A stretch of DNA of 64,000 bases. Source: Lysobacter changpingensis (GTDB lineage Bacteria > Pseudomonadota > Gammaproteobacteria > Xanthomonadales > Xanthomonadaceae). Location: contig NZ_JADWPE010000003.1 in NCBI RefSeq assembly GCF_017308985.1, forward strand, positions 248,001 to 312,000. Direction: 5' to 3'. Numbering within the stretch: position 1 is the first letter of the stretch; each line of letters begins with the position of its first letter. This document shows, one piece after another, positions 1 through 64,000 of this stretch. The notes under the pieces are model-generated. The model was not told the origin of the DNA, did not search any database, and worked only from the letters and a program-made list of their open reading frames with translations. The position numbers and the translations under genes were made by a program.

Positions 1-1
1 C

Positions 2-94
2 GGCCCGTGCACGGCGGAGGTCACGCAACAGTCGTGGCTGATTCGAAGCGCGGAGTATGAAGCGAACGCCCCCGCGATCTTCCACAGCGGGTAA
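2..94 (+). CDS. possible 3' end of a gene cut by the window edge
   Basis: An open frame runs from the window edge to a TAA at 92-94. It gives about 30 residues with a mixed, protein-like composition ending in AIFHSG. Nothing identifies a family, and the fragment is too short to judge by codon use. It could be the C-terminus of a plus-strand gene or simply open by chance. Confidence 0.2.
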   Translation, partial: GPCTAEVTQQSWLIRSAEYEANAPAIFHSG

Positions 95-450
95 CTGCAC
101 GGCGGCGTTGCGCGGTTGAGCTGGTGGGGCTCGATCCTCTTCAGTTCGCCGATCCCGGCCTCGAGCATCGCGGACGGCGGTGCTTACGCATGAGTCGCTC
201 CTTGAGGAAGGGCTGCCTTGCGGCGGAGCCGCAAGGCTGTCGGGAGGCTCAAAACCGTGTACGGACGGCGGGCAGCTTTCCCTTTCGGGTGCTCCATGGC
301 GGCCACGCTCCCGACGCGGGAACGACTGCGTCCGGTTCGCGCCCTGGAATCATCCGGTCACAAAAAACCCACCGTGGTTACGGAGGTGAGAGCCGCTGTA
401 CAAGGAGTTGCCTCACATATTCACTCGGTCGCGTACTCCACGCGCTCTTG

Positions 451-542
451 TAGCCCGGGCAAGGCCGAAGGCCGCACCCGGGGAACGCTCGACGGACCCT
501 CACGCGAGAAGCCCCGTATGCGCGCCGCTTACCCGGGCTACG
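451..542. repeat. REP-like intergenic inverted repeat, copy 1
   Basis: The element starts with TAGCCCGGGCAAG and ends with CTTACCCGGGCTA, so its termini are inverted copies about 90 bp apart, each followed inward by a CCGGGG-type motif. The same design recurs at 21329-21418 and as a half unit at 22901-22930. Its right end supplies the TAG stop of the minus-strand lipoprotein remnant. The 95-450 stretch to its left shows no gene I can support. Confidence 0.6.
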
Positions 543-1060
543 GATGCCAATGGGCATGTAGCCAGGGCGGCACGTGAATCGGCGTCCCGGACACCTTCCC
601 GTATTCCTCGCCCCCGAACGTGTGCGAGAACCCGTGCGCGCCGCTGAAGCCCTTGTCGGACAGCTCGCCTCGATACATCGGATACGCATCGCACAGCGCC
701 GTCGACAGAAGAACAACGAGGTTTCGCCCATCCACTGCGTAAGCAGGATCGCGGAGCCGGGCTCCGTCACCGCTGACGATCTCCAGCTTCTTCCAGCTGC
801 CCGACAAACAAACCTCCTGTGGCGTTTCCGTCACGCGGAAGACGAAGGACTCCGCAATGGCGCCGCCGTTGTCGAAAGCCACGAACCTCCATTCGGCGCC
901 TGCCCGCCAGGTATCCGGTGGCGCTTCCGACGCCAGCTTCCGATAGCGCGCCTGCCTGGCTTCAAGTCTTCGTGTTCGCGTCCGGATGACAGACCGCTTC
1001 GTGTCGGGCATCCGGACAAGCCGACAACGGTCACGAACAACAGCAGCACGATCGGGGCAT
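538..1060 (-). pseudogene. conserved small lipoprotein, apparently frameshifted
   Basis: The minus strand encodes a lipoprotein-like leader (IVLLLFVTVVGLSGC, Cys at the lipobox) in one frame near 1055-1010. The plausible mature domain lies in the next frame: it runs from about 1000 (QARYRKLASEAPP) to the TAG at 538 and includes VCLSGSWKKLEIVSGD and LCDAYPMYRGEL. The two halves are not in the same frame, and the leader frame has no upstream ATG. I read this as a gene broken by a frameshift around 985-1015 and probably lacking its start. The alternative, a non-lipoprotein starting at 1098 (ATG) in the second frame, would have an arginine-rich N-terminus that looks out of frame. No family name can be given. 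A single-base sequencing error would also explain the break. Confidence 0.45.
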
Positions 1061-1149
1061 GAAGCTGCTCGCAGGAGGGCGCCGTGATGATATTCCACCG
1101 CGATCGAATGTCCGATTCGGGCCGGAAGCCGACACCATCCGGCGCCCCC

Positions 1150-2091
1150 TCACCCCACCGCCCGCCGCGCATTGCGACGCAGCACCTGCGGCGGTTGCCC
1201 GAACGCGCGCAGGAACGCCCGCCGCATGCGTTCGATGTCGGCGAATCCGGTTTCCGTCGCGACTTCGCCCATCGAATGCCGGCCCTGTTCGATCATCACG
1301 CGGGCCGCTTCCACGCGCATGTGCTCGACGGCTTTCGCGGGCGACTGGCCCGTTTCGGCGCGGAAGGCGCGACTGAACTGGCGCGGGCTCAGGTGCGCGG
1401 CATCGGCGAGTTCCTCCACGCTCAACGTCGAGTTCAGATGGCTGCGCGCGTAGGTGAGCGCGCTCTGGATGCGATCGCTCTTCGCGTCCAGTTCCAGCAA
1501 CGCCGAATGCTGCGATTGCCCGCCGCCGCGCCGGTGGTAGACGACCAGCTTCTGCGCGACCGCCCGGGCCAGTTCGATGCCGAAGTCCTTCTCGATCATG
1601 CCGAGCGCCAGGTCGATGCCGGCGCTCATGCCGGCCGATGTCCACAGCGCGCCGTCGATGATGAAGATGCGATCGTCCTCCACGATGGCGTCCGGAAACC
1701 GCGCCTGCAGATCGCGCGAATGGAACCAGTGCGTGGTCACGCGCCTGCCGTCCAGCAGCCCCGCCTCGCCGAGGATGAAGGCGCCGGTGCAGACGGATGC
1801 GATCCGTCGCACGGCGCCAGAGGCGCGGCGGATCCGCCTGACCAGCCCATCGGGGGACGCGGCCGGATGCAGCAGACCCGTCACGATCAACGTGTCGACT
1901 TTCGCGCGCGACAGCACGCGCGTTTCGATCGGAATGCCGAGCGAACTCGCGACCGCGCCGCCATGTTCGGAGAACACGCGAATCCCGTACAGCGCGTCGC
2001 CCGCGGTGGCGTTCGCGAGTTCGAACGCGGAGATCGCGGCCAGCCCCATGATCTGGAAACCAGGGGGCGCGACGAATCCGATGGTGAGCAC
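1150..2091 (-). CDS. GlxA-type AraC-family transcriptional regulator with DJ-1/PfpI domain
   Basis: A 313-residue protein with the two-domain layout of the GlxA family. Residues 1-190 form a class I glutamine-amidotransferase/DJ-1-like domain, with the nucleophile-elbow-like SVCTGAFILGEAG followed by LLDGRRVTTHW. Residues 205-313 form an AraC helix-turn-helix pair (SVEELADAAHLSPRQFSRAF, then MGEVATETGFADIERMRRAF). Family members are cytoplasmic activators and the amidotransferase domain is normally a ligand sensor. The gene is divergent from the SDR gene starting at 2215, with a 123-bp gap that must hold both promoters, so that SDR is the natural first target. Start ATG at 2091 gives the usual MLTIGFVAPPGFQ opening. 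The specific ligand cannot be read from sequence. Confidence 0.9.
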   Translation of the reverse strand: MLTIGFVAPPGFQIMGLAAISAFELANATAGDALYGIRVFSEHGGAVASSLGIPIETRVLSRAKVDTLIVTGLLHPAASPDGLVRRIRRASGAVRRIASVCTGAFILGEAGLLDGRRVTTHWFHSRDLQARFPDAIVEDDRIFIIDGALWTSAGMSAGIDLALGMIEKDFGIELARAVAQKLVVYHRRGGGQSQHSALLELDAKSDRIQSALTYARSHLNSTLSVEELADAAHLSPRQFSRAFRAETGQSPAKAVEHMRVEAARVMIEQGRHSMGEVATETGFADIERMRRAFLRAFGQPPQVLRRNARRAVG

Positions 2092-2214
2092 GGGGCGCTC
2101 CAGATGGCCGGACGCGGCATGTCCTGAAACGAGGTATATACGTCATTTAGGCCATTGGCAAGAAGGTCTACATTCCCGTTCGCCCGGCCATCGCGCCGCC
2201 CCACTGGAATCGAC

Positions 2215-3024
2215 ATGACCCCCTCCATTCATCAAGGCACCGCCCTCATCACCGGCGCGTCGTCCGGCATCGGCGCGGTGTACGCCGACCGTCTCGCGCA
2301 GGCCGGCCATGACCTGATCCTTGTCGCACGCCGCGCCGAACTGCTCCGCTCGCTCGCGCAGGACATCACGACGCGCACCGGCCGCTCGGTCGAAACGATC
2401 GCCGCCGACCTCACCCGCGCCGACGATCTCGCGCGCGTCGAATCCGTCCTGCACACCGATGCCAGCATCACGCTGCTGGTCAACAATGCCGGCGTCGGCG
2501 CCACTGCCCCGCTGCTGCGCAGCGACGTGGCCGACATGGATCGCATGATCGCGCTCAACGTCAGCGTCCCGATGCGCCTGGCCTACGCGGCGGCACCGGC
2601 GTTCGTCTCGCGCGGCGCCGGCACCATCGTCAACATCGCCTCGATCCTCGCGCTCCAGCCGGAGCTGCTCAACGGCGTGTACGGCGGCAGCAAGGCGTTC
2701 CTGCTCGCGTTGTCGCAATCGCTGCACCATGAACTCGCCGACCAGGGCGTGCGCGTGCAGGCCGTGCTGCCCGGGGCCACCGCGACCGGATTCTGGGCCG
2801 TCGCCGGCCACCCGCTCGAAGACCTGCCGCAGGACATCGTGATGTCCGCGGAGGACATGGTCGACGCCGCGCTCGCGGGACTGGCGATGGGCGAACTCGT
2901 CACCATCCCCGCCCTGCCCGACGTCGCCGACTGGAACGCATTCGAGCGCGCGCGCGAAGCGCTGCAACCCGGCTTGTCGCGCAATTCCCCTGCGGCGCGT
3001 TATCGGATCGCGCGCGCCGCCTGA
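2215..3024 (+). CDS. SDR-family NAD(P)-dependent oxidoreductase
   Basis: A 269-residue classical short-chain dehydrogenase. It shows the cofactor motif TGASSGIG near residue 14, the structural NNAG motif, an IASI segment carrying the catalytic serine position, and the YGGSK active-site Tyr/Lys pair. Substrate is not predictable; the reaction is NAD(P)(H)-dependent interconversion of an alcohol and a carbonyl in the cytoplasm. I chose the ATG at 2215 because it places the Rossmann glycine motif at the normal distance; the frame stays open upstream to 2155 but there overlaps the presumed promoter shared with the divergent GlxA-type regulator. Likely controlled by that regulator. Confidence 0.9.
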   Translation: MTPSIHQGTALITGASSGIGAVYADRLAQAGHDLILVARRAELLRSLAQDITTRTGRSVETIAADLTRADDLARVESVLHTDASITLLVNNAGVGATAPLLRSDVADMDRMIALNVSVPMRLAYAAAPAFVSRGAGTIVNIASILALQPELLNGVYGGSKAFLLALSQSLHHELADQGVRVQAVLPGATATGFWAVAGHPLEDLPQDIVMSAEDMVDAALAGLAMGELVTIPALPDVADWNAFERAREALQPGLSRNSPAARYRIARAA

Positions 3025-3069
3025 GCGGTGCTCGATGCCGCAAAGGCCCCACTACGCGGAGGAAACGCC

Positions 3070-3582
3070 ATGTTTCGACAGTCACTCCACGGCCATGAAC
3101 GCAGGCCCATCGCACGCGCGTGGCGCCTCGTTACCGCCGCGGCGCTCGGACTGGCGGCAATGGGCAGCGCGTCGGCGCAGGATGGACGAGAGGCTTCGCA
3201 ATTCGTCCCCATCGCGAACGAACCGCCGGCGGAACTGTCCGTCGAACCGCCGTTGCCCGGACCGCTAGCACGCGGCGCGGCCGTCGTCCCGTACCGGACA
3301 CGGCACTTCCGGATCCTCCCAATATTCGGCGCGGGCGCGCGGGAGGTGTCGCCACGCGCCGGACACCTTCACGTCGGCGTGGACGATCTGCCATGGCGCT
3401 GGGCCGATGCGGGCGGAAACGGTTCGGTGGTCGTGAACGGGCTGCCCGCCGGGCCGCACACGATCCACATCGAACTCGCGCTTCCGGATCACACGGTCAT
3501 CGCAGCCGGAGCGGTGCACTTCACCGTGCCGGCATCGGCGCCTTCGCCTCACGGTCCACCGCATGCTTCGAACACGCACTGA
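3070..3582 (+). CDS. DUF6130-like exported protein
   Basis: A 170-residue protein starting at ATG 3070 behind a good ribosome site (GGAGGAAA). Residues 1-36 form a long signal peptide with a basic n-region, a hydrophobic core and an ASAQ cleavage site, so the product should be periplasmic. The mature part holds HLHVGVDDLPWRWADAGG, a VVVNGLPAGPHTIHIELA stretch and a final HFTVP strand, which look like a small beta-sandwich with conserved His residues. I recognise this pattern as the DUF6130 family, from memory. It lies between an SDR and an exported alpha/beta hydrolase with gaps of 45 and 119 bp, so co-transcription is possible but not shown. Function unknown. Confidence 0.65.
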   Translation: MFRQSLHGHERRPIARAWRLVTAAALGLAAMGSASAQDGREASQFVPIANEPPAELSVEPPLPGPLARGAAVVPYRTRHFRILPIFGAGAREVSPRAGHLHVGVDDLPWRWADAGGNGSVVVNGLPAGPHTIHIELALPDHTVIAAGAVHFTVPASAPSPHGPPHASNTH

Positions 3583-3701
3583 GCGACCAACGCGCGCTCC
3601 AGCATCCTGCGTACGCGACGATACGAAACAGGCGCGCGGCGGACATCTCAGGCCGCACGCGCAGCGTTGAATCGGAACTCCAGTCATCAGGATCCGCCGA
3701 C

Positions 3702-4631
3702 ATGAAACTCGCCACCCTCTTGCTCGCGACCGTCGTCACAGGCGTCACGCCTGCCGACGCCGACGCCGCGCCACCCGCCGAAACCGGATTCGTCCGCCTC
3801 GACGAGGACATCACCCTGCGCCACCTCGTCGTACGCAACCCGCATGCGAAAGGCGCCGTGCTGTTCCTGCACGGATTCCCGGAAAGCAGCCTCGCCTTCC
3901 GGGACATCGCCATGCGCCTGGGCGACGACTACGAAGTGCACGCGTTCGACTGGCCGGGATACGGGCAGTCCTCGCGCCCTCCGGCGGAGCGTTTCAGCTA
4001 CGCGCCGGCCGACTACGCGCGCGTTCTCGGTGACTACATCGAGCACGAGCGCATCGACACCGCGAACCTGACGATCTACGCCACCGACATCGGCGCGCTG
4101 CCGGCGCTGCTGCTGGCACTGGACAAACCGGAGATCGCGCGACGCATCATCGTCGGCGATTTCGCCCCGTTCGACCGGCCGCACTACATGTACGAGAGCC
4201 TGCGCGCCCTCAAGACGCCCACCGGCGCCGGGCCCACGCGCGCGGCGATGAACGCGAACCGCGCGGAGATCCTCGCCAACTTCCATCGCCGCGATCTTCC
4301 GTCGGAAGCGCAGTACGAACTGCCTGCCGACTTCGCCAGCGACATCGCGAAGAACTGGAACCGCGACGGGATCACGACCGCCGACGCCTTCGCCCACTAC
4401 TACGCCCACTTCACCCGCGACCAGCGGCTCTTCGAAGCGAACATCGCCCGCCTGAAGACGCCGGTGCGCGTCGTCTGGGGCGAGCGCGACATCTACATCC
4501 GGCCGGACATGGGCAAGGAGTTCGCCGAGAAGGCCGGTTTGAAGTTCGACGTGCTGCACGGCATCGGCCACTATCCGCACCTGCAGGATCCGCGGCGCAC
4601 CGCCGAGGAAGTGCGCGCTTCGTTCCGCTGA
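3702..4631 (+). CDS. alpha/beta hydrolase, epoxide hydrolase/haloalkane dehalogenase-like, exported
   Basis: A 309-residue alpha/beta-hydrolase. The oxyanion-hole segment HGFPES and the nucleophile elbow YATDIGALP (Asp in place of Ser) are the marks of epoxide hydrolases and haloalkane dehalogenases. The WGERDIYI and GIGHYPHLQDP segments supply the acid and base. A lid region lies around residues 150-230. The N-terminus MKLATLLLATVVTGVTPADA looks like a signal peptide, so the enzyme probably acts in the periplasm. Start ATG 3702 was chosen because it creates this leader; the same frame extends upstream without a credible start. Substrate unknown: epoxide opening is more likely than dehalogenation given the HGFPES motif. 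The gene converges on arcA, 31 bp away. Confidence 0.85.
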   Translation: MKLATLLLATVVTGVTPADADAAPPAETGFVRLDEDITLRHLVVRNPHAKGAVLFLHGFPESSLAFRDIAMRLGDDYEVHAFDWPGYGQSSRPPAERFSYAPADYARVLGDYIEHERIDTANLTIYATDIGALPALLLALDKPEIARRIIVGDFAPFDRPHYMYESLRALKTPTGAGPTRAAMNANRAEILANFHRRDLPSEAQYELPADFASDIAKNWNRDGITTADAFAHYYAHFTRDQRLFEANIARLKTPVRVVWGERDIYIRPDMGKEFAEKAGLKFDVLHGIGHYPHLQDPRRTAEEVRASFR

Positions 4632-4662
4632 AATCTGCGCGCGAAGCCGCGTCGGGCCTTCC

Positions 4663-5916
4663 TCAGTAATCCACCGGATCGCGCATGATCGGACACGTCA
4701 TGCAGTGTCCGCCGCCGCGTCCGCGACCGAGTTCGGCGCCGACGATGGTGATGACTTCGATGCCGTGCTTGCGCAGCAGCGTGTTCGTGTACGTGTTGCG
4801 ATCGTACGCGTACACGACGCCGGGCGACGCGCAGACGAGGTTCGCGCCGCTGTCCCACTGCGTACGTTCCTGCTGGTACGTGGTGCCGCCGGTTTCGATC
4901 ACGCGCAGCGCCTTCAGGCCCAGCGCTTCGGCGACGACGTCGACGAAGGGCCTGCTTTCGCGATGCAGTTCGATGCCGCTGGGATGATCGCTCGGCCGGT
5001 ACGAGAACGTGCGCACCTGGCTGATGAATTCCGGCGCGAGCAGCACCACGTCGCGATCGGCGAAGGTGAACACCGTGTCCAGGTGCATCGCCGTGCGCAT
5101 CTTCGGGATCACCGCGACGATCACGCGTTCGGCCGCCTTCTTGGCGAACAGCGTGGCCGCGAGCTGGCTGATCGCCTGCCGCGACGTGCGCTCGCTCATG
5201 CCGATGAGCACGTTGCCCCGTCCGATCGGCATGACGTCGCCGCCTTCCAGCGTCGCCAGTCCGTGATCGACCAGCGGATCGCCCCACCACACGTTGACCT
5301 TGCCGACGAAGTCCGGGTGGAACTTGTAGATCGCCGTGGCGAGGATGGTTTCCTCGTGGCGCGCGGCCCAGTACAGCGGATTGAGCGTCACGCCGCCGTA
5401 GATCCAGCACGTGGTGTCGCGCGTGTAGAGCGTGTTCGGCAGCGGCTGCAGCAGGTATTCGGTCTGGCCGACGGCTTCGTGCACGATCTTCAGCACGTCG
5501 CTTCCGAGCTTCTCCGGGAATTCCTCCACCGACAATCCGCCGATCAGCGTCTCGGCGAGTTCGCGCGATTCCATGCCATCCAGGCAGCTGCGGATCTCGT
5601 CGACCAGTTCGAGACCGACCTGGTCCGGCACGATCTGGTTGTCGAGCACCCACTTGCGCGCTTCCGGAATCGCCATCGTGGCGGCGAGCAGGTTGTGCAT
5701 CTCCACCACGTCGATGCCGCGATCGCGCATCTTCATCACGAAGTCGGCATGGTCGCGCTTGGCGTTGTCCACCCACAGCACGTCGTCGAACAGCAGGCGC
5801 TCGCGGTTGGTCGGCGTGAGGCGCTGGTGCGGACGGCCGGGCGAGCACACCATCACCTTGCGAAGCGTGCCGACTTCCGAATGCACTCCGAACTTCAGGT
5901 CTGCGGCGACGGCCAT
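4663..5916 (-). CDS. arcA: arginine deiminase
   Basis: A 417-residue protein matching arginine deiminase in length and motifs: an N-terminal [19 protein letters not shown], an internal [12 protein letters not shown], a [10 protein letters not shown] segment, a HLDTVFTF segment and a C-terminal [10 protein letters not shown] with the nucleophilic cysteine at residue 405. The reaction hydrolyses L-arginine to L-citrulline and ammonia in the cytoplasm. It lies 17 bp downstream of the antiporter gene arcD, so they form an arcDA operon. The next two enzymes of the pathway, ornithine carbamoyltransferase and carbamate kinase, are not next to it here. The ATP-yielding steps must be encoded elsewhere, or the pair may serve acid tolerance or citrulline export instead. 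Confidence 0.96.
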
Positions 5917-5933
5917 GGCCAAGCCTCCTGCTC

Positions 5934-7352
5934 TCAGATGGTGATGTAGCCCGTGGCGAGCCACCAGATGCCGACGATCGCGCCCAGCAGCGCTGCGGCG
6001 AAGATCACCCAGTCGGACACGCGCGTGAACACCGCCACGCCCTGCTCGCGCCGCGCCCACACGTAAAGCGCGGTGCCTGGTGCGTACAGCACCGCCGACA
6101 GCACGATGAACTTCAGGCCGCCGGCGAAGAGCAGGAAGATCGTGTAGACCGTTGCCAGCGTCGCGATGAACAGGTCGCGTCCGCGACGTTCGCCATGCGC
6201 GTAACCTTCGCCCCGCCGCGACACCATGAAGCCGTATCCCGCGACCAGCAGCAGCGGGATCAGCGACATCGCGCTGGTGAGATTCAGCATCAGCGCGAAC
6301 GCGTCGCGCGACCAGTACGTCGTGACGACGATGATCTGCACGACGATGTTCGTCGCCCACAGTGCGCTGGACGGCACCCTGTTCGCGTTCTCCGTCGCGA
6401 ACACGCGCGGCATGTCGCGGTTGTTCGCGGCGGCGAACAGCACTTCGGCGCAGATCAGCGACCATGCGAGGTACGCGCCGAGCACCGAGATCAGCAGGCC
6501 GATGCTCACGAACACCCCGCCCCACGGCCCGACCACGGCCTCCAGCGCCGCCGCCATGGAGGGCTGCCGCATGCCGGCGACGTCGGAACGCTCCAGCACC
6601 GCGTACGGCAGCAGCGTCACCAGCACCATCAACGTGGTGACGATGAAGAAGCCGGAGATCGTGGCGAAGCCGACGTCCTCGCGCTTGAGCGCGTAACGCG
6701 AGTACACGCTCGCGCCCTCGATGCCGAGGAAGACGAACACGGTGACCAGCATCGTCGCGCGCACCTGTTCGAACACGCTGCCGGCGAGCCCGCCGCCGTA
6801 GAAGTTGAAGCGGAACATGTCGGCCTTGAACAGGAAGGCCAGGATGACGATGAACACGACGATCGGAATGACCTTGGCGATCGTCACGATCTTGTTGATC
6901 GCCGCCGCCTGCTGCACGCCGCGCAGGATCATGAAGTGGAACGCCCAGATGCCGACCGACGCCACCGCGATCGCGATCACCGTGTTTCCGTCGCCGAACA
7001 CCGGGAAGAACGCGCCCAGCGTGGACTTGATCAGCACCCAGTACGACACGTTGCCGATGCAGCTGCCGATCCAGTAACCGAACGCGGACAGGAAGCCGGG
7101 GTAATCGCCGAAGCCTTCCTTCGCATAGGCGAAGACGCCGGCGTCGAGTTCGGGCTTGCGTTCGGCCAGCGCCTGGAAGACACGCGCGAGCATGAACATG
7201 CCGGTGCCGGCGATGAGCCAGGCGATGACCGCGCCGAGCGGTCCGGTGGCGCCGGCGAAGGTGCGCGGCAGCGAGAAGATGCCGGCGCCGACCATCCCGC
7301 CGACCACCATCGCGGTCAGCTGTGCCCGCGACATCTTCTGGGCAGACGCCAT
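5934..7352 (-). CDS. arcD: arginine/ornithine antiporter-type APC permease
   Basis: A 472-residue, roughly 12-13-span inner-membrane permease of the APC superfamily. The first helix region carries [18 protein letters not shown], the glycine-rich segment that binds the amino-acid backbone in this family. Its position directly upstream of arcA supports an arginine import role, by exchange with ornithine or citrulline. Start ATG 7352 (MASAQKM) is preferred to the TTG six codons upstream. The 243-bp gap to the divergent TPR/barrel gene holds the arcDA promoter and a perfect palindrome at 7503-7520. No clear FNR/ANR box (TTGAT-N4-ATCAA) was seen in that gap. Confidence 0.88.
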
Positions 7353-7502
7353 GGCGCAACATCCTGTCAAGGCCGCTGGAGGCGCAGCGGAGCCGACGAT
7401 GGCGTGGTGGCCGTCATGGAGTCGTGAAGGCGGCGTGCACGCGCCGGAGGTCTCCAGTGAACGCGGCCACGGTTCGTTAATGCGCGATGCGGTGCTTCTT
7501 CC

Positions 7503-7520
7503 CGACGCGTTGACGCGTCG
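7503..7520. promoter_or_regulatory. perfect palindrome in a divergent promoter region
   Basis: CGACGCGT-TG-ACGCGTCG is a perfect 8-bp inverted repeat with a 2-bp spacer. It sits between arcD (start 7352, minus) and the TPR/barrel gene (start 7596, plus). The short spacer favours a protein-binding operator over an RNA hairpin. No regulator can be assigned. Confidence 0.35.
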
Positions 7521-7595
7521 TTAACGCAAGCACCCGCCACAGTGCCCGCGCGCGCGACGGACTGGCGCATCGAGCCGGTGCGGCAAGGAGGAGCC

Positions 7596-8936
7596 ATGCG
7601 ACGTCCCCGCGGATCACCCGCCGTACGGCGCCGCCACCGGAAGCTTCGTCTCGCGGCGTGCATCGCGCTGCTCGCAACCGCCATGGCGTCGAATGCGCAG
7701 GACGACGCGCTTTCCAGCGCGGAGGAGATGCTCGCGCATTACCAGTACGCGCAAGCGATCGAATTGCTGGAGCCGATGGAACCGACCCGATCCGACGATG
7801 CGAGATTCCTGTACCTGCTCGGTCGTGCCGCGCTGGGCACCGGCGATACGGAACGCGCGCGCGTGGCGCTGGAACGCAGCATCGAGCTCGATCCCGACAG
7901 CGCCAGCGCGCATCTCGCGCTGGGTCGCGCATATCACGCACGCGGCGAGCACGCGAACGCGCGCAACCAGTTCGAAGTGGCCCTGCATTTCGAGAACCTG
8001 CCCCCCGATCTGCTGACACAGGTACGGATCTACGACGAGGCGGCGCGCCAGGCCCTGGAGGAAGGACGCCGGACCACCGCCTTCGGCTACGCGGCCACGG
8101 GCATCGGCCGCTATCGCGTGAATTCCACGCGCGGCACCAACGCGCTGGGCGGCGGCGATCGTCGCGAAACCTTCTACAACCTGCGCGTCGGCGGCGGGCT
8201 GAGCCACTCGCTCGCCAACGACACCGCACTCGACGCGACGCTCGACTATCGCCATCGCGAATACGACGCCGGATCGCGCGACGACCGCGACCTGCGCTGG
8301 AGTTTCGCCGCCAGCCACGGCTTCGACGACAGCCGCCTTTCCGGCGGACTTCGTGGGCGCGTGAGTTATCGCGGCAATGGCGACTATCGCAACGACGTCG
8401 CCGGCTTCATCGATTACCGGCACAATCTGGACGTAAAGTCGCAACTGACGACCGGGCTGTCCGTGCAGCGCCGGCGTTATCCCCAAGGTCCGCTGCGCGC
8501 GCGCAGCCGCACCACCACGATCGCGAACGTCGGCTGGTCGCGCTCGTTCAACGATGGCGCGGCGAACTTCGGCATCACCGCGCACGCCGGGCGCAACACC
8601 GCGACCTCGCGACCCGATGGCGATTCGGACGTGTTCGGCGCCACCGCGAGCCTGGACTGGACCTTCGGCGACACGCTCGACGCGTTCGTCTACGTGTGGT
8701 GGGAGCGCGACGACTACAACACCGACCGCTTGCATTTCCATCCGGACGCGGTGGACGAGGAGGCGATCTTCCGCCGCGAGGACAATCTGTACGAAGGCGG
8801 CGCCGGGCTGGTGTGGGCGTTCACGACGACGTGGACGCTGCGGCCGGAACTGCTCTACATCCGCGACCAGAGCAACGCGGTCGCCTTCAACTACAGCTCG
8901 ACGGAGGTGTGGCTGAATGTGCGCAAGGATTTCTGA
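7596..8936 (+). CDS. TPR plus outer-membrane beta-barrel protein (Slam-like architecture)
   Basis: A 446-residue exported protein behind a strong ribosome site (AAGGAGGAG). Residues 1-35 form a signal peptide (basic start, hydrophobic core, ASNAQ). Residues 38-150 hold TPR-like helical repeats (LLGRAALGTGDTERARVALE, then LALGRAYHARGEHANARNQF). Residues 165-446 consist of alternating hydrophobic/polar beta strands and end in a C-terminal Phe, as outer-membrane barrels do. A periplasmic TPR region followed by a barrel is the layout of the surface lipoprotein assembly modifier (Slam) family; this match is by architecture, not by a diagnostic motif. The next gene overlaps by 20 bp and encodes a lipoprotein, a plausible client or partner. 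Alternative: an uncharacterised porin-like protein with a TPR head. Confidence 0.7.
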   Translation: MRRPRGSPAVRRRHRKLRLAACIALLATAMASNAQDDALSSAEEMLAHYQYAQAIELLEPMEPTRSDDARFLYLLGRAALGTGDTERARVALERSIELDPDSASAHLALGRAYHARGEHANARNQFEVALHFENLPPDLLTQVRIYDEAARQALEEGRRTTAFGYAATGIGRYRVNSTRGTNALGGGDRRETFYNLRVGGGLSHSLANDTALDATLDYRHREYDAGSRDDRDLRWSFAASHGFDDSRLSGGLRGRVSYRGNGDYRNDVAGFIDYRHNLDVKSQLTTGLSVQRRRYPQGPLRARSRTTTIANVGWSRSFNDGAANFGITAHAGRNTATSRPDGDSDVFGATASLDWTFGDTLDAFVYVWWERDDYNTDRLHFHPDAVDEEAIFRREDNLYEGGAGLVWAFTTTWTLRPELLYIRDQSNAVAFNYSSTEVWLNVRKDF

Positions 8937-9381
8937 GGCGCTTCCGGCAATCGCCGCATGCGCGTCGCTCGCGCTGCTGTGCGCGTGCGCGCATGCGCCG
9001 GTCGATCCGCGCGAGCGTCTGGCGCAGTACCGCGCGAACGCGGGCAGCCCGGTCGCGAGCATCGAATACGTGCGCAACATGCGCTGGCAGGCGCTCGGCG
9101 ACCAGGCGATGGCGGTGTGGCCACGGCGCGATTCGGGCTTCCTGGTGGAGTTCGCCTCGCCCTGCCCCGGCCTCGGCGAGGCCCGTTCGATCCAGATCAC
9201 CCGCGCGGAAGGCCGCGTGCGCGCGCGTCAGGATTCGGTGCGCGTGGTTTCGCTGGCCGGCGCGCCGCCGATGCAGCGCGCTCCCTGTCCCATCCTGCTG
9301 ATCCGGCCCATCGGCGAACCTGCCGGCGACATGCCGGACGGGCTTCGCGGACTCGATCCGTCCGAAGGAACCGCACCATGA
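8917..9381 (+). CDS. DUF6491-like lipoprotein, paralogue 1
   Basis: A 154-residue protein with a lipoprotein signal peptide (LALLCACAH, lipid-modified Cys near residue 24). The mature domain opens with DPRERLAQYRANAGSPVASI and continues RWQALGDQAMAVWPRRDSGFLVEF, with a later Cys pair. The gene at 13689 encodes the same pattern (DRLALYRQHAGAPVMSF, WTPLGDQALAVW), so the two are paralogues; I recognise it as DUF6491. It starts inside the end of the barrel gene, with the ribosome site ACGGAGGTG within that gene, so translation is coupled. The next gene overlaps by an ATGA. Probably periplasmic or surface anchored; function unknown. Confidence 0.75.
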   Translation: MCARISEALPAIAACASLALLCACAHAPVDPRERLAQYRANAGSPVASIEYVRNMRWQALGDQAMAVWPRRDSGFLVEFASPCPGLGEARSIQITRAEGRVRARQDSVRVVSLAGAPPMQRAPCPILLIRPIGEPAGDMPDGLRGLDPSEGTAP

Positions 9382-9926
9382 CAGCACCACGCGCCTCTTC
9401 GCGTCCGTTCCGACCGCCCGCGACGCGCGGCGTCTCGCACCGCGCGACCCTGATCGGCATCGCGATCCTCGCGGCGCTGGCGATCCTCATGTTCTCGCTG
9501 TTCGACCGCAGGAGCAGCCAGGATGCGCCGCCAGGGGCGCTGATCGAACGCGGGATGTCGCCCGGGCACCGTCTGCTCAACCTGGAAACCGGCCGCACGC
9601 TGCCGGCGAACTCGCCGCGCATCCAGCGCGCCGACGCGTCGATCACCCGCGTGTCCGCGCGATTCGGCACGAGCAAGGACCACGTCGCCGACCTCGCACT
9701 GTCCACGCGCAACACCATCGCGAAGCAGCACCCCGAAGACGTGCTCGACGTGCTCGATGCGGCACTGTTCGCGACCGAAGGCATGCCGGCACGGTCGGTG
9801 CCGCCGCTGGCGCCGCTCCTCGCCGCGTACGCGCAGGCACGGCTCAGCGGCGCAAGCGTGACGGAATCGCGCGCGGTCACGCGCTCGTTCGCACAGCTCG
9901 CCGCGAAGGATCGCCCGCCGCGGTAA
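9378..9926 (+). CDS. single-span membrane protein of unknown function
   Basis: A 182-residue protein starting in an ATGA overlap with the preceding lipoprotein gene. One hydrophobic helix spans about residues 24-41, after a basic N-terminus (inside), with the remaining ~140 residues predicted outside the cytoplasm. The soluble part is rich in Ala and Arg and shows no motif I recognise; RISARFGTS/HVADLALSTRNTIAK-type helices suggest an all-alpha domain. It closes the three-gene cluster with the barrel protein and the DUF6491 lipoprotein and may be a periplasmic partner of them. Confidence 0.6.
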   Translation: MTAPRASSRPFRPPATRGVSHRATLIGIAILAALAILMFSLFDRRSSQDAPPGALIERGMSPGHRLLNLETGRTLPANSPRIQRADASITRVSARFGTSKDHVADLALSTRNTIAKQHPEDVLDVLDAALFATEGMPARSVPPLAPLLAAYAQARLSGASVTESRAVTRSFAQLAAKDRPPR

Positions 9927-9932
9927 GCGCGA

Positions 9933-10388
9933 TCAGCGCCGGAACCTGCGTCGCATCGCCGCGATCCGGCCCAGGTACAGCGCGACGAGAACGCCGATGC
10001 CGACGATCAGCCACAACGCCGTCACGCGCAGCCATTCCCCGCGTGCGGCGCGCAGGCGTTCGCCGCTGGCGATCCGGGTGAGTTCGGCGATGCACGGCGC
10101 ATCCGCGCGTTCGCGGTCGCGCGTGGCGCCGTAGACGGCGCCCGCGCGACGCTGTTCGGCGACTTCGCCGGAGCGCTGCGCGAGGCGTGCGGCATCGGTG
10201 CCTTCGGCCGTGGCTGCGTTGCGGCGGTCCAGTTCGCGTCGCGCCTGCGCGCGGGTGATCGGCGGCGCGAGATCCGCACAACTGGCGGCGACGCCGGTGG
10301 ATTGCGCGGTCGGCCATGCGGGCAAGCGGAACACGGCCACGAGCGCGAGCACGGCGCCGATCGCGATCAACAGCATTCCCCGGTACAT
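9933..10388 (-). CDS. two-span membrane protein of unknown function
   Basis: A 151-residue protein with an N-terminal hydrophobic helix (about residues 5-22), a charged Arg/Ala/Glu-rich middle (residues 35-115, containing two Cys) and a second helix (about 118-138) followed by a basic tail. This gives both ends in the cytoplasm and the middle in the periplasm. Start ATG 10388 has a good ribosome site (CCAGGAGG). It converges on the preceding operon and lies 22 bp downstream of the AI-2E-family gene, so the two are probably co-transcribed. No family recognised. Confidence 0.6.
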   Translation of the reverse strand: MYRGMLLIAIGAVLALVAVFRLPAWPTAQSTGVAASCADLAPPITRAQARRELDRRNAATAEGTDAARLAQRSGEVAEQRRAGAVYGATRDRERADAPCIAELTRIASGERLRAARGEWLRVTALWLIVGIGVLVALYLGRIAAMRRRFRR

Positions 10389-10410
10389 GATGGCCTCCTG
10401 GCTTCTGTGG

Positions 10411-11451
10411 TCATGGATGCGTGGCGGCGCGCCTGGACGGATCGCCCGCGAGCAGCGACGCCCATCGCCGCGCGGCGGGATGGTGCTCGGCGAGCGTCGT
10501 CGCCGCGATCAGGATCGGCACGCCGATGAAGGCGCCGGCCACGCCCCACAGCATGCTCCACAGGAACACCGCGAACAGCACCATGAAGGGCGAGATCGAC
10601 AACTGCTCGCCGGCGATGCGCGGCTCCAGGTAGCTGCCGAGCAGGAACTGCACGAGGTTGAGACCGGCGAAGATCGCCAGCGGGAGCAGCACGCCGTCGA
10701 ACTGCACGATCGCGAACAGCGTCGGCAGCATCGTCGCGAACAGCGGGCCGAGGAACGGGATGAAGTTCAGCGCGAACGCGATCACGCCCCATTCCAGCGC
10801 GAGGTCCACGCCCAGCGCCCAGGTCAGCGCCCACACGCCCAGGCCCGTCGCCAGGCTCATGATCGCGCGTATCGCCATGTAGCGCTGGAACTTCGCCGCC
10901 GCCGCGCGACACGCCGCGATGAGCTCGACCTTGCCCGCGTGCACCAGCTTGCGGCGCGTGGCGTCGACTTCCAGCAGGCCGAGGACCACGAACACCAGCG
11001 CGATCATGACGAAGCTCGCGAGGTACTGCAGCCCGGCGCCGAGGCGTTGCAGCGCCGCGAACAGCCAGCGCGGATCGAAGTTGTGCACGAACTCGCTGAC
11101 CAGGTACAACCCATGCGCCTGCAACCATGCATCCATGTGCAGGTATTGCGCCTGGAAACCGGCGGCATTGGCGATCGCCCACTGCATCGCACGGTTGAGC
11201 CCCCACAGCACCAGGCTCGCCATCGCGGTCGTCGCCACGCCCGTCGCCACCACGGTGAGGAACATCGCGAGCACGCGCGGCACCACGCGCTCCATCGCGT
11301 GCTGCAAGGGGAAGACGATGGCGATGATGAAGATCGAGAAGCACACCGGCGCGAACAACGCGCGCCCGAGGTACAACGCCAGCAGGATCACCAGCGCCGC
11401 GCTGATGCCGAGCAGCGTCGCGATGGGCGTGGAGGTGCGGGGCGCGCGCAT
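10411..11451 (-). CDS. AI-2E family transporter-like permease
   Basis: A 346-residue membrane protein with about seven or eight hydrophobic helices and the layout of the AI-2E/UPF0118 family: two N-terminal helices, a central amphipathic stretch, then a C-terminal bundle containing ALNFIPFLGPLFATMLP and GSYLEPRIAGEQLSISPFMVL, the conserved signature region. Members export small molecules or act as Na+/H+ antiporters; the substrate cannot be assigned. The start at 11451 leaves 10 bp to the stop of the upstream barrel gene; an ATG at 11508 in the same frame would overlap that gene by 47 bp and has no better ribosome site. Confidence 0.88.
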   Translation of the reverse strand: MRAPRTSTPIATLLGISAALVILLALYLGRALFAPVCFSIFIIAIVFPLQHAMERVVPRVLAMFLTVVATGVATTAMASLVLWGLNRAMQWAIANAAGFQAQYLHMDAWLQAHGLYLVSEFVHNFDPRWLFAALQRLGAGLQYLASFVMIALVFVVLGLLEVDATRRKLVHAGKVELIAACRAAAAKFQRYMAIRAIMSLATGLGVWALTWALGVDLALEWGVIAFALNFIPFLGPLFATMLPTLFAIVQFDGVLLPLAIFAGLNLVQFLLGSYLEPRIAGEQLSISPFMVLFAVFLWSMLWGVAGAFIGVPILIAATTLAEHHPAARRWASLLAGDPSRRAATHP

Positions 11452-11461
11452 GCGGGCGTGG

Positions 11462-12901
11462 TCAGAACGCGGCTTCGAGGTACGCGTAGAGATAGTTCGA
11501 ACCGCCATCCACGGTGCCGAGCAGCTGCGAACTGGCGAAGATGCCCGAACGGTGCGAGACGGCGAGGCCGAAGTACACGTCGTGCCAGCGCTTGTTGCCG
11601 AACAGGTCGCCCAGGCTCACGTCGATGCTCGGCTCCAGGTAGTTCAGCAGCTTGGACGTGTTGCGCTCGCGCGCCGCCTGGGTGACGACTTCCGAGTACG
11701 GCACGCGTTCGGCATAGGACACGCCGATGCCGAAACCCACGCGCGTGGTCACGCGGTGGCTCCATGGAAATCCGTACCAGAAACCCTTCATGTACGCGTC
11801 GAGCTGCCATCCGTCCGGCTGGCGGCCTTTCTCGTCGTGGCGCAGTACGCCCACGTAGCCGATGATGTCGAGCGGCCAGCCGTTGAGGCGCGATACGAAC
11901 GGCCGGCCCACGTGCACGCCCCAGATGTCGGTCGGATCCTCGTCGTTGAGGCTCACGCACTGCAGCGTCATGATGCGCACGAGGTGGCAACCATCGCCCG
12001 TGTCGCGACCGTAGAACACCTTCACGTAGGTGGGCGCGGCGTCCTCGTCCCAGCGCACCTGGCCGTTGCCGAAGTCGTAGGCGGCGCCGGCCATCACGCC
12101 CCATTGCAGGTCGTCGTCGACCACGGGGCTGTCGCGGATTTCCGACGAAAGCCGCGTGACGTACGCGCCGCCGATCAGGCTCCAGTGCTGGAGGATGCGG
12201 TACTTGCCGTACAGCGCCAGCGTCGCGTTCCAGCCGGCTCCCGCGTCGTAGGACGGGCGATCCGGCAACGCATCGATCGGGGACACGCCGTAGTAGTAGT
12301 CGTTGAGATCGCCGCTGCGCCATGACGCGAGCGCGACCGGTTGCAGCCGCCAGCGTTCGCCTTCGATCGTGTAGGCGTAGGCGGCGCGCGCTTCGGTGCC
12401 GTGCGAGAGCCCGGCGATGTCGTGGCGCACGCTCACGTCCCAGCGCGACGCGCCGTGCTTCACGTAGAAGCGCGCGCCCAGGTCCGCACCGGTGTTGCGC
12501 ACTTCCATGCCTTCCAGCGACAGCGGCAGTTCGTCTTCCGGATAGCCTTCCAGGCGCCGCTCGACGAAGCCTTCGAACCCCATCGTGTCGTTGCGCCACA
12601 GGCGCATGCCGGCTTCGTTCGCGCGCAGGAAGAAGCGCTCGCCTTCGTACAGATAGAGCGGAAGGAAGTCGTCGCGCGTGCCGCCATCGCGATACGGCGA
12701 GGACTCCGCGCGCACCATGAAACCCAGGCCCGCGCTGCCCTCTTCCTCCAGCACGGTGCCCATCCACGCATCCTGCGCCGATGCATCGGACGCGATGACG
12801 AACAGGCTCGCGCCGAGCGCCGCAGCGAGCATGCGGCAACGCAACGCGACACGAGCGCGCGGCACGCGCGCCGGGTGGCGGGACATCGCGGGCACCCTCA
12901 T
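11462..12901 (-). CDS. large outer-membrane beta-barrel protein, MipA/PagL-like features
   Basis: A 479-residue exported protein with a ribosome site (AGGAGG) before ATG 12901 and a long N-terminal leader ending near SDASAQDA. The rest is built of beta-hairpin-like strands (for example SYDAGAGWNATLALYGKYRI) and ends YAYLEAAF, with a terminal Phe typical of barrel proteins. Early strands resemble MipA/OmpV proteins, but the protein is about twice their usual size. Near the C-terminus HRSG followed by GGSN recalls the His-x-Ser active-site region of lipid A deacylase (PagL) proteins; this is only a resemblance. Divergent from the glycine-zipper lipoprotein at 13123, and followed by the permease gene 10 bp on. 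Function unassigned. Confidence 0.6.
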   Translation of the reverse strand: MRVPAMSRHPARVPRARVALRCRMLAAALGASLFVIASDASAQDAWMGTVLEEEGSAGLGFMVRAESSPYRDGGTRDDFLPLYLYEGERFFLRANEAGMRLWRNDTMGFEGFVERRLEGYPEDELPLSLEGMEVRNTGADLGARFYVKHGASRWDVSVRHDIAGLSHGTEARAAYAYTIEGERWRLQPVALASWRSGDLNDYYYGVSPIDALPDRPSYDAGAGWNATLALYGKYRILQHWSLIGGAYVTRLSSEIRDSPVVDDDLQWGVMAGAAYDFGNGQVRWDEDAAPTYVKVFYGRDTGDGCHLVRIMTLQCVSLNDEDPTDIWGVHVGRPFVSRLNGWPLDIIGYVGVLRHDEKGRQPDGWQLDAYMKGFWYGFPWSHRVTTRVGFGIGVSYAERVPYSEVVTQAARERNTSKLLNYLEPSIDVSLGDLFGNKRWHDVYFGLAVSHRSGIFASSQLLGTVDGGSNYLYAYLEAAF

Positions 12902-13122
12902 GGCATCGTCCTCCTGGACGCCGCGGCACGGCGTGCGCCGCGCTCGCTGCGCACCATCGCCGGTTTTCGTCGATGCGGCGTGGGCACCGCGTGAAACCCG
13001 CGTCACATCGCGTGCATGCCGTCACGACGACTTCACCCTCATTTCACCGCATCGGGAGTAAGCCGACTGCGCGTAATCGCTCATGGAGCCGGCAGCGCCG
13101 GTATCGACCAGGGAGGCACCCC

Positions 13123-13581
13123 ATGAAACGCGAGATGATCCATGCGACGTTGATCGCGCTCGGGCTGGCGCTCGCCGCGGGCTGCGCGACGCACACCACG
13201 CCTTCGACCTTCAACCGCTCCGAAGTGGGCGCGGCCCGCACCGTCGAATGGGGCACGGTGCGCGGACTGCGCGACGTCGCCATCCAGAACGATTCGCGCG
13301 GCATCGCCACCGCCACCGGCGCGGCGCTCGGCGGCATCGCCGGCAGCACCATCGGCAGCGGCACGCGTGCGAACACCGCCGGTGCGGTCGCGGGTGCCGT
13401 GGCCGGCGGCGCGGCGGGCAACGCGATGGCGCGCGGCAGCCGCGCGGGCGTGGAGATCACCGTCGAACTGGATTCGGGCCGCACGATCGCGGTCACGCAG
13501 GACGGCACCAGTCGCGATTACCGCGTGGGCGATCGCGTGCAGGTGTCGTCCGACGGAACGACCACGCGCGTCACGCGCTGA
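13123..13581 (+). CDS. glycine-zipper 2TM outer-membrane lipoprotein (SlyB/Pcp-like)
   Basis: A 152-residue lipoprotein: signal peptide with lipobox LAAGC near residue 23, then a linker, then a glycine zipper at residues 66-110 (TGAALGGIAGSTIG, AGAVAGAVAGGAAG) that forms two close-packed hairpin helices, and a C-terminal beta domain (VEITVELDSGRTIAVTQDG). This is the SlyB/Pcp family, which stabilises the outer membrane under stress. ATG 13123 follows GGGAGG. A 108-bp gap separates it from the DUF6491 lipoprotein downstream. Confidence 0.88.
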   Translation: MKREMIHATLIALGLALAAGCATHTTPSTFNRSEVGAARTVEWGTVRGLRDVAIQNDSRGIATATGAALGGIAGSTIGSGTRANTAGAVAGAVAGGAAGNAMARGSRAGVEITVELDSGRTIAVTQDGTSRDYRVGDRVQVSSDGTTTRVTR

Positions 13582-13688
13582 TCGTCCGCGCCGATTCATC
13601 CGCGCGGATCCTGACCTCCGGCCACATGACGCGGCCAGAGCGGCACGCGTCGAACAGGACTTTCCATCGCGCAAGGGATGCCAGCGAC

Positions 13689-14165
13689 ATGAAGCCTCAC
13701 GCCCTCCTCCTGCCGCTGTTCGCGGCCGTCATCGCCGCCTGCTCGACCGGACCGACCCTGTCCACCCAGGACCGCCTCGCGCTGTATCGCCAGCATGCCG
13801 GCGCGCCGGTGATGTCGTTCCGCCTGGAACGCATGACCGGCACGCAGCAGTGGACGCCGCTGGGCGACCAGGCGCTTGCGGTCTGGTCCAGCGCCAATCG
13901 CGGCCATCTGATCGAGTTGCGCAACCGGTGTCCGGCGATGATGTCGGCGGGTGGCATCTCGATCACCAATTCGCTCGGCCAGGTCACCGCGCGCATGGAC
14001 AGCGTGGTCCCGCGCAGCCCCGCCGCGTCGCGCCTTTCGTGCCGCATCGACACGATCCGCCCGATCGACGGACGCTCGCTGCGCGATGCCAAGCGCGAAC
14101 TGCGCGAGGCGCAGATCGTCGATCGCAGCACGGCGCCCCCGGAACCGGAACCGCCGCAATCCTGA
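13689..14165 (+). CDS. DUF6491-like lipoprotein, paralogue 2
   Basis: A 158-residue lipoprotein with lipobox IAACS (Cys near residue 18). The mature domain carries DRLALYRQHAGAPV, then QWTPLGDQALAVW, GHLIELRNRCPAMM and a later Cys, the same order as in the protein at 8917-9381, so the two are paralogues. It adds a C-terminal tail rich in Glu and Pro. The gene stands 108 bp after the SlyB-like gene and converges on the hydrolase gene 10 bp away. Function unknown; both copies sit beside outer-membrane protein genes. Confidence 0.75.
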   Translation: MKPHALLLPLFAAVIAACSTGPTLSTQDRLALYRQHAGAPVMSFRLERMTGTQQWTPLGDQALAVWSSANRGHLIELRNRCPAMMSAGGISITNSLGQVTARMDSVVPRSPAASRLSCRIDTIRPIDGRSLRDAKRELREAQIVDRSTAPPEPEPPQS

Positions 14166-14175
14166 CGCGCGGCGC

Positions 14176-15912
14176 TCAGCCGCCGCCCTCGTCCTCGTCG
14201 CGCGCGAGTTCCGCCGCACGGCGCTCGTCGAGCACGCGCGCCAATCGCGTGAGATCCCGTGGCGACCAGTCGTCGATGCCCGCGACCTCGCGCCATGCGG
14301 CCACGTAGTGCGAAGGCGCGTACACGTGGCCGAACCCCATGGGCGTCTCGTCGGCCAGCGTCATGTCGAGCACCAGCTGCATGGTCGAAACGACCGGATA
14401 CCAGCGCATCTGTGGCGCGACGTCCGGCCCGCGCACCGGATACAGCCAGTCCGGCGTGCGGAACAGATCGCGATGATCGAAGAAGGTGATCGCATCGCTG
14501 GCGTATTGCAGGTAGACCACCCGCATCGGCCCCCAGGGGGCGTCGGAAGGCACCGGCGAGCCGTGCTGGTTCATGAAGCGCACGAAGCGGCCGTCGCGGA
14601 ATTCCGGCCGCCACGCGGGGGAGCCGGGATTGCGCATCGCCGTGAGCCTGCGCCATTGCCGCGCGGCGAACGGCGGGCCGCTCCACAGCGCGCCCTGCGG
14701 CGGATCGCCGAGCACGTCGAACAGCTCCAGCGAACGTTCGGAGTTCATCGCGCCCAGGCTCAGACCGTGCAGGTACAGCTTCGGCCGCGCCTGCGGCGGC
14801 AGCGTGCGCCAGTACGCGTACACGGCCTCGAACAGCGCCTGCGAGCTTTCCTCGCCGTATTCGGGCTCGATCATCAGCGACAACGGGCTGGACAGGTACG
14901 AGTACTGCATCGCGACGCTGGCGATGTCGCCGCGGTACAGGTATTCGACGGGTTCGATCGCGGCCGGATCGACCCAGCCGGTGCCGGTCGGCGTGATCAC
15001 GATGAGCGCGCTGCGCGAGAAACCGCCGACGCGGCGGAGTTCGGCGAGCGCCAGTTGCGCGCGCTCCGTCGCGGAATTCGCCGACGGCAAGCCGGCGTAT
15101 ACGCGTAACGGCGTCTGCGCCGGTTCGCCGGCGAGCGTTGCGACGTCCGCGGCATCCGGTGCGCTGGAGACGAAGCGCCGGCCCATGCGCCCGAGGTTTT
15201 CCCATGCGATCAACGATTGCGGGCTGCCGGTGCGGTATGCCTCCTGCGACGGCGCGGTGTCGGGCGGGATCAGCGCATCGGCCTGGCGGAACGACGAGTC
15301 GATCACCTGCAACGCGATGCGCAGCACGACGTTGTTGCTGAGCACGATCACCAGCGCGAGCACCGCCGACACGCCGAGCACGCCGGCCATGCGTCGCGGC
15401 AGCACCATGCCGAGCGAGCGCGAGAACCACGCCGCGAGGAAACCGAACACGCGCGCCGCGCCGAGCAGCACGCCGAAGGCGAGCGCCGCCGCGAGCGCGA
15501 CGATGATCGAATCGACGCCCTCCTCCGGCGCCAGGCCGAACACCGCACGCACCTGGTTCTGCCAGTGCGGCGCGCGCCACAGCGCCCACAGCACCGCGAG
15601 CGCGCACAGCGCGTGCGACGTGCGTAGCACGTGTCGTGGCGTACGGCCGCGCGCGGGCGGGATTTCCAGGTACTCCCACAACCAGCGGGCGAACACGCCG
15701 ATGGCATACCCGGTGGCGAAACCGGCGCCGGCCAGCACCCCCTGCATCGCGGGCGTGCGCGGGATCAGGCTCGGCGTGAGCGAGGCGACGAGGAACAGCG
15801 AGCCGACGACGACGCCAACCGGGGACAGCGGCGCCGGCAGTCGCGCGAGGGCCGCGAGGTGTCGGTGCCGTTCGCCTTCGATCGCCGCGCCATGGATGTT
15901 CGCCTCGCGCAT
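14176..15912 (-). CDS. integral-membrane alpha/beta hydrolase (Abhydrolase_9 type)
   Basis: A 578-residue protein with five or six hydrophobic helices in residues 30-215 and a C-terminal catalytic domain (about 240-560). The nucleophile elbow is HGLSLGAMNS. A WSGPPFA segment and the FGHVYAPSHYVAAW segment near the end fit the two-domain DUF2319/Abhydrolase_9 family, whose members are membrane-bound hydrolases of unknown substrate. The start ATG 15912 has only a weak ribosome site. A small open frame (15929-16015) ends 16 bp upstream and could be a leader or the true upstream gene of the operon. Confidence 0.85.
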   Translation of the reverse strand: MREANIHGAAIEGERHRHLAALARLPAPLSPVGVVVGSLFLVASLTPSLIPRTPAMQGVLAGAGFATGYAIGVFARWLWEYLEIPPARGRTPRHVLRTSHALCALAVLWALWRAPHWQNQVRAVFGLAPEEGVDSIIVALAAALAFGVLLGAARVFGFLAAWFSRSLGMVLPRRMAGVLGVSAVLALVIVLSNNVVLRIALQVIDSSFRQADALIPPDTAPSQEAYRTGSPQSLIAWENLGRMGRRFVSSAPDAADVATLAGEPAQTPLRVYAGLPSANSATERAQLALAELRRVGGFSRSALIVITPTGTGWVDPAAIEPVEYLYRGDIASVAMQYSYLSSPLSLMIEPEYGEESSQALFEAVYAYWRTLPPQARPKLYLHGLSLGAMNSERSLELFDVLGDPPQGALWSGPPFAARQWRRLTAMRNPGSPAWRPEFRDGRFVRFMNQHGSPVPSDAPWGPMRVVYLQYASDAITFFDHRDLFRTPDWLYPVRGPDVAPQMRWYPVVSTMQLVLDMTLADETPMGFGHVYAPSHYVAAWREVAGIDDWSPRDLTRLARVLDERRAAELARDEDEGGG

Positions 15913-15928
15913 GGCACTCGCGCGCGCT

Positions 15929-16015
15929 TCAGTGGGCGTCGGGGGTGTTCGTGCGGATCGCCCCGTTCTCCGGCGCGTGCGTGGGGGCGAGGTTCGCGGA
16001 CCATGCCTGTCGCAT
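15929..16015 (-). CDS. candidate 28-residue small protein upstream of the membrane hydrolase
   Basis: A minus-strand frame of 28 codons (ATG 16015, stop TGA 15929-15931) begins MRQAWSANLAP and ends RTNTPDAH. A ribosome-like GGGAG lies 8 nt upstream of the ATG; a second ATG two codons earlier is too close to it. Nearly every codon ends in G or C, as in the real genes here. It stops 16 bp before the membrane-hydrolase gene, so it may be a short coupled gene or leader. No homologue known to me. Confidence 0.3.
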   Translation of the reverse strand: MRQAWSANLAPTHAPENGAIRTNTPDAH

Positions 16016-16021
16016 CACCAT

Positions 16022-17013
16022 CGCTCCCTGCGGGGACGGGCGAGGATAGGTGTACGTGGCGTGACGGTTCCGTGATAGCGGATGCGTTCGCGACCCACGA
16101 GGACGAGGGGCGCATCGGTGGGATCATGCCGGGCGGCAGCAGCACGCACTTGATGCCACGAACAACGCGTCGATGGACGCATGCGGGCCAGGATCATGAC
16201 GGTCTCGCGCGTTGCAGTCGCCGAGCCTGCTCGGGCGCGCAACGCCGCACCAGCGCCACCTGCTTCGGGATGTGGGCAGCGGCAGGCGAACGCGGCATGT
16301 CCAGCGGCGACGGCTGGCGCGGATCGGAGGGAGGGAAATCGGTGTCCATGCTCCTCGGACGGGCCAAGGGGAGCGGCTGTGCCCGGACGGCCGGTTCGGT
16401 GTCCCTTTTGGTGTCCCCTTCCCTGTCCCTGGGCCGCGGCCGGCGTCCGTCGTGAAGTTGCGTGCCTCGACGGATCGCTTCGGCCTGTCATCCAGCCGCC
16501 AGTACGCTGTGCCACACTCGCCTCTCGAGCGCGCTACTTGCGCGGCGCGCTCGAATCGGCCCAGTCGTTCGAAACGATGGCGAGCGCATCGTCCACGTGT
16601 ACGTGCAGCGCAATCCGGAAAGCTGCGGCGGGTATCCGGATTGCAGGTGTTTGGGTTGCAGTGAAGCGGCTGCGGCGGCGTGCCATTGGTGCGCGGCAGG
16701 CAACGCGGTGAGATCGTGGCGATGGCTACCCGCGGTGCGCAGCCGTCGCTAAGGTCCTGGTGTACTGGTTTTTCGAACATCGGCGTCGCGTGTCCGCGGT
16801 GCTTTACTTTCGTTTCGTGCATTTCTCCCTTCGCGCCATGAAGGCGGGCGTTCCTCTTCCGGAAGTCCACCGCTGAAGCGCGAAGCGTCCCCGGGTTCCC
16901 GCCAGCGCGGGAACGACGAGTCGTTGCTTCTGCTCCCCGCCTCGTCGCTGTCGCTCGTTCCTCGTTCCTCCGCTCGTTTCCTCATCCCCGTTCCCTCAAC
17001 GAAGGACACCCCC
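16022..17013. other. 1-kb stretch without a convincing gene
   Basis: No frame here shows both a good start and protein-like composition. Frames on both strands are open for 100-250 codons, but the translations are Arg/Pro/Ala-rich and lack hydrophobic periodicity. Near 16400-16440 there is a run of GTGTCCC-type repeats, and around 16590-16690 the plus strand encodes an odd Cys-rich stretch. It may be decayed coding DNA or a regulatory spacer. Confidence 0.5.
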
Positions 17014-17835
17014 ATGACCCACATCACCACGCAGGACGGCACGAAGATCTTCTACAAGGACTGGGGCACCGGCCAGCCGATCGTGTTCCACCACGGCTGG
17101 CCGCTGTGCGGCGACGACTGGGACACCCAGATGATGTTCTTCCTCGCGCAGGGCTATCGCGTGATCGCGCACGATCGCCGCGGCCACGGGCGCTCGACGC
17201 AGACGGCGACCGGCAACGAAATGGACACCTACGCGGCCGATGTCGCCGCGCTCGCCAGGGAGCTGGACCTGCGCGACGCGATCCACGTCGGCCATTCCAC
17301 CGGCGGCGGCGAAGCGACGCGGTATGTCGCACGGCATGGCAAGGGCCGTGTCGCCAAGCTCGTGCTGATCGGCGCGGTGCCGCCGGTGATGGTGAAGTCG
17401 GCGAGCAATCCGGGCGGACTCGACAAGCAGGTGTTCGACGGCCTGCGCGAGCAGTTCGCCGCCAATCGCGCCGGGTTCTACTGGGATTTCCCGATCCCCT
17501 TCTACGGCTACAACCGCGACGGCGCGACGCTGTCGGAAGCCGTGCGCCAGAACTGGTGGCGCCAGGGCATGATGGGCGGCGCGAAGCCCCAGTGCGACTG
17601 CATCGCGGCGTTCTCGGAAACCGACTTCACCGAAGACCTCAGGAGCATCGAGGTGCCCACGCTGGTGATGCACGGCGACGACGACCAGATCGTGCCGATC
17701 GACGATTCCGCGCGTCTTTCGGCCAAGCTGCTGCGCAATGCGACGCTGAAGGTGTACGAGGGTTTCCCGCACGGCATGTGCACCACGCATGCGGACGTGA
17801 TCAATCGCGATCTGCTGGCGTTCCTGCGCAGTTGA
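17014..17835 (+). CDS. alpha/beta hydrolase, non-heme chloroperoxidase/arylesterase type
   Basis: A 273-residue cytoplasmic hydrolase, the standard length for the cofactor-free haloperoxidase/arylesterase family. It shows HHGWPLCGDDW (oxyanion hole), HDRRGHGRS, the nucleophile elbow GHSTGGGE (Ser near 97), an acid in MHGDDDQIVPID, and the base His in FPHGMCTTH. These enzymes are esterases that can also form peracids and so halogenate in vitro. Start ATG 17014 gives MTHITTQDGTKIFYKDWG, the usual N-terminus. It is followed by a hairpin at 17848-17877. Confidence 0.93.
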   Translation: MTHITTQDGTKIFYKDWGTGQPIVFHHGWPLCGDDWDTQMMFFLAQGYRVIAHDRRGHGRSTQTATGNEMDTYAADVAALARELDLRDAIHVGHSTGGGEATRYVARHGKGRVAKLVLIGAVPPVMVKSASNPGGLDKQVFDGLREQFAANRAGFYWDFPIPFYGYNRDGATLSEAVRQNWWRQGMMGGAKPQCDCIAAFSETDFTEDLRSIEVPTLVMHGDDDQIVPIDDSARLSAKLLRNATLKVYEGFPHGMCTTHADVINRDLLAFLRS

Positions 17836-17847
17836 GCGCGCCAGGAT

Positions 17848-17877
17848 GCATGCGCCGGCGCGTTGGCCGGCGCATGC
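17848..17877 (+). terminator. terminator-like hairpin after the chloroperoxidase gene
   Basis: GCATGCGCCGGC pairs perfectly with GCCGGCGCATGC across a 6-nt loop, giving a 12-bp GC-rich stem 12 nt after the stop codon. There is no T-run, as is common in high-GC genomes. Confidence 0.55.
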
Positions 17878-17954
17878 GGCGCTCGCCGCGTCGTTCAGAC
17901 ACGGCGCGACCCTTCGGCGTAGGGTCGAAGATCCCCGCATGGATGGAACCCGTC

Positions 17955-18161
17955 ATGTCCGAGATGCTCGTGACCGATAGCCAGCGGGCCTTCCTCGAAG
18001 ACCTGGGCCGCACCGCGCGTTCCCACCTGCCGCACATGGAATGGGACGAAGTGGAGCCGCACCTGCGACTGGGCTGGTATTCGAGCGTGCTCTCCAACGA
18101 CCTGGACTGGGGGCGCGTGGAGGCGATCGCGCATGAGAGCTGGTCGAGGGATCCGTTCTAG
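17955..18161 (+). CDS. small conserved-looking protein of unknown function
   Basis: A frame of 68 residues (MSEMLVTDSQ...) or 72 if the ATG at 17943 is used. The composition is protein-like: an acidic amphipathic helix (AFLEDLGRTARSHLP), two Trp-containing segments (LGWYSSVLSNDLDWGRV) and the ending AHESWSRDPF. It has no signal peptide or membrane span. It stands alone between the hairpin after the chloroperoxidase gene and the repeat at 18221. I do not recognise a family. Confidence 0.6.
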   Translation: MSEMLVTDSQRAFLEDLGRTARSHLPHMEWDEVEPHLRLGWYSSVLSNDLDWGRVEAIAHESWSRDPF

Positions 18162-18220
18162 GTTGGGTCGCTGGTGATCGCCTGAGCGCTTGCACCGGCT
18201 GCATCGTTACATCGCGCGTC

Positions 18221-18268
18221 CCGACCCTCGCCCCAACCCCGCTCCCGGTGGGAGAGTGGGAGAGGGGC
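18221..18268. repeat. short intergenic repeat, CCGACCCTCGCCCCAACCCC type
   Basis: A CCGACCCTC-CCCCAACCCC motif followed by a CTCCC/GGGAG hairpin and a GAGAGGGGC end. The same type of element occurs at 43911-43975 and, inverted, at 42399-42462. Confidence 0.5.
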
Positions 18269-18329
18269 CCTACTCTCCCGGCCCCGGCACGCCGACGAGG
18301 CCCTCCTGTGCGCGCCAGGCCCGGACATG

Positions 18330-18349
18330 CGCTATATAGCCCCCTATAT
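18330..18349. promoter_or_regulatory. ModE-box-like dyad upstream of modA
   Basis: CGCTATATAG-CCCC-CTATAT is an inverted repeat of AT-rich half-sites (ATATAG/CTATAT) in a very GC-rich context, centred 35 bp before modA. It resembles the TATA-type operators bound by molybdate-loaded ModE, and modE lies at the end of this cluster. Binding there would repress modABC when molybdate is plentiful. Confidence 0.6.
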
Positions 18350-18375
18350 CCCGCCGTCCCAGGAGCCCTCCCCCG

Positions 18376-19143
18376 ATGTCCGCCTGGCCTCGCCACGCCG
18401 CGCTGTGCGCGCTCGCGCTCGCCTTCGCCGCGCCGGCCGCCGCCGAGCAGCCCGTGCGCGTGTTCGCCGCCGCCAGCCTGACCAACGCGCTCGGCGACAT
18501 CGCCACCGAATGGGAAAAGGCCGGCCACCCCAAACCACGCCTGGCCTTCGCCGCCTCCTCGACGCTGGCCCGGCAGATCGAAGCCGGCGCACCGGCGGAC
18601 GTGTTCGCATCCGCCGATGCGACCTGGATGGATCACCTCGAACGGCGCGGCAAGCTCGCGCCGGGCACGCGCGCGAACGTGGCCGGCAACACGCTGGTGA
18701 TGATCGTGCCGCGCGGCAGGCGCTTCCCGGTGCACATGCAGCGCGGCTTCGACCTGGCCGACGCGTTCGACGGAAAACTGTGCACCGGCGCGCCCGGCGT
18801 CGTGCCCGTCGGCATCTACGCGCGCCAGGCCCTGCAGGACCTTGGCTGGTGGAACGCGCTGCAGGGCCGCGTGGTCGGCACCGACGACGTGCGCACCGCG
18901 CTGGCCTTCGTCGAACGCGGCGAATGCCCGCTCGGCATCGTCTATGCCACCGACGCGAAGATCAGCCGCAGGGTCGAGGTGCTGGCGACGTTCCCCGCCG
19001 CCTCGCACGAACCCATCGTGTATCCGATGGCGATCGTGCGCGGCGCGCGTCCGGAAGCCCGCGCCTTCCTCGATTACGTGAAGACCTCGAAGACCGCCGC
19101 CGCGATCTTCGCAAGGTACGGCTTCACCACGGGCGCGCGCTGA
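18376..19143 (+). CDS. modA: molybdate ABC transporter, periplasmic substrate-binding protein
   Basis: A 255-residue protein with a signal peptide (residues 1-24, ending PAAAEQ). The mature part is a ModA-type binding protein: VRVFAAASLTNALGDIA at its start, FAASSTLARQIEAGAPADVFASAD, a hinge around NTLVMIVPRG, DVRTALAFVERGECPLGIVYATDAK, and EARAFLDYVKT near the end. The ASL and SST serines contact the oxyanion in the family. It captures molybdate (or tungstate) and delivers it to ModB. First gene of modABC, 1 bp before modB, with a ModE-like dyad upstream. Confidence 0.95.
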   Translation: MSAWPRHAALCALALAFAAPAAAEQPVRVFAAASLTNALGDIATEWEKAGHPKPRLAFAASSTLARQIEAGAPADVFASADATWMDHLERRGKLAPGTRANVAGNTLVMIVPRGRRFPVHMQRGFDLADAFDGKLCTGAPGVVPVGIYARQALQDLGWWNALQGRVVGTDDVRTALAFVERGECPLGIVYATDAKISRRVEVLATFPAASHEPIVYPMAIVRGARPEARAFLDYVKTSKTAAAIFARYGFTTGAR

Positions 19144-19144
19144 C

Positions 19145-19861
19145 ATGTGGCTCTCGCCCGAGGAATGGGATGCACTGGCGCTGTCGGCGAAGGTCGCGTT
19201 GTGCGCGACAGCCGCCTGCCTGCCGTTCGGCATCGCGCTGAGCTGGCTGCTCGAACGCCGCCAGTTCCCCGGCAAGGTGTGGATCGACACGCTGGTGCAG
19301 TTGCCGATGGTGCTGCCGCCGGTGGTGCCGGGCTATCTGCTGCTGTTGCTGCTGGGCACGCAGGGGCCGCTGGGGCGTTGGCTGCTCGACACGTTCGGAA
19401 TCGTCGTCGCCTTCACCTGGAAAGGCGCGGTGATCGCCTCGGCGGTGATGGCCTTCCCGCTGATGGTGCAGCCGATCCGGCTGGCGGTCCGGCTCATCGA
19501 TCCACGCCTGGAGAAGGCGGCGGCGACGCTCGGCGCGAAGCCGTGGGACACGTTCCTCAACGTGACCCTGCCGTTGTCGGCGCCGGGCGTGATCGCCGGC
19601 TGCATCCTGTGCTTCTCGCGCAGCCTGGGCGAATTCGGCGCGACGATGGCCTTCGTCGGCAACATCCCCGGCGAAACCCGCACGCTGCCGCTGGCGATCT
19701 ACAGCCTCACCCATGTGCCCGATGGCGAAGCGGCGGCGTTGCGGCTGTCGCTGCTGTCGATCGCGCTCGCCGTGGCCGCGCTGCTGGTCAGCCGCTGGAT
19801 CGGCCTGCGCGCCGAACGCCGGCTCGGCTTCCACGATCGGGGGCCGCATGCTGAGCTTTGA
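19145..19861 (+). CDS. modB: molybdate ABC transporter permease
   Basis: A 238-residue inner-membrane protein with five hydrophobic helices and the typical ModB sequence: LPMVLPPVVPGYLLLLLLG, then the coupling-helix motif EKAAATLGAKPWDTFLNVTLP, and SRSLGEFGATMAFVGNIPGETRTLPLAIY. It forms the homodimeric channel for molybdate. The gene begins one base after the modA stop and overlaps modC by 14 bp, so the three are one transcript. Confidence 0.96.
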   Translation: MWLSPEEWDALALSAKVALCATAACLPFGIALSWLLERRQFPGKVWIDTLVQLPMVLPPVVPGYLLLLLLGTQGPLGRWLLDTFGIVVAFTWKGAVIASAVMAFPLMVQPIRLAVRLIDPRLEKAAATLGAKPWDTFLNVTLPLSAPGVIAGCILCFSRSLGEFGATMAFVGNIPGETRTLPLAIYSLTHVPDGEAAALRLSLLSIALAVAALLVSRWIGLRAERRLGFHDRGPHAEL

Positions 19862-20498
19862 CCTGCACTTCGCGCGCGGCGACTTCGCGCTGCAAGCCAT
19901 CGCGGACGTCGGCGACGGCGTGACCGGCGTGTACGGGCCGTCGGGTTCGGGCAAGAGCACGTTGCTGGCGTTGCTGGCGGGATTGCTCACGCCCGCGCGT
20001 GGACGGATCAGGCTGGGCGAACGCGTGCTGGTCGACACCGGTGCGCGCCGGTTCGTGCCGCCGTGGGATCGCCACGTCGGCCTGGTGTTCCAGGACGGCC
20101 AGTTGTTCCCGCACCTCACCGTGCGCCAGAACCTGCTGTTCGGCCACGCGCGCATCCCGCAGGCGATGCGCCGTTACGAACTGGACGGCGTGGCGGAGCT
20201 GCTGGAAATCGCGCCGCTGCTCGATCGCCGCCCCACCCTGCTCTCCGGCGGCGAGCGCCAGCGCGTGGCGCTCGGCCGCGCCCTGCTCTATTCGCCGCAA
20301 TTGCTGCTGCTCGACGAACCGCTGTCCTCGCTCGACGATCGGCTGAAGCGCCAGATCCTGCCCTTCCTCAAGCGCATCAAGGACGAGACGCGGCTGCCGA
20401 TGCTCTACGTCACCCACGCGCACGGCGAACTGGATTACCTCGCCGACCGCGTGCTCGGCATGGAGCGCGGACGGCTGGAAGCGAAGGTCACGGGCTGA
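19848..20498 (+). CDS. modC: molybdate ABC transporter ATPase, short form without TOBE domain
   Basis: A 216-residue ATPase with Walker A GPSGSGKST (about residues 31-39), Q-loop VFQDGQLFPHLTV, signature LSGGERQRVALGRAL, Walker B LLLLDEPLSSLD and the switch His in YVTHAHGELDYL. It drives ModAB-dependent molybdate uptake. Standard ModC proteins are about 350 residues because of a C-terminal molybdate-binding TOBE domain; this one stops directly after the ATPase domain. Sensing must therefore rest on ModE, whose gene carries two such domains. Start ATG 19848 overlaps modB by 14 bp. The 3' end overlaps modE, on the other strand, by 11 bp. Confidence 0.95.
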   Translation: MLSFDLHFARGDFALQAIADVGDGVTGVYGPSGSGKSTLLALLAGLLTPARGRIRLGERVLVDTGARRFVPPWDRHVGLVFQDGQLFPHLTVRQNLLFGHARIPQAMRRYELDGVAELLEIAPLLDRRPTLLSGGERQRVALGRALLYSPQLLLLDEPLSSLDDRLKRQILPFLKRIKDETRLPMLYVTHAHGELDYLADRVLGMERGRLEAKVTG

Positions 20499-21279
20499 CG
20501 GCGAGGATCACGCTGGAGGCCTCGAACAGCGCGCTGGCGCGGGTGCCTTCGGCGAGTCGCAGCTTTTCGGCGGAGGTGTTCGTGACGATGGCGGCGATGG
20601 TCGTGCCGCCTTCGGCTTCGATCACGACTTCGGTGTTCACCGCGCCGGGCGTCACCCGCGACACGATGCCGGGCAGCTGGTTGCGCGTGGACAGGCGCAC
20701 GCCGTCGAGGTCGGTGGCGACGACCACGCTGGACGCCTTGACCAGCGCGATCGCCTGCGCGCCGACGGCCAGGCCCATGTGCTGCGTGCTTTCGTGCGTG
20801 ACGATGGCGACGATGCGCCCGCCGCCGCGCAGTTCCAGTTCCACCTCGTCGTTCACCGCGCCGTGCACGATGCGCGCGACGCGGCCGGCGAAGTGATTGC
20901 GCGCACTGGTGAGCATGGCGAACCTCCCGATGATGTCCAGGTCGCGCCCGGCGTTGGCGATGCGCTGGTTGAGCAGCTCGACGAACCGCGCGTTCTGCGC
21001 CTCGGCTTCGCGCCACGTCGAGACCAGGCGTTCGCCGTCCGGCGTGAGCCGCGTCGCCCCGCCGCCCTTGCCGCCGACCACGCGCTCGACCAGCGGTGCG
21101 TCGGCGAGGTTGTTCATCGCCTCCACCGCGTCCCACGCGGCCTTGTAGCTCAGTCCGACGCGGCGCGCGGCGGCGGCGATGGACGTCTCGCTGCCGATCG
21201 CCTCGAGCAGTTCCATCCAGCGGCGGCTGCCGAACCGGCCGCGCGAGGCTTCGACGGTGAGCGAGCTGTGGATGCGCAT
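20488..21279 (-). CDS. modE: molybdate-responsive regulator ModE with two TOBE domains
   Basis: A 263-residue regulator. Residues 15-110 form the ModE winged helix (RRWMELLEAIGSETSIAAAARRVGLSYKAAWDAVEAMNN, then VVGGKGGGATRLTPDGERLV). Residues 125-260 hold two molybdopterin-binding (TOBE/MopI) repeats, each with the pattern SARN or STRN...VTPGAVN or VHGAVN...IVT. It binds molybdate and then represses the mod promoter. Tail-to-tail with modC, overlapping by 11 bp. Start ATG 21279 gives MRIHSSLTVEASRG; the frame continues upstream into the intergenic repeat, which is unlikely to be coding. Confidence 0.93.
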   Translation of the reverse strand: MRIHSSLTVEASRGRFGSRRWMELLEAIGSETSIAAAARRVGLSYKAAWDAVEAMNNLADAPLVERVVGGKGGGATRLTPDGERLVSTWREAEAQNARFVELLNQRIANAGRDLDIIGRFAMLTSARNHFAGRVARIVHGAVNDEVELELRGGGRIVAIVTHESTQHMGLAVGAQAIALVKASSVVVATDLDGVRLSTRNQLPGIVSRVTPGAVNTEVVIEAEGGTTIAAIVTNTSAEKLRLAEGTRASALFEASSVILAVSP

Positions 21280-21328
21280 CGGGTTTCGCGATGTCCGGGG
21301 CGGTGAACTGTAACGCAGCGGGCATTCG

Positions 21329-21418
21329 TAGCCCGGGTAAGCGAAGCGCATCCGGGGTCGCCGCGTCGTATCCGTGGCGGCGAGGCTTCCCCGGGTGCGC
21401 TTCGCTTACCCGGGCTAC
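21329..21418. repeat. REP-like intergenic inverted repeat, copy 2
   Basis: It begins TAGCCCGGGTAAGCGAAGCG and ends CGCTTCGCTTACCCGGGCTA, a perfect 20-bp terminal inverted repeat about 90 bp long overall. It lies in the gap between the divergent starts of modE and the gene at 21493. Same family as 451-542. Confidence 0.75.
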
Positions 21419-21492
21419 AGAAGCTCTGGTGACTGGACGCCGCAACGCTGGCCACACACACTCGCCGCTTCCGCGCGACGGCTGGAGGACGC

Positions 21493-22122
21493 ATGAGGCT
21501 GATGATCGTCGGTTCCACCGGTCTCGTCGGCCGGCATGCGCTGGAGATCGCGCTCGCGCATCCGGCCATCGCGCAGGTGATCGCGCCCACGCGCAGGCCA
21601 GCCGCCGATCATCCGAAGCTGCTCGCACCGGTGGTCGACTTCGACGCGTTGCCGGCCGATGCGCCGTGGTGGACGGTCGATGCGGTCGTCTGCGCGCTGG
21701 GCACGACGATCCGCACGGCCGGGTCGCAGGAGGCGTTCCGTCGCGTGGACCACGACTATCCGCTCGCCGTCGCGCGCCTGGCGCAGGCGCACGGCGCCTC
21801 CACTTTCGTGCTCAATTCCGCGATGGGCGCCGACGCCGGTTCGCGCATCTTCTACAGCCGCGTGAAAGGCGAAGTGGAACGCGACCTCACTGCCCTGGGT
21901 TTCGCCTCGCTGACGCTGTTGCGGCCGGGACTGATCGGCGGCGATCGCGAGGAATTCCGTGCCGGCGAACGCGTGGCGACGGCGGCGCTGCGCGTGCTGC
22001 ATCCGCTGCTGCCGCGGCGCTGGCGGATCAATCCGGCCGCGCGCATCGCGCAATGCATGGTGGATGCCGCCGTGCAGGCGCGGCCGGGCGTCCACGTGGT
22101 CGCATCCGACGCGCTGACCTGA
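21493..22122 (+). CDS. NAD(P)-binding oxidoreductase, atypical SDR (TIP30/NmrA-like)
   Basis: A 209-residue Rossmann-fold protein. It opens MRLMIVGSTGLVGRHALEIAL, with the GxxGxxG dinucleotide motif at residues 7-13. It has VDAVVCALGTTIRTAGSQEAF, the FVLNSAMGA segment and FYSRVKGEVERDL, a YxxxK-like active site as in the HTATIP2/TIP30 group, and the RPGLIGG segment. Reaction and substrate are not known. Start ATG 21493 follows a GGAGG. Confidence 0.82.
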   Translation: MRLMIVGSTGLVGRHALEIALAHPAIAQVIAPTRRPAADHPKLLAPVVDFDALPADAPWWTVDAVVCALGTTIRTAGSQEAFRRVDHDYPLAVARLAQAHGASTFVLNSAMGADAGSRIFYSRVKGEVERDLTALGFASLTLLRPGLIGGDREEFRAGERVATAALRVLHPLLPRRWRINPAARIAQCMVDAAVQARPGVHVVASDALT

Positions 22123-22192
22123 CGCATCACCGTCGGCTAACCGGTCGCGCGCGAGACTGCGGGCTCGTTTCCACCATCGCGACCGCCACGCC

Positions 22193-22867
22193 ATGAAGAT
22201 CCTTATGGTCCTCACCTCGCACGACCGCCTCGGCGACACCGGCGAGAAAACCGGCTTCTGGCTGGAGGAATTCGCCGCGCCGTACTACGTGTTCACCGAC
22301 GCGGGCGCGCAGGTCACCGTGGCTTCGCCAAAGGGCGGACAGCCGCCGATCGATCCCAAGAGCGACGATCCGTCGAACCAGACGCCTGCACAGGACCGGT
22401 TCAAGGCCGATGCGAAGGCACAGGCCGTGCTGGCCGACACGAAGCGGCTGGATTCGCTGTCCCCCGACGATTTCGACGCCGTGTTCTATCCCGGCGGCCA
22501 CGGGCCGTTGTGGGATCTCGCGGAAGATCCCGCGTCGATCCGCCTGATCGAATCCTTCTTCGACGCCGGCAAGCCGGTCGCCGCCGTCTGCCATGCGCCC
22601 GGTGTGCTGCGGCACGTGAAGCACGACGGCGAGCCGCTGGTGAAAGGCCGCCGCGTCACCGGCTTCACCAACTCCGAGGAAGCGGCGGTGAAGCTGACGG
22701 AGGTGGTGCCGTTCCTGGTGGAGGACGAACTCAGGCGCCTCGGCGGCCGTTACGAAAAGGCCGCGGACTGGCAGAGCTTCGCGATCGTCGATGGACGACT
22801 GGTGACCGGGCAGAACCCGGCGTCTTCGGAGGCCACGGCGGAGGCGCTGCTCGGGTTGTTGCGTTAG
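22193..22867 (+). CDS. type 1 glutamine amidotransferase domain protein (PfpI/Hsp31-like)
   Basis: A 224-residue DJ-1/PfpI-superfamily protein of the Hsp31/YDR533C type: MKILMVLTSHDRLGDTGEKTGFWLEE at the start supplies the conserved Glu (about residue 26), and AVCHAPGVL carries the nucleophilic Cys (about 133). FYPGGHGPLWDL is the oxyanion-loop segment. These proteins detoxify methylglyoxal as glyoxalase III or act as chaperones and deglycases. It lies in a block of stress and redox genes, 70 bp after the NAD(P)-binding gene. Confidence 0.88.
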   Translation: MKILMVLTSHDRLGDTGEKTGFWLEEFAAPYYVFTDAGAQVTVASPKGGQPPIDPKSDDPSNQTPAQDRFKADAKAQAVLADTKRLDSLSPDDFDAVFYPGGHGPLWDLAEDPASIRLIESFFDAGKPVAAVCHAPGVLRHVKHDGEPLVKGRRVTGFTNSEEAAVKLTEVVPFLVEDELRRLGGRYEKAADWQSFAIVDGRLVTGQNPASSEATAEALLGLLR

Positions 22868-22900
22868 GCGGCAGAGGTTCGATTTTCGGCGCGGCGGCGG

Positions 22901-22930
22901 CCGGGGGTGCGCTTCGCTTGCCCGGGCTAT
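22901..22930. repeat. half copy of the REP-like repeat
   Basis: CCGGGGGTGCGCTTCGCTTGCCCGGGCTAT matches the right half of the 21329-21418 element with two changes. Only one arm is present. The rest of the 22868-23097 gap shows no gene and probably holds the ohr promoter. Confidence 0.55.
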
Positions 22931-23097
22931 CAGGGCTGCGGTGCTTCGGTGGCGCGTTTGTATCGGACTGTATCCGCGCACCTGACGGCCACATTCCCCG
23001 ACAAAATTCCCGGTCGCCCGACACGGGCGCGATACCGCGCGGGCATGGAATGGCGCCACCGGAAACCACCGGCCACCCACACCGAGGAAACATCGCC

Positions 23098-23517
23098 ATG
23101 ACCCACTCCCTCCAGACCGTCGTCTACACCGCGCACACCCATGTCACCGGCGGGCGCAGCGGCAAGGGCCGTTCCAGCGACGGGGCCATCGATGTCGCGC
23201 TCAGCACGCCGGGTTCGAACCGCCCCGGCACCAATCCGGAGCAGTTGTTCGGCATCGGCTGGTCGGCGTGCTTCATCGGCGCGCTGGGCTTTGCCGCGAA
23301 CGAGCTGAAGGTGAAGTTGCCGGCCGATACCGCGGTCGATGCGGATGTCGTGCTCGGCAAGACCGCGAACGGCGAGTACCAGCTCGCGGTGAAGCTCGAC
23401 GTCAAGCTGCCCGGGCTGGACGAGGCCACGCGCCGGCAGCTGGTCGACATCGCGCACCAGACTTGCCCGTACTCGCGCATGACGCGCGGCGACGTGGACG
23501 TCGAGATCGTCACCTGA
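23098..23517 (+). CDS. Ohr/OsmC-family organic hydroperoxide resistance protein
   Basis: A 139-residue protein of the Ohr subgroup: TAHTHVTGGRSGKGRSSDG at the start, NPEQLFGIGWSACFIGAL with the peroxidatic Cys near residue 58, and AHQTCPYSRMTRGDVDVEI with the resolving Cys near 123. Homodimers reduce organic and fatty-acid hydroperoxides using lipoylated proteins. ATG 23098 is preceded by GAGGAAA. No ohrR-type MarR gene is adjacent. A 13-bp perfect hairpin follows at 23537-23577. Confidence 0.95.
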   Translation: MTHSLQTVVYTAHTHVTGGRSGKGRSSDGAIDVALSTPGSNRPGTNPEQLFGIGWSACFIGALGFAANELKVKLPADTAVDADVVLGKTANGEYQLAVKLDVKLPGLDEATRRQLVDIAHQTCPYSRMTRGDVDVEIVT

Positions 23518-23536
23518 ACCTGGATCGCGACCGCGA

Positions 23537-23577
23537 CGCGGCCCGGGCAGGCGCGCCTGCGCCGTGCCCGGGCCGCG
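23537..23577 (+). terminator. terminator-like hairpin after ohr
   Basis: CGCGGCCCGGGCA and TGCCCGGGCCGCG form a perfect 13-bp stem around a 15-nt loop, 19 nt after the stop codon. No T-run follows. Confidence 0.55.
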
Positions 23578-23627
23578 AGGCGGTGTCGTTCCGTCGATCG
23601 CCCACAAACCTCATCAGCAGGTGTCCC

Positions 23628-24152
23628 ATGTTCAAGTCGATCCTCACCGCGTTCGCGCTGTCGCTCACGCTGCTCGCCGGCTGCGCGCCCGGTGCGCAGG
23701 CCGAGCCGCCGAAAGCCGCGCCCGCACCGGAATTCACCGGCATTTCCCGCTGGCTCAACGCACCGCCGCAGACGATGGCGGGGCTGAAGGGCAAGGTCGT
23801 GCTGGTGGAGTTCTGGACGTACTCCTGCATCAACTGCATCCACGTCCTGCCGCACGTGCGGCAGTGGCACGAGCGCTACCGCGAGCAGGGCCTGGTCGTG
23901 ATCGGCGTGCACACGCCCGAGTACGACGAGGAGCGCAGCACCGACAACGTGCGCCGCGCGATCGAACGCTTCGGCATCGCCTATCCGGTCGCGCAGGACA
24001 ACGGCTACGAGACCTGGAACGCCTGGGGCAACCGCTTCTGGCCGGCGCTGTACCTGGTCGATCGCGACGGCCGCATCGTCCATCGCCACTACGGCGAAGG
24101 CGGCTACGAGGCCACCGAGCAGCGCATCCGCGAACTGCTCGCCACGCGCTGA
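23628..24152 (+). CDS. thioredoxin-like lipoprotein, free DipZ C-terminal type
   Basis: A 174-residue protein with a lipobox (LLAGC, Cys 19) and a thioredoxin fold whose active site is SCINC (Cys 67 and Cys 70). The surrounding text (EFWTYSCINCIHVLPHV, LVVIGVHTPEYDEE, NAWGNRFWPALYLVDRDG) is that of the domain normally fused to the membrane part of DipZ/CcdA proteins. Here it stands alone as an anchored periplasmic thiol protein. It probably receives electrons from a separate DsbD/CcdA protein and reduces disulfides or peroxides. Neighbouring genes (ohr, PfpI) suggest oxidative stress. Confidence 0.88.
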   Translation: MFKSILTAFALSLTLLAGCAPGAQAEPPKAAPAPEFTGISRWLNAPPQTMAGLKGKVVLVEFWTYSCINCIHVLPHVRQWHERYREQGLVVIGVHTPEYDEERSTDNVRRAIERFGIAYPVAQDNGYETWNAWGNRFWPALYLVDRDGRIVHRHYGEGGYEATEQRIRELLATR

Positions 24153-24208
24153 ACCCTCCCGGGGCGATGGCACAATCGCGTCATCGCCTCCCTCTTCCCG
24201 AGCGCCGC

Positions 24209-24949
24209 ATGGAACACGCAGACCACATCCTGGTCGTGGACGACGATCGCGAGATCCGCCAGATGGTCGCCGACTATCTGCGCAAGAACGGTCTGCGCGC
24301 GAGCGAGGCCGCCGACGGGCGCGAGATGCGCGCGGTGCTGGAGACGCACGCCATCGACCTGATCGTGATGGACTTGATGATGCCCGGCGAGGACGGCCTC
24401 ACCCTCACCCGCAACCTGCGCGCCGGCCGGCATCGCGCGATCCCGGTGGTGATGCTGACCGCGCGCGAGGACCAGACCGACCGCATCATCGGCCTGGAAA
24501 TGGGCGCCGACGATTACGTCACCAAGCCCTTCGCCGCGCGCGAACTGCTGGCGCGGATCAAGGCCGTCATCCGGCGCACGCGCATGCTGCCGCCGAACCT
24601 GCAGGTCACCGAAGCCGCGCGCCTGCTCGCGTTCGGTCGCTGGCGGCTGGACACCACCGCGCGGCACCTGCTCGATCCGGACGGCACCGTGGTGGCGCTC
24701 AGCGGCGCGGAGTTCCGCCTGCTGCGCGTGTTCCTCGACCATCCCAACCGCGTGCTCAGCCGCGACCAGTTGCTGAACCTGACGCAGGGCCGCGATGCGG
24801 AACTGTTCGACCGCTCCATCGACCTGCTCGTCAGCCGCCTGCGCCAGCGCCTGCAGGACGACGCGCGCGATCAGAGCTACATCAAGACCGTGCGCAGCGA
24901 GGGCTATGTCTTCAGCATGGCGGTGACCGTCGTGGGCGAGGACGGATGA
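24209..24949 (+). CDS. OmpR-family response regulator
   Basis: A 246-residue two-domain regulator. The receiver (about residues 6-120) has the acidic pair VVDDDREI, the phospho-acceptor Asp in DLIVMDLMMPGEDG, MLTAREDQTDR and the Lys in YVTKPF. The C-terminal winged helix (about 145-235) has SGAEFRLLRVFLDHPNRVLSRDQLL and DLLVSRLRQRL with IKTVRSEGYVFS. It closely resembles the OmpR/CzcR/TctD type. The kinase gene follows with a 4-bp ATGA overlap. Target genes are not evident here. Confidence 0.95.
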   Translation: MEHADHILVVDDDREIRQMVADYLRKNGLRASEAADGREMRAVLETHAIDLIVMDLMMPGEDGLTLTRNLRAGRHRAIPVVMLTAREDQTDRIIGLEMGADDYVTKPFAARELLARIKAVIRRTRMLPPNLQVTEAARLLAFGRWRLDTTARHLLDPDGTVVALSGAEFRLLRVFLDHPNRVLSRDQLLNLTQGRDAELFDRSIDLLVSRLRQRLQDDARDQSYIKTVRSEGYVFSMAVTVVGEDG

Positions 24950-26265
24950 ACATGCGTGCGCATGCCGGATCGCGCTGGCTTCCGCGCAGCATGGCCTCGC
25001 GGCTGTACGCGATCCTCGCCGGCGGGCTGCTGCTCGCGCACGCGCTGTCGTTCGGGCTGCTGTTCTACGAGCGCTACGAGGCCGCGAGTTCGATGCTGAT
25101 GACCAACCTGGAACAGGACGTGGTCGTCGCCGTGAACCTTCTCGACCGCCTGCCGCCGGACGAACGCGCGTACTGGCTGCCGATGCTGCGGCGGCGGACG
25201 TTCCATTACGCGCTCGGTGAAGGCGATCCGGGGACGCCGCTGGAAGGCGCGACCTCGCGCCAGATGGCCGGCACCATCGCGAGCGCGCTCGGCCCGCGCT
25301 ACACGACGCGAGCGCGGCAGCTGTCGCGCGATCCCGAACGCTTCCAGGTGCAGGTGCGCCTGCGCGATGGCAGCCCCGTGGTCATCGACGTCCAGCCCTC
25401 GGTGATGCCGCTGGCGCGGTGGCTTCCCTACCTGCTCGCGTTGCAGCTGGCCGTGCTGCTGCTGTGCGCCTGGGCCGCAGTGCGGCTGGCGACGCGCCCG
25501 CTCGCGCGGCTCGCGCGGGCAGCGGAGAACGTGCGCCCCGACGGCGACGGCGAACGTCTCGGCACCGACGGCCCGATCGAAGTCGCGCAGGCCGCCGGCG
25601 CCTTCAACGCGATGCAGGACCGCATCGCGCGCTACATGAAGGAGCGGTTGCAGATCCTCGCGTCGATCTCGCACGACCTGCAGACGCCGATCACGCGGAT
25701 GAAGCTGCGCGCCGAGTCGATGGACGAAGCGCCCGAGCGCACGAAGCTGCTCGACGACCTCGACCAGATGCAGCACCTGGTGCGCGAAGGCATCGCCTAC
25801 GCACGCAGCGCGCATGGCAGCGACGAGCCGCCGGTGCGGCTGGACCTCAACGCGTTCCTCGACAGCCTGGTCTGCGATTACCGCGATACGGGGCGACCGG
25901 TGAACCTCGACGGCCGCATCGCCGCGCCGGTCGTCACCCGTCCGCACGCACTGCGCCGCGTCGTCGCCAACCTGATCGACAACGCGCTGAAGTACGCAGG
26001 CGCGGCCGAGGTCGATCTGCGCGACGAAGCGGATGCGGTCGCGATCCGCATCCGCGATCGTGGGCCGGGCATTCCCGAGGCGGAACTCGCCCGCGTGCTG
26101 GAGCCGTTCTACCGCCTGGAAGCGTCGCGCAATCGCGATACCGGCGGCACCGGACTGGGGCTGGCGATCGCGCAGCAGCTGGCGGAGTCGATCGGCGCGA
26201 CGCTGATGTTGCGCAATCGGGACGGCGGCGGGCTGGAGGCGATGGTGCGGTTGCGGCGGGCGTGA
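24946..26265 (+). CDS. EnvZ-type sensor histidine kinase
   Basis: A 439-residue membrane kinase. It has two transmembrane helices (about residues 19-42 and 157-180) enclosing a periplasmic sensor of about 110 residues, a HAMP segment (RLATRPLARLARAAENV), the dimerisation/phospho-acceptor motif SISHDLQTPITRMK, and an ATPase domain with N-box NLIDNALKYA, G1 IRDRGPGIP and G2 GGTGLGLAIAQQ. Partner of the preceding response regulator by ATGA overlap. Stimulus unknown. Confidence 0.95.
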   Translation: MNMRAHAGSRWLPRSMASRLYAILAGGLLLAHALSFGLLFYERYEAASSMLMTNLEQDVVVAVNLLDRLPPDERAYWLPMLRRRTFHYALGEGDPGTPLEGATSRQMAGTIASALGPRYTTRARQLSRDPERFQVQVRLRDGSPVVIDVQPSVMPLARWLPYLLALQLAVLLLCAWAAVRLATRPLARLARAAENVRPDGDGERLGTDGPIEVAQAAGAFNAMQDRIARYMKERLQILASISHDLQTPITRMKLRAESMDEAPERTKLLDDLDQMQHLVREGIAYARSAHGSDEPPVRLDLNAFLDSLVCDYRDTGRPVNLDGRIAAPVVTRPHALRRVVANLIDNALKYAGAAEVDLRDEADAVAIRIRDRGPGIPEAELARVLEPFYRLEASRNRDTGGTGLGLAIAQQLAESIGATLMLRNRDGGGLEAMVRLRRA

Positions 26266-26323
26266 GCTTCGCCCTTACCGTGAAGAACGTCGCTCGATCC
26301 GAACGCCCGGGAGATTCGCATCG

Positions 26324-27577
26324 CTACTCCTGCAACACGGGGCGCAGCGCCTCCGGCCGGCGCGGCTTCCGCTTCGACGGGAACCACAGCGCGATCGCCG
26401 CCGCCCCCAGCCCCACCGACATCGACCCGATGTACATCCACGTGTAGCTGCCGTAGCGATCGAACAGCCATCCGCCGAGCAGCGGCCCGAGCGCCATTCC
26501 CAACGCCGACAGCATGCCGGCCGCACCGAGAATGAGGCCTAGGATCTGCGGACTGAACGCTTCCCGCGCGAGCGAGGCGTACAGCGGCATCGTGCCGCCA
26601 TACGCCATGCCGAACACGATCGCCACCGCGTAGAAGCCGTCGAGCTGGTTCACGCCCAGGTACGAGACCGCGGCGATGGCCTGGATCAGCAGCCCCGCGA
26701 TCAGCACCGGCTTCGCGCCGAGCCGGTCGGCGAGCAGTCCGAACAGCACGCGTCCTCCCAGCCCGGCCGCGCCTTCCATGCTGTAGATCGTCACGGCCGT
26801 CGTCACCGCCAGGCCGCAGCCGACGGCGTAGCTCACGGTGTGGAAGATCGGGCCCGAATGCGCGGCGCAACAGGCGAAGAACGTCAGTGCCAGCACGATG
26901 AAGGCGCGCGAGCGCAGTGCCTGTCCCGCGTTGCCGATGGTGGGCTCGCCGGGTTCACTTGCGGATGCGTGTTCGGGACCAGGCTCCGGAATCGGCGAAG
27001 CGCGCACGAACCATACCGCCGGCAGGGTCAGCGCCCACGCGACGACGCCGACGATCAGCAAGGTCTGTCGCCAGTCGTACTGCGTCACCAGCCACGCGAC
27101 GAGCGGCGACATCGTCATCGGCGCGACGCCGACGCCGGCCGACACGAGCGACACGGCGATGTTGCGGCGCTTCTCGAACGACGAGGCCGTGGCGGCGATC
27201 ACCGGCGCGAAGAAGCTCGACACCGCCACGCCCATGAGAACGCCGTAGGTGAGCCGGAACTGCCACAGGCTCGTCGCGCGGCCGGCGAGGATGCACGACA
27301 ACCCGAGCAGCACCGCCCCGACCAGCACGACCTTGCGCGGTCCGATGCGGTCGCTGAGCGTGCCCCAGGCGAAACCGCCCACGCCCATGCTCAGGAACGC
27401 CAGCGTCATCGCGCTGGACAACGCGCCGCGCGACCAGCCGGTCGCGACGCTCATCGGCCCGAGCAGGACCGCCAGCGCGAAGATCACCCCGACGCCGACG
27501 CAACCCAGCACGGCGCCAGCGGCGACCAGCGGCCAGTTGCGGTCGGGGGGATAGGAAGCGACGTGGCTTGCGTTCAT
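26324..27577 (-). CDS. MFS transporter, OxlT/monocarboxylate-like
   Basis: A 417-residue, 12-span major facilitator. The GTLSDRIGPRKVVLVG motif between helices 2 and 3 is the MFS motif A, and LLADRLGAKPVLIAG is its counterpart in the second half. The order and the AAGVGVAP-type and SMEGAAGLGGRVLFG segments suit the oxalate:formate/monocarboxylate group. Substrate unknown. It converges on the histidine kinase gene with a 58-bp gap; the region after its start (27578-28400) is a repeat-rich spacer. Confidence 0.88.
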   Translation of the reverse strand: MNASHVASYPPDRNWPLVAAGAVLGCVGVGVIFALAVLLGPMSVATGWSRGALSSAMTLAFLSMGVGGFAWGTLSDRIGPRKVVLVGAVLLGLSCILAGRATSLWQFRLTYGVLMGVAVSSFFAPVIAATASSFEKRRNIAVSLVSAGVGVAPMTMSPLVAWLVTQYDWRQTLLIVGVVAWALTLPAVWFVRASPIPEPGPEHASASEPGEPTIGNAGQALRSRAFIVLALTFFACCAAHSGPIFHTVSYAVGCGLAVTTAVTIYSMEGAAGLGGRVLFGLLADRLGAKPVLIAGLLIQAIAAVSYLGVNQLDGFYAVAIVFGMAYGGTMPLYASLAREAFSPQILGLILGAAGMLSALGMALGPLLGGWLFDRYGSYTWMYIGSMSVGLGAAAIALWFPSKRKPRRPEALRPVLQE

Positions 27578-27656
27578 GCGGCGGTTCTCCGGGGGCTCAT
27601 CCGCTTGGACGAACCGGGAGGGAGGGATTCGACATCGGATTGTGATTCACCGTTGG

Positions 27657-27797
27657 GCTCCCTCCCCTGCTCCGCAGGGAGGGTTGGGGAGGTGAAGTGC
27701 ACGGCGCCACTTCGTCAGGCTCATCTCATCAAGTTCGGCGCGGACCGCGCCTCTAACCCCCTCCCAACCTCCCCTGCAAGCAGGGGGCGAGGAGCAA
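27657..27797. repeat. MITE-like intergenic element, copy A
   Basis: About 140 bp bounded by imperfect inverted ends: GCTCCCTCCCCTGCTCCGCA... at the left and the complement of GCTCCTCGCCCCCTGCTTGC... at the right. The centre carries CGTCAGGCTCATCTCATCAAGTTCG. A second copy lies at 27912-28050, same orientation, 255 bp on. No transposase is encoded. Confidence 0.65.
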
Positions 27798-27911
27798 CAG
27801 AGGCGCCACCGCGTCGGTGAGCCCATGGTCTTTCTGTCGCGGTCGAGCGTGGATCGACGCGCGCAGCACGCTGTCGCCCCACGCCCACGTGCCGCCTTGC
27901 ACTCGCTCTTT

Positions 27912-28050
27912 GCTCCCTCTCCTGCTCCGCAGGGGAGGGTTGGGGAGGGTGAAGTGCTCAGCGCCCTTTCGTCAGGTTCACCTCATCAAGTTCGCCGCGG
28001 ACCGTGCCTCCGCCCCCCCAACCTCCCCTTGCAAGCAGCGGGAGGAGGAA
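27912..28050. repeat. MITE-like intergenic element, copy B
   Basis: Same ends and the same central CGTCAGGTTCACCTCATCAAGTTCG motif as copy A, with several substitutions. A third, partial left end (GCTCCCTCTACTGGTCCGCA) occurs at about 28120-28140. The space between the MFS gene and the LOV kinase (27578-28421) has no other recognisable content. Confidence 0.65.
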
Positions 28051-28421
28051 TAGCGGTGCCATCACTTCCGTGAGCGCCTGGCGCTAGTGCTCTGCCCTCG
28101 CACTTTAGCTCCGCCTCTTGCTCCCTCTACTGGTCCGCAGCGGAGGGCTCGACACCGAAATCCCGCGCCCCACGTAGCCGACGGGACGATCCACATGGCT
28201 GGACCGCGGCCTTCGTGGTACGACGGCGACAGCCCGCATGATCTGCCGCGCGATTGTCCCATCGGACATCGATTCATCCGCGCCACGCCGACCCGGCAGT
28301 GCCGGTGCGTGCACGGAATCCGCACCTCGCCCTTCCCGCTATGCGGCGCGTTCACACGCGCAGCGCCATCGTGTGCGCATCCGGAAGGTTTCGGCGCGGC
28401 GCAGGCGCCGGGGAGCATCAC

Positions 28422-30050
28422 GTGGGCCAGGCAGGCGTCGATCCGGAATCGCTGCACCCTGCTCCGGCACCGGCGGCGAACGAGGGCGAATGCGTTCCGC
28501 AATTCGCGCCCGAGGTGTTCGCGAGGATCGTCGAGCAGAGCAGCGTCGGCATGGTCGTCGCGGGCATCGGCGGCGACAACCCGATCCTCTATGTCAACGA
28601 AGCGTTCCTGCGCATGACCGGCTATGCGCGCGAGGAGGTGCTCGGGCGCAATTGCCGTTTCCTCCAGGGGCCGGAGACCGATCGCGCAACGGTGGCGGAC
28701 ATCGCCGCCGCGATCGCGGAACAACGCGAGTTCGCCACGGAAATCGTGAATTACCGCAAGGACGGCAGCACGTTCTGGAACCTGCTCCACATCTCGCCGG
28801 TGCAAGAGGCGAACGGCCGCGTTGGCTGCCTGTTCGGTTACCAGCGCGACGTCACGCGGCGCAAGGAGATGGAGGATGCGCTGCAGCAATGCATGCGCCT
28901 GGAAGCGCTGGGCAAGCTGACGGGCGGCATCGCGCACGAGTTCAACAACCTGCTGCAGGTGATCGGCACCACGCTCGACATCCTGGAACAGGATGTGATG
29001 CAGTCGCCGGAGCTGCCCCACCGTACGCTGCGGCACTTCGGCCGCTGTCGCGACGCGATCGATCGGGTCGACGCCCTCACCTCGCAGTTGCAGACGTTCT
29101 CGCGCGGACGCCCCGGCAGTGCCACGGCGCTGTGCGTCAACGAACTGCTCGAGAACCTGCGCGCGGTGCTCGGCCGCGCGCTCGGCGAGCAGGTGCAGCT
29201 GACGCTGCATCCCGGCGACGGCGTGTGGGGGTGCACGCTCGATCCGGTGCTGGCCGAGACCGCGCTGCTCAACGTCGCCATCAACGCCCGCGACGCGATG
29301 CAGGGACGCGGCGATCAGAGCCTGTCCCTCAGTTCGCGCAACCACGATGTGGATGCGCACGAGGCGCGCATGCGCGACATTCCGGCGGGCCGCTACGTGG
29401 CCATCGAGATCGCGGACAACGGCTGCGGCATGTCGCGGGCGATCCTCGCGCACGTGCTGGATCCGTTCTTCAGCACGAAGGGCGAAGGCAACGGCGTGGG
29501 CCTGGGGCTGTCGATGGCGTACGGCTTCGCGCGCCAATCCGGCGGCACGTTGTTCCTGGAAAGCCAGAAGGACCTTGGAACGCGCGTGACCTTCCTGTTC
29601 CCCGCCACGGACACGATCGATGCCGCGCGCGCGGAGATGGCGGAGGCGACCGAACCGGCCGCGCCACGTGTGCTGGTCGTCGACGACCGCGAGGATCTCG
29701 CCATGCTGGTGAAGGAATCGCTGGAGATGAACGGCTACAGCGTGGCCGTCGCATACGAAGCCGAATCGGCGCTGGCCTGCCTCGAACTCGACGGCCCGTT
29801 CGACCTGGTGCTCAGCGACATCGTCATGCCCGGAACGCGCAGCGGGCTCGCGCTTGCCCGCGAGGCCGTGCGGCGGTTCCCGCGTCTGAGCGTCCTGCTG
29901 ATGACCGGCCAGGCCGGCAGCGAATCCGAAGACGGGCCGATCGAGTTCGACGTGCTCTCCAAGCCGTTTCGTCAGGTCGAACTGCTTTCGAAGGTCCGCA
30001 TCGCATTGGGGCTGGCGATGGCGTCGGGAACAGACGGCGGCCCCGCCTGA
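28422..30050 (+). CDS. LOV-domain hybrid histidine kinase with C-terminal receiver (blue-light sensor)
   Basis: A soluble protein of 542 residues from the GTG at 28422, which has GGGGAG six nt upstream; an in-frame ATG at 28341 lacks a ribosome site. Residues 35-145 form a LOV domain with the diagnostic GRNCRFLQ, whose Cys (about 78) makes the light-induced flavin adduct, plus NYRKDGSTFWNLLHISPV. The kinase core has GGIAHEFNNLLQ (His about 172), an N-box-like ALLNVAINARDAM, IADNGCGM and VGLGLSMAYG. Residues 420-535 form a receiver with VVDDREDLAML, LVLSDIVMPG and VLSKPF. This layout matches the LOV-HK-receiver proteins known from Xanthomonas. FMN binding and light response are inferred from the motif. 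It precedes a chemoreceptor gene by 174 bp. Confidence 0.93.
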   Translation: MGQAGVDPESLHPAPAPAANEGECVPQFAPEVFARIVEQSSVGMVVAGIGGDNPILYVNEAFLRMTGYAREEVLGRNCRFLQGPETDRATVADIAAAIAEQREFATEIVNYRKDGSTFWNLLHISPVQEANGRVGCLFGYQRDVTRRKEMEDALQQCMRLEALGKLTGGIAHEFNNLLQVIGTTLDILEQDVMQSPELPHRTLRHFGRCRDAIDRVDALTSQLQTFSRGRPGSATALCVNELLENLRAVLGRALGEQVQLTLHPGDGVWGCTLDPVLAETALLNVAINARDAMQGRGDQSLSLSSRNHDVDAHEARMRDIPAGRYVAIEIADNGCGMSRAILAHVLDPFFSTKGEGNGVGLGLSMAYGFARQSGGTLFLESQKDLGTRVTFLFPATDTIDAARAEMAEATEPAAPRVLVVDDREDLAMLVKESLEMNGYSVAVAYEAESALACLELDGPFDLVLSDIVMPGTRSGLALAREAVRRFPRLSVLLMTGQAGSESEDGPIEFDVLSKPFRQVELLSKVRIALGLAMASGTDGGPA

Positions 30051-30224
30051 CTGCACGGCATGCCTGCGCGGCATGCATCGCGGCGTCCTTCCTGAATGCG
30101 CGTACGCCGCTACAGCATGAACGTTGCCGTTCAGTTTCGGAGCTTCAGCCCGCGCGGCGGGTGCCGTTAACCGAACCGTAACGCTTCCGCGGACCGTCCG
30201 CCTCCTTCCTACGAGCAGTTCCCC

Positions 30225-32480
30225 ATGAGTGGATTCAAGAACCTTTCCATCGCCAGGAAACTGGCGGTGGCCTTTGCCGCCGTGATCGCCCTGGCCGCCT
30301 TGCTCGGCGGGTATTCGATCATGCAGTTGAGCGCCGGCAACGTGCAGATCACCGACATCAACCGCAACTGGGTGCCTTCGGTTCGCCATCTGCTCGGCAT
30401 GCGCGCGGAACTGGGCGAGTACCGCACCTTCGAGATCTCGCAGCTGCAGTTCCAGGGGAACGAGACGCAGCTGGCCGACTACCGCAAGCGCATGGAGGAT
30501 TCGAAGGCGAAGATCGACGCGGCCATCGAGGCCTACCAGAAGCTGATTTCCAGCGCCGAGGAACGCAAGCGTTACGACGTGGTGGCGCGGGACCTCTCGG
30601 CGTACTTCGCCGCGCACGACAAGATGATGGCCGCGGTGGCCGCGAACGACTTCGCCGAGGCCAGCCGTGTCTCCGGCGAGGAGTCGCGTCCGATCCGGCG
30701 CAGGCTTTTCGCATCCCTGGGTGACCTGACCGGCTACAACGCCAAGGGTCTCGACAACATGGTCGGCCTGGCGGAAGCGAACCATCGCAGCACCGTGCGG
30801 AACATCTGGGTCGGCATCGCGGTGCTGGTGCTGTTGGGCGCGGGGCTCGGCTTCCTGCTGGCACGCGCGATTTCCCGTCCGCTGGCACGCGCCACGAGCG
30901 TCGCCCAGGGCATCGCCGCCGGCCGCATCGACGAGCGCATCGTGGTCGACAGCCAGGACGAAGCCGGTCAGCTGCTGCGCAGCATGAGCCAGATGCAGGC
31001 GACCCTGCAGCGCTTCGCCCACGCGCAGGGCGAGATTGCCCGTCGACATGACGAAGGCGAGATCGATTTCCGCATCGACAACCGCGATCTGCCCGGCGCC
31101 TACGGTCAGATGGCGGGCGAAATCAACGCGCTGGTGGATTCGCACATCCGCCTCAATGCCCGTGCGATCGCCATCGTGGCCGCCTACGCCCGTGGCGACC
31201 TGTCGCAGGACATGGACCGCCTGCCCGGCCAGAAGGCGCGCATCACCGATGCGGTCGACTCGGTCAAGAGCGGCATGAACGCGATCAATGCCGAGATCAA
31301 GACGCTGGTCGACGCCGCGGTCGCGGGCGACTTCAGCCGTCGCGGCGACGCGTCGCGCTTCGAGTTCGTCTATCGCGACGTGGTGGACGCGCTGAACCAG
31401 CTGATGGCGACTGCCGACAACGGCCTGGACGAAGTGGGCACGCTGCTCTCCGCGGTGGCCGACGGCGACCTGAACCGCCGCGTCGAAGTGGAACTTCCGG
31501 GCCAGTTCGGCCGCCTCGCCAGCGACGCCAACCGCACCGTGGACAAGCTGTCGGAGATCGTGGGCCAGATCCGCCAGGGCTCGGATGCGATCAGCTCGGC
31601 CGCGGCGGAAATCGCCGCCGGCAACAACGACCTGTCGCAGCGCACCGAATCGCAGGCGGCCTCGCTGGAGGAAACCGCTTCGTCGATGGAGGAACTCACC
31701 TCGACCGTGCGCCAGAACGCCGACAACGCGCGACAGGCCAACCAGCTGGCGCAGAGCGCGGCGGAAGTCGCCGGCCAGGGCGGCACGGTGGTCGGCGAGG
31801 TCGTCGACACCATGAACGCCATCAACGAGTCGTCGAAGAAGATCGCCGACATCATCGGCGTGATCGACGGCATCGCGTTCCAGACCAACATCCTGGCGCT
31901 GAACGCCGCGGTGGAAGCCGCACGCGCCGGCGAACAGGGTCGCGGCTTCGCGGTCGTCGCCGCCGAAGTGCGCTCGCTGGCGCAGCGTTCGGCCAACGCC
32001 GCCAAGGAGATCAAGCAGCTGATCACCGACTCGGTGGTGAAGGTCGAGGAAGGCAGCCAGCTGGTCGACCAGGCCGGCCGCACGATGGAGGACATCGTCA
32101 GCAGCGTGCGCAAGGTGACCGACATCATCGCCGACATCTCGGCCGCATCGCAGGAACAGTCCGCCGGCATCGAGCAGATCAACCAGGCCATCACGCAGAT
32201 GGACGAAGGCACGCAGCAGAACGCGGCACTGGTGGAGGAAGCCTCCGCCGCCGCGCGCAGCCTGGAGCAGCAGTCCGAGCAGCTGGTGCAGACCGTTGCG
32301 GTGTTCCGCACCGCGCAGGGAGCGAACCTGCGCGCGCCGGTCGTCGATCTGCCGGCCGCGTCCCGCGCCGAAAAGCCCAGGGCGCCGGTGAAGGCCGCTG
32401 CCACGCGTCCGGCTCCCGCGCCGCGGAAGGTTCGTGGCGGCGCCGCCGCCGCGATGGATTCGGACTGGCAGGAATTCTGA
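30225..32480 (+). CDS. methyl-accepting chemotaxis protein with CheR-docking tail
   Basis: A 751-residue chemoreceptor. Helix 1 (about 11-32) and helix 2 (about 190-212) bracket a four-helix-bundle ligand domain of about 155 residues. A HAMP ([18 protein letters not shown]) is followed by further HAMP-like units that repeat GDF/GDL motifs ([23 protein letters not shown]) up to about residue 440. The signalling domain holds the hairpin tip [34 protein letters not shown] flexible Ala/Pro linker ends in DWQEF, matching the xWxxF pentapeptide that recruits the CheR methyltransferase. This is a full-length, Tsr/Tar-class receptor with poly-HAMP. It is flanked by a LOV kinase and a porin gene. Confidence 0.96.
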
Positions 32481-32516
32481 TCCAGCCCGTCTCCTGATCG
32501 ACCCGTAGTCGAGTGC

Positions 32517-32537
32517 GCGCCCGCTTTCCACGGGCGC
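32517..32537 (+). terminator. hairpin after the chemoreceptor gene
   Basis: GCGCCCG and CGGGCGC form a 7-bp stem with a 7-nt loop, 36 nt after the stop codon. It may end the chemoreceptor transcript before the porin gene. Weak evidence because there is no T-run. Confidence 0.35.
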
Positions 32538-32594
32538 CGCACTCCCCTTCACTTCCGGCGCTGCGTTCGCGGCGCCGCTTCTTCCGGTTCCCCG

Positions 32595-33677
32595 ATGTCG
32601 CACTTCCCGATCCGATCGCTGGCGATCGCGCTTGCCGTCGCCGCTCTCCCCGTCTGCGCCCATGCCGGCGCCGTCTCCTTCAAGCCCACGGGCGTCATCT
32701 ACTACGACAACGTCGAAGCGCAGCCGGACGTCAAACCGTTCGAGGACGTGGACAAGGTGCGCTCGGCGCGCCTGGGCTTCGTGCTCAAGGCCGGCGAGCG
32801 CTGGCAGATCAACGTCGAGCATGAGTTCACCGACCGCTCCACGCCCGACGTCTATCTGCAGTTCACGCCCGCCAAGGGGCATGCGCTGCGCCTGGGCCAG
32901 TTCAAGCAGCCGTTCCTGATGGAGGATGCGACCAGCGCACGGCAGACGCCGATGATGGACGCCTCCCTGCTCGGCGCGTTCGCGCTCGGCCGCCGCATCG
33001 GCGTCGGCTATGGCTGGTCGGACGCGGACCATGCGGTCAACGCGGCGGTTTTCGGCAAGCGCCTGGACGGCAAGAACGAAGGCGTCGGCATGGCGGTGCG
33101 CGCCTCGCGCGCGCTGCACTTCGGCGAAGACTTGCTGCACCTGGGCGTCGGCGCGGCCGTGGATTCGCCCGACAGCGAAAGCGCCCGGTTCTCGAGCAAG
33201 CCCGAAACCGCGCTGGCAACCTCCAGCCTGGTCGATACCGGCACGATCGTGGACGTGGATCGCGTCGAGCGCGCGGGCCTGGAAGCGCTGTGGATCGGCG
33301 GCGCGTGGTCGGTGCAGGCCGAAGCCGCCGCGGTCCATGCCACGCGCGATGGCGAGGCGGATCTTCGTGGCACCGGCGGATACGCGCTCGCCAGCTGGTC
33401 GCCTTCCGGGCATCGCCGCAATTACAAGGCCGGCACGGTGTCCGCGCCGACGGTCGGCGATGGCACGGCGTGGGAACTCGTCCTGCGTTACAGCGTGCTC
33501 GATCTGGATTCGGCCGCGTCGCGCGGTGGCGTGGAATCGGACTGGAACCTCGGCGCGACCTGGTACCTCAACCGGTATGCGCGCGTGATGGCGAACTATG
33601 TGATCGCCGACAGCCGTCGCCGGGACGTGGACGACGACCCGCGCCTGCTGCTGATGCGCCTGCAGGTGCAGTTCTGA
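32595..33677 (+). CDS. OprO/OprP-type phosphate-selective porin
   Basis: A 360-residue outer-membrane protein with a signal peptide (residues 1-24, VCAHAGA). The N-terminal part (FKPTGVIYYDNV, RSARLGFVLKAGERWQINVEHEFTDRS) and the RLGQFKQPFLMEDATSARQTPMMD segment are typical of the OprO/OprP family of trimeric anion porins. It ends LLLMRLQVQF with the C-terminal Phe. Preference for phosphate or pyrophosphate is a family property and cannot be read here. It begins 115 bp after the chemoreceptor, across a hairpin. Confidence 0.88.
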   Translation: MSHFPIRSLAIALAVAALPVCAHAGAVSFKPTGVIYYDNVEAQPDVKPFEDVDKVRSARLGFVLKAGERWQINVEHEFTDRSTPDVYLQFTPAKGHALRLGQFKQPFLMEDATSARQTPMMDASLLGAFALGRRIGVGYGWSDADHAVNAAVFGKRLDGKNEGVGMAVRASRALHFGEDLLHLGVGAAVDSPDSESARFSSKPETALATSSLVDTGTIVDVDRVERAGLEALWIGGAWSVQAEAAAVHATRDGEADLRGTGGYALASWSPSGHRRNYKAGTVSAPTVGDGTAWELVLRYSVLDLDSAASRGGVESDWNLGATWYLNRYARVMANYVIADSRRRDVDDDPRLLLMRLQVQF

Positions 33678-33679
33678 CC

Positions 33680-34114
33680 TCATCGGCATGCCCTTCGCAC
33701 CTGCTCGTCCAGACGGCTGAGCAGGTCGTAGGTGCGCTTGAGACCGACGCGTTCGAGCGTGCTGTCGCGGTTCGCTTTCGCCGCTTCGCACGCGGACGGC
33801 CTGGACGCGGTGCGGATGCTGCTCGCGCTGCCGTTGCTTCGCATGCGCGTGCCGGCACGTCTGGACGCGACGCCGGGGCTGCTGCTGTCACGCTCCCGCT
33901 TCGGCGCCGCCGCATTCGACGGTTCGGCAGGCGGGTGCGGGTCGATGGGCGCTTCCCACCGGGCCGCTTCGCGCAAGGGATCCTCGCATGGCGAGTCCTG
34001 GTAAGTCGTCGCGCCTCCGGGTGCGATGCATTTGTGCACGTTCTGCGACGCTGCGGCTGTGCGCGGCAACAGCGCGCACAGCAGTACGGATAGCAGCCAC
34101 CATCGCCGATGCAT
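33680..34114 (-). CDS. DUF4124-like periplasmic protein
   Basis: A 144-residue protein with a signal peptide (residues 1-22) followed by SQNVHKCIAPGGATTYQDSPCEDP, the short Cys-containing DUF4124 motif. The rest is Ser/Arg/Pro-rich and low complexity, ending in an amphipathic helix with a Cys. Function unknown. It converges on the porin gene with a 2-bp gap. The 34115-34408 gap on its other side shows no gene. Confidence 0.65.
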   Translation of the reverse strand: MHRRWWLLSVLLCALLPRTAAASQNVHKCIAPGGATTYQDSPCEDPLREAARWEAPIDPHPPAEPSNAAAPKRERDSSSPGVASRRAGTRMRSNGSASSIRTASRPSACEAAKANRDSTLERVGLKRTYDLLSRLDEQVRRACR

Positions 34115-34408
34115 TCGCTTCCCCGCATGTTTCGGAACCGGGACAGGCTAGGAGCGAACGCAAGGATCGCGTGTACGGGAACACGCCAGCGGCGCGGGAA
34201 ACGTGCCGCGAGCTCATGTCGGAATTCGCCGCGTCGTCAGCGGGCAGGACTTCGCCCGCTTCGCAGGATTTCCGCACATGACGGTCGGGCAATTCCGCCG
34301 GGCCGAAGAGGCTCGCGACGAGCTCAGCACCTCAAGCGGTGCCGCAGCGATTCGCCGACGGACATCGTGACGCACTCTCGAACGGCAACCCAGGGGGAAC
34401 GGCGAGCC

Positions 34409-34729
34409 CTACACCGCATTCACCCGCGTCTGGCACTCCAGCACCAGCATCGCCGCGCCATTGGGGACGCACATCGACGGACTGCTGTCGAGCACGAGCG
34501 CCCGTCCGCCGGCGAACACGCGCGTGCTGCCATGCAGCCACTGGCCGCCCGTGCAGCGCAGCGCTTCGGCCGGTGCGGGCAGGTTGCAATGGGCGATCTG
34601 GTAGGGTGCGGCCACCGTCACCACGGGATGGCCCGACAGCGTGACGCGCGAGTAAGGCACGGTCGGCACCGCGGGGCCGCCGTGGGAGCAGGTCACGCTC
34701 GCGCCCAGATGGAGGATCAGGCCCGGCAC
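34409..34729 (-). CDS. PAAR-like spike-tip protein of a contractile injection system
   Basis: A 106-residue protein with a GTG start one base after the stop of the gpV-like gene. MPGLILHLGASVTCSHGG, then SGHPVVTV, AHCN, GQWLHGSTRVFAGGRALVLDSS and SMCVPNG are the beta-roll repeats and Cys positions seen in small PAAR/DUF4280-like proteins. These are encoded next to baseplate protein V in phage tails and extracellular contraction systems. It would cap the spike trimer. No sheath, tube, ATPase or baseplate wedge gene is in this window. Confidence 0.75.
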   Translation of the reverse strand: MPGLILHLGASVTCSHGGPAVPTVPYSRVTLSGHPVVTVAAPYQIAHCNLPAPAEALRCTGGQWLHGSTRVFAGGRALVLDSSPSMCVPNGAAMLVLECQTRVNAV

Positions 34730-34730
34730 G

Positions 34731-35258
34731 TCACACCACCGTCAGCGCGCCGTCGTTGATGGTGACCATCGAGCCGGCCAGCACGATGCTCGCGCCGCGT
34801 CCGTTGCTGATGGTGATGCCGGCGTCGTTCACCGCGAGCGATGCGCCGCTCTGCGAACGCAGCAGCACGCCGCCGTCGGGCCCGGGGAGATCGGACACGG
34901 TCAGCGCATTGCGTCCCGGCGTCTGCAGCACCAGCGCCGGCGCGACCGCGTGCCCGGCCTGCGCCAGCGATGGCAGTTCGGCGGCGTCGACCCAGTAACC
35001 GCCGACCCAGATCGGCAGTTCGGCGTCGCCCTGCTCGAATTCCACCCACACCGGCGCGCCCACCGGCGGCAGCAGGAACAGTCCGCTCTGGTGGCCGGCC
35101 ACCGGCACGCACGGCATCGCCCAGCGCCCGTCGCCGTCGAACACCTGCGGAACCTGCACCAGCACGCGCCCCAGTTGCAGGGGATCGATGTTGTCCATCA
35201 CCACGCCGCGGTGCTTGCCGAAATGGCGTTGCGGCGCGGGCTTGCTCGTCTGCGGCAT
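34731..35258 (-). CDS. phage baseplate assembly protein V-like (spike, gp5 OB-fold)
   Basis: A 175-residue protein. The N-terminal half is the gpV/gp5 OB-fold: KHRGVVMDNIDPLQLGRVLVQVPQVF and AGHQSGLFLLPPVGAPVWVEFEQGDAELPIWVGGYW are hallmark strings of this fold. The C-terminal half (about 115-175) is a beta-helix-like repeat (LTVSD, VLLRSQSGASLAV, GITISNGRGASIVL) that would form the trimeric needle. It is followed by the PAAR-like gene one base on. Start ATG 35258. An orphan spike pair: possibly a remnant, or a loose cargo or spike module for a system encoded elsewhere. Confidence 0.82.
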   Translation of the reverse strand: MPQTSKPAPQRHFGKHRGVVMDNIDPLQLGRVLVQVPQVFDGDGRWAMPCVPVAGHQSGLFLLPPVGAPVWVEFEQGDAELPIWVGGYWVDAAELPSLAQAGHAVAPALVLQTPGRNALTVSDLPGPDGGVLLRSQSGASLAVNDAGITISNGRGASIVLAGSMVTINDGALTVV

Positions 35259-35352
35259 CGTCGGTTCCCTGGGCCAGGCCCCTCTGGATTTCGAACGTGA
35301 ACGGCCACCGCCGCAGGCCACGATCCGGCCGGCGCGCCGCTCGTCGGAACAT

Positions 35353-35368
35353 TCAACCTGATGGTTGA
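35353..35368. promoter_or_regulatory. ArsR operator, upstream copy
   Basis: TCAACC-TGAT-GGTTGA is an inverted repeat, centred exactly 40 bp upstream of the second copy at 35391-35410. The identical half-sites and a spacing close to four helical turns suggest cooperative binding by the adjacent ArsR protein. Confidence 0.65.
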
Positions 35369-35390
35369 CAATCGGCACCGCGATGTCGAT

Positions 35391-35410
35391 ATTCAACCAC
35401 ATGGTTGAAT
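35391..35410. promoter_or_regulatory. ArsR operator covering the arsR start codon
   Basis: ATTCAACC-ACAT-GGTTGAAT is a perfect 8-bp inverted repeat. The ATG at 35401 lies in its centre, so the first residues of the regulator (MVE) are encoded by the operator. This implies repression at the start of its own gene. Confidence 0.7.
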
Positions 35411-35808
35411 CACACTCCGATCGCCTCGACGCGGTGTTCCGCGCCCTCGCCGACCCCACCCGCCGCGCGATGGTGCGCGATCTCTCGCACCGGCCGCGCA
35501 GCGTGGGCGAGCTCGCGCAGCCGTTCGAGATCTCGCTGGCCGCCGCGTCCAAGCACATCAAGGTGCTCGAAGGCGCGGGCCTGGTGCAGCGCGAGGTGCA
35601 GGGCCGCACGCACGTGTGCCGGCTCGACGCGCGCCCGCTGCATGCCGGCATGGAATGGATGCGTCATTACGAGCGGTTCTGGAACCAGCGCCTGGACGCG
35701 CTCGAATCGCTGCTGCGGGCCGAGGATCGCGAGAACGCCGCGCGCGGGAAGCCGCCGCGGAAGGCCGCGACGATCAAGCCCGGCCGCCCGGACCGGAGCA
35801 GGCGATGA
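35401..35808 (+). CDS. ArsR-family winged-helix regulator
   Basis: A 135-residue regulator from ATG 35401 (an in-frame ATG at 35383 is possible). The helix-turn-helix region reads LDAVFRALADPTRRAMVRDLSHRPRSVGELAQPFEISLAAASKHIKVLEGAGLVQREV, typical of the ArsR subgroup paired with SRPBCC (AHSA1) genes. It lacks the metal-binding Cys pair of arsenic sensors. The start codon lies within a perfect operator, and a second copy sits 40 bp upstream, so it should be autorepressed. The downstream SRPBCC gene begins in an ATGA overlap. Confidence 0.93.
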   Translation: MVESHSDRLDAVFRALADPTRRAMVRDLSHRPRSVGELAQPFEISLAAASKHIKVLEGAGLVQREVQGRTHVCRLDARPLHAGMEWMRHYERFWNQRLDALESLLRAEDRENAARGKPPRKAATIKPGRPDRSRR

Positions 35809-36812
35809 GTTCCGTCGCCGTGCGCGTGAACCGTCGTTTCGAGGCATCCGCCGAGCGCGTGTTCGACGCGTGGCTCGATCCGGCCACGCTCGGCCGCTGG
35901 CTGTACGCGACGCAGGGCGGACAGATGCTACGCATGGACGTCGATCCGCGCGTCGGCGGCGCATACGCGATCGTCGAACGTCGTCCGGATGGCGATGCCG
36001 CGCATTACGGCCGCTATCTCGAGATCGATCGCCCGCGCCGGCTGGTGCTGACGCTCGCGCTCGATCCGCAGGCACGGGGCGACCGCATCACCGTGGACAT
36101 CGAACCCGACGGGGACGGCTGCCGGCTCACCCTCACCCACGAAATGGCGCCCGAATACGCGCCCTACGCCGATCGCACCGAACGGGGCTGGACCACGATC
36201 CTCGCCTCGCTCGCGCGCCATCTCGAACACCCGTTCTCGAACACCCGTTCCCCACGCGAAGGAGCAGCACCCATGAACGACTTCGGCATCGTCACCGCGC
36301 CCGACACCCTGCGCATCGAACGCCTGCTACCCGGCCCGATCGAGCGCGTATGGGCCTACCTCACCGAATCGGAGAAACGCGGCACCTGGCTCGCGCGCGG
36401 CGAAATGGACCTGCGTCCCGGCGGCGCGGTCGAGCTGGTCTTCCACAACGACCGCCTGACCGAGAACGATGCCGCGCCACCGCCGAAGTACGCGAAATAC
36501 GGTGGGGAAATCCAGTCGCATGGGCACGTGATCGAATGCGATCCGCCGCGCCTGCTGGTGTTCACCTGGGGCGAGGACAACGGCAGCGATTCGCGCGTGC
36601 GCATGGAACTCACGCCACGCGGCGACGAAGTGCAGCTGGTGCTCACGCACAGCCGCCTGGCCAGCCGCGAAGGCATGGTCGATGTCGCCGGTGGCTGGCA
36701 CACGCACCTGGGCATCCTGGCCGACCGCCTTGCGGGACGCACGCCGGCGGGCTTCTGGGCCACGCTCGGACCGGTGAATGCCGAGTACGAGAAGCGCATT
36801 CCGGCGACGTGA
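35805..36812 (+). CDS. tandem SRPBCC (AHSA1-like) protein, two domains in one frame
   Basis: A 335-residue protein made of two complete SRPBCC/AHSA1 domains. Domain 1 (residues 1-145) begins VRVNRRFEASAERVFDAWLDP and ends around GWTTILASLARHLE. Domain 2 (about 165-330) begins IERLLPGPIERVWAYLTESEKRGTW and ends VAGGWHTHLGILADRL. The START-like fold binds hydrophobic ligands. Between them lie a ribosome site (GAAGGAG) and an in-frame ATG at 36273, as expected for two separate genes, and a 14-bp tandem repeat at 36222-36249. With three repeat copies the first domain would end at a TGA overlapping that ATG; with the two copies present the genes are fused. Internal initiation at 36273 may also make domain 2 alone. 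Reported as one CDS because no stop intervenes. Confidence 0.88.
   Translation: MSSVAVRVNRRFEASAERVFDAWLDPATLGRWLYATQGGQMLRMDVDPRVGGAYAIVERRPDGDAAHYGRYLEIDRPRRLVLTLALDPQARGDRITVDIEPDGDGCRLTLTHEMAPEYAPYADRTERGWTTILASLARHLEHPFSNTRSPREGAAPMNDFGIVTAPDTLRIERLLPGPIERVWAYLTESEKRGTWLARGEMDLRPGGAVELVFHNDRLTENDAAPPPKYAKYGGEIQSHGHVIECDPPRLLVFTWGEDNGSDSRVRMELTPRGDEVQLVLTHSRLASREGMVDVAGGWHTHLGILADRLAGRTPAGFWATLGPVNAEYEKRIPAT
36222..36249 (+). repeat. 14-bp perfect tandem repeat at the SRPBCC domain junction
   Basis: CTCGAACACCCGTT occurs twice in a row inside the coding sequence. Fourteen is not a multiple of three, so any change in copy number shifts the reading frame. One more copy would end domain 1 at TGA 36274-36276, in an ATGA overlap with the domain 2 start; one fewer sends it into a long alternative frame. 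Confidence 0.85.
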
Positions 36813-36820
36813 GCATGACG

Positions 36821-36854
36821 CTCCGATGCGGCGCGATAGTGCGTCGCATCGGAG
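36821..36854. terminator. 10-bp hairpin between the SRPBCC and VOC genes
   Basis: CTCCGATGCG and CGCATCGGAG pair perfectly around a 14-nt loop, 9 nt after the stop codon. It may be a terminator, or may set the ratio of upstream to downstream expression. Confidence 0.45.
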
Positions 36855-36890
36855 TGCCCGTTCTTCCAACACGGCACGGAGTACCCACGC

Positions 36891-37286
36891 ATGCAGATCC
36901 GACTGACCAGCGTACTGGTGGACGACCAGGCGCACGCGCTCGATTTCTACACGCGCGTGCTCGGCTTCCAGCTCGACAAGGACATGCCGGCCGGTGGCGC
37001 GCGCTGGCTGACGGTGACCTCGCCCGAAGGCGCGGCCGGCGTCGAGCTGCTGCTGGAACCCAACGGCATGGACTTCGCGCGCGAATTCCAGCGCCAGCTG
37101 TACGAACGCGGGATTCCGGCGACGGCGTTCTTCAGCGCCGACATCCAGGCCGAGTACGAACGGCTGGTCGAACGCGGCGTGCGCTTCAAGGCGCCACCGG
37201 CGGAGATGGGGCCGGCGATCGTGGCGCAGTTCGACGATACGTGCGGAAACTGGATCCAGCTGGTGCAGGTGCCCGCGGGCGATTGA
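36891..37286 (+). CDS. VOC-family (glyoxalase/bleomycin resistance-like) protein
   Basis: A 131-residue protein with two beta-alpha-beta-beta-beta modules: MQIRLTSVLVDDQAHALDFYTRVLGFQLDKDMP and, in the second half, DIQAEYERLVERGVRFKAPPAEMGPAIVAQFDDTCGNWIQLVQ. This is the standard single-chain VOC length, acting as a dimer with a metal site in the cup. Substrate unknown. It follows the ArsR-SRPBCC pair by 78 bp across a hairpin; VOC genes are often part of such clusters, so shared control is likely. Confidence 0.9.
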   Translation: MQIRLTSVLVDDQAHALDFYTRVLGFQLDKDMPAGGARWLTVTSPEGAAGVELLLEPNGMDFAREFQRQLYERGIPATAFFSADIQAEYERLVERGVRFKAPPAEMGPAIVAQFDDTCGNWIQLVQVPAGD

Positions 37287-37335
37287 AGGCGGCGCGCCAC
37301 ATGACGAACGCGCGCGACTCCCCTACCCTGCGCGC

Positions 37336-37788
37336 ATGACGACCTTCCAGCGCATCCGCAACACCGTCGCCGCGCTCGCCGCGTTGACCCTGCTCGCCGC
37401 CTGCGCCGATCCCGGCCCGCCGCCGGGCGGCGTGGTTCCGAAGTTCGAAATCGTCGACCAGCAGGTCGGCACCGGCGCGGAAGCGAAACCGGGAATGGAC
37501 GTCACCGTCCACTACACCGGCTGGAACTACGACAAGCGCAAGCCCGACGGACGCGGCGAGAAGTTCGACAGCTCCCGCGACCGCAGCGAGCCCTTCACCT
37601 TCCTGCTCGGCGCCGGCCGCGTCATCCGCGGCTGGGACGAAGGCGTGGCCGGCATGCGCGTGGGCGGCAAGCGCGTGCTGATGATTCCGGCCGAATACGG
37701 CTACGGCCGCAAGGGCGCGGGCGGTGTGATTCCGCCCAATGGCTCGCTGGTGTTCGAAGTGGAACTGCTCCAGGTGCGCCCGCACTGA
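37336..37788 (+). CDS. FKBP-type peptidyl-prolyl isomerase, lipoprotein
   Basis: A 150-residue protein with a lipobox (LLAAC, Cys near 23) and a single FKBP domain: VTVHYTGWNYD, KFDSSRDRSEPFTFLLGAGRVIRGWDEGVAGMRVGGKRVLMIPAEYGYG and NGSLVFEVELLQV. All the usual active-site aromatic positions (Tyr, Phe-Asp-Ser, Trp) are present. It should catalyse proline isomerisation during folding of envelope proteins. Convergent with the LLM gene, 10 bp apart. Confidence 0.93.
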   Translation: MTTFQRIRNTVAALAALTLLAACADPGPPPGGVVPKFEIVDQQVGTGAEAKPGMDVTVHYTGWNYDKRKPDGRGEKFDSSRDRSEPFTFLLGAGRVIRGWDEGVAGMRVGGKRVLMIPAEYGYGRKGAGGVIPPNGSLVFEVELLQVRPH

Positions 37789-37798
37789 GCGCGGCGTG

Positions 37799-38800
<1,002 letters not shown>

Positions 38801-38919
38801 CAGGCGCTCCTTGGCGGTGAGCCTTCGTTCTGGGGACGGACGCCCGCCGGTTCCAGCCGTCCGGCGTTCCATCACGAGACCTTCAGCATTGCACGGGGCG
38901 GTGCACCGGCGCGTGAGTC

Positions 38920-39375
38920 CTACCAGAGGTCGAACACGACGCCCTCACGCTCGTTGTCCCAGACGGTGCTGAAGACCCACCAGCGGCCGTGCTCGAAACA
39001 CAGCTGGATGCTGTTGGCGCCGCGCTTGATCACCGGTGAATCCGGCGCTTCGCGCGCCTCGTAGCGGCTCCACACGTGCGCGACCTGGCCGAAGCGCTCC
39101 ACGCGCTGGTCGATCTCAACTTCGTAGAAGCCGTTCGCGGCGAAGTACGGCGCGACGTCGTCGATGTAGTCCTCCACGTCGAACACCACCGCACGCGTGC
39201 CGCCGTCCGCTTCGACGACCGTGCGCAGGCTGCGCGCCCGCGGATGCTGGAGGAAGCGGAAGCGCGCCCAGTCGCGCGGCGCGCCGGCCGGGCCGGAGAT
39301 GCATTCGTAGATCGCACGGACGATCGTCGGGATGTCCTGCGTGTCCTGCCACCACTGCGGGTTCGTCGCCTGCAT
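38920..39375 (-). CDS. hypothetical protein, possible NTF2-like fold
   Basis: A 151-residue soluble protein, start ATG 39375. It opens [35 protein letters not shown], contains [48 protein letters not shown] and ends [25 protein letters not shown]. The helix pair followed by long strands with Trp pairs is typical of the SnoaL/NTF2-like superfamily of small ligand-binding proteins. Divergent from chrA with an 82-bp gap. Function not assigned. Confidence 0.75.
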
Positions 39376-39457
39376 GGCCCTGCTCCTTCGTCTGCGGTGC
39401 GCATGATGGTGGCGCCGGTGTCGACGAAGTGGAAGGTCCACGCGGCATACTCCGACG

Positions 39458-40675
39458 GTGCCTTCCACCGGACCCCGAACCATCGAGACGTCGCCTGCCC
39501 TGGAGGTGTTCCGGGTGTTCCTGCGGCTGGGCCTGACCTCGTTCGGCGGGCCGATCGCGCACCTGGGCTATTTCCGCGAGGAATTCGTCGCCCGTCGCGG
39601 CTGGCTGGACGATGCCCGCTATGCGCAGCTGCTGGCGATCTGCCAGTTCCTGCCCGGCCCGGCGAGCAGCCAGATGGGGTTCGCGATCGGCCTGCTGCGC
39701 GCGGGCTGGCGCGGGGCGCTAGCGGCGTTCGCGGGTTTCACCCTGCCTTCGGCGTTGCTGATGTTCGGCTTCGCGTCGGTGTCGGCGCGACTGGATCGCG
39801 GGCCCGGCGCCGCGCTGGTGCACGGGTTGAAGCTGGTCGCGGTGGCGGTGGTGGCGCACGGCCTGCTCGGCATGGCGCGGCAGATGACGCCCGACCTGCG
39901 GCGCGCGGCGATCGCCGCGATCGCCTGCCTGTGCGTGCTGTGGCTGGGGACGGCCTGGTCGCAGCTGGCGGCGATCGCCTTGGGCGCCGTGCTCGGCGCG
40001 ATGCTGTGCGCGCGGACCGTGGCCTCGCCGGCATCGCCGGACGCATTGCCGGTCCGGTACGGGCACGGCGTCGCGCTGGCATGGCTGGGGGTGTTCGCCA
40101 GCCTGTTGGCCGCCGCGCTGGCGTGGCCGCCGCGCGAGCCCGGTGCCGGCGCGATGGCCGCCGCGTTCTACCGCGCCGGCGCGCTGGTGTTCGGCGGCGG
40201 CCATGTGGTGCTGCCGCTGCTGCAGGAATCGCTGGTCGATACCGGCTGGATCCCGTCCGGCACCTTCCTCGCCGGCTACGGCGCGGCGCAGGCCGTGCCC
40301 GGGCCGATGTTCTCGATCGCCGCCTACCTCGGCGCCGCGACGCCGACCGGCTGGCCCGTGCCGGCATCGGCGACGCTGGCGCTGATGGCGGTGTTCCTGC
40401 CGGGTTTCCTGCTGCTCGCCGCGACGCTACCGTTCTGGCGGCGCGTGCAGGCGGTGCGCGGGGCGGCGCCGATGCTGGCGGGCGTGAACGCCGCCGTCGT
40501 CGGCCTGCTCGCGGCGGCGCTCTACGATCCGGTGTGGACGCAGGGCATCGCGACGTGGCGCGACGTCGCGATCGTGCTCGTCGCCTTCGCGATGCTGCTG
40601 CGCTGGCGCGCGGGCGCGCCGTGGGTGGTGGCGTGGTGCGTGGGCGCGTCGATGGCGCTGCACCTGCTGGGCTGA
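39458..40675 (+). CDS. chrA: chromate transporter, full-length ChrA
   Basis: A 405-residue, two-domain CHR permease with about 10-12 hydrophobic helices. Domain 1 has LGLTSFGGPIAHLGYFREEFVARRGWLDD and FLPGPASSQMGFAIG; domain 2 has FYRAGALVFGGGHVVLPLLQE and QAVPGPMFSIAAYLG, the duplicated FGG...PGP signature. It exports chromate, or exchanges it for sulfate. Translation appears to start at GTG 39458. No ChrB regulator is adjacent. Confidence 0.93.
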   Translation: MPSTGPRTIETSPALEVFRVFLRLGLTSFGGPIAHLGYFREEFVARRGWLDDARYAQLLAICQFLPGPASSQMGFAIGLLRAGWRGALAAFAGFTLPSALLMFGFASVSARLDRGPGAALVHGLKLVAVAVVAHGLLGMARQMTPDLRRAAIAAIACLCVLWLGTAWSQLAAIALGAVLGAMLCARTVASPASPDALPVRYGHGVALAWLGVFASLLAAALAWPPREPGAGAMAAAFYRAGALVFGGGHVVLPLLQESLVDTGWIPSGTFLAGYGAAQAVPGPMFSIAAYLGAATPTGWPVPASATLALMAVFLPGFLLLAATLPFWRRVQAVRGAAPMLAGVNAAVVGLLAAALYDPVWTQGIATWRDVAIVLVAFAMLLRWRAGAPWVVAWCVGASMALHLLG

Positions 40676-40697
40676 TCGCCGCCCTCACCCGGGCCCG

Positions 40698-42299
40698 TCA
40701 GGATTCGCTCTTCTCCTCGACCGGCATCAGGCGCAGGTCCTGGAAATCGAAGCTGAAATCCGTGAGCGGCGAGATCGCTTCCATCCGTCCTTCGCGCACC
40801 TTGCCATCGGCGTCGAGCGAGAAGGTCACGAACGCATCCGCGTTGAGCCAGCGCTCGTCCCAGCGCACCACGAAGGTGTCGTGCTGCCACGGTTCCATCC
40901 GGCCGACCAGGTCCGGCGTGCGCGAGAAACGCATCACCAGGCCGTCCTTGCCCTGCTCGACCACGATGTCGCCGTACCACGGATCGCGATACGTGCGCGC
41001 GTACGCCGACAACGGACGCGACGGCGGCGCATCGGCGGCGCGCGCCTCGACGTGCTTGCGCCAGTCCTCGGCGGCCTTGTCCTTCGACTTCGCCAGCGCG
41101 GCGGCGTAGGCGGCGGTCCAGTCGGTGCGCGGCGCATCGAGGTAGGCGTCGAGCGCGCGCATCGTCACCGCGTTGAACGCGCCGCCGACCTCGGCATTGG
41201 TCAGCACGATCACGCCCAGCTTCTGCTGCGGCACCAGCGTCACGCGCGAGACCATGCCCGGCCAGCCGCCGGTGTGCGAGACGAGCTTGCGACCGCGGTA
41301 ATCCGACAGCTGCCAGCCTTCGCCGTAGCCCAGGAAACTCGGCTTCGCCGCTTCGAGTTCCGGCACGGCGGGCTTCGGAATCGCGATCGGCGTGATCACC
41401 GACCACATCTCGTCCTGGCGCTTCTGGCTGAACAACCGCTGCTGCGTGCCCTTCGCATCGGTGTACGTGCCGCCGGCGAGCTGCATGTTCATCCAGCGGC
41501 TCATGTCGTGCACGCTCGAATAGATCCCGCCGGCGCCGGACACGTTGTGCCACGACATGCGGGGCGCCGGTTGCAGGTCCTTGAAATCGGCCTTCGCGTG
41601 GCCGGTGGCGACGTTGTCGCGCGGGCGCAGCGCATCGGAATTGAAACGCGTGTCGCGCATGCCCAGCGGCGCGAAGATGCGCTGCTGCAGGAACTGCGCG
41701 TAGCTCATGCCGCCGGCCTGCTCTATCACCAGCTGCGCCACGCCGTACAGGATGTTGTCGTAGGCGTACTGTCCACGGAAGCTGCCGGTGAGCGGCACGT
41801 CCTTCAGGCGGCGCGCGACGTCCTCCGTGGTGTAGTCCGTGCCCGGCCAGTACAGCAGGTCGCCGGCACCCAGCCCCAGACCGCTGCGGTGCGCGAGCAG
41901 GTCGCGCACGCGCATTTCCCGGGTGACGTAGGCGTCGGACATGCGGAACCACGGCAGGTGGTCGATCACGCGGTCGTCCAGGCTCAGCTTTCCGTCGTCG
42001 GCGAGGATCGACAGCGAGGCCGCGGTGAACGCCTTGGTGTTGGAGGCGATGGCGAACAGCGTCTTCGGATCGACCGGCGCCGGCTTGCCCATCTCGCGCA
42101 CGCCGAAGCCGCGTTCGAGCACGACCTGCCCGTCCTTCACGATCGCCACCGCGATGCCCGGGACGTCGAACTGCTTGCGCACGCCCTCGACGTAGGCGTC
42201 GAAGTCCTGCAGTTGCGGCGGCAGTGCGGCGTCGTCGGCGTGCGCGGCGCCCGCCGCGAGGAGGAGCGCCAGGGCGGCGGGAACGGTGCGGCGATGCAT
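40698..42299 (-). CDS. class C beta-lactamase-like serine hydrolase with DUF3471 tail
   Basis: A 533-residue exported protein: signal peptide (1-22, AHADD), then a penicillin-binding-like serine hydrolase domain with SNTK (Ser 86, Lys 89) and YDN (Tyr 180), followed by HTGGWPGMVS in place of the KTG-type third motif. Residues about 420-533 form a DUF3471-like lipocalin domain ending FDFQDLRLMPVEEKSES. This layout is an esterase or D-aminopeptidase more often than a true beta-lactamase. Antibiotic resistance should not be inferred. Convergent with chrA. Confidence 0.9.
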   Translation of the reverse strand: MHRRTVPAALALLLAAGAAHADDAALPPQLQDFDAYVEGVRKQFDVPGIAVAIVKDGQVVLERGFGVREMGKPAPVDPKTLFAIASNTKAFTAASLSILADDGKLSLDDRVIDHLPWFRMSDAYVTREMRVRDLLAHRSGLGLGAGDLLYWPGTDYTTEDVARRLKDVPLTGSFRGQYAYDNILYGVAQLVIEQAGGMSYAQFLQQRIFAPLGMRDTRFNSDALRPRDNVATGHAKADFKDLQPAPRMSWHNVSGAGGIYSSVHDMSRWMNMQLAGGTYTDAKGTQQRLFSQKRQDEMWSVITPIAIPKPAVPELEAAKPSFLGYGEGWQLSDYRGRKLVSHTGGWPGMVSRVTLVPQQKLGVIVLTNAEVGGAFNAVTMRALDAYLDAPRTDWTAAYAAALAKSKDKAAEDWRKHVEARAADAPPSRPLSAYARTYRDPWYGDIVVEQGKDGLVMRFSRTPDLVGRMEPWQHDTFVVRWDERWLNADAFVTFSLDADGKVREGRMEAISPLTDFSFDFQDLRLMPVEEKSES

Positions 42300-42398
42300 G
42301 GGCGGAGCGGTTCCTGTGGCGGAGCGCTCGAAGATACCTGCTTTGCCGGGCCGGGGATTGCACTGAAGTTGCCGGAACCTGCCCGCCCTCAGGGCGTG

Positions 42399-42462
42399 GA
42401 AGCCCCTCTACCAGCGGCGACCGAAGGGAGTGCAGAGCTGAGGGGGAGTTCGAGTGAGGGGC
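42399..42462. repeat. intergenic repeat, left copy flanking the flavoprotein gene
   Basis: It contains a 26-bp core (GCGACCGAAGGGAGTGCAGA then GCTGAG) present in exact inverted form within 43911-43975. The flanks also match imperfectly. Together the two copies bracket the gene at 42581-43831. Confidence 0.65.
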
Positions 42463-42580
42463 AACGAAGCGACGGGAAACCAGACCTTCCTGCACTACCG
42501 CGCTGCGGGTTTGGATGAATCGCAGCGCCCGGATAACCCCACCGCCGCATAATGTCGCCCCCTCTCCACCCCACCCGCGC

Positions 42581-43831
42581 ATGCCCACTCCCCCGCAGCT
42601 CCACACGCGCCTGGCCATCGTCGGCGGCGGCCCCGCCGGACTGATGGCCGCCGAGGTCGCGCGCGCGGCCGGCGTCGAGGTGGACCTGTTCGAGGCGAAG
42701 GGCTCGGTCGGGCGCAAGTTCCTGATCGCCGGCAAGGGCGGGCTCAACCTCACCCATGGCGAACCGCGCCCGGCGTTCGACCAGCGCTACGGCGCACGCG
42801 CACGCGAGGTCGGCGCCTGGCTCGACGATTTCGATGCGGACGCGCTGCGCGAATGGGCGCGCGGGTTCGGCATCGACACCTACATCGGCACGTCGGGCCG
42901 CGTCTTCCCGACCGATCGCAAGGCCGCGCCGCTGCTGCGCGGCTGGGTCCGGCGCCTGCGCGAGGACGGCGTGCGCTTCCACGTGCAGCACCGCTGGCTC
43001 GGATGGCGCGAGGACGGCGCGCTGCGTTTCGCGACGCTCGAGGGCGAGACGATCGTGAGCGCGGATGCGACGGTGCTGGCGCTCGGTGGCGGCAGCTGGC
43101 CGGAGCTCGGTTCCGATGGCGCGTGGGTGTCGGCCTTGCAATCGCGTGGAGTCGATGTCGCGCCGCTGCAGCCGTCGAACTGCGGCTTCGACATCGGCTG
43201 GAGCGAACACTTCGCCAGCCGTCACGCCGGTGCGCCGTTGAAGCCGGTGGTCGCGCATTGGCACGACGACGCGGGGACCGCGCACGAGCTGCAGGGCGAA
43301 TGCGTGGTCACGCAGACCGGCATCGAGGGCAGCCTGGTCTATGCGCTTTCGGCGATGCTGCGCGATGCGATCGCGGCGCGCGGCGAGGTCACGCTGGAGC
43401 TGGATCTTGCGCCGGGTCGCGAACTGCATCGCCTGCGCGCCGATCTCGACAAGCCGCGCGGCGGCCGGAGCCTCACCGAACATCTGCGTCGGCATGCGGG
43501 CATCATCGGCGTGAAAGCCGCGCTGCTGTACGAGGTGCTGCCGAAGGACGCGATGCACGATATGCAACTGCTGTCGCGCACGATCAAGCGCGTGCCGCTG
43601 CGACTGCTGCGCGCCCGGCCGATCGCCGAGGCGATCAGCAGCGCCGGCGGCGTGCGCCTGGAAGCGCTGGATGCCGGCACGCTGATGCTGCGCACGATGC
43701 CCGGCGTGTTCTGCGCGGGCGAGATGCTCGACTGGGAAGCGCCGACCGGTGGGTATCTGCTGACGGCGTGTTATGCGAGTGGGGTTCGGGCGGGGCGTGG
43801 GGCGGTGGCTTGGTTGGGGGGTCGCGGCTGA
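42581..43831 (+). CDS. HI0933-type NAD(P)/FAD-dependent flavoprotein
   Basis: A 416-residue flavoprotein of the HI0933/TIGR03862 group. The FAD-binding motif is LAIVGGGPAGLMAAEVARA (residues 11-29), followed by GRKFLIAGKGGLNLTHGE, the family signature. ALGGGSWPELGSDG and the C-terminal MPGVFCAGEMLDWEAPTGGYLLTACYASG complete the FAD site. Activity is uncharacterised; members are thought to be cytoplasmic oxidoreductases. Both sides carry inverted copies of one intergenic repeat. Confidence 0.92.
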   Translation: MPTPPQLHTRLAIVGGGPAGLMAAEVARAAGVEVDLFEAKGSVGRKFLIAGKGGLNLTHGEPRPAFDQRYGARAREVGAWLDDFDADALREWARGFGIDTYIGTSGRVFPTDRKAAPLLRGWVRRLREDGVRFHVQHRWLGWREDGALRFATLEGETIVSADATVLALGGGSWPELGSDGAWVSALQSRGVDVAPLQPSNCGFDIGWSEHFASRHAGAPLKPVVAHWHDDAGTAHELQGECVVTQTGIEGSLVYALSAMLRDAIAARGEVTLELDLAPGRELHRLRADLDKPRGGRSLTEHLRRHAGIIGVKAALLYEVLPKDAMHDMQLLSRTIKRVPLRLLRARPIAEAISSAGGVRLEALDAGTLMLRTMPGVFCAGEMLDWEAPTGGYLLTACYASGVRAGRGAVAWLGGRG

Positions 43832-43910
43832 GCACGTAACAGCGCCGACGAACGCAAAGGCGACCTTGAGCGCATTGCGTGGGGATCGGCCGCATCACCG
43901 CATCGCGCGC

Positions 43911-43975
43911 CCCGACCCTCACCCCAACCCCTCTCAGCTCTGCACTCCCTTCGGTCGCTGGAGGGAGAGGGGCTC
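43911..43975. repeat. intergenic repeat, right copy flanking the flavoprotein gene
   Basis: CCCGACCCTCACCCCAACCCC start, the 26-bp core complementary to that in 42399-42462, and a GAGAGGGGCTC end. Same family as the shorter element at 18221-18268. Confidence 0.65.
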
Positions 43976-44004
43976 AAGCATCCGCATCCCGACAAGCACA
44001 CCCC

Positions 44005-44673
44005 TCAGCGATTGGCGACCTTCTTCCCCTCGCCCTCGCCGCCGCCGGCAATCGGGAAATACTGCGTGCTCGCACACAATTCGACGCCATTGGCGGTCGC
44101 GGCCGGAAGGTCCGTGCCCTTCAGGCCGATGAGCTTGAGCGTCTCGCCGGTGGTGTCCTCCACCTTCGCCAGCGCGATGAAGCCGGTGCGGTTGCCGCCG
44201 CACAGCGCGTTCGCAGGCGACTGCGTGGGCGGGGTTTCCTCCAGCACGCGGCGCAGTTCGATCGGCTGCGAGGCGTCGACGATCATCGCCTGCGCATACG
44301 TGCTGCCCGGCGAATACTGATCGCCGCCGGTCACCAGGGCGACGCGCTCGGTGGTGAAGCTGGCGCCGTTCTCGCCCTTGATCACGGTGTCTTCCAGCGA
44401 CAGCTTGCCGGTGACCGCCGTCGCAACCGGGTTGCCCGGGTCGAACTCGCCCAGCGCGACCGGCTTGATCATCGGCGGCGCGGCGCGTTCGACCGGCTTG
44501 GCGTTGACGTCCGGCTGCGGGTTGGCGGCCGGCGCCGGTGCGGTGATCGCCTCCGGCGGCGCGGTGTTCACCGGCTGGCTGGGCTCGCAGGCCGACAGGC
44601 CCGCCACCAGCAGTACCGCCGCCACGCGCGGGGCCGTCCACGTCACGCCGGAATTCGTCATCGCCTTGCTCAC
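44005..44673 (-). CDS. lipoprotein of unknown function
   Basis: A 222-residue lipoprotein. GTG 44673 has AAGGAG nine nt upstream; an ATG four codons later is also possible. The signal peptide ends in LVAGLSACEPSQ (lipid-modified Cys). A Pro/Ala-rich linker follows, then a beta-rich domain with TGGDQYSPGSTYAQAMIVDASQPIELRRVLEETPP and ALCGGNRTGFIALAKVED. I recognise no family. It is followed on the same strand by nothing; the trhO gene lies 52 bp downstream in position but is read before it on the minus strand. Confidence 0.7.
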   Translation of the reverse strand: MSKAMTNSGVTWTAPRVAAVLLVAGLSACEPSQPVNTAPPEAITAPAPAANPQPDVNAKPVERAAPPMIKPVALGEFDPGNPVATAVTGKLSLEDTVIKGENGASFTTERVALVTGGDQYSPGSTYAQAMIVDASQPIELRRVLEETPPTQSPANALCGGNRTGFIALAKVEDTTGETLKLIGLKGTDLPAATANGVELCASTQYFPIAGGGEGEGKKVANR

Positions 44674-44725
44674 AGATCGGGGCTCCTTGCGGCTCGTGGA
44701 TCCGGTGGGGGATTCCGTGCCGCGA

Positions 44726-45466
44726 TCAGGCGGCGTCGTCCACGAGCGGTTGCAGTTGTGGGTCGAGCGCGACGCGCCCGTCGAACACGAAACAGCGGCC
44801 ATCGTAATGGCGACCGCCAACCTGCTCAAAGTACCCCAGGATGCCGCCATCGAGCTGCAGCACGTTGTGCATTCCCTCCGCGTGCATCCACAGCGCGGCC
44901 TTCTCGCAACGGATGCCGCCGGTGCAGAAGCTCACCACGGTGGACCGACTCAACGCTTCGCGGTGCGGCTCCAGCGCCTCGGGCAGGTCGGTGAAATTGT
45001 CGATGGGCAGGGTCAACGCGCCCGTGAAGGTTCCGTAGCCGAACTCCTCGCGATTGCGCGTGTCCAGCATCACCACCGGCCGACCTTCGTCGTCGCTGCC
45101 GCGATCGAGCCAGCGCGCCAGGGTCTGCGGATCCACCATCGGCGCGCGGCCATCGGACAACGGCGAGGCGTTGTCACGACGGAAGCTGATGATCTCCGGC
45201 TTCACCTTGGTCTTCAGCCGGCCGAACGGCTGGCCCCGGCTGTGGCTGAATTTGACCAGCAGGTCGGCGAAACGCGCGTCTTCGCGCAGGGCATCGAGGA
45301 AGCCGTGGATCGCCTCGTCGCGTCCCGCCAGGAACAGGTTGATGCCCTCGCCCGCCACCAGGATCGTGCCGCGCAGGCCGGCGGCGTCGGCGCGCTCGTG
45401 CAGGGTCTCCGCCAGTTCGGCGGGACGGTCGATGGGAACGAAGTGGTAGGCGGCGATGTTGAGCAT
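44726..45466 (-). CDS. trhO: tRNA uridine(34) hydroxylase, rhodanese-like
   Basis: A 246-residue YceA/TrhO-type protein. The N-terminal ferredoxin-like domain starts MLNIAAYHFVPIDRPAELAETL and includes GTILVAGEGINLFLAG. The rhodanese domain has LDTRNREEFGYGTFTGAL and the active-site SFCTGGIRCEKAALWM. TrhO hydroxylates uridine at position 34 of several tRNAs, giving 5-hydroxyuridine. This protein is shorter than the E. coli form (about 350 residues) and lacks its C-terminal extension. Start ATG 45466. Confidence 0.92.
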   Translation of the reverse strand: MLNIAAYHFVPIDRPAELAETLHERADAAGLRGTILVAGEGINLFLAGRDEAIHGFLDALREDARFADLLVKFSHSRGQPFGRLKTKVKPEIISFRRDNASPLSDGRAPMVDPQTLARWLDRGSDDEGRPVVMLDTRNREEFGYGTFTGALTLPIDNFTDLPEALEPHREALSRSTVVSFCTGGIRCEKAALWMHAEGMHNVLQLDGGILGYFEQVGGRHYDGRCFVFDGRVALDPQLQPLVDDAA

Positions 45467-45519
45467 CCGCCTATTGTAAGGTGCGCGCGGTACTTGAAGT
45501 TCGCGCCGCAAGTGCTTGA

Positions 45520-46173
45520 TCAGTATGGCTCGTTGGCGGGCGTGCGCCGCAGCCAGTGCGCGGCCAGCACCAGCCACGCGACGATCGCGGCGATCACCGC
45601 CTTCTGGCTCAGCCCGCGCGGCAGGTCGCGCCAGAGCGCATGCAGCCACAGCGCGACGAAGCAGAACACCGCCAATCCGAAGGCCAGCGCGAAGTGCCGC
45701 CGCCAGCGCGGATCGCGGCGCAGGGCCCAGCTCTGCACCAGCATCCCGACCGTGGTGCCGAGGAACGCCAGCGGGGCGGAGATCGCATGGATCTTCGCGG
45801 CCATCGTCAGTGCCGCCGCGCCGCCCCGGTCGGTCTCGGCCCATGCCGTGACGGCCACGCCGATGGCGCCGACGAGGAACAGGCACAACGCCGCGCGACT
45901 GCGGCCCGCGCGCGTGGCGGCACCGTAGTAGCCGGCGCCGATCAGGCCCAGGCTCAGCGCGAGACCCAGGTACGCCAGTTGCAGCCACAGCCCGGACGGG
46001 CCCAGCAGGTAAAAACTCAAGGTGGCGCGCACGAAGTCCAGGTCCGTGCGCAGGAACTGGACGGCGGTGGCGACCGTCGCGAAGACGATCACCCCGGCCA
46101 GCGCCCAGGTTCCGACCGCGCGCGTGCGTTGCGCGGTCAGGCGCGACTCGACGACGGCCGGAACCTCGGACAT
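45520..46173 (-). CDS. DUF998-like integral membrane protein
   Basis: A 217-residue protein with six hydrophobic helices. The first loop includes FVRATLSFYLLGPSGLWLQLAYLGLALSLGL, typical of the DUF998 family. Function unknown. It starts at ATG 46173, overlapping the last base of the upstream DUF1993 gene, so the two are probably translated from one message. Confidence 0.75.
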   Translation of the reverse strand: MSEVPAVVESRLTAQRTRAVGTWALAGVIVFATVATAVQFLRTDLDFVRATLSFYLLGPSGLWLQLAYLGLALSLGLIGAGYYGAATRAGRSRAALCLFLVGAIGVAVTAWAETDRGGAAALTMAAKIHAISAPLAFLGTTVGMLVQSWALRRDPRWRRHFALAFGLAVFCFVALWLHALWRDLPRGLSQKAVIAAIVAWLVLAAHWLRRTPANEPY

Positions 46174-46682
46174 CAGCGCGCTCCCATGTAGTCCAGCTTG
46201 CCGACCGGAACGCCGTTGTGGCGCAGCAGCGCATAGGCGGTGGTCACGTGGAAGAAGAACTGCGGCAGCCCGTACTGCAGCAGGTAGCCGCGGCCGTCGA
46301 AGCGGCGCTCCTTCGGCGTGCCGGGACGCAGGACGATCTCGCGCTCGCCGGCGCCTTCGAACAGCAGCGCATCGAGGCCTTCGACGAACGCCAGCGTCTT
46401 CGCGATGCGCTGGCGCAGCTCCTCGAAGGTGCGCTCCTCGTCGGGCATCGCCGGCACTTCGACGTCGGCCAGTCGTGCGCTGACGCTCTTGGCGAAATCG
46501 CAGGCGATCTGCACCTGCCGCACGAGCGGGAACATGTCGGGGAACAGGCGCGCGTGCAGCAGCACCTCGGGGTCGTATCCCTGCGCCTTCGCGTGCGCCT
46601 CGGCCTTGGCCAGCAGGCCTTCGAGCGCGCCGAGCATGTGACGGAACACGGGCACGCTGGTTTCGTGCAGGGACAGGGACAT
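46173..46682 (-). CDS. DUF1993-family protein
   Basis: A 169-residue soluble protein with the DUF1993 pattern: MSLSLHETSVPVFRHMLGALEGLLAKAEAHA, then LLHARLFPDMFPLVRQVQIACDFAK and LPQFFFHVTTAYALLRHNGVPVGKLDYMG. The His residues and helical content fit the DinB-like four-helix bundle to which this family belongs. Function unknown. Its 3' end overlaps the DUF998 gene by one base. Confidence 0.88.
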   Translation of the reverse strand: MSLSLHETSVPVFRHMLGALEGLLAKAEAHAKAQGYDPEVLLHARLFPDMFPLVRQVQIACDFAKSVSARLADVEVPAMPDEERTFEELRQRIAKTLAFVEGLDALLFEGAGEREIVLRPGTPKERRFDGRGYLLQYGLPQFFFHVTTAYALLRHNGVPVGKLDYMGAR

Positions 46683-46745
46683 GCGTTTCTTCCGGGTTGG
46701 GGATGCGGCGATGGTACACGGGCGGACATCCCGTCCGTCACGCCC

Positions 46746-47939
46746 TCAGCCCGGCGCGAGCGCGTCGCGTTCCCGCGCCAGCGATTCGTACAGCGCTTCG
46801 ATCTGGCGCGTCAGCGTCTGCGAACTCCAACGCCGCGCGTCGTTGGGACCGGCCGCCGACAACCGCGCGCGCAATTCGGGCGAACGCAGCAGCTGCGCGA
46901 CCTGCGCGGCGAAGGCGTCCACGTCCTCCGGTGCGATCAGCGCGCTTTGCGTGTCGCGCAGGACCATCGCCGTCCCCATCACCGCGGTGGAGACGATCGG
47001 CACGCCCAGCGCCATCGCCTCGATCAGCACCAGCCCCTGCGTTTCGGTCGGTGAGGCGAACACGAACGCGTCGCCTGCCCGGTACGCATCCAGCAGCGTG
47101 GTCCGCCGATCGAGGTTGCCGAAGAAGCGCACGTTCGCCCCGATGCCGAGCTCGCCGGCGAGCTTGCGCAGCCGCGCTTCGTCCGGGCCTTCGCCGGCGA
47201 TGAGGAACACCAGTTCCGGGAATTCCGTCGTGAGCCCGCGCACCACGCGCAGCAGGAAGGCGATGTTCTTCTCCAGCGACAGCCGGCTGACGGTGACCAG
47301 CGCCGGGCGGTCCGGCGCGACGCCGTGCGCTTCGCGGAAACGCGCGCCGTCGCCGCCCTGGAATTCGGAAAGATCGATGCCGGTCGGCAGCACGGTGTGC
47401 GGCGTGGCGATGCCGTAGCGGCGCAGCACGTCGACCATCTGCCCGCTGGGCACGATCAGGTGGTCCACGCCACGGCACAGCATCCGCGACGCGGTGCGCG
47501 CGACGAAGCGGCCCAGCGCGGTCGGCAGCCATGGCAGGTAATGACCGACGTATTCCTCGAAGTAGGTGTGGTAGGTCTCCACCGTCGGCACGCCGAGTTC
47601 GCGCGCGAGCTGCACGCCCATCGAATGCGCGCGGAACGGCGTGTGGATGTGGATGACGTCCCACTCGCGGCCGGCGAGCTGCCGTCGCAATCGGCGCGCG
47701 GCGCCGGCGCGCATCAGGCGGTCCTCGGGATCGAAGAAGATCACCCGGGCCGGCACGCGGATCACCTCGAACTCGCCCTGCCCGTCGTGCGGGTCCTGCC
47801 CGCTGCCTTCGCCGTAGTCCGGCGCGACGATGGTGACCGCGTGGCCCATCCGCGCCAGCGAACGGGCGAAGGTGCGGATCGAGGTCGAGACCCCGTTCAC
47901 CCGGGGGAAATACACGTCCGACAGCATCAGCAGGTTCAT
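46746..47939 (-). CDS. GT4-family glycosyltransferase
   Basis: A 397-residue GT-B enzyme: MNLLMLSDVYFPRVNGVSTSIRTFARSLARMGHAV is the acceptor-side start of diglucosyl-diacylglycerol/mannosyl transferases, HIHTPFRAHSMGVQLARELGVPTVETYHTYFEEY follows, and the donor site has LVTVSRLSLEKNIAFLLR, FIAGEGPDEARLRKLA and the E-x7-E motif in SPTETQGLVLIEAMALGVPIV. It probably adds a sugar to a lipid at the cytoplasmic face of the membrane. The sequence suits the group that glycosylates membrane lipids rather than LPS. Stands alone on its strand. Confidence 0.92.
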   Translation of the reverse strand: MNLLMLSDVYFPRVNGVSTSIRTFARSLARMGHAVTIVAPDYGEGSGQDPHDGQGEFEVIRVPARVIFFDPEDRLMRAGAARRLRRQLAGREWDVIHIHTPFRAHSMGVQLARELGVPTVETYHTYFEEYVGHYLPWLPTALGRFVARTASRMLCRGVDHLIVPSGQMVDVLRRYGIATPHTVLPTGIDLSEFQGGDGARFREAHGVAPDRPALVTVSRLSLEKNIAFLLRVVRGLTTEFPELVFLIAGEGPDEARLRKLAGELGIGANVRFFGNLDRRTTLLDAYRAGDAFVFASPTETQGLVLIEAMALGVPIVSTAVMGTAMVLRDTQSALIAPEDVDAFAAQVAQLLRSPELRARLSAAGPNDARRWSSQTLTRQIEALYESLARERDALAPG

Positions 47940-48084
47940 CGCGTGCCCCCGTCCCGGCGCGTGGGCCGGTTTGGGGGATTGCAGCGAAGGTTTGTTACAG
48001 GAACGTCACAGGGCCAGGACGAGTGGGGAGGAACGGGAAACGAGTGAAAGCAGACGCTCACCCTCTCGTTTCTCGTTCATCGCC

Positions 48085-48540
48085 CTAGGGTCCTTCCGCG
48101 TCGCCGTCCTCCCAGCGCCGCGCCCCCGATCCCTGCTCGCCCAGCACATCGCGGGGATTCGCCAGGCGGCAGCGGTCCAGCGACAGGCAGCCGCAGCCGA
48201 TGCAATCGTCGAGCGTGTCGCGCATGCGGATCAGCTCGCGGATGCGGGCGTCCAGTTCCTCACGCCATGCGCTGGACAGGCGCGACCAGTCGCGGCGCGT
48301 GGGCGTGCGCGCTTCGGGCAGGCTCGCCAGTGCGTCGCGGATCGTCGCCAGCGGCATGCCCACGCGCTGGCCCGCGCGGATGATCGCGATCCGCCGCAGC
48401 ATGTCGCGCCCGTATCGGCGCTGGTTGCCGGCCGTGCGCTGGCTGTGGATCAGGCCCTTGGCCTCGTAGAAATGCAGCGTCGAAACGGCGACTCCGCTGC
48501 GCTGGGCGACGTCGCCGACGGTGAGCTCCTCGCAGCGCAT
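48085..48540 (-). CDS. soxR: redox-sensitive activator SoxR
   Basis: A 151-residue MerR-family regulator. The winged helix reads [46 protein letters not shown] dimerisation helix follows, then the [2Fe-2S] ligands [12 protein letters not shown] (Cys 113, 116, 118 and 124), with the same spacing as in E. coli SoxR. Oxidation of the cluster by redox-cycling drugs or nitric oxide activates target promoters. Divergent from the oxidoreductase gene, with a perfect SoxR dyad at 48547-48566 between them. Confidence 0.97.
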
Positions 48541-48543
48541 GAC

Positions 48544-48574
48544 TTGACCTCAACTTAACTTGAGGTTCTATCCT
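48544..48574 (+). promoter_or_regulatory. SoxR box within a 19-bp-spacer promoter
   Basis: TTGACC (48544-48549) and TATCCT (48569-48574) are separated by exactly 19 bp, the stretched spacing of MerR-family promoters. The spacer and -35 contain ACCTCAA-CTTAAC-TTGAGGT (48547-48566), a dyad matching known SoxR sites. It should drive the plus-strand oxidoreductase and MFS genes. Confidence 0.88.
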
Positions 48575-48602
48575 CACGCCCGTCTTCCTTCCGAGTCAAT
48601 CC

Positions 48603-49598
48603 ATGGATACCCGCAACGCGCGCGACGGTTACGTCGCCCGGTCGGCGCCCGTGTCGACGATGCAGGCGGTGGTGTTCGACGAATACGGCCCACCCGACGT
48701 CCTGCGCCTGGGCGAACGCCCGCTGCCCTCGCCCGGTCCCGGCGAAATCCGCGTGCGCGTGCGCGCGGCCGGCGTGCAGCCGGCCGATTGCGCCACGCGC
48801 AGCGGCTGGTTCGCGCAGCGCGGCATCGGCGTCGCGCCGTTCCCGCGCCAGCTCGGCAACGAATTCGCCGGCGTGGTCGATGCGGTCGGCGACGGCGTCG
48901 TGTCGCTGATCGCCGGCGACGAAGTGCTTGGCTGGACCAGCGCGAACGCGTACGCCGAAGCCGTCGTCGTCTCCGTCGAACAGGTCGTGCTGAAGCCGGT
49001 GATGATGTCGTGGGCCGTGGCCGGCGCGTTGTCGGCGTCGGGTCAGACCGCGCACACGGCGGTGCAGGCGCTGGCGATCCGCGCCGGCGATACCGTGCTG
49101 GTGCACGGCGCCGCGGGCGGCGTCGGCACCATCGCGGTGCAACTGGCGCGATTGCGCGGCGCGCGCGTGATCGGCACCGCCAGCCGCGAGAACCACGACC
49201 ACCTGCGCTCGCTCGGCGCCGAGCCCGTGCTGTACGGCGCGGGCCTGGCCGAACGCGTGCGTGCGCTCGCGCCGGAAGGCGTGCATGCCGCGCTGGACGG
49301 CAGCGGGCGCGGCGCGCTGGATGCCTCGATCGAACTGGGCATCGAACCTTCGCGCATCGGCACGCTGGTGGACTTCGAGGACGTGCAGCGCCTGGGCGTG
49401 CAGGCGATCCGCAGCCAGCGCAGCCGGGAACGCCTGCAATCGCTGGTCGAACTGCACGACGCCGGGCGCCTGCGCGTGCACGTGCGCGACATCTATCCCC
49501 TCGCCTACGCGGCGGTGGCGCATCGCGACGTGGAAAACGGCCACGGTCGTGGCAAGGTCGTGCTGATGGTCTACGAGGAAAAGGGATTCGCACTGTGA
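48603..49598 (+). CDS. quinone oxidoreductase-type zinc-independent MDR protein
   Basis: A 331-residue medium-chain dehydrogenase of the QOR type. MQAVVFDEYGPPDVLRLGERPLPSPGPGEIRVRVRAAGVQPAD is the N-terminal signature, LGNEFAGVVDAVGDGV follows, and NADPH binds at VLVHGAAGGVGTIAVQLARL. Structural and catalytic zinc ligands are missing. It could reduce quinones or reactive enones. The start may be 48603 or the internal ATG at 48660. It is the first gene behind the SoxR promoter and overlaps the MFS gene by GTGA. Confidence 0.9.
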   Translation: MDTRNARDGYVARSAPVSTMQAVVFDEYGPPDVLRLGERPLPSPGPGEIRVRVRAAGVQPADCATRSGWFAQRGIGVAPFPRQLGNEFAGVVDAVGDGVVSLIAGDEVLGWTSANAYAEAVVVSVEQVVLKPVMMSWAVAGALSASGQTAHTAVQALAIRAGDTVLVHGAAGGVGTIAVQLARLRGARVIGTASRENHDHLRSLGAEPVLYGAGLAERVRALAPEGVHAALDGSGRGALDASIELGIEPSRIGTLVDFEDVQRLGVQAIRSQRSRERLQSLVELHDAGRLRVHVRDIYPLAYAAVAHRDVENGHGRGKVVLMVYEEKGFAL

Positions 49599-51028
49599 CG
49601 GAAGGACGCCAGGACGACGCCGCGCCGACGCCGCTGACCGATGCCGCATCGATCGAAGACGCGCCGCCGCCCGCACCGGCGCCGGTAAGCCTCTTCGCCC
49701 GGCCGTATCGCGCCACGACCATCGGCGCGGTCGTGCTGGTCGCGCTGTACGCGTTCGAGGCGCTCGCGGTCGCCACCGCGATGCCGACCGTCGCGCAGGC
49801 GCTGGACGGCCTGCCGCTGTATGCGCTGGCCTTCGGCGGCACGCTCGCGTCCTCGGTCGTGGGCATGGTCGCGTGCGGACGCTGGGCCGACCGGCGCGGG
49901 CCGGCGCCGCCGCTGCGGCACGGCATCGTGTGGTTCTCGCTGGGACTGCTGATCGCGGGCCTGGCGCCGTCCATGGCGGTGCTGCTGCTCGGCCGCATCG
50001 TGCAGGGATTCGGCGGCGGGCTGATGTCGGTGGCGCTGTACGTGGCGGTCGGACGCGTGTATCCACCGTCGATGCATCCGCGCATCTTCGCGTCGTTCGC
50101 CGCCGCGTGGGTCGTGCCCGCGGTGGTCGGGCCGACCATCGCCGGCGCACTGGTCGAACACCTCGGCTGGCGCTGGGCGTTCCTGTCGGTGCCGTTGCTG
50201 GCGGTGGCCGCCGCCGCGTGCGTGCTGCCCGCGCTGCGCGGGCTGGGCGCCGCGGACGGCACGGCGCACGAGGACGACGGCCTGCCGCCGCATCGTCTCG
50301 CATGGGCGGTCGGCGCGGCGCTGAGCGCGCTCGCGCTGCACTACGCCGGCCAGCTGCATCACGGTGGCGGCGTGGCGATGCTGGCGATCGCCGCGATCGG
50401 GCTGCTGGTCTGCGCGTGGCACCTGTTGCCGCGCGGCACGCTGCGTGCGGCGCGCGGTTTGCCGACGGTGGTGATGATGCGCGGCATCGCATCGGGCGCG
50501 TTCTTCGGCACCGAAGTGTTCATCCCGCTGCTGCTCTCGCGCGAACGCGGCCTCTCGCCAACGATGGCCGGCGCGGCGCTCACGCTCGGCGCGCTCGGCT
50601 GGTCGTTCGGCTCGTGGTATCGCAGCCGGCCGTCGCAGCCGTTCACGCCGCCTCGGCTGTTGCGCATCGGCATGTCGATGATCGCGCTCGGCATCGCGGG
50701 CGTGGCCTGCGCGGTATCGCCCTCGGTGCCGGTGGCGGTGGGCATCGTCGGCTGGATCGCCGCCGGCCTCGGCATGGGCGCGCTGTTCCCGACGCTGTCG
50801 GTGCTCACGCTGGAACTCTCGCCGCCGAACCGCCAGGGCGTGAACTCCTCCGCGCTGCACCTGTGCGATGCGCTGTCCACCGCGACGGTGCTGGCGATCG
50901 GTGGTTCGGTGTTCGCCGCGCTGCTCACGCGTGCGCCGTCGATGGCGTACCTCGCCGGCTTCGCGATTTCCGCGGCGATCGCGCTGCTCGGCGCGGTGCT
51001 GGCCTCGCGCGTGCGGCCGGAGGACTAG
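49595..51028 (+). CDS. MFS drug-efflux transporter (DHA2-like, 12-14 spans)
   Basis: A 477-residue permease starting at GTG 49595, in a GTGA overlap with the oxidoreductase gene. After an Asp/Pro-rich cytoplasmic start come about 13-14 hydrophobic helices. It contains CGRWADRRGPAPPLRHG (motif A), GRIVQGFGGGLMSVALYVAVGRVY and VVPAVVGPTIAGALVEHLGWRWAFL (motif C-like, the antiporter motif). SoxR-controlled co-expression suggests it exports redox-active compounds such as phenazine-like or quinone toxins. That is inference from the promoter, not from the protein. Confidence 0.9.
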   Translation: MTEGRQDDAAPTPLTDAASIEDAPPPAPAPVSLFARPYRATTIGAVVLVALYAFEALAVATAMPTVAQALDGLPLYALAFGGTLASSVVGMVACGRWADRRGPAPPLRHGIVWFSLGLLIAGLAPSMAVLLLGRIVQGFGGGLMSVALYVAVGRVYPPSMHPRIFASFAAAWVVPAVVGPTIAGALVEHLGWRWAFLSVPLLAVAAAACVLPALRGLGAADGTAHEDDGLPPHRLAWAVGAALSALALHYAGQLHHGGGVAMLAIAAIGLLVCAWHLLPRGTLRAARGLPTVVMMRGIASGAFFGTEVFIPLLLSRERGLSPTMAGAALTLGALGWSFGSWYRSRPSQPFTPPRLLRIGMSMIALGIAGVACAVSPSVPVAVGIVGWIAAGLGMGALFPTLSVLTLELSPPNRQGVNSSALHLCDALSTATVLAIGGSVFAALLTRAPSMAYLAGFAISAAIALLGAVLASRVRPED

Positions 51029-51234
51029 TCCTGCTCCGCGGCGCGCGCCCAGCGCCAGCCGGCGACGACGCCCGCGATCGCCACGACGACCGCCACCGTG
51101 GTGCCCACGGCGTTCTGCGGGCCGTAGTCGACGATCAGCCACGCGGCGATCGCGGTGAGCGCGAGCGCGACCGCCATGCGCCAGCTCTGCACGACCTGCC
51201 CCGCGAATTCCAGCAATTCCACGATCAACGACAT
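51025..51234 (-). CDS. small two-span membrane protein
   Basis: A 69-residue protein with hydrophobic segments at about residues 22-36 and 44-60, joined by the loop VDYGPQNAV, and charged ends. Start ATG 51234. Its stop overlaps the end of the MFS gene by 4 bp. I recognise no family; the translation looks like a genuine small membrane protein. Confidence 0.6.
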   Translation of the reverse strand: MSLIVELLEFAGQVVQSWRMAVALALTAIAAWLIVDYGPQNAVGTTVAVVVAIAGVVAGWRWARAAEQD

Positions 51235-51329
51235 CGCTGCGCCCCTGCCGCATGCGCGGCGCCGAATTCCCCGGCGACAGGTTAGCGGCGCGCGCAGCGC
51301 GTCGCCAGGACCTGGTTGGCAGGAATGGA

Positions 51330-51704
51330 TCAGGCCGCTGCCGCTTCAGCGGGAAGGACGGCGTATCCGGCCAGGCGCCAGATGCCGTCGGCTTCCTGCT
51401 CCAGCGTGACCATTTCCTCGCCGGCCCATGCGGCGAACGCGGACTCGAACGTCAGGCGCAGGTACTGCGGTGCCGCGGGGTCGCGACGCGCGCCCACCCA
51501 GTGGCGCGACACCAGCGCGCCCTGCCCTTCGCGGAACGGGCCGATGGCGTCGGCGACTTCCTGCGGCGGGACCAGCCGGCGCGCGCTCTCGGAGGCGCGT
51601 TCCCAGATGTCGAGCATCCGGCCCTGGTCGATTTCTTCAAGCAGGCGGAACGCGGCCCTGACCAGGGCCGCCACGTGGGGAACGGCATCGTGGGAAATGT
51701 TCAT
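51330..51704 (-). CDS. DUF4019-like protein
   Basis: A 124-residue soluble protein. [46 protein letters not shown], then [34 protein letters not shown] at the end, match the pattern I associate with DUF4019 (an NTF2-like fold). Unlike most members it has no signal peptide. Function unknown. Start ATG 51704; an ATG three codons upstream is also possible. Confidence 0.75.
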
Positions 51705-51784
51705 GCCGTGCATGGTTCCCGACGTGCCGACTTTGCTCCATCGGAGCAATCCTATTTGCGCAACCGGCCGGCGCCGGGCCTCGG

Positions 51785-52714
51785 TCAGGCGATCGGGGCG
51801 CGCATCGCCATCACCTCGCGTCGCGGCGGCGCACCGAACAGGCGGCGGTATTCGCGGCTGAACTGCGACGGGCTTTCGTAACCGACGCGATGGCTCGCGG
51901 CGGCGGCTTCCATGCCGTCGACCAGCATCAGACGCCGCGCTTCCTGCAGGCGCAGCTGCTTCTGGTACTGCAGCGGCGTCATCGCGGTGGCGGCCTTGAA
52001 GCGCTCGTGCAGCGAGGACGCGCTCATGTGCGCGGCGGCGGCGAGCTGCTCGATGCGCAGCGGCTCCTGGTAGCGCTGCTTGATCAGGTCGATGGCGCGT
52101 GCGACGCGCTGCGACGGACCTTCGACGTCGCACAGTTCGCGCAGGCGGTCGCCGAGTTCGCCGGTGAGCACGCGGTAATGGATCTCGCGCATCGCCAGCG
52201 GGGCGAGCACCGCGGCTTCGTCCGGCGTGTCGAGCAGGCGCACCAGGCGCAGCACGGCGTCGAGCAGCGTGGGGCTGGTCCGCCCGACGAACAACGCGCG
52301 CCCGGCGCGCTGCGACGTGCGGCCGGCCGGAATCTGCCGCAGCAGTTCGTTGACCAGCGCGGTGTCGATGTCGATGCGCAGGCACAGGTACGGCGCCTGC
52401 GGCGTGGCTTCGAGGATCTGCCCGGTGATCGGCAGCGACATCGACACGACCAGGTAATTGAGCGCGTCGTAGTGGAAGACCTCCTCGCCCAGCAACGCCC
52501 GCTTGCTGCCCTGCACCACCACGCACAGGCTGGGGTGGTAGACGCTGGGCAGCGGCTGCGAGGGCTCGCTGGCGCGGATCAGGCCCAGGCCGGGGACGGC
52601 GGAATCGTGCAGGCCGTCGCCGGGGATGTTTCGGGCAATCCGGTCGGCGAGCTCGGCCTGCTGGGCCTCCATTCCGTGGGGCGCGGCGATGACGTTGGAA
52701 GCATTCGCGTTCAT
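51785..52714 (-). CDS. AraC-family regulator with AraC_N cupin domain
   Basis: A 309-residue regulator. The N-terminal cupin (about residues 25-190) has [44 protein letters not shown], typical of the AraC_N (PF06719) family. The C-terminal HTH pair includes [44 protein letters not shown] and [24 protein letters not shown]. Such regulators often sense aldehydes and activate a divergent oxidoreductase gene; here the AKR gene begins 174 bp away in the opposite direction. Confidence 0.93.
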
Positions 52715-52888
52715 GGGTTTCCGCCTTGCGATGGCACGGGGCGATTATGCGCCGCCGGTGGCGCCCGCCAAGGACGTGGCGCGCATCGCCGGAGGATCGG
52801 GCAAGGATCGCAGAGCATCGTGCTAACGCCGCCGCGGGGGCCGGGCGCAGCATGTGTCCACGTTCCCACGCCACGCAGGAGACCCCGC

Positions 52889-53887
<999 letters not shown>

Positions 53888-54026
53888 CTGAGAAGTGCGG
53901 TCGGGAAGTGAGGAGTGGGCGAACGCGCTCCTCCTCCCGCCTCACGCTCTTCTTTCCCACCCTGCCCCCGCGCGGCCGCACGCCGGCCGCCGACGGGCGA
54001 CTGCATCCCGAACACGGAGAAACCCC

Positions 54027-54785
54027 ATGTCCAAGCAGGATTCGCTTTCCCTCGACATCGCCGGCAAGGTCGTCGCGATCACCGGCGCCAGCAGCGGCAT
54101 CGGCGAAGCCACCGCGCTCCGGCTGGCGCAGCACGGCGCGATCCTCGCGCTCGGCGCGCGTCGCACCGACCGGCTCGACGCCATCGCCGCACGCATCCGC
54201 GACCACGGCGGCGAGGTGCTCGTGCACGCGCTCGACGTCACCCGGCGAGACCAGGTCGAAGGCTTCATCCAGGCGACGATCGCGCGCTTCGGCCGCGTCG
54301 ACGTGCTGGTCAACAACGCAGGCGTGATGCCGCTCTCGCGCATGGCCGATCTCAAGATCGACGAATGGGACCGCATGGTCGACGTCAACGTGAAGGGCGT
54401 GCTGTACGGCATCGGCGCGGTGCTGCCGTCGATGAACGAGCGCGGCGCGGGGCAGATCGTCAACGTGTCGTCCGTCGCCGGGCGCCATGTGTTCGCGACC
54501 GCCGCCGTCTACTGCGCGACGAAGTTCGCCGTGCACGCGTTGTCGGAAGGACTGCGCCAGGAATCGCCGTTCCTGCGCGTGACCACCATCGCGCCGGGCG
54601 CGGTGGAATCGGAGCTTACCGGCACGATTTCCGATCCGGCGATGAAGCGCGAGGTGGACGAGGTCTTCCGCAAGGAGCTGCTGCCGGCCGATGCCATCGC
54701 GCGCGCGATCGCCTTCGCGATCGGCCAGCCGGCCGACGTCGACGTCAACGAACTGGTGGTCCGCCCGACGGCGCAGCCGTACTGA
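54027..54785 (+). CDS. SDR-family oxidoreductase
   Basis: A 252-residue classical SDR: VVAITGASSGIGEATALRLA (cofactor motif), VDVLVNNAGVMPLS, IVNVSSVAGRHVF with the catalytic Ser, and AAVYCATKFAVHALSEGLRQE with the Tyr/Lys pair. It resembles the YdfG/clavaldehyde-type NADP reductases. Start ATG 54027 follows CGGAGAAA. It probably shares the AKR transcript or regulator. A 7-bp hairpin at 54800-54817 follows. Confidence 0.93.
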   Translation: MSKQDSLSLDIAGKVVAITGASSGIGEATALRLAQHGAILALGARRTDRLDAIAARIRDHGGEVLVHALDVTRRDQVEGFIQATIARFGRVDVLVNNAGVMPLSRMADLKIDEWDRMVDVNVKGVLYGIGAVLPSMNERGAGQIVNVSSVAGRHVFATAAVYCATKFAVHALSEGLRQESPFLRVTTIAPGAVESELTGTISDPAMKREVDEVFRKELLPADAIARAIAFAIGQPADVDVNELVVRPTAQPY

Positions 54786-54852
54786 GGCATCGCCGCCCGT
54801 CTCCCGTGCGCGGGAGAGGGCGCGACGACACGGCCCGCAAGCACCGGCCCGG

Positions 54853-55329
54853 TCACTCGCCCTTCTGGTACGTACCGATCATCGACGTCTCGGCAAGCAC
54901 GTGTCCTTCCATCGCCTCGCGCAGGCGCAGCTTGTCGACGTCGCCGAGGTCCGGCAGTTCGACGTCCAGCGCGTACAGCCGGAAGAAATAGCGGTGCCGC
55001 CCGATCGGCGGACACGGACCGCCGTAACCCGCGCGCTGCCAGCCGTTCTGGCCGGCTTTCGTTCCATATGGCAGGCGGTCGCTCGCGATCGCCTCGCCGA
55101 CGCCGGTCGAGTCGGCCGGCAGGTTGTACAGCACCCAATGCACGAACACGCGCTTGGGCGCGGCCGGGTCGGGCGCGTCCGGGTCCTCCACGATCAGCGC
55201 CAGGCTGCGCGTGCCCTCGGGTGCGCCGGACCAGCGCAGTTCGGGCGAGATGTCCTGCCCTTCGCAGGTGAATCGCGTGGGGATCTTCCCTTCGTGGTCG
55301 AAGGCCGGGGAACTGATCTGGAAGGCCAT
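54853..55329 (-). CDS. YbhB/YbcL-family (PEBP/Raf kinase inhibitor-like) protein
   Basis: A 158-residue PEBP-fold protein: IPTRFTCEGQDISPELRWSGAPEGTRSLALIVEDPDAPDP and FVHWVLYNLP include the ligand-binding loop, with GYGGPCPPIGRHRYFFRLYALD completing the anion pocket. No signal peptide. The bacterial members have no proven function. Start ATG 55329. Confidence 0.93.
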   Translation of the reverse strand: MAFQISSPAFDHEGKIPTRFTCEGQDISPELRWSGAPEGTRSLALIVEDPDAPDPAAPKRVFVHWVLYNLPADSTGVGEAIASDRLPYGTKAGQNGWQRAGYGGPCPPIGRHRYFFRLYALDVELPDLGDVDKLRLREAMEGHVLAETSMIGTYQKGE

Positions 55330-55409
55330 GGCGGGCTCCTGATCCGACGGGAACGTGGGACAGGCCCCGGATTCTAGGCACGTCGCGATTGCGCGCCCGT
55401 GACGGGCCT

Positions 55410-56021
55410 TCAGCGTTTGGACGTCACCGCGCGGCGCAGGTTGTTGCGCGCCTGCGCGTCGAGCCGCTGGTGGAAGAACGGTGAGAGATAGATCCGCTCG
55501 CGCCCCAGCAGCGACTTCAGGAAACGCTTGCGGTTGATGCGGAACAGCCAGCCCGGCACGACGGCACGGTATTCGGCGGCGATGCCCCGGTCGTAGGCGT
55601 CGAACACCGGCGCTTCCGCACCGAGGATCGCCATGTCGCAATCCAGGAACAGCGCCGCTTCCTCGTCGACGTCGTTGGGCTCGAGCACGCCGTGCCGCGC
55701 GGTGAGTTCGATGAGTTCCGTCACGCGGGGCACGTCGATGCCGCGATCGGGCATCCAGCGGGCCACGTGTTCGGCGGCCAGCTGCGCCGAACGCGTTTCG
55801 TTGTCCTTGCGCCCCGCTTCGTAGATCGCGTCGTGGTAGAGCACGGCCAGCGCGACCTCGTTCGGCTGCGTCCATCCGGGCCCGTGCGCGGCTTCGAGGT
55901 AGCGGCGCAGCACTTCGCGCACGTGTTCGAAGTTGTGGTACGCGCGCGGCGGGGTGGCGTAGGCGGCCTCGAGCGCGCTGCGCTGTTCGTCGGGAAGATC
56001 GAAAGGGAGCGTCAGGGTCAT
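55410..56021 (-). CDS. HD-superfamily metal-dependent hydrolase-like protein
   Basis: A 203-residue protein with the metal-ligand pattern of HD hydrolases: RAYHNFEHVREVLRRYLE, VALAVLYHDAIYEAGRKDNETRSAQLAAEH and a later ARHGV...DCDMAILG Asp cluster. It is the type once annotated as NMDA-receptor-like protein. Substrate unknown, probably a nucleotide or related phosphate ester. Start ATG 56021. Confidence 0.88.
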   Translation of the reverse strand: MTLTLPFDLPDEQRSALEAAYATPPRAYHNFEHVREVLRRYLEAAHGPGWTQPNEVALAVLYHDAIYEAGRKDNETRSAQLAAEHVARWMPDRGIDVPRVTELIELTARHGVLEPNDVDEEAALFLDCDMAILGAEAPVFDAYDRGIAAEYRAVVPGWLFRINRKRFLKSLLGRERIYLSPFFHQRLDAQARNNLRRAVTSKR

Positions 56022-56115
56022 GGGCGGCGTGGCGGAAGCGTCGCGGCATTGTCGCGCGACCGCGACGCGGCGTCCCGCCCGGATCCCTCATCCCCGGGAA
56101 TCCATGCTCCCGGGG

Positions 56116-56685
56116 TCAAGGCGCGCGCATCGCATCCACGTGCAACCGGATCCACTGCGCCCACTTGTCCACCCACCCCTGCAGGAACTTCCGGCTGCCT
56201 TCCGACGCGACATTCCCCGCCTCGTCGAAGAAACCTTCCTTGACGTGGATGAACGCCTCCGGTTGCCCCATCGTCGGCACGTCCAGGTACGCCAGCATGT
56301 TGCGCAGGTGCTGCTGCGACAGCGCGGTGCCCACCGCGCCGATCGACGCGCCGATCACGCCGGCCGGCTTGCCCTGCCACGCGCTGTCGCCGTACGGCCG
56401 CGAGGCATGGTCGATCGCGTTCTTCAGCACGCCCGGCACCGAGCGGTTGTATTCGGGCGTGACGAACAGCAGGCCGTCGGCGTCGCGGATCTCCTGCTTG
56501 AGCCGCTTCACCGGCGCGGCCTGGTGGCCGTCGTCGTCCTGGTTGTACAGCGGCAGGTCGTCGATGCGGCACTCGTGGAAGGCGAACGAGGAGGGCGCCA
56601 TCTTCTGCAGCGCGTTCGCGAGCTGGCGGTTGATCGATTCGCGGCGCAGGCTGCCGACGAGAAACGCGATGCGGTACTGGCTCAT
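56116..56685 (-). CDS. NADPH-dependent FMN reductase
   Basis: A 189-residue flavodoxin-like reductase: MSQYRIAFLVGSLRRESINRQLANAL (phosphate-binding GSLR loop), LLFVTPEYNRSVPGVLKNAIDHASRP and GKPAGVIGASIGAVGTALSQQHLRNML. This is the ChrR/YieF/azoreductase group, able to reduce quinones and metals such as chromate. A chromate role would fit with chrA in the window, but the genes are 15 kb apart. Start ATG 56685. Confidence 0.94.
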   Translation of the reverse strand: MSQYRIAFLVGSLRRESINRQLANALQKMAPSSFAFHECRIDDLPLYNQDDDGHQAAPVKRLKQEIRDADGLLFVTPEYNRSVPGVLKNAIDHASRPYGDSAWQGKPAGVIGASIGAVGTALSQQHLRNMLAYLDVPTMGQPEAFIHVKEGFFDEAGNVASEGSRKFLQGWVDKWAQWIRLHVDAMRAP

Positions 56686-56756
56686 GGGACGCTCCCGGCT
56701 GCGGAAGCGCCCACTGTCGCGCCGGCCGCGCAAACGCGCGGTGATGGCGCGGCCGG

Positions 56757-57098
56757 TCAGGCCTTGCGCAGGAAGATCGTCTTCAGCACCAGGCCCTTGA
56801 TCTTCTCCGAGTTGCCTTCGATGTGCTCGGCATCGTCCTCGACCAGGCGGATGTTGCGGATCACCGTGCCCTGCTTGAGCGGGATCGAGGAACCCTTCAC
56901 CTTCAGGTCCTTGATCACCACCACCGTGTCGCCGTTGGCCAGCACGTTGCCGTTGCTGTCGCGCACGACGACGCCCGAGACTTCATCGCCACCGCCTTCG
57001 ACCGGCCATTCGAAGCCGCAGTCGGCGCAGACGAAATTCGTGCCATCCACGTAGGTGTTGGCCAGGGTGCATTGCGGACAGGCGGGCGACGTGGGCAT
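56757..57098 (-). CDS. yjdM: zinc-ribbon protein YjdM (PhnA-like)
   Basis: A 113-residue protein. Residues 7-30 form a zinc ribbon with CPQC and CADC. The C-terminal domain (VVVRDSNGNVLANGDTVVVIKDLKVKGSSIPLKQGTVIRNIRL) is the standard PhnA SH3-like fold. Despite the name it does not hydrolyse phosphonoacetate in most organisms. Start ATG 57098. Confidence 0.95.
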   Translation of the reverse strand: MPTSPACPQCTLANTYVDGTNFVCADCGFEWPVEGGGDEVSGVVVRDSNGNVLANGDTVVVIKDLKVKGSSIPLKQGTVIRNIRLVEDDAEHIEGNSEKIKGLVLKTIFLRKA

Positions 57099-57165
57099 GG
57101 AAGGCTCCTGCGTGGGGGTGCGCAGTGTACGCGACAGGGGCGGCGCTCCGGCGCGGCGACGCGCG

Positions 57166-57537
57166 TCAAGGCGCAGGTTTCCCGGGTTCGCCGCCCTGTT
57201 CCAGCGCCCGGATCTCGGCCACGTCGCGCTCCAGGAAATAGTTGAGGAAGGTGCGGATCACGGCGACCGCGGCGAGCCGCCCGATGCCATCCCAGTCGGG
57301 CGTGATCGAGGATTCGACGATGTCGGCCGCCAGCTGGAACGTGAGCCCGGCCACCAGCCAGTGCGAGTAGCGCATCCACAGGTGGCGGCGCTCGTGACGG
57401 TGCATCTCGTGCTGCGACACCAGCAGCACGAGGCCGTCCTTCAGCGCGATCAGCGTGCCAACGACGATCACCGCCAGCGCGACGAAATCGATCGCCAGGA
57501 TGACCGGTTCGGATATGGCGATCAGCCAGTACTCCAT
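57166..57537 (-). CDS. DUF1622 membrane protein
   Basis: A 123-residue protein with three hydrophobic helices: about 7-34, 58-76 and 85-100. It has the DUF1622 opening (AISEPVILAIDFVALAVIVVGTLIAL) and the RYSHWLVAGLTFQLAADIVESSI segment. Function unknown. Start ATG 57537, next to the FGE gene stop at 57576 on the same strand. Confidence 0.85.
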   Translation of the reverse strand: MEYWLIAISEPVILAIDFVALAVIVVGTLIALKDGLVLLVSQHEMHRHERRHLWMRYSHWLVAGLTFQLAADIVESSITPDWDGIGRLAAVAVIRTFLNYFLERDVAEIRALEQGGEPGKPAP

Positions 57538-57575
57538 GCGCCCTCCTGCCGCCGGTCGCGGCGGTTCCGGTCAGC

Positions 57576-58481
57576 TCAGCCGCGCACCACCAGGCGGAAG
57601 CCGACGTGGCACGTCGAGGTGTCCACCGGTTGCGCCATGCGCGCGGCGGGACGGTAGCGGCGGCAGTAGTTCGGCGCGCACAGGTGCGAGCCGCCCTTGG
57701 TCACGCGACGCGGCACGCGTGCCGGATCGCGCGGGTCCAGACTCGCCTCGCGTTCGCCGCCGCGCGGGTTCTCGCGCGTGCAGCAGGCGTGCTGCTGGAC
57801 GCGGCCGTGGTCCTGGTACCAGTCGGAGGTCCATTCCCACACGTTGCCAATCATGTCGTACAGGCCGTAGCCGTTGGGATCGAACGAACCCACCGGCGCG
57901 GTCCAGGCATAGCCGTCCTCGGGCCGCAGTTCCCACGGGAACTCGCCCTGCCAGGTGTTGGCCATGTGCCGGCCGCCGGGGACCAGCTCGTCGCCCCAGG
58001 CGAACTCGCTGCCCTCGCGTCCACCCTTCGCCGCGAACTCCCATTCCGCCTCGGTCGGCAGTTCCTTGCCGATCCACTGCGCGTACGCGAGCGCGTCGGC
58101 GTAGGCGACGTGCACGACGGGATGGTCCTCCAGTCCCGCGAGCGAACTCTCCGGCCCGCGCGGATGCCGCCAGTCGGCGCCGGGAATGTACTGCCACCAG
58201 TGGAAATGGTTGCCCAGGTCCACGCGCCCCGGCGGCGGCACGAACACCACCGACGCCGGCGCCAGCATCGTGGGGTCCGCATCCGGATAGTCCGCCGGAT
58301 CCGCCGGCCGCTCCGCCTGCGTGACGTGCCCGGTGGCCTCGACGAAACGCGCGAAATCGCGATTGGTCACCGCGTGGCGATCGATCCAGAAGCCGTCCAC
58401 CCGCACCTTGTGCGCTGGCCGCTCTTCCGGATAGTGGTGGTCCGATCCCATCGTGAACGCACCGCCATCGATGCGGACCAT
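57576..58481 (-). CDS. formylglycine-generating enzyme (SUMF1-type)
   Basis: A 301-residue C-type-lectin-like protein: MVRIDGGAFTMGSDHHYPEERPAHKVRVDGFWIDRHAVTN at the start, LPTEAEWEFAAKGG and DMIGNVWEWTSDW in the middle, and at the end GGSHLCAPNYCRRYRP with the two active-site cysteines (268 and 273) that mark true FGEs. It oxidises a cysteine in the sulfatase motif to formylglycine, using O2 and copper. A TTG at 58502 with GGGAGG upstream is an alternative start. The operon partner is the sulfatase gene, with a HAD gene between. Confidence 0.94.
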   Translation of the reverse strand: MVRIDGGAFTMGSDHHYPEERPAHKVRVDGFWIDRHAVTNRDFARFVEATGHVTQAERPADPADYPDADPTMLAPASVVFVPPPGRVDLGNHFHWWQYIPGADWRHPRGPESSLAGLEDHPVVHVAYADALAYAQWIGKELPTEAEWEFAAKGGREGSEFAWGDELVPGGRHMANTWQGEFPWELRPEDGYAWTAPVGSFDPNGYGLYDMIGNVWEWTSDWYQDHGRVQQHACCTRENPRGGEREASLDPRDPARVPRRVTKGGSHLCAPNYCRRYRPAARMAQPVDTSTCHVGFRLVVRG

Positions 58482-58498
58482 GTTGTCGTACGTCGTGC

Positions 58499-59446
58499 TC
58501 AAACGCCGCCTCCCGTTGCGGGCGCATCGCCGTCGTCGGCGAACACGCGGTTCCAGTCGCGCTGCATGCTGACCACGCCGATGCCCAGTTCCGCCGCGCG
58601 GTCCAGGCCTTCGCGCAACGCGCTGAGCCTGAAATCGCGGTCGTAGGCGAACTCGCGCGTCGCGTCGTCGTGGTGCAGGTACCACGCCATGCGCGGTCCA
58701 TCGCCGCCGAGCGTATACCGGATCATCGCCAGGTCGCCATCGGAATTGCCGAACGCGAACACCGGCCGACGGCCGATGTGCAGCGCGATATTGACGACTT
58801 TCTCGTCCCTGTCGTCGAAGCTGCCCAGTTCTGGCAGTTTCCGCAGCACCATGCCGCCACCGGACTCCTCCAGTTTCATCTTCGTGCTGGAACCGACGAC
58901 CTGCTCGGGCGGAATGCCGTAAAGCTGCTCGGCCACCACGCGCACGAACTCCACGCCGCCGCCGGTGACGATGTACGTCTTGAAGCCGTTCGCGCGCAGA
59001 TGGTCCAGCAGTTCGCGCTGCGGCGCGTAGGCGTTGCGCAGGAACGGGCGCCGCAGCTTGGGATGCTCGGCCTGGCGCAGCCATCGCCACGCATTGGCGT
59101 GGAACTCCTCCACCGTCATCCCCGCATGCGTGGCGAACGCCGGCTCGAAGACGTCCTTCTTCGGCAACGACATCAACGTCTTCACGTCGCCGTCGACCAT
59201 CGCCTTGAACGCGGGCTTCCGCAGCAGCGACGGATCCTGCTTCGTGAGCCGTTTCACCTCGGCCAGCGCGAAGAACACCTGCACCTGCAGCGGGTACTCG
59301 CACCACAGCGTGCCGTCGTTGTCGAAGACCGCGATCCGCTCATGCTTCGCGACGAAGTCCGGCCCGCCTTGCGCGCACACGCGCGCGACGAAGTCGAGGA
59401 TCCCCGACTTCGCCGCGCCGTCGTTCCAGGAGGGCAACGGCTCCAC
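58499..59446 (-). CDS. HAD-superfamily phosphatase
   Basis: A 315-residue HAD hydrolase. Motif I is IAVFDNDGTLWCEYP with Asp 42 and Asp 44. Motif II is KTYIVTGGGVEFVRVV. Motif IV is FAFGNSDGDLAMIRYT. A helical cap lies at about residues 60-130. No signal peptide. It resembles the SerB-like group and is often found near sulfatases. It is 9 bp behind the sulfatase stop and 17 bp ahead of the FGE gene, so it is part of the same operon. Substrate unknown. Confidence 0.92.
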   Translation of the reverse strand: MEPLPSWNDGAAKSGILDFVARVCAQGGPDFVAKHERIAVFDNDGTLWCEYPLQVQVFFALAEVKRLTKQDPSLLRKPAFKAMVDGDVKTLMSLPKKDVFEPAFATHAGMTVEEFHANAWRWLRQAEHPKLRRPFLRNAYAPQRELLDHLRANGFKTYIVTGGGVEFVRVVAEQLYGIPPEQVVGSSTKMKLEESGGGMVLRKLPELGSFDDRDEKVVNIALHIGRRPVFAFGNSDGDLAMIRYTLGGDGPRMAWYLHHDDATREFAYDRDFRLSALREGLDRAAELGIGVVSMQRDWNRVFADDGDAPATGGGV

Positions 59447-59455
59447 GCGGATGCC

Positions 59456-61114
59456 TCAGCCGGACTTGCTGTTGAGCTCGCCCATCTTCTGCTCGGCCTG
59501 GCTGAGATCGAACGCACCTGGCGCCTGCGCCGGCGGGAATTCCTTGAACGTCGACAGGAACTGCGCCGCCGCGGCCTGCGCCCCGTAGATCCAGAACGCG
59601 TTGTGCAGCATCCAGTCCCAGTACACGTTGGACGTGATGTCGGCGCGCTCGTACGGATCCATGCGCAGGTTGAAGATCTTAGGCACGCGCAGCGGCGTGA
59701 ACGGCTCGGCCCAGACCTGCAACGTGCCCTGGCAGCGCTGTTCCATGAAGACCATCTTCCAGTTCATCCAGCGTATGCCGAGCACGTCGCCGTCGTCGCT
59801 GAAGTAGAAGAACCACTTGCGGGGCGACTTGTCTTCCTCGCCCGTCAGGTATGGAAGCAGGTTGTAGCCGTCGATGTGGTTCTTGTACTTGCGCCCGTTG
59901 ACGGTGGCGCCTTTCTTCAGTCGATCGACGCAATCGGTGTCGCCGGCTGCGGCGAGCAGTGTCGGCAGCCAGTCATGGTGCTGAATGATCTCGTTGCTCA
60001 CCACGCCGGCCGGGATGCGGCCGGGCCAGCGGATCAGCTCCGGAATGCGGAACGCGCCTTCCCAGTTGGTGTTCTTCTCGCTGCGGAACGGCGTCATGCC
60101 CGCATCCGGCCAGCTGTTCATGTGAGGGCCGTTGTCCGTGGAGTAGATGACGATGGTGTCCCCGGCCAGGCCCAGTTCATCGAGCAGGTCGAGCATCTGC
60201 CCCACGTTCCTGTCGTGGTCGATCATCGTGTCGTGGTACGGCGACTGGTGTTCGCCGGCCTGCCCCAGGCTTTCGGGCTTGGTGTGCGTGATGAAATGCA
60301 TGTGCGTGGTGTTGAGCCACACGAAGAACGGCTTGCCCGCCTTGTCCTGACGGCGGATGAAATCGCTCGCGGCCTCCACGAACTCGTCGTCGCAGGTTTC
60401 CATGCGCTTCACGTTGAGCGGGCCGGTGTCCTCGATCTTCTGCTTGCCGACGCGTCCCCAGCGCGGATGCGTGGTCGTATCGTCCTTGTCCGTCGCCCAG
60501 CTGTGGATCACGCCGCGCGGGCCGAACTGCTCGCGGTACCGCGGGTCCTTCGGATAGCCGTACATCTCCGGCTCTTCTTCCGCATTGAGGTGGTAGAGGT
60601 TGCCGAAGAACTCATCGAAGCCGTGCACCGTAGGCAGATGCTTGTTCAGATCGCCCAGGTGGTTTTTGCCGAACTGGCCGGTGGCGTAACCGCGATCCTT
60701 CAGCAGCGACGCGATGGTGACGATGGAGTCGGTCATGCCCTGCGGCGCGCCGGGAATGCCTACCTTCGACAGGCCGGTGCGATGCACGCTCTGGCCGGTG
60801 ATGAAGGAGGAACGGCCGGCGGTGCAGCTCTGCTCGCCGTACGAATCGGTGAAGCGCATGCCTTCGTTGGCGATACGGTCGATGTTGGGCGTCTGGTAAC
60901 CCATGAGTCCGTGCGTGTAGCAGCTCAGGTTGGCGATTCCGATGTCGTCACCCCAGATCACCAGAATGTTCGGCCTTTCTCCCCCGCCCTTGCGCGAGGG
61001 TGTTGCACTCTTCTGCGGTGCTCTCCCGCTCGCGGCGCCTTTGTCGGACCGCTGCGACGGCGGTGCGGATTTGGCCACCTTGGCCGGACGGGCGGCCTTC
61101 TTCGCCTGTGCCAT
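59456..61114 (-). CDS. arylsulfatase, CTAGR type
   Basis: A 552-residue type I sulfatase starting at ATG 61114 behind AAGGAG. After a basic, Ala/Lys-rich stretch of about 45 residues comes RPNILVIWGDDIGIANLSCYTHG (metal ligands Asp 56-57). The activation motif is SCTAGRSSFITGQ with Cys 97, the C-x-A-x-R variant of the common C-x-P-x-R. IYSTDNGPHMNSWPD carries the second metal site (Asp/Asn) and GQFGKNHLGD the conserved Lys. Formylglycine made by the FGE encoded two genes on is essential for activity. There is no recognisable signal peptide, unlike most periplasmic sulfatases, so it may stay in the cytoplasm. Substrate unknown. Confidence 0.95.
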   Translation of the reverse strand: MAQAKKAARPAKVAKSAPPSQRSDKGAASGRAPQKSATPSRKGGGERPNILVIWGDDIGIANLSCYTHGLMGYQTPNIDRIANEGMRFTDSYGEQSCTAGRSSFITGQSVHRTGLSKVGIPGAPQGMTDSIVTIASLLKDRGYATGQFGKNHLGDLNKHLPTVHGFDEFFGNLYHLNAEEEPEMYGYPKDPRYREQFGPRGVIHSWATDKDDTTTHPRWGRVGKQKIEDTGPLNVKRMETCDDEFVEAASDFIRRQDKAGKPFFVWLNTTHMHFITHTKPESLGQAGEHQSPYHDTMIDHDRNVGQMLDLLDELGLAGDTIVIYSTDNGPHMNSWPDAGMTPFRSEKNTNWEGAFRIPELIRWPGRIPAGVVSNEIIQHHDWLPTLLAAAGDTDCVDRLKKGATVNGRKYKNHIDGYNLLPYLTGEEDKSPRKWFFYFSDDGDVLGIRWMNWKMVFMEQRCQGTLQVWAEPFTPLRVPKIFNLRMDPYERADITSNVYWDWMLHNAFWIYGAQAAAAQFLSTFKEFPPAQAPGAFDLSQAEQKMGELNSKSG

Positions 61115-61201
61115 GACGCGTCTCCTTGCCTTGCCTGGGGGAATACCTGCGGGGTGATCCTGCGAAAGCTTTCGCAACGGCGGGTTTCAATCGCGCGAGC
61201 G

Positions 61202-61828
61202 TCAGCCGCGCGCCACGTCGAACACCATGCTGACGATCGCGAACACGCCGATCATCAGCAGGATGATCGCGGTGAGCAGCGTGTACGACAGCGGATAGCC
61301 GCTCTCGCCATGCACCAGCCCCGCCTCGACCATGGCCTTGCGCGTGGCGCGCAGTCCGCGCATGAAGCTGACGTGGTAGACGATGCCGGCGATCAGCAGC
61401 ACGACGCCGAGCGCGACCAGCGCCATGCCGAAGTTGCTCGGCGCGGCCATGTTCATGCGCAGCATCCCGGCGTCGCGCGCCTTGGTGAACACCTGGAAGA
61501 TCGTGAAGCCGAAGCCGATCAGCGACAGCGCCGTTCGGATCACCGACATCAGCGTGCGCTCGGCGCTCATGCGCGTGCGCTGGAACGACATGCCGGTGCG
61601 CCGCATCGACATCTCGGTGCGGTTGGTGGACAGGTCGGTGCGGTATTCGGAAAGCGAGGTGCGATGTTCCGAAAGCCCCGTGCGGTGCGTCGACAGCTTC
61701 GTGCGGTGCTGCGAAAGCTCGACGGATGCGATGTCCGAATCCAGCAGGCCGACGTCGGGAATCGGCGGCAATGGCGCTTCCGGGAGCCGGTCGGGCCGCA
61801 CGGGCGCTTCGTGGGTTTCCGGGCTCAT
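61202..61828 (-). CDS. DUF202 membrane protein with nine N-terminal heptads
   Basis: A 208-residue protein. Residues 39-101 consist of nine uninterrupted seven-residue units of the form S-x-x-R-T-x-L/M (first SQHRTKL, last SVIRTAL). Ordinary DUF202 proteins have two such units (ERTxLAWIRT). The units are followed by three membrane helices (about 102-118, 132-152 and 184-204). The heptads would form a long amphipathic helix at the membrane face, with Arg and Thr on one stripe. A Pro-rich tail precedes them. It lies 12 bp downstream of a small membrane protein gene and 87 bp before the sulfatase. Confidence 0.9.
   Translation of the reverse strand: MSPETHEAPVRPDRLPEAPLPPIPDVGLLDSDIASVELSQHRTKLSTHRTGLSEHRTSLSEYRTDLSTNRTEMSMRRTGMSFQRTRMSAERTLMSVIRTALSLIGFGFTIFQVFTKARDAGMLRMNMAAPSNFGMALVALGVVLLIAGIVYHVSFMRGLRATRKAMVEAGLVHGESGYPLSYTLLTAIILLMIGVFAIVSMVFDVARG
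61526..61714 (-). repeat. nine 21-bp heptad-coding units in the DUF202 gene
   Basis: The DNA for residues 39-101 repeats a 21-bp unit encoding S-x-x-R-T-x-L/M. The units have diverged at the variable positions but keep Ser, Arg and Thr in every copy, pointing to selection on the pattern rather than recent duplication. Confidence 0.85.
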
Positions 61829-61840
61829 GCGCGTCTCCAG

Positions 61841-62269
61841 TCAGGTCGCGCGATGCGCACGCGCGAGCCACCAGCGCACCAGCCGGTTGATCGGCCCGCG
61901 CAGCAGCAGGTAGGGAAGGAAGCACAAGGCGACGATGACGTTGATCGCCTCGAGCACGTGGAAGGTGCCGAGCACCCTGTACTGGTAGATGATTTCCATC
62001 ACCAGGCCCAGCAGCAGGATGCGTGCGGTGGCCTTCACGCCCTCGTGGATCGACGCGCGACGCGCGGACGGATCGTTGACGATGTTCCAGAAGTACGGCG
62101 GGCGTCCGCTCTTCGCATCCTTGACGCCGTCGCGCAGCGCCATCAGCAACGCCATGGACGGTTGCAGGAAGAAGCGGAACGACATCGGGCCCTGCGTGCG
62201 GCCGATCAGGTCGTCGTAGAAACGCACCAGGTCGTTCACGAGCCCTTCCAAAACCCGCTCCTCCTGCAT
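61841..62269 (-). CDS. membrane protein of unknown function
   Basis: A 142-residue protein. The N-terminal half is soluble (LEGLVNDLVRFYDDLIGRTQGPMSFRFFLQPSMALLMALRDGVKDA), with an FWNIV segment. Two helices follow (about 80-98 and 104-124), then a basic tail. It may be a small membrane partner of the DUF202 protein, whose start is 12 bp downstream. ATG 62269 has only a weak ribosome site. I recognise no family name with certainty. Confidence 0.72.
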   Translation of the reverse strand: MQEERVLEGLVNDLVRFYDDLIGRTQGPMSFRFFLQPSMALLMALRDGVKDAKSGRPPYFWNIVNDPSARRASIHEGVKATARILLLGLVMEIIYQYRVLGTFHVLEAINVIVALCFLPYLLLRGPINRLVRWWLARAHRAT

Positions 62270-62540
62270 GCTTGCATCGGAACAGCCGGGAAAACACGAT
62301 CCGCATCGACTCCGCACGCGCGGAATGCGCGGGGAGCACTTCCACACCGGCGCATCGCGCACCGGATCGCTCCCGCGGGTCGTCGGCCGCCACGCGGGAC
62401 AACGCCCGGTGGCGGACCGCATGATCGTGTCCACCGGGTGAAAAGGTCGTGACGAGCGCATCAACGCGTGCGACGCGCGGCGAGAAGACACGGCGCCGCC
62501 CGTCACGGCGCCGCGGCTGTTCCCGGAGTTCGGCGTGCGC

Positions 62541-63941
62541 TCAGAGCACGCGCAGGAACGCCACCAGGTCTTCCTTCTCCTGTTTCTCCAGCTTCGTCTG
62601 CAACACGATGTTGAAGAATTCCACGCTGTCCTCCAGCGTGAGCAGGCGACCGTCGTGCAGGTACGGCGGCGAGTCCTTGATGCCGCGCAGCGGGAAGGTC
62701 TTGATCGGCCCGTCCGCGCTGGCGAAGCGCCCGTTGATCATCTGCGGCCGGAAGAAGCGTTCCACCTGCAGGTTATGCATGGTGTTGTCGGTGTAGTACG
62801 GCGGCGAATGGCAGGACGAACACTGCGCCTTGCCGAAGAACAGCGCCTCGCCGCGCTTCTCCTGGTCGGTCGCCTTCGCCGGATCGAGCCTGCCGAAGAT
62901 GTCGAGCTTCGGCGCCGGCGGGAAATCCAGCAACGCCTGGAACTCGCCCATCGCGTGCACCTGGTGGCCGCGATCGAGGATGTTGATGCCCTTCTTCGTC
63001 GCGATCACCGGATCGCCGTCGAAGTACGCGGCGCGCTGCTCGAACTCGGTGAAATCCTCCACCGACTTCAACGCACGCTGCGAACCGAACAGCCGCTGGA
63101 TGTTCACGCCACGCAGCGTCGGCGTGTCGATGCGATGACGGAACTGCTGCGGCCGGATGTCGCCCACCAGGTGCGTGGCCGCCGAGGTGTGGCCGTTGCT
63201 GTGGCAATCCAGGCACGCCACGCCGCGACTGGGCAACGCGGAGCGGCGGTCCTCGGTCTGGTTGAACTGTTGCTGCGGGAACGGGGTGACCAGCAGGCGC
63301 AGTCCTTCCAGCTGTTTCGGATTGAGGATGCCGTTGAACAGTTCGAAGTAGTTGTTGATGTTGACGACCTTGCCCTTCGACACGTCGCCCAGGTCCGGCC
63401 GCGTGGTGAGGAAGATCGGCGCGGGGAATTCCGGCACGAAGTGGTCGGGGAGATCGAAGTCGAGATCGAACCGCGTCAGGTCGCGCTGCTCCAGCCGCTT
63501 GAGTTCGTCGATCTGGAACTGCGGGAACAGCATGCCGCCTTCGGGATGGTTCGGATGCGGCAACGGCAGGAAGCCGATCGGGAACGCATTGCGTTCGCGG
63601 ATCTGCTCCGGCGTCATGGTCCCCAGTTCCTCCCATGTGACGCCGGAAGGCAACCGTGCGCGCACGCCGCCCTGCACGGGTTTTCCGCGCGTCATCGTCA
63701 ATCCCGCGACGGGGCGGTTCGACAGGTCGTACCGCTGTTCGAGCAGACTTCTGTGTCGCTGCATCACGCCGCGCTTGGCGCCTTCCATCCGCGACTTGAT
63801 GGCCTGGAAGGTTTCGGTGATCACCACCGGCATGTAGCTGCTCGGTGGCGGATCGGCCGCGAGCGCCAGGCCGGAAAGGCCCAACGCCGTAACGCACACC
63901 ACCCACAACGATTTCAGCCTGGGTTGCCTGGGCTGCCTCAT
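62541..63941 (-). CDS. periplasmic diheme cytochrome, cytochrome c peroxidase-like
   Basis: A 466-residue exported protein from ATG 63941 (AAAGGAG at the right distance; an ATG two codons upstream is too close to it). The signal peptide is about 1-30. Two heme-binding motifs occur: CLDCH (about 243-247) and CSSCH (about 374-378). A long N-terminal region is unlike classical CcpA/MauG. The end (FPLRGIKDSPPYLHDGRLLTLEDSVEFFNIVL) is the typical diheme peroxidase C-terminus. It could be a peroxidase or an oxidase/maturase of the MauG type. It lies 271 bp upstream of the membrane-protein gene on the same strand. Confidence 0.9.
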   Translation of the reverse strand: MRQPRQPRLKSLWVVCVTALGLSGLALAADPPPSSYMPVVITETFQAIKSRMEGAKRGVMQRHRSLLEQRYDLSNRPVAGLTMTRGKPVQGGVRARLPSGVTWEELGTMTPEQIRERNAFPIGFLPLPHPNHPEGGMLFPQFQIDELKRLEQRDLTRFDLDFDLPDHFVPEFPAPIFLTTRPDLGDVSKGKVVNINNYFELFNGILNPKQLEGLRLLVTPFPQQQFNQTEDRRSALPSRGVACLDCHSNGHTSAATHLVGDIRPQQFRHRIDTPTLRGVNIQRLFGSQRALKSVEDFTEFEQRAAYFDGDPVIATKKGINILDRGHQVHAMGEFQALLDFPPAPKLDIFGRLDPAKATDQEKRGEALFFGKAQCSSCHSPPYYTDNTMHNLQVERFFRPQMINGRFASADGPIKTFPLRGIKDSPPYLHDGRLLTLEDSVEFFNIVLQTKLEKQEKEDLVAFLRVL

Positions 63942-64000
63942 GGTCATTCTCCTTTGACTGGGATGACGGCTGCAGGACGCACATGCGCGCCCCGCCGCGA

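Follow-up and report, generated by a model that had tools for sequence, protein, structure and literature searches.

A 14-bp tandem duplication as the probable origin of a lineage-specific fusion of two SRPBCC genes behind arsR

In the genome of a bacterium of the family Lysobacteraceae (G000), two copies of a 14-bp sequence lie within a single open reading frame that encodes two SRPBCC domains. Does this repeat work as a length-variable switch between one fused and two separate proteins, as the initial annotation proposed, or does it record the event by which two genes became one? We analyzed the locus within its window, by which we mean the whole 64-kb stretch of DNA under analysis, and compared it with relatives sampled at one genome per species. 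In our judgment the locus is very probably a lineage-specific gene fusion, best read as fixed, that arose through one 14-bp duplication; the comparison points to genome evolution of an ordinary sort and away from a switch. The features at the joint are the following.

35805–36812, plus strand: fused gene of 335 aa with two AHSA1/SRPBCC domains (open frame, Pfam)
36222–36235, plus strand: repeat copy 1, CTCGAACACCCGTT (sequence, TRF, frame computation)
36236–36249, plus strand: repeat copy 2, identical to copy 1, CTCGAACACCCGTT (sequence, TRF, frame computation)
36257–36259, plus strand: putative vestige of the ancestral gene 1 stop, CGA where the relatives G002 and G003 carry an in-frame TGA; out of frame here (spacer alignment, frame computation)
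36259–36264, plus strand: AAGGAG, predicted ribosome-binding site of domain 2, inside the fused frame (sequence; also in G002, G003 and the relative G006)
36273–36812, plus strand: domain 2, the former gene 2, with its own ATG, 179 aa (separate gene in relatives; match to 2k5g)

The repeat and the reading frames

The two copies are perfect and lie between the two SRPBCC domains, as first described: TRF calls an array at 36221–36250 with a period of 14, 2.1 copies and a 100% match, and Pfam places a domain on either side. The array is the sole perfect tandem repeat in the 64-kb window (period 7–60, at least two full copies, at least 16 matching bases). A chance origin was rejected, as 200 first-order Markov simulations of the window give an expectation of 0.01 such repeats per 64 kb against the one observed. 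The array starts at codon 140, at the end of the first AHSA1/SRPBCC domain and ahead of the ATG of the second. PF08327 (AHSA1) matches the whole 335-aa protein in two stretches with 156.3 bits (curated cut-off 22.1, E 5.3e-46), and the best stretch of the first domain covers residues 14–141. Among solved structures, 1z94 matches domain 1 (E 1e-10) and 2k5g matches domain 2 (E 4.6e-50); their chains are shorter (147 and 191 residues, respectively) and carry only the names of hypothetical or uncharacterized proteins. An AlphaFold2 model from the single sequence has a mean pLDDT of 46.7, too poor to interpret.

Varying the copy number in silico confirms the frame arithmetic proposed at the outset. 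With one copy, domain 1 leads into a 506-codon wrong frame; with two, the domains are fused in 335 aa; with three, domain 1 stops at a TGA that overlaps the ATG of domain 2 as ATGA. The repeat thus does decide fusion in this sequence, and removal of one copy breaks the fused frame, the length change not being divisible by 3. Between zero and five copies the outcome cycles every three copies, and zero copies also give the ATGA joint. Gene 2 begins with ATGA, so this joint appears at any spacer length equal to 2 modulo 3, and we rejected it as a signature special to three copies. The same type of overlap couples arsR to domain 1 at 35805–35808, again in agreement with the initial annotation. Domain 2 has likewise kept the ribosome site ascribed to it, the AAGGAG, with a gap of 8 nt to its ATG. 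With this site and the start codon of gene 2 both still there, ribosomes probably go on initiating internally, so that the fusion and some free domain 2 are probably both made.

The joint in relatives

A relative of the fused protein is present in all 12 genomes of the genus, G000 included. Seven of these (G001, G002, G003, G004, G006, G007 and G010) have gene 1 and gene 2 side by side as separate genes, four (G005, G008, G009 and G011) have no gene 1 ahead of gene 2, and only G000 has the fused state. The 28-base double repeat was found in none of the 11 other genus genomes at up to three mismatches, which disposes of the possibility that all relatives share two copies and a fused protein. 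The expectation that close homologues would be separate genes with an ATGA overlap held in part: seven are separate, and the overlap occurs only in G006 and G007.

The spacer from the end of domain 1 to the ATG of gene 2 measures 34 nt in G002 and G003, 35 nt in G006 and G007, and 48 nt in the window, which is 34 + 14; taking out one copy leaves 34 nt. Aligned without gaps, the window minus one copy matches G002 at 95 of 112 positions and G003 at 92 of 112, with a poor match over the 11 nt at which the spacer starts. The TGA that closes gene 1 in G002 and G003 lies 16 nt ahead of gene 2 and is part of ACGTGAAGGAG, which corresponds to ACGCGAAGGAG in the window. The base that differs is the third position of a codon in the fused frame (CGT to CGC, both Arg), and the change is silent there, so the old stop would have been free to drift after the duplication. 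With one copy and the T restored at the old stop, the computed gene 1 has 146 aa and ends at –16. With two copies and the same T the product is still the 335-aa fusion, and the duplication alone therefore suffices for fusion.

The joint also carries a run of C, four bases in the window, five in G002 and G003 and six in G006. The additional C in G006 (locus L070), compared with the C5 of G002 and G003 (L068 and L069), moves the end of gene 1 from the TGA 16 nt upstream to the ATGA overlap; tiny indels have thus shifted the joint elsewhere in the clade too. A tree of ArsR and domain 2 places G000 in one group with G002, G003 and G006, and G008/G009 and G007 fall outside; the support of this group is 91/90, under the program's 95/80 mark.

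Some of the genomes that lack gene 1 have possible remnants of it. In G008 and G009 (L072 and L073), about 100 nt lie between arsR and gene 2, with a gene 1-like beginning and end flanking an internal deletion, which suggests that gene 1 may have been lost outright. In G011 (L075) only a few bases resemble the beginning of gene 1.

We estimated substitution rates between G000 and its three sister genomes, G002, G003 and G006. The values are dN 0.10–0.13 and dS 0.47–0.65 for domain 1, dN 0.09 and dS 0.37–0.50 for domain 2, and dN 0.08–0.09 and dS 0.47–0.49 for arsR. These estimates, which average over the time before the fusion as well, show purifying selection on domain 1 at the protein level. 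Its dN is higher for G000 (0.10–0.13) than among the sisters themselves (0.06–0.08), and arsR and domain 2 have the same tendency (0.08–0.09 for G000 compared with 0.04–0.06 among the sisters).

Origin of the fusion

Fusion by an indel at a gene joint implies that relatives have separate adjacent homologues, and these are found in seven of the 11 other genus genomes. It also implies that a length change not divisible by 3 caused the fused frame, and the spacer would have gone from 34 to 48 nt. In the ancestor, arsR would have been followed by SRPBCC gene 1 and then SRPBCC gene 2, the spacer of 34 nt holding one 14-mer and the TGA that ended gene 1, 16 nt ahead of gene 2. One 14-bp tandem duplication, presumably by replication slippage, would then have shifted the frame by +2, upon which translation would pass the TGA out of frame and enter gene 2 in frame, yielding one 335-aa protein. 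The idle stop would have changed afterwards from TGA to CGA, silently. Gene 2 would have retained its ribosome site and ATG, and the mRNA probably yields the fusion plus some free domain 2. Either of the two 14-mers could be the new one, and the fact that they are identical gives no more than a rough date for the duplication (divergence at most 0.19, 95% upper bound).

Sister spacers have the length of the window minus one copy and no genus relative has the repeat, and an ancestor with one copy, not three, is most likely for this reason. The initial annotation had also considered a recent deletion of one of three copies, that is, an ancestor with an ATGA joint. Three copies do give ATGA, and ATGA joints exist in two genus relatives, but those of G006 and G007 arise from 35-nt spacers without the repeat, and no genus relative has even two copies at up to three mismatches. 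We rejected this reading on the spacer lengths and the absence of the repeat in genus relatives, and regard it as extremely improbable. Two other histories are conceivable: loss of the stop before the duplication, or an ancestor of the 35-nt ATGA type (as in G006 and G007) together with a compensating loss of 1 nt. Had the TGA of gene 1 become CGA before the 14 bp were duplicated, with the duplication rescuing a run-on protein, only the order of events would set that history apart from the favored one. Both changes are indeed present, but this order requires a period in which a 506-codon run-on overlapped gene 2; the reverse order requires none, with the stop change being silent. We infer that the duplication came first and consider the stop-first order quite unlikely.

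An error in sequencing or assembly, with a different true length and separate genes, is unlikely. A spacer shorter by one base (47 nt, 2 modulo 3) would give an ATGA joint like those of G006 and G007, and no other of the 12 genus genomes is fused. Assembly collapse is improbable for a 30-bp array, which is shorter than ordinary reads. The C run has just four bases, below the five, five and six of G002, G003 and G006, and the disappearance of the old TGA is consistent with a fused frame that is real.

A reversible copy-number switch, a contingency locus alternating between fused and separate proteins, would draw on two facts: a change in length does alter the frame as claimed, and domain 2 has its own start in all copy states. 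There are only two copies, and their absence from all 11 other genus genomes departs from what is usual, if not strict, for phase-variable loci, where the repeat is kept in related species. Loss of a unit would also be expected to restore an alternative product; contraction to one copy here leads to the 506-codon wrong frame and no longer to separate genes because the old stop is gone (TGA to CGA), and it is the gain of one copy that would give separate genes. With a two-unit repeat in one of 12 genomes and a run-on upon contraction, the anatomy is therefore unlike that of a maintained switch. SRPBCC proteins are presumed to be cytoplasmic, a weak point against a switch if set beside the environment-exposed location of most phase-variable proteins. 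That location is given in a survey that treats translational coupling and phase variation along with frame transitions between neighboring prokaryotic genes (PMC3711429), where DNA-modification and metabolic genes are named as well. The proposal of a length-variable switch thus gained no positive evidence; we infer that no switching is ongoing and hold a switch to be highly improbable. A related reading has one gene with two products, the two-domain protein and free domain 2, in which a rare extra copy would restore ATGA-coupled separate genes; as a whole it is very unlikely. Across the genus the joint of gene 1 and gene 2 is fluid, taking the form of an upstream stop, an ATGA overlap, a fusion or the loss of gene 1, which argues against a regulatory switch in any one state.

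Gene fusion by a small indel is of a kind already in print. In Mycobacterium, neighboring ORFs have been fused by indels of repeat units, with gmhA-gmhB and Rv0192A-Rv0192 given as examples in PMC1501019. There, as at the present locus, two neighbors are fused by a frameshift that comes from a minor change in length. In both of those examples a mononucleotide run changes by one base, compared with one 14-bp duplication here. The cases in PMC3711429 are similar in their overlapping start/stop joints, tandem repeats near the frame change and homologues fused in another genome. To call phase variation, that survey combines repeats with genes that have a prior link to it, and no such link is shown for the genes studied here. 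A search of the literature collection used here found no paper on this arsR-SRPBCC operon. The locus shows cleanly how one small step can fuse two genes: what happened, the joint as it stood in the ancestor and the altered stop are all legible in the DNA.

The wider family and the arsR region

In the family, genus included, 104 of 395 sampled genomes match the protein at E ≤ 1e-30. We read 80 loci from 80 of these, the other 24 having a match to domain 1 only or weaker matches to domain 2. Gene 1 stands upstream of gene 2 in 28 of the 80 loci, separate in 26 and fused in two (G000 and G024); 51 have only arsR and gene 2, and one has gene 2 only. Gene 1 was recognized by tblastn at E ≤ 1e-3 in these counts, a threshold that very divergent copies could escape. 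In two of the 26 separate loci (G164 and G309), gene 1 ends about 500 nt ahead of gene 2. Among loci L001–L019, both genes occur only at L001; L002–L017 have domain 2 with no preceding gene 1, their weak domain 1 matches falling on domain 2, and at L018 and L019 there is a domain 1 relative but no domain 2. A class-wide search (369 genomes, E ≤ 1e-40) added no fusion, the only matches being G000 and, by its domain 2 part, G666.

The second fused locus, in another genus of the family (G024, L079:1508–2506), also has arsR followed by these two domains, in an order identical to that of G000. Unlike G000, it joins them through only a few linker residues and lacks both the repeat and an ATG at the joint; the fusion is independent of that in G000. 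It supports the view that such fused proteins are tolerated.

The region ahead of the fused gene contains the following features.

35401–35808, plus strand: arsR-type regulator, likely start ATG 35401 (MVESHSD...), its TGA overlapping the next ATG as ATGA (Pfam, NF033788, start alignment)
35351–35369, plus strand: inverted repeat ATTCAACC-N3-GGTTGAC, possible ArsR operator 1, overlapping the TTGACA –35 element at 35365–35370 (upstream alignment, promoter scan; role proposed)
35391–35409, plus strand: inverted repeat ATTCAACC-N3-GGTTGAA, possible operator 2, over the end of the –10 element and the arsR ATG (upstream alignment, promoter scan; role proposed)

The arsR product matches Pfam HTH_20/HTH_5 and scores 75.2 bits against NF033788 (cut-off 55). 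At its start, ATGGTTGA is found in all 15 aligned genomes, G000 included, and all 15 have TTGACA upstream of arsR. The promoter scan predicts TTGACA-17-GATATT with the transcription start on or beside the arsR ATG, and this position suggests that the arsR mRNA may be leaderless; it may also be self-repressed. The two ATTCAACC-N3-GGTTGA inverted repeats lie 40 bp apart (35351–35409), and both are exact in seven of the 15 aligned genomes, including G000. Divergently upstream of arsR, at 34731–35258 on the minus strand, lies a gene for a Phage_base_V protein (phage baseplate/type VI OB domain).
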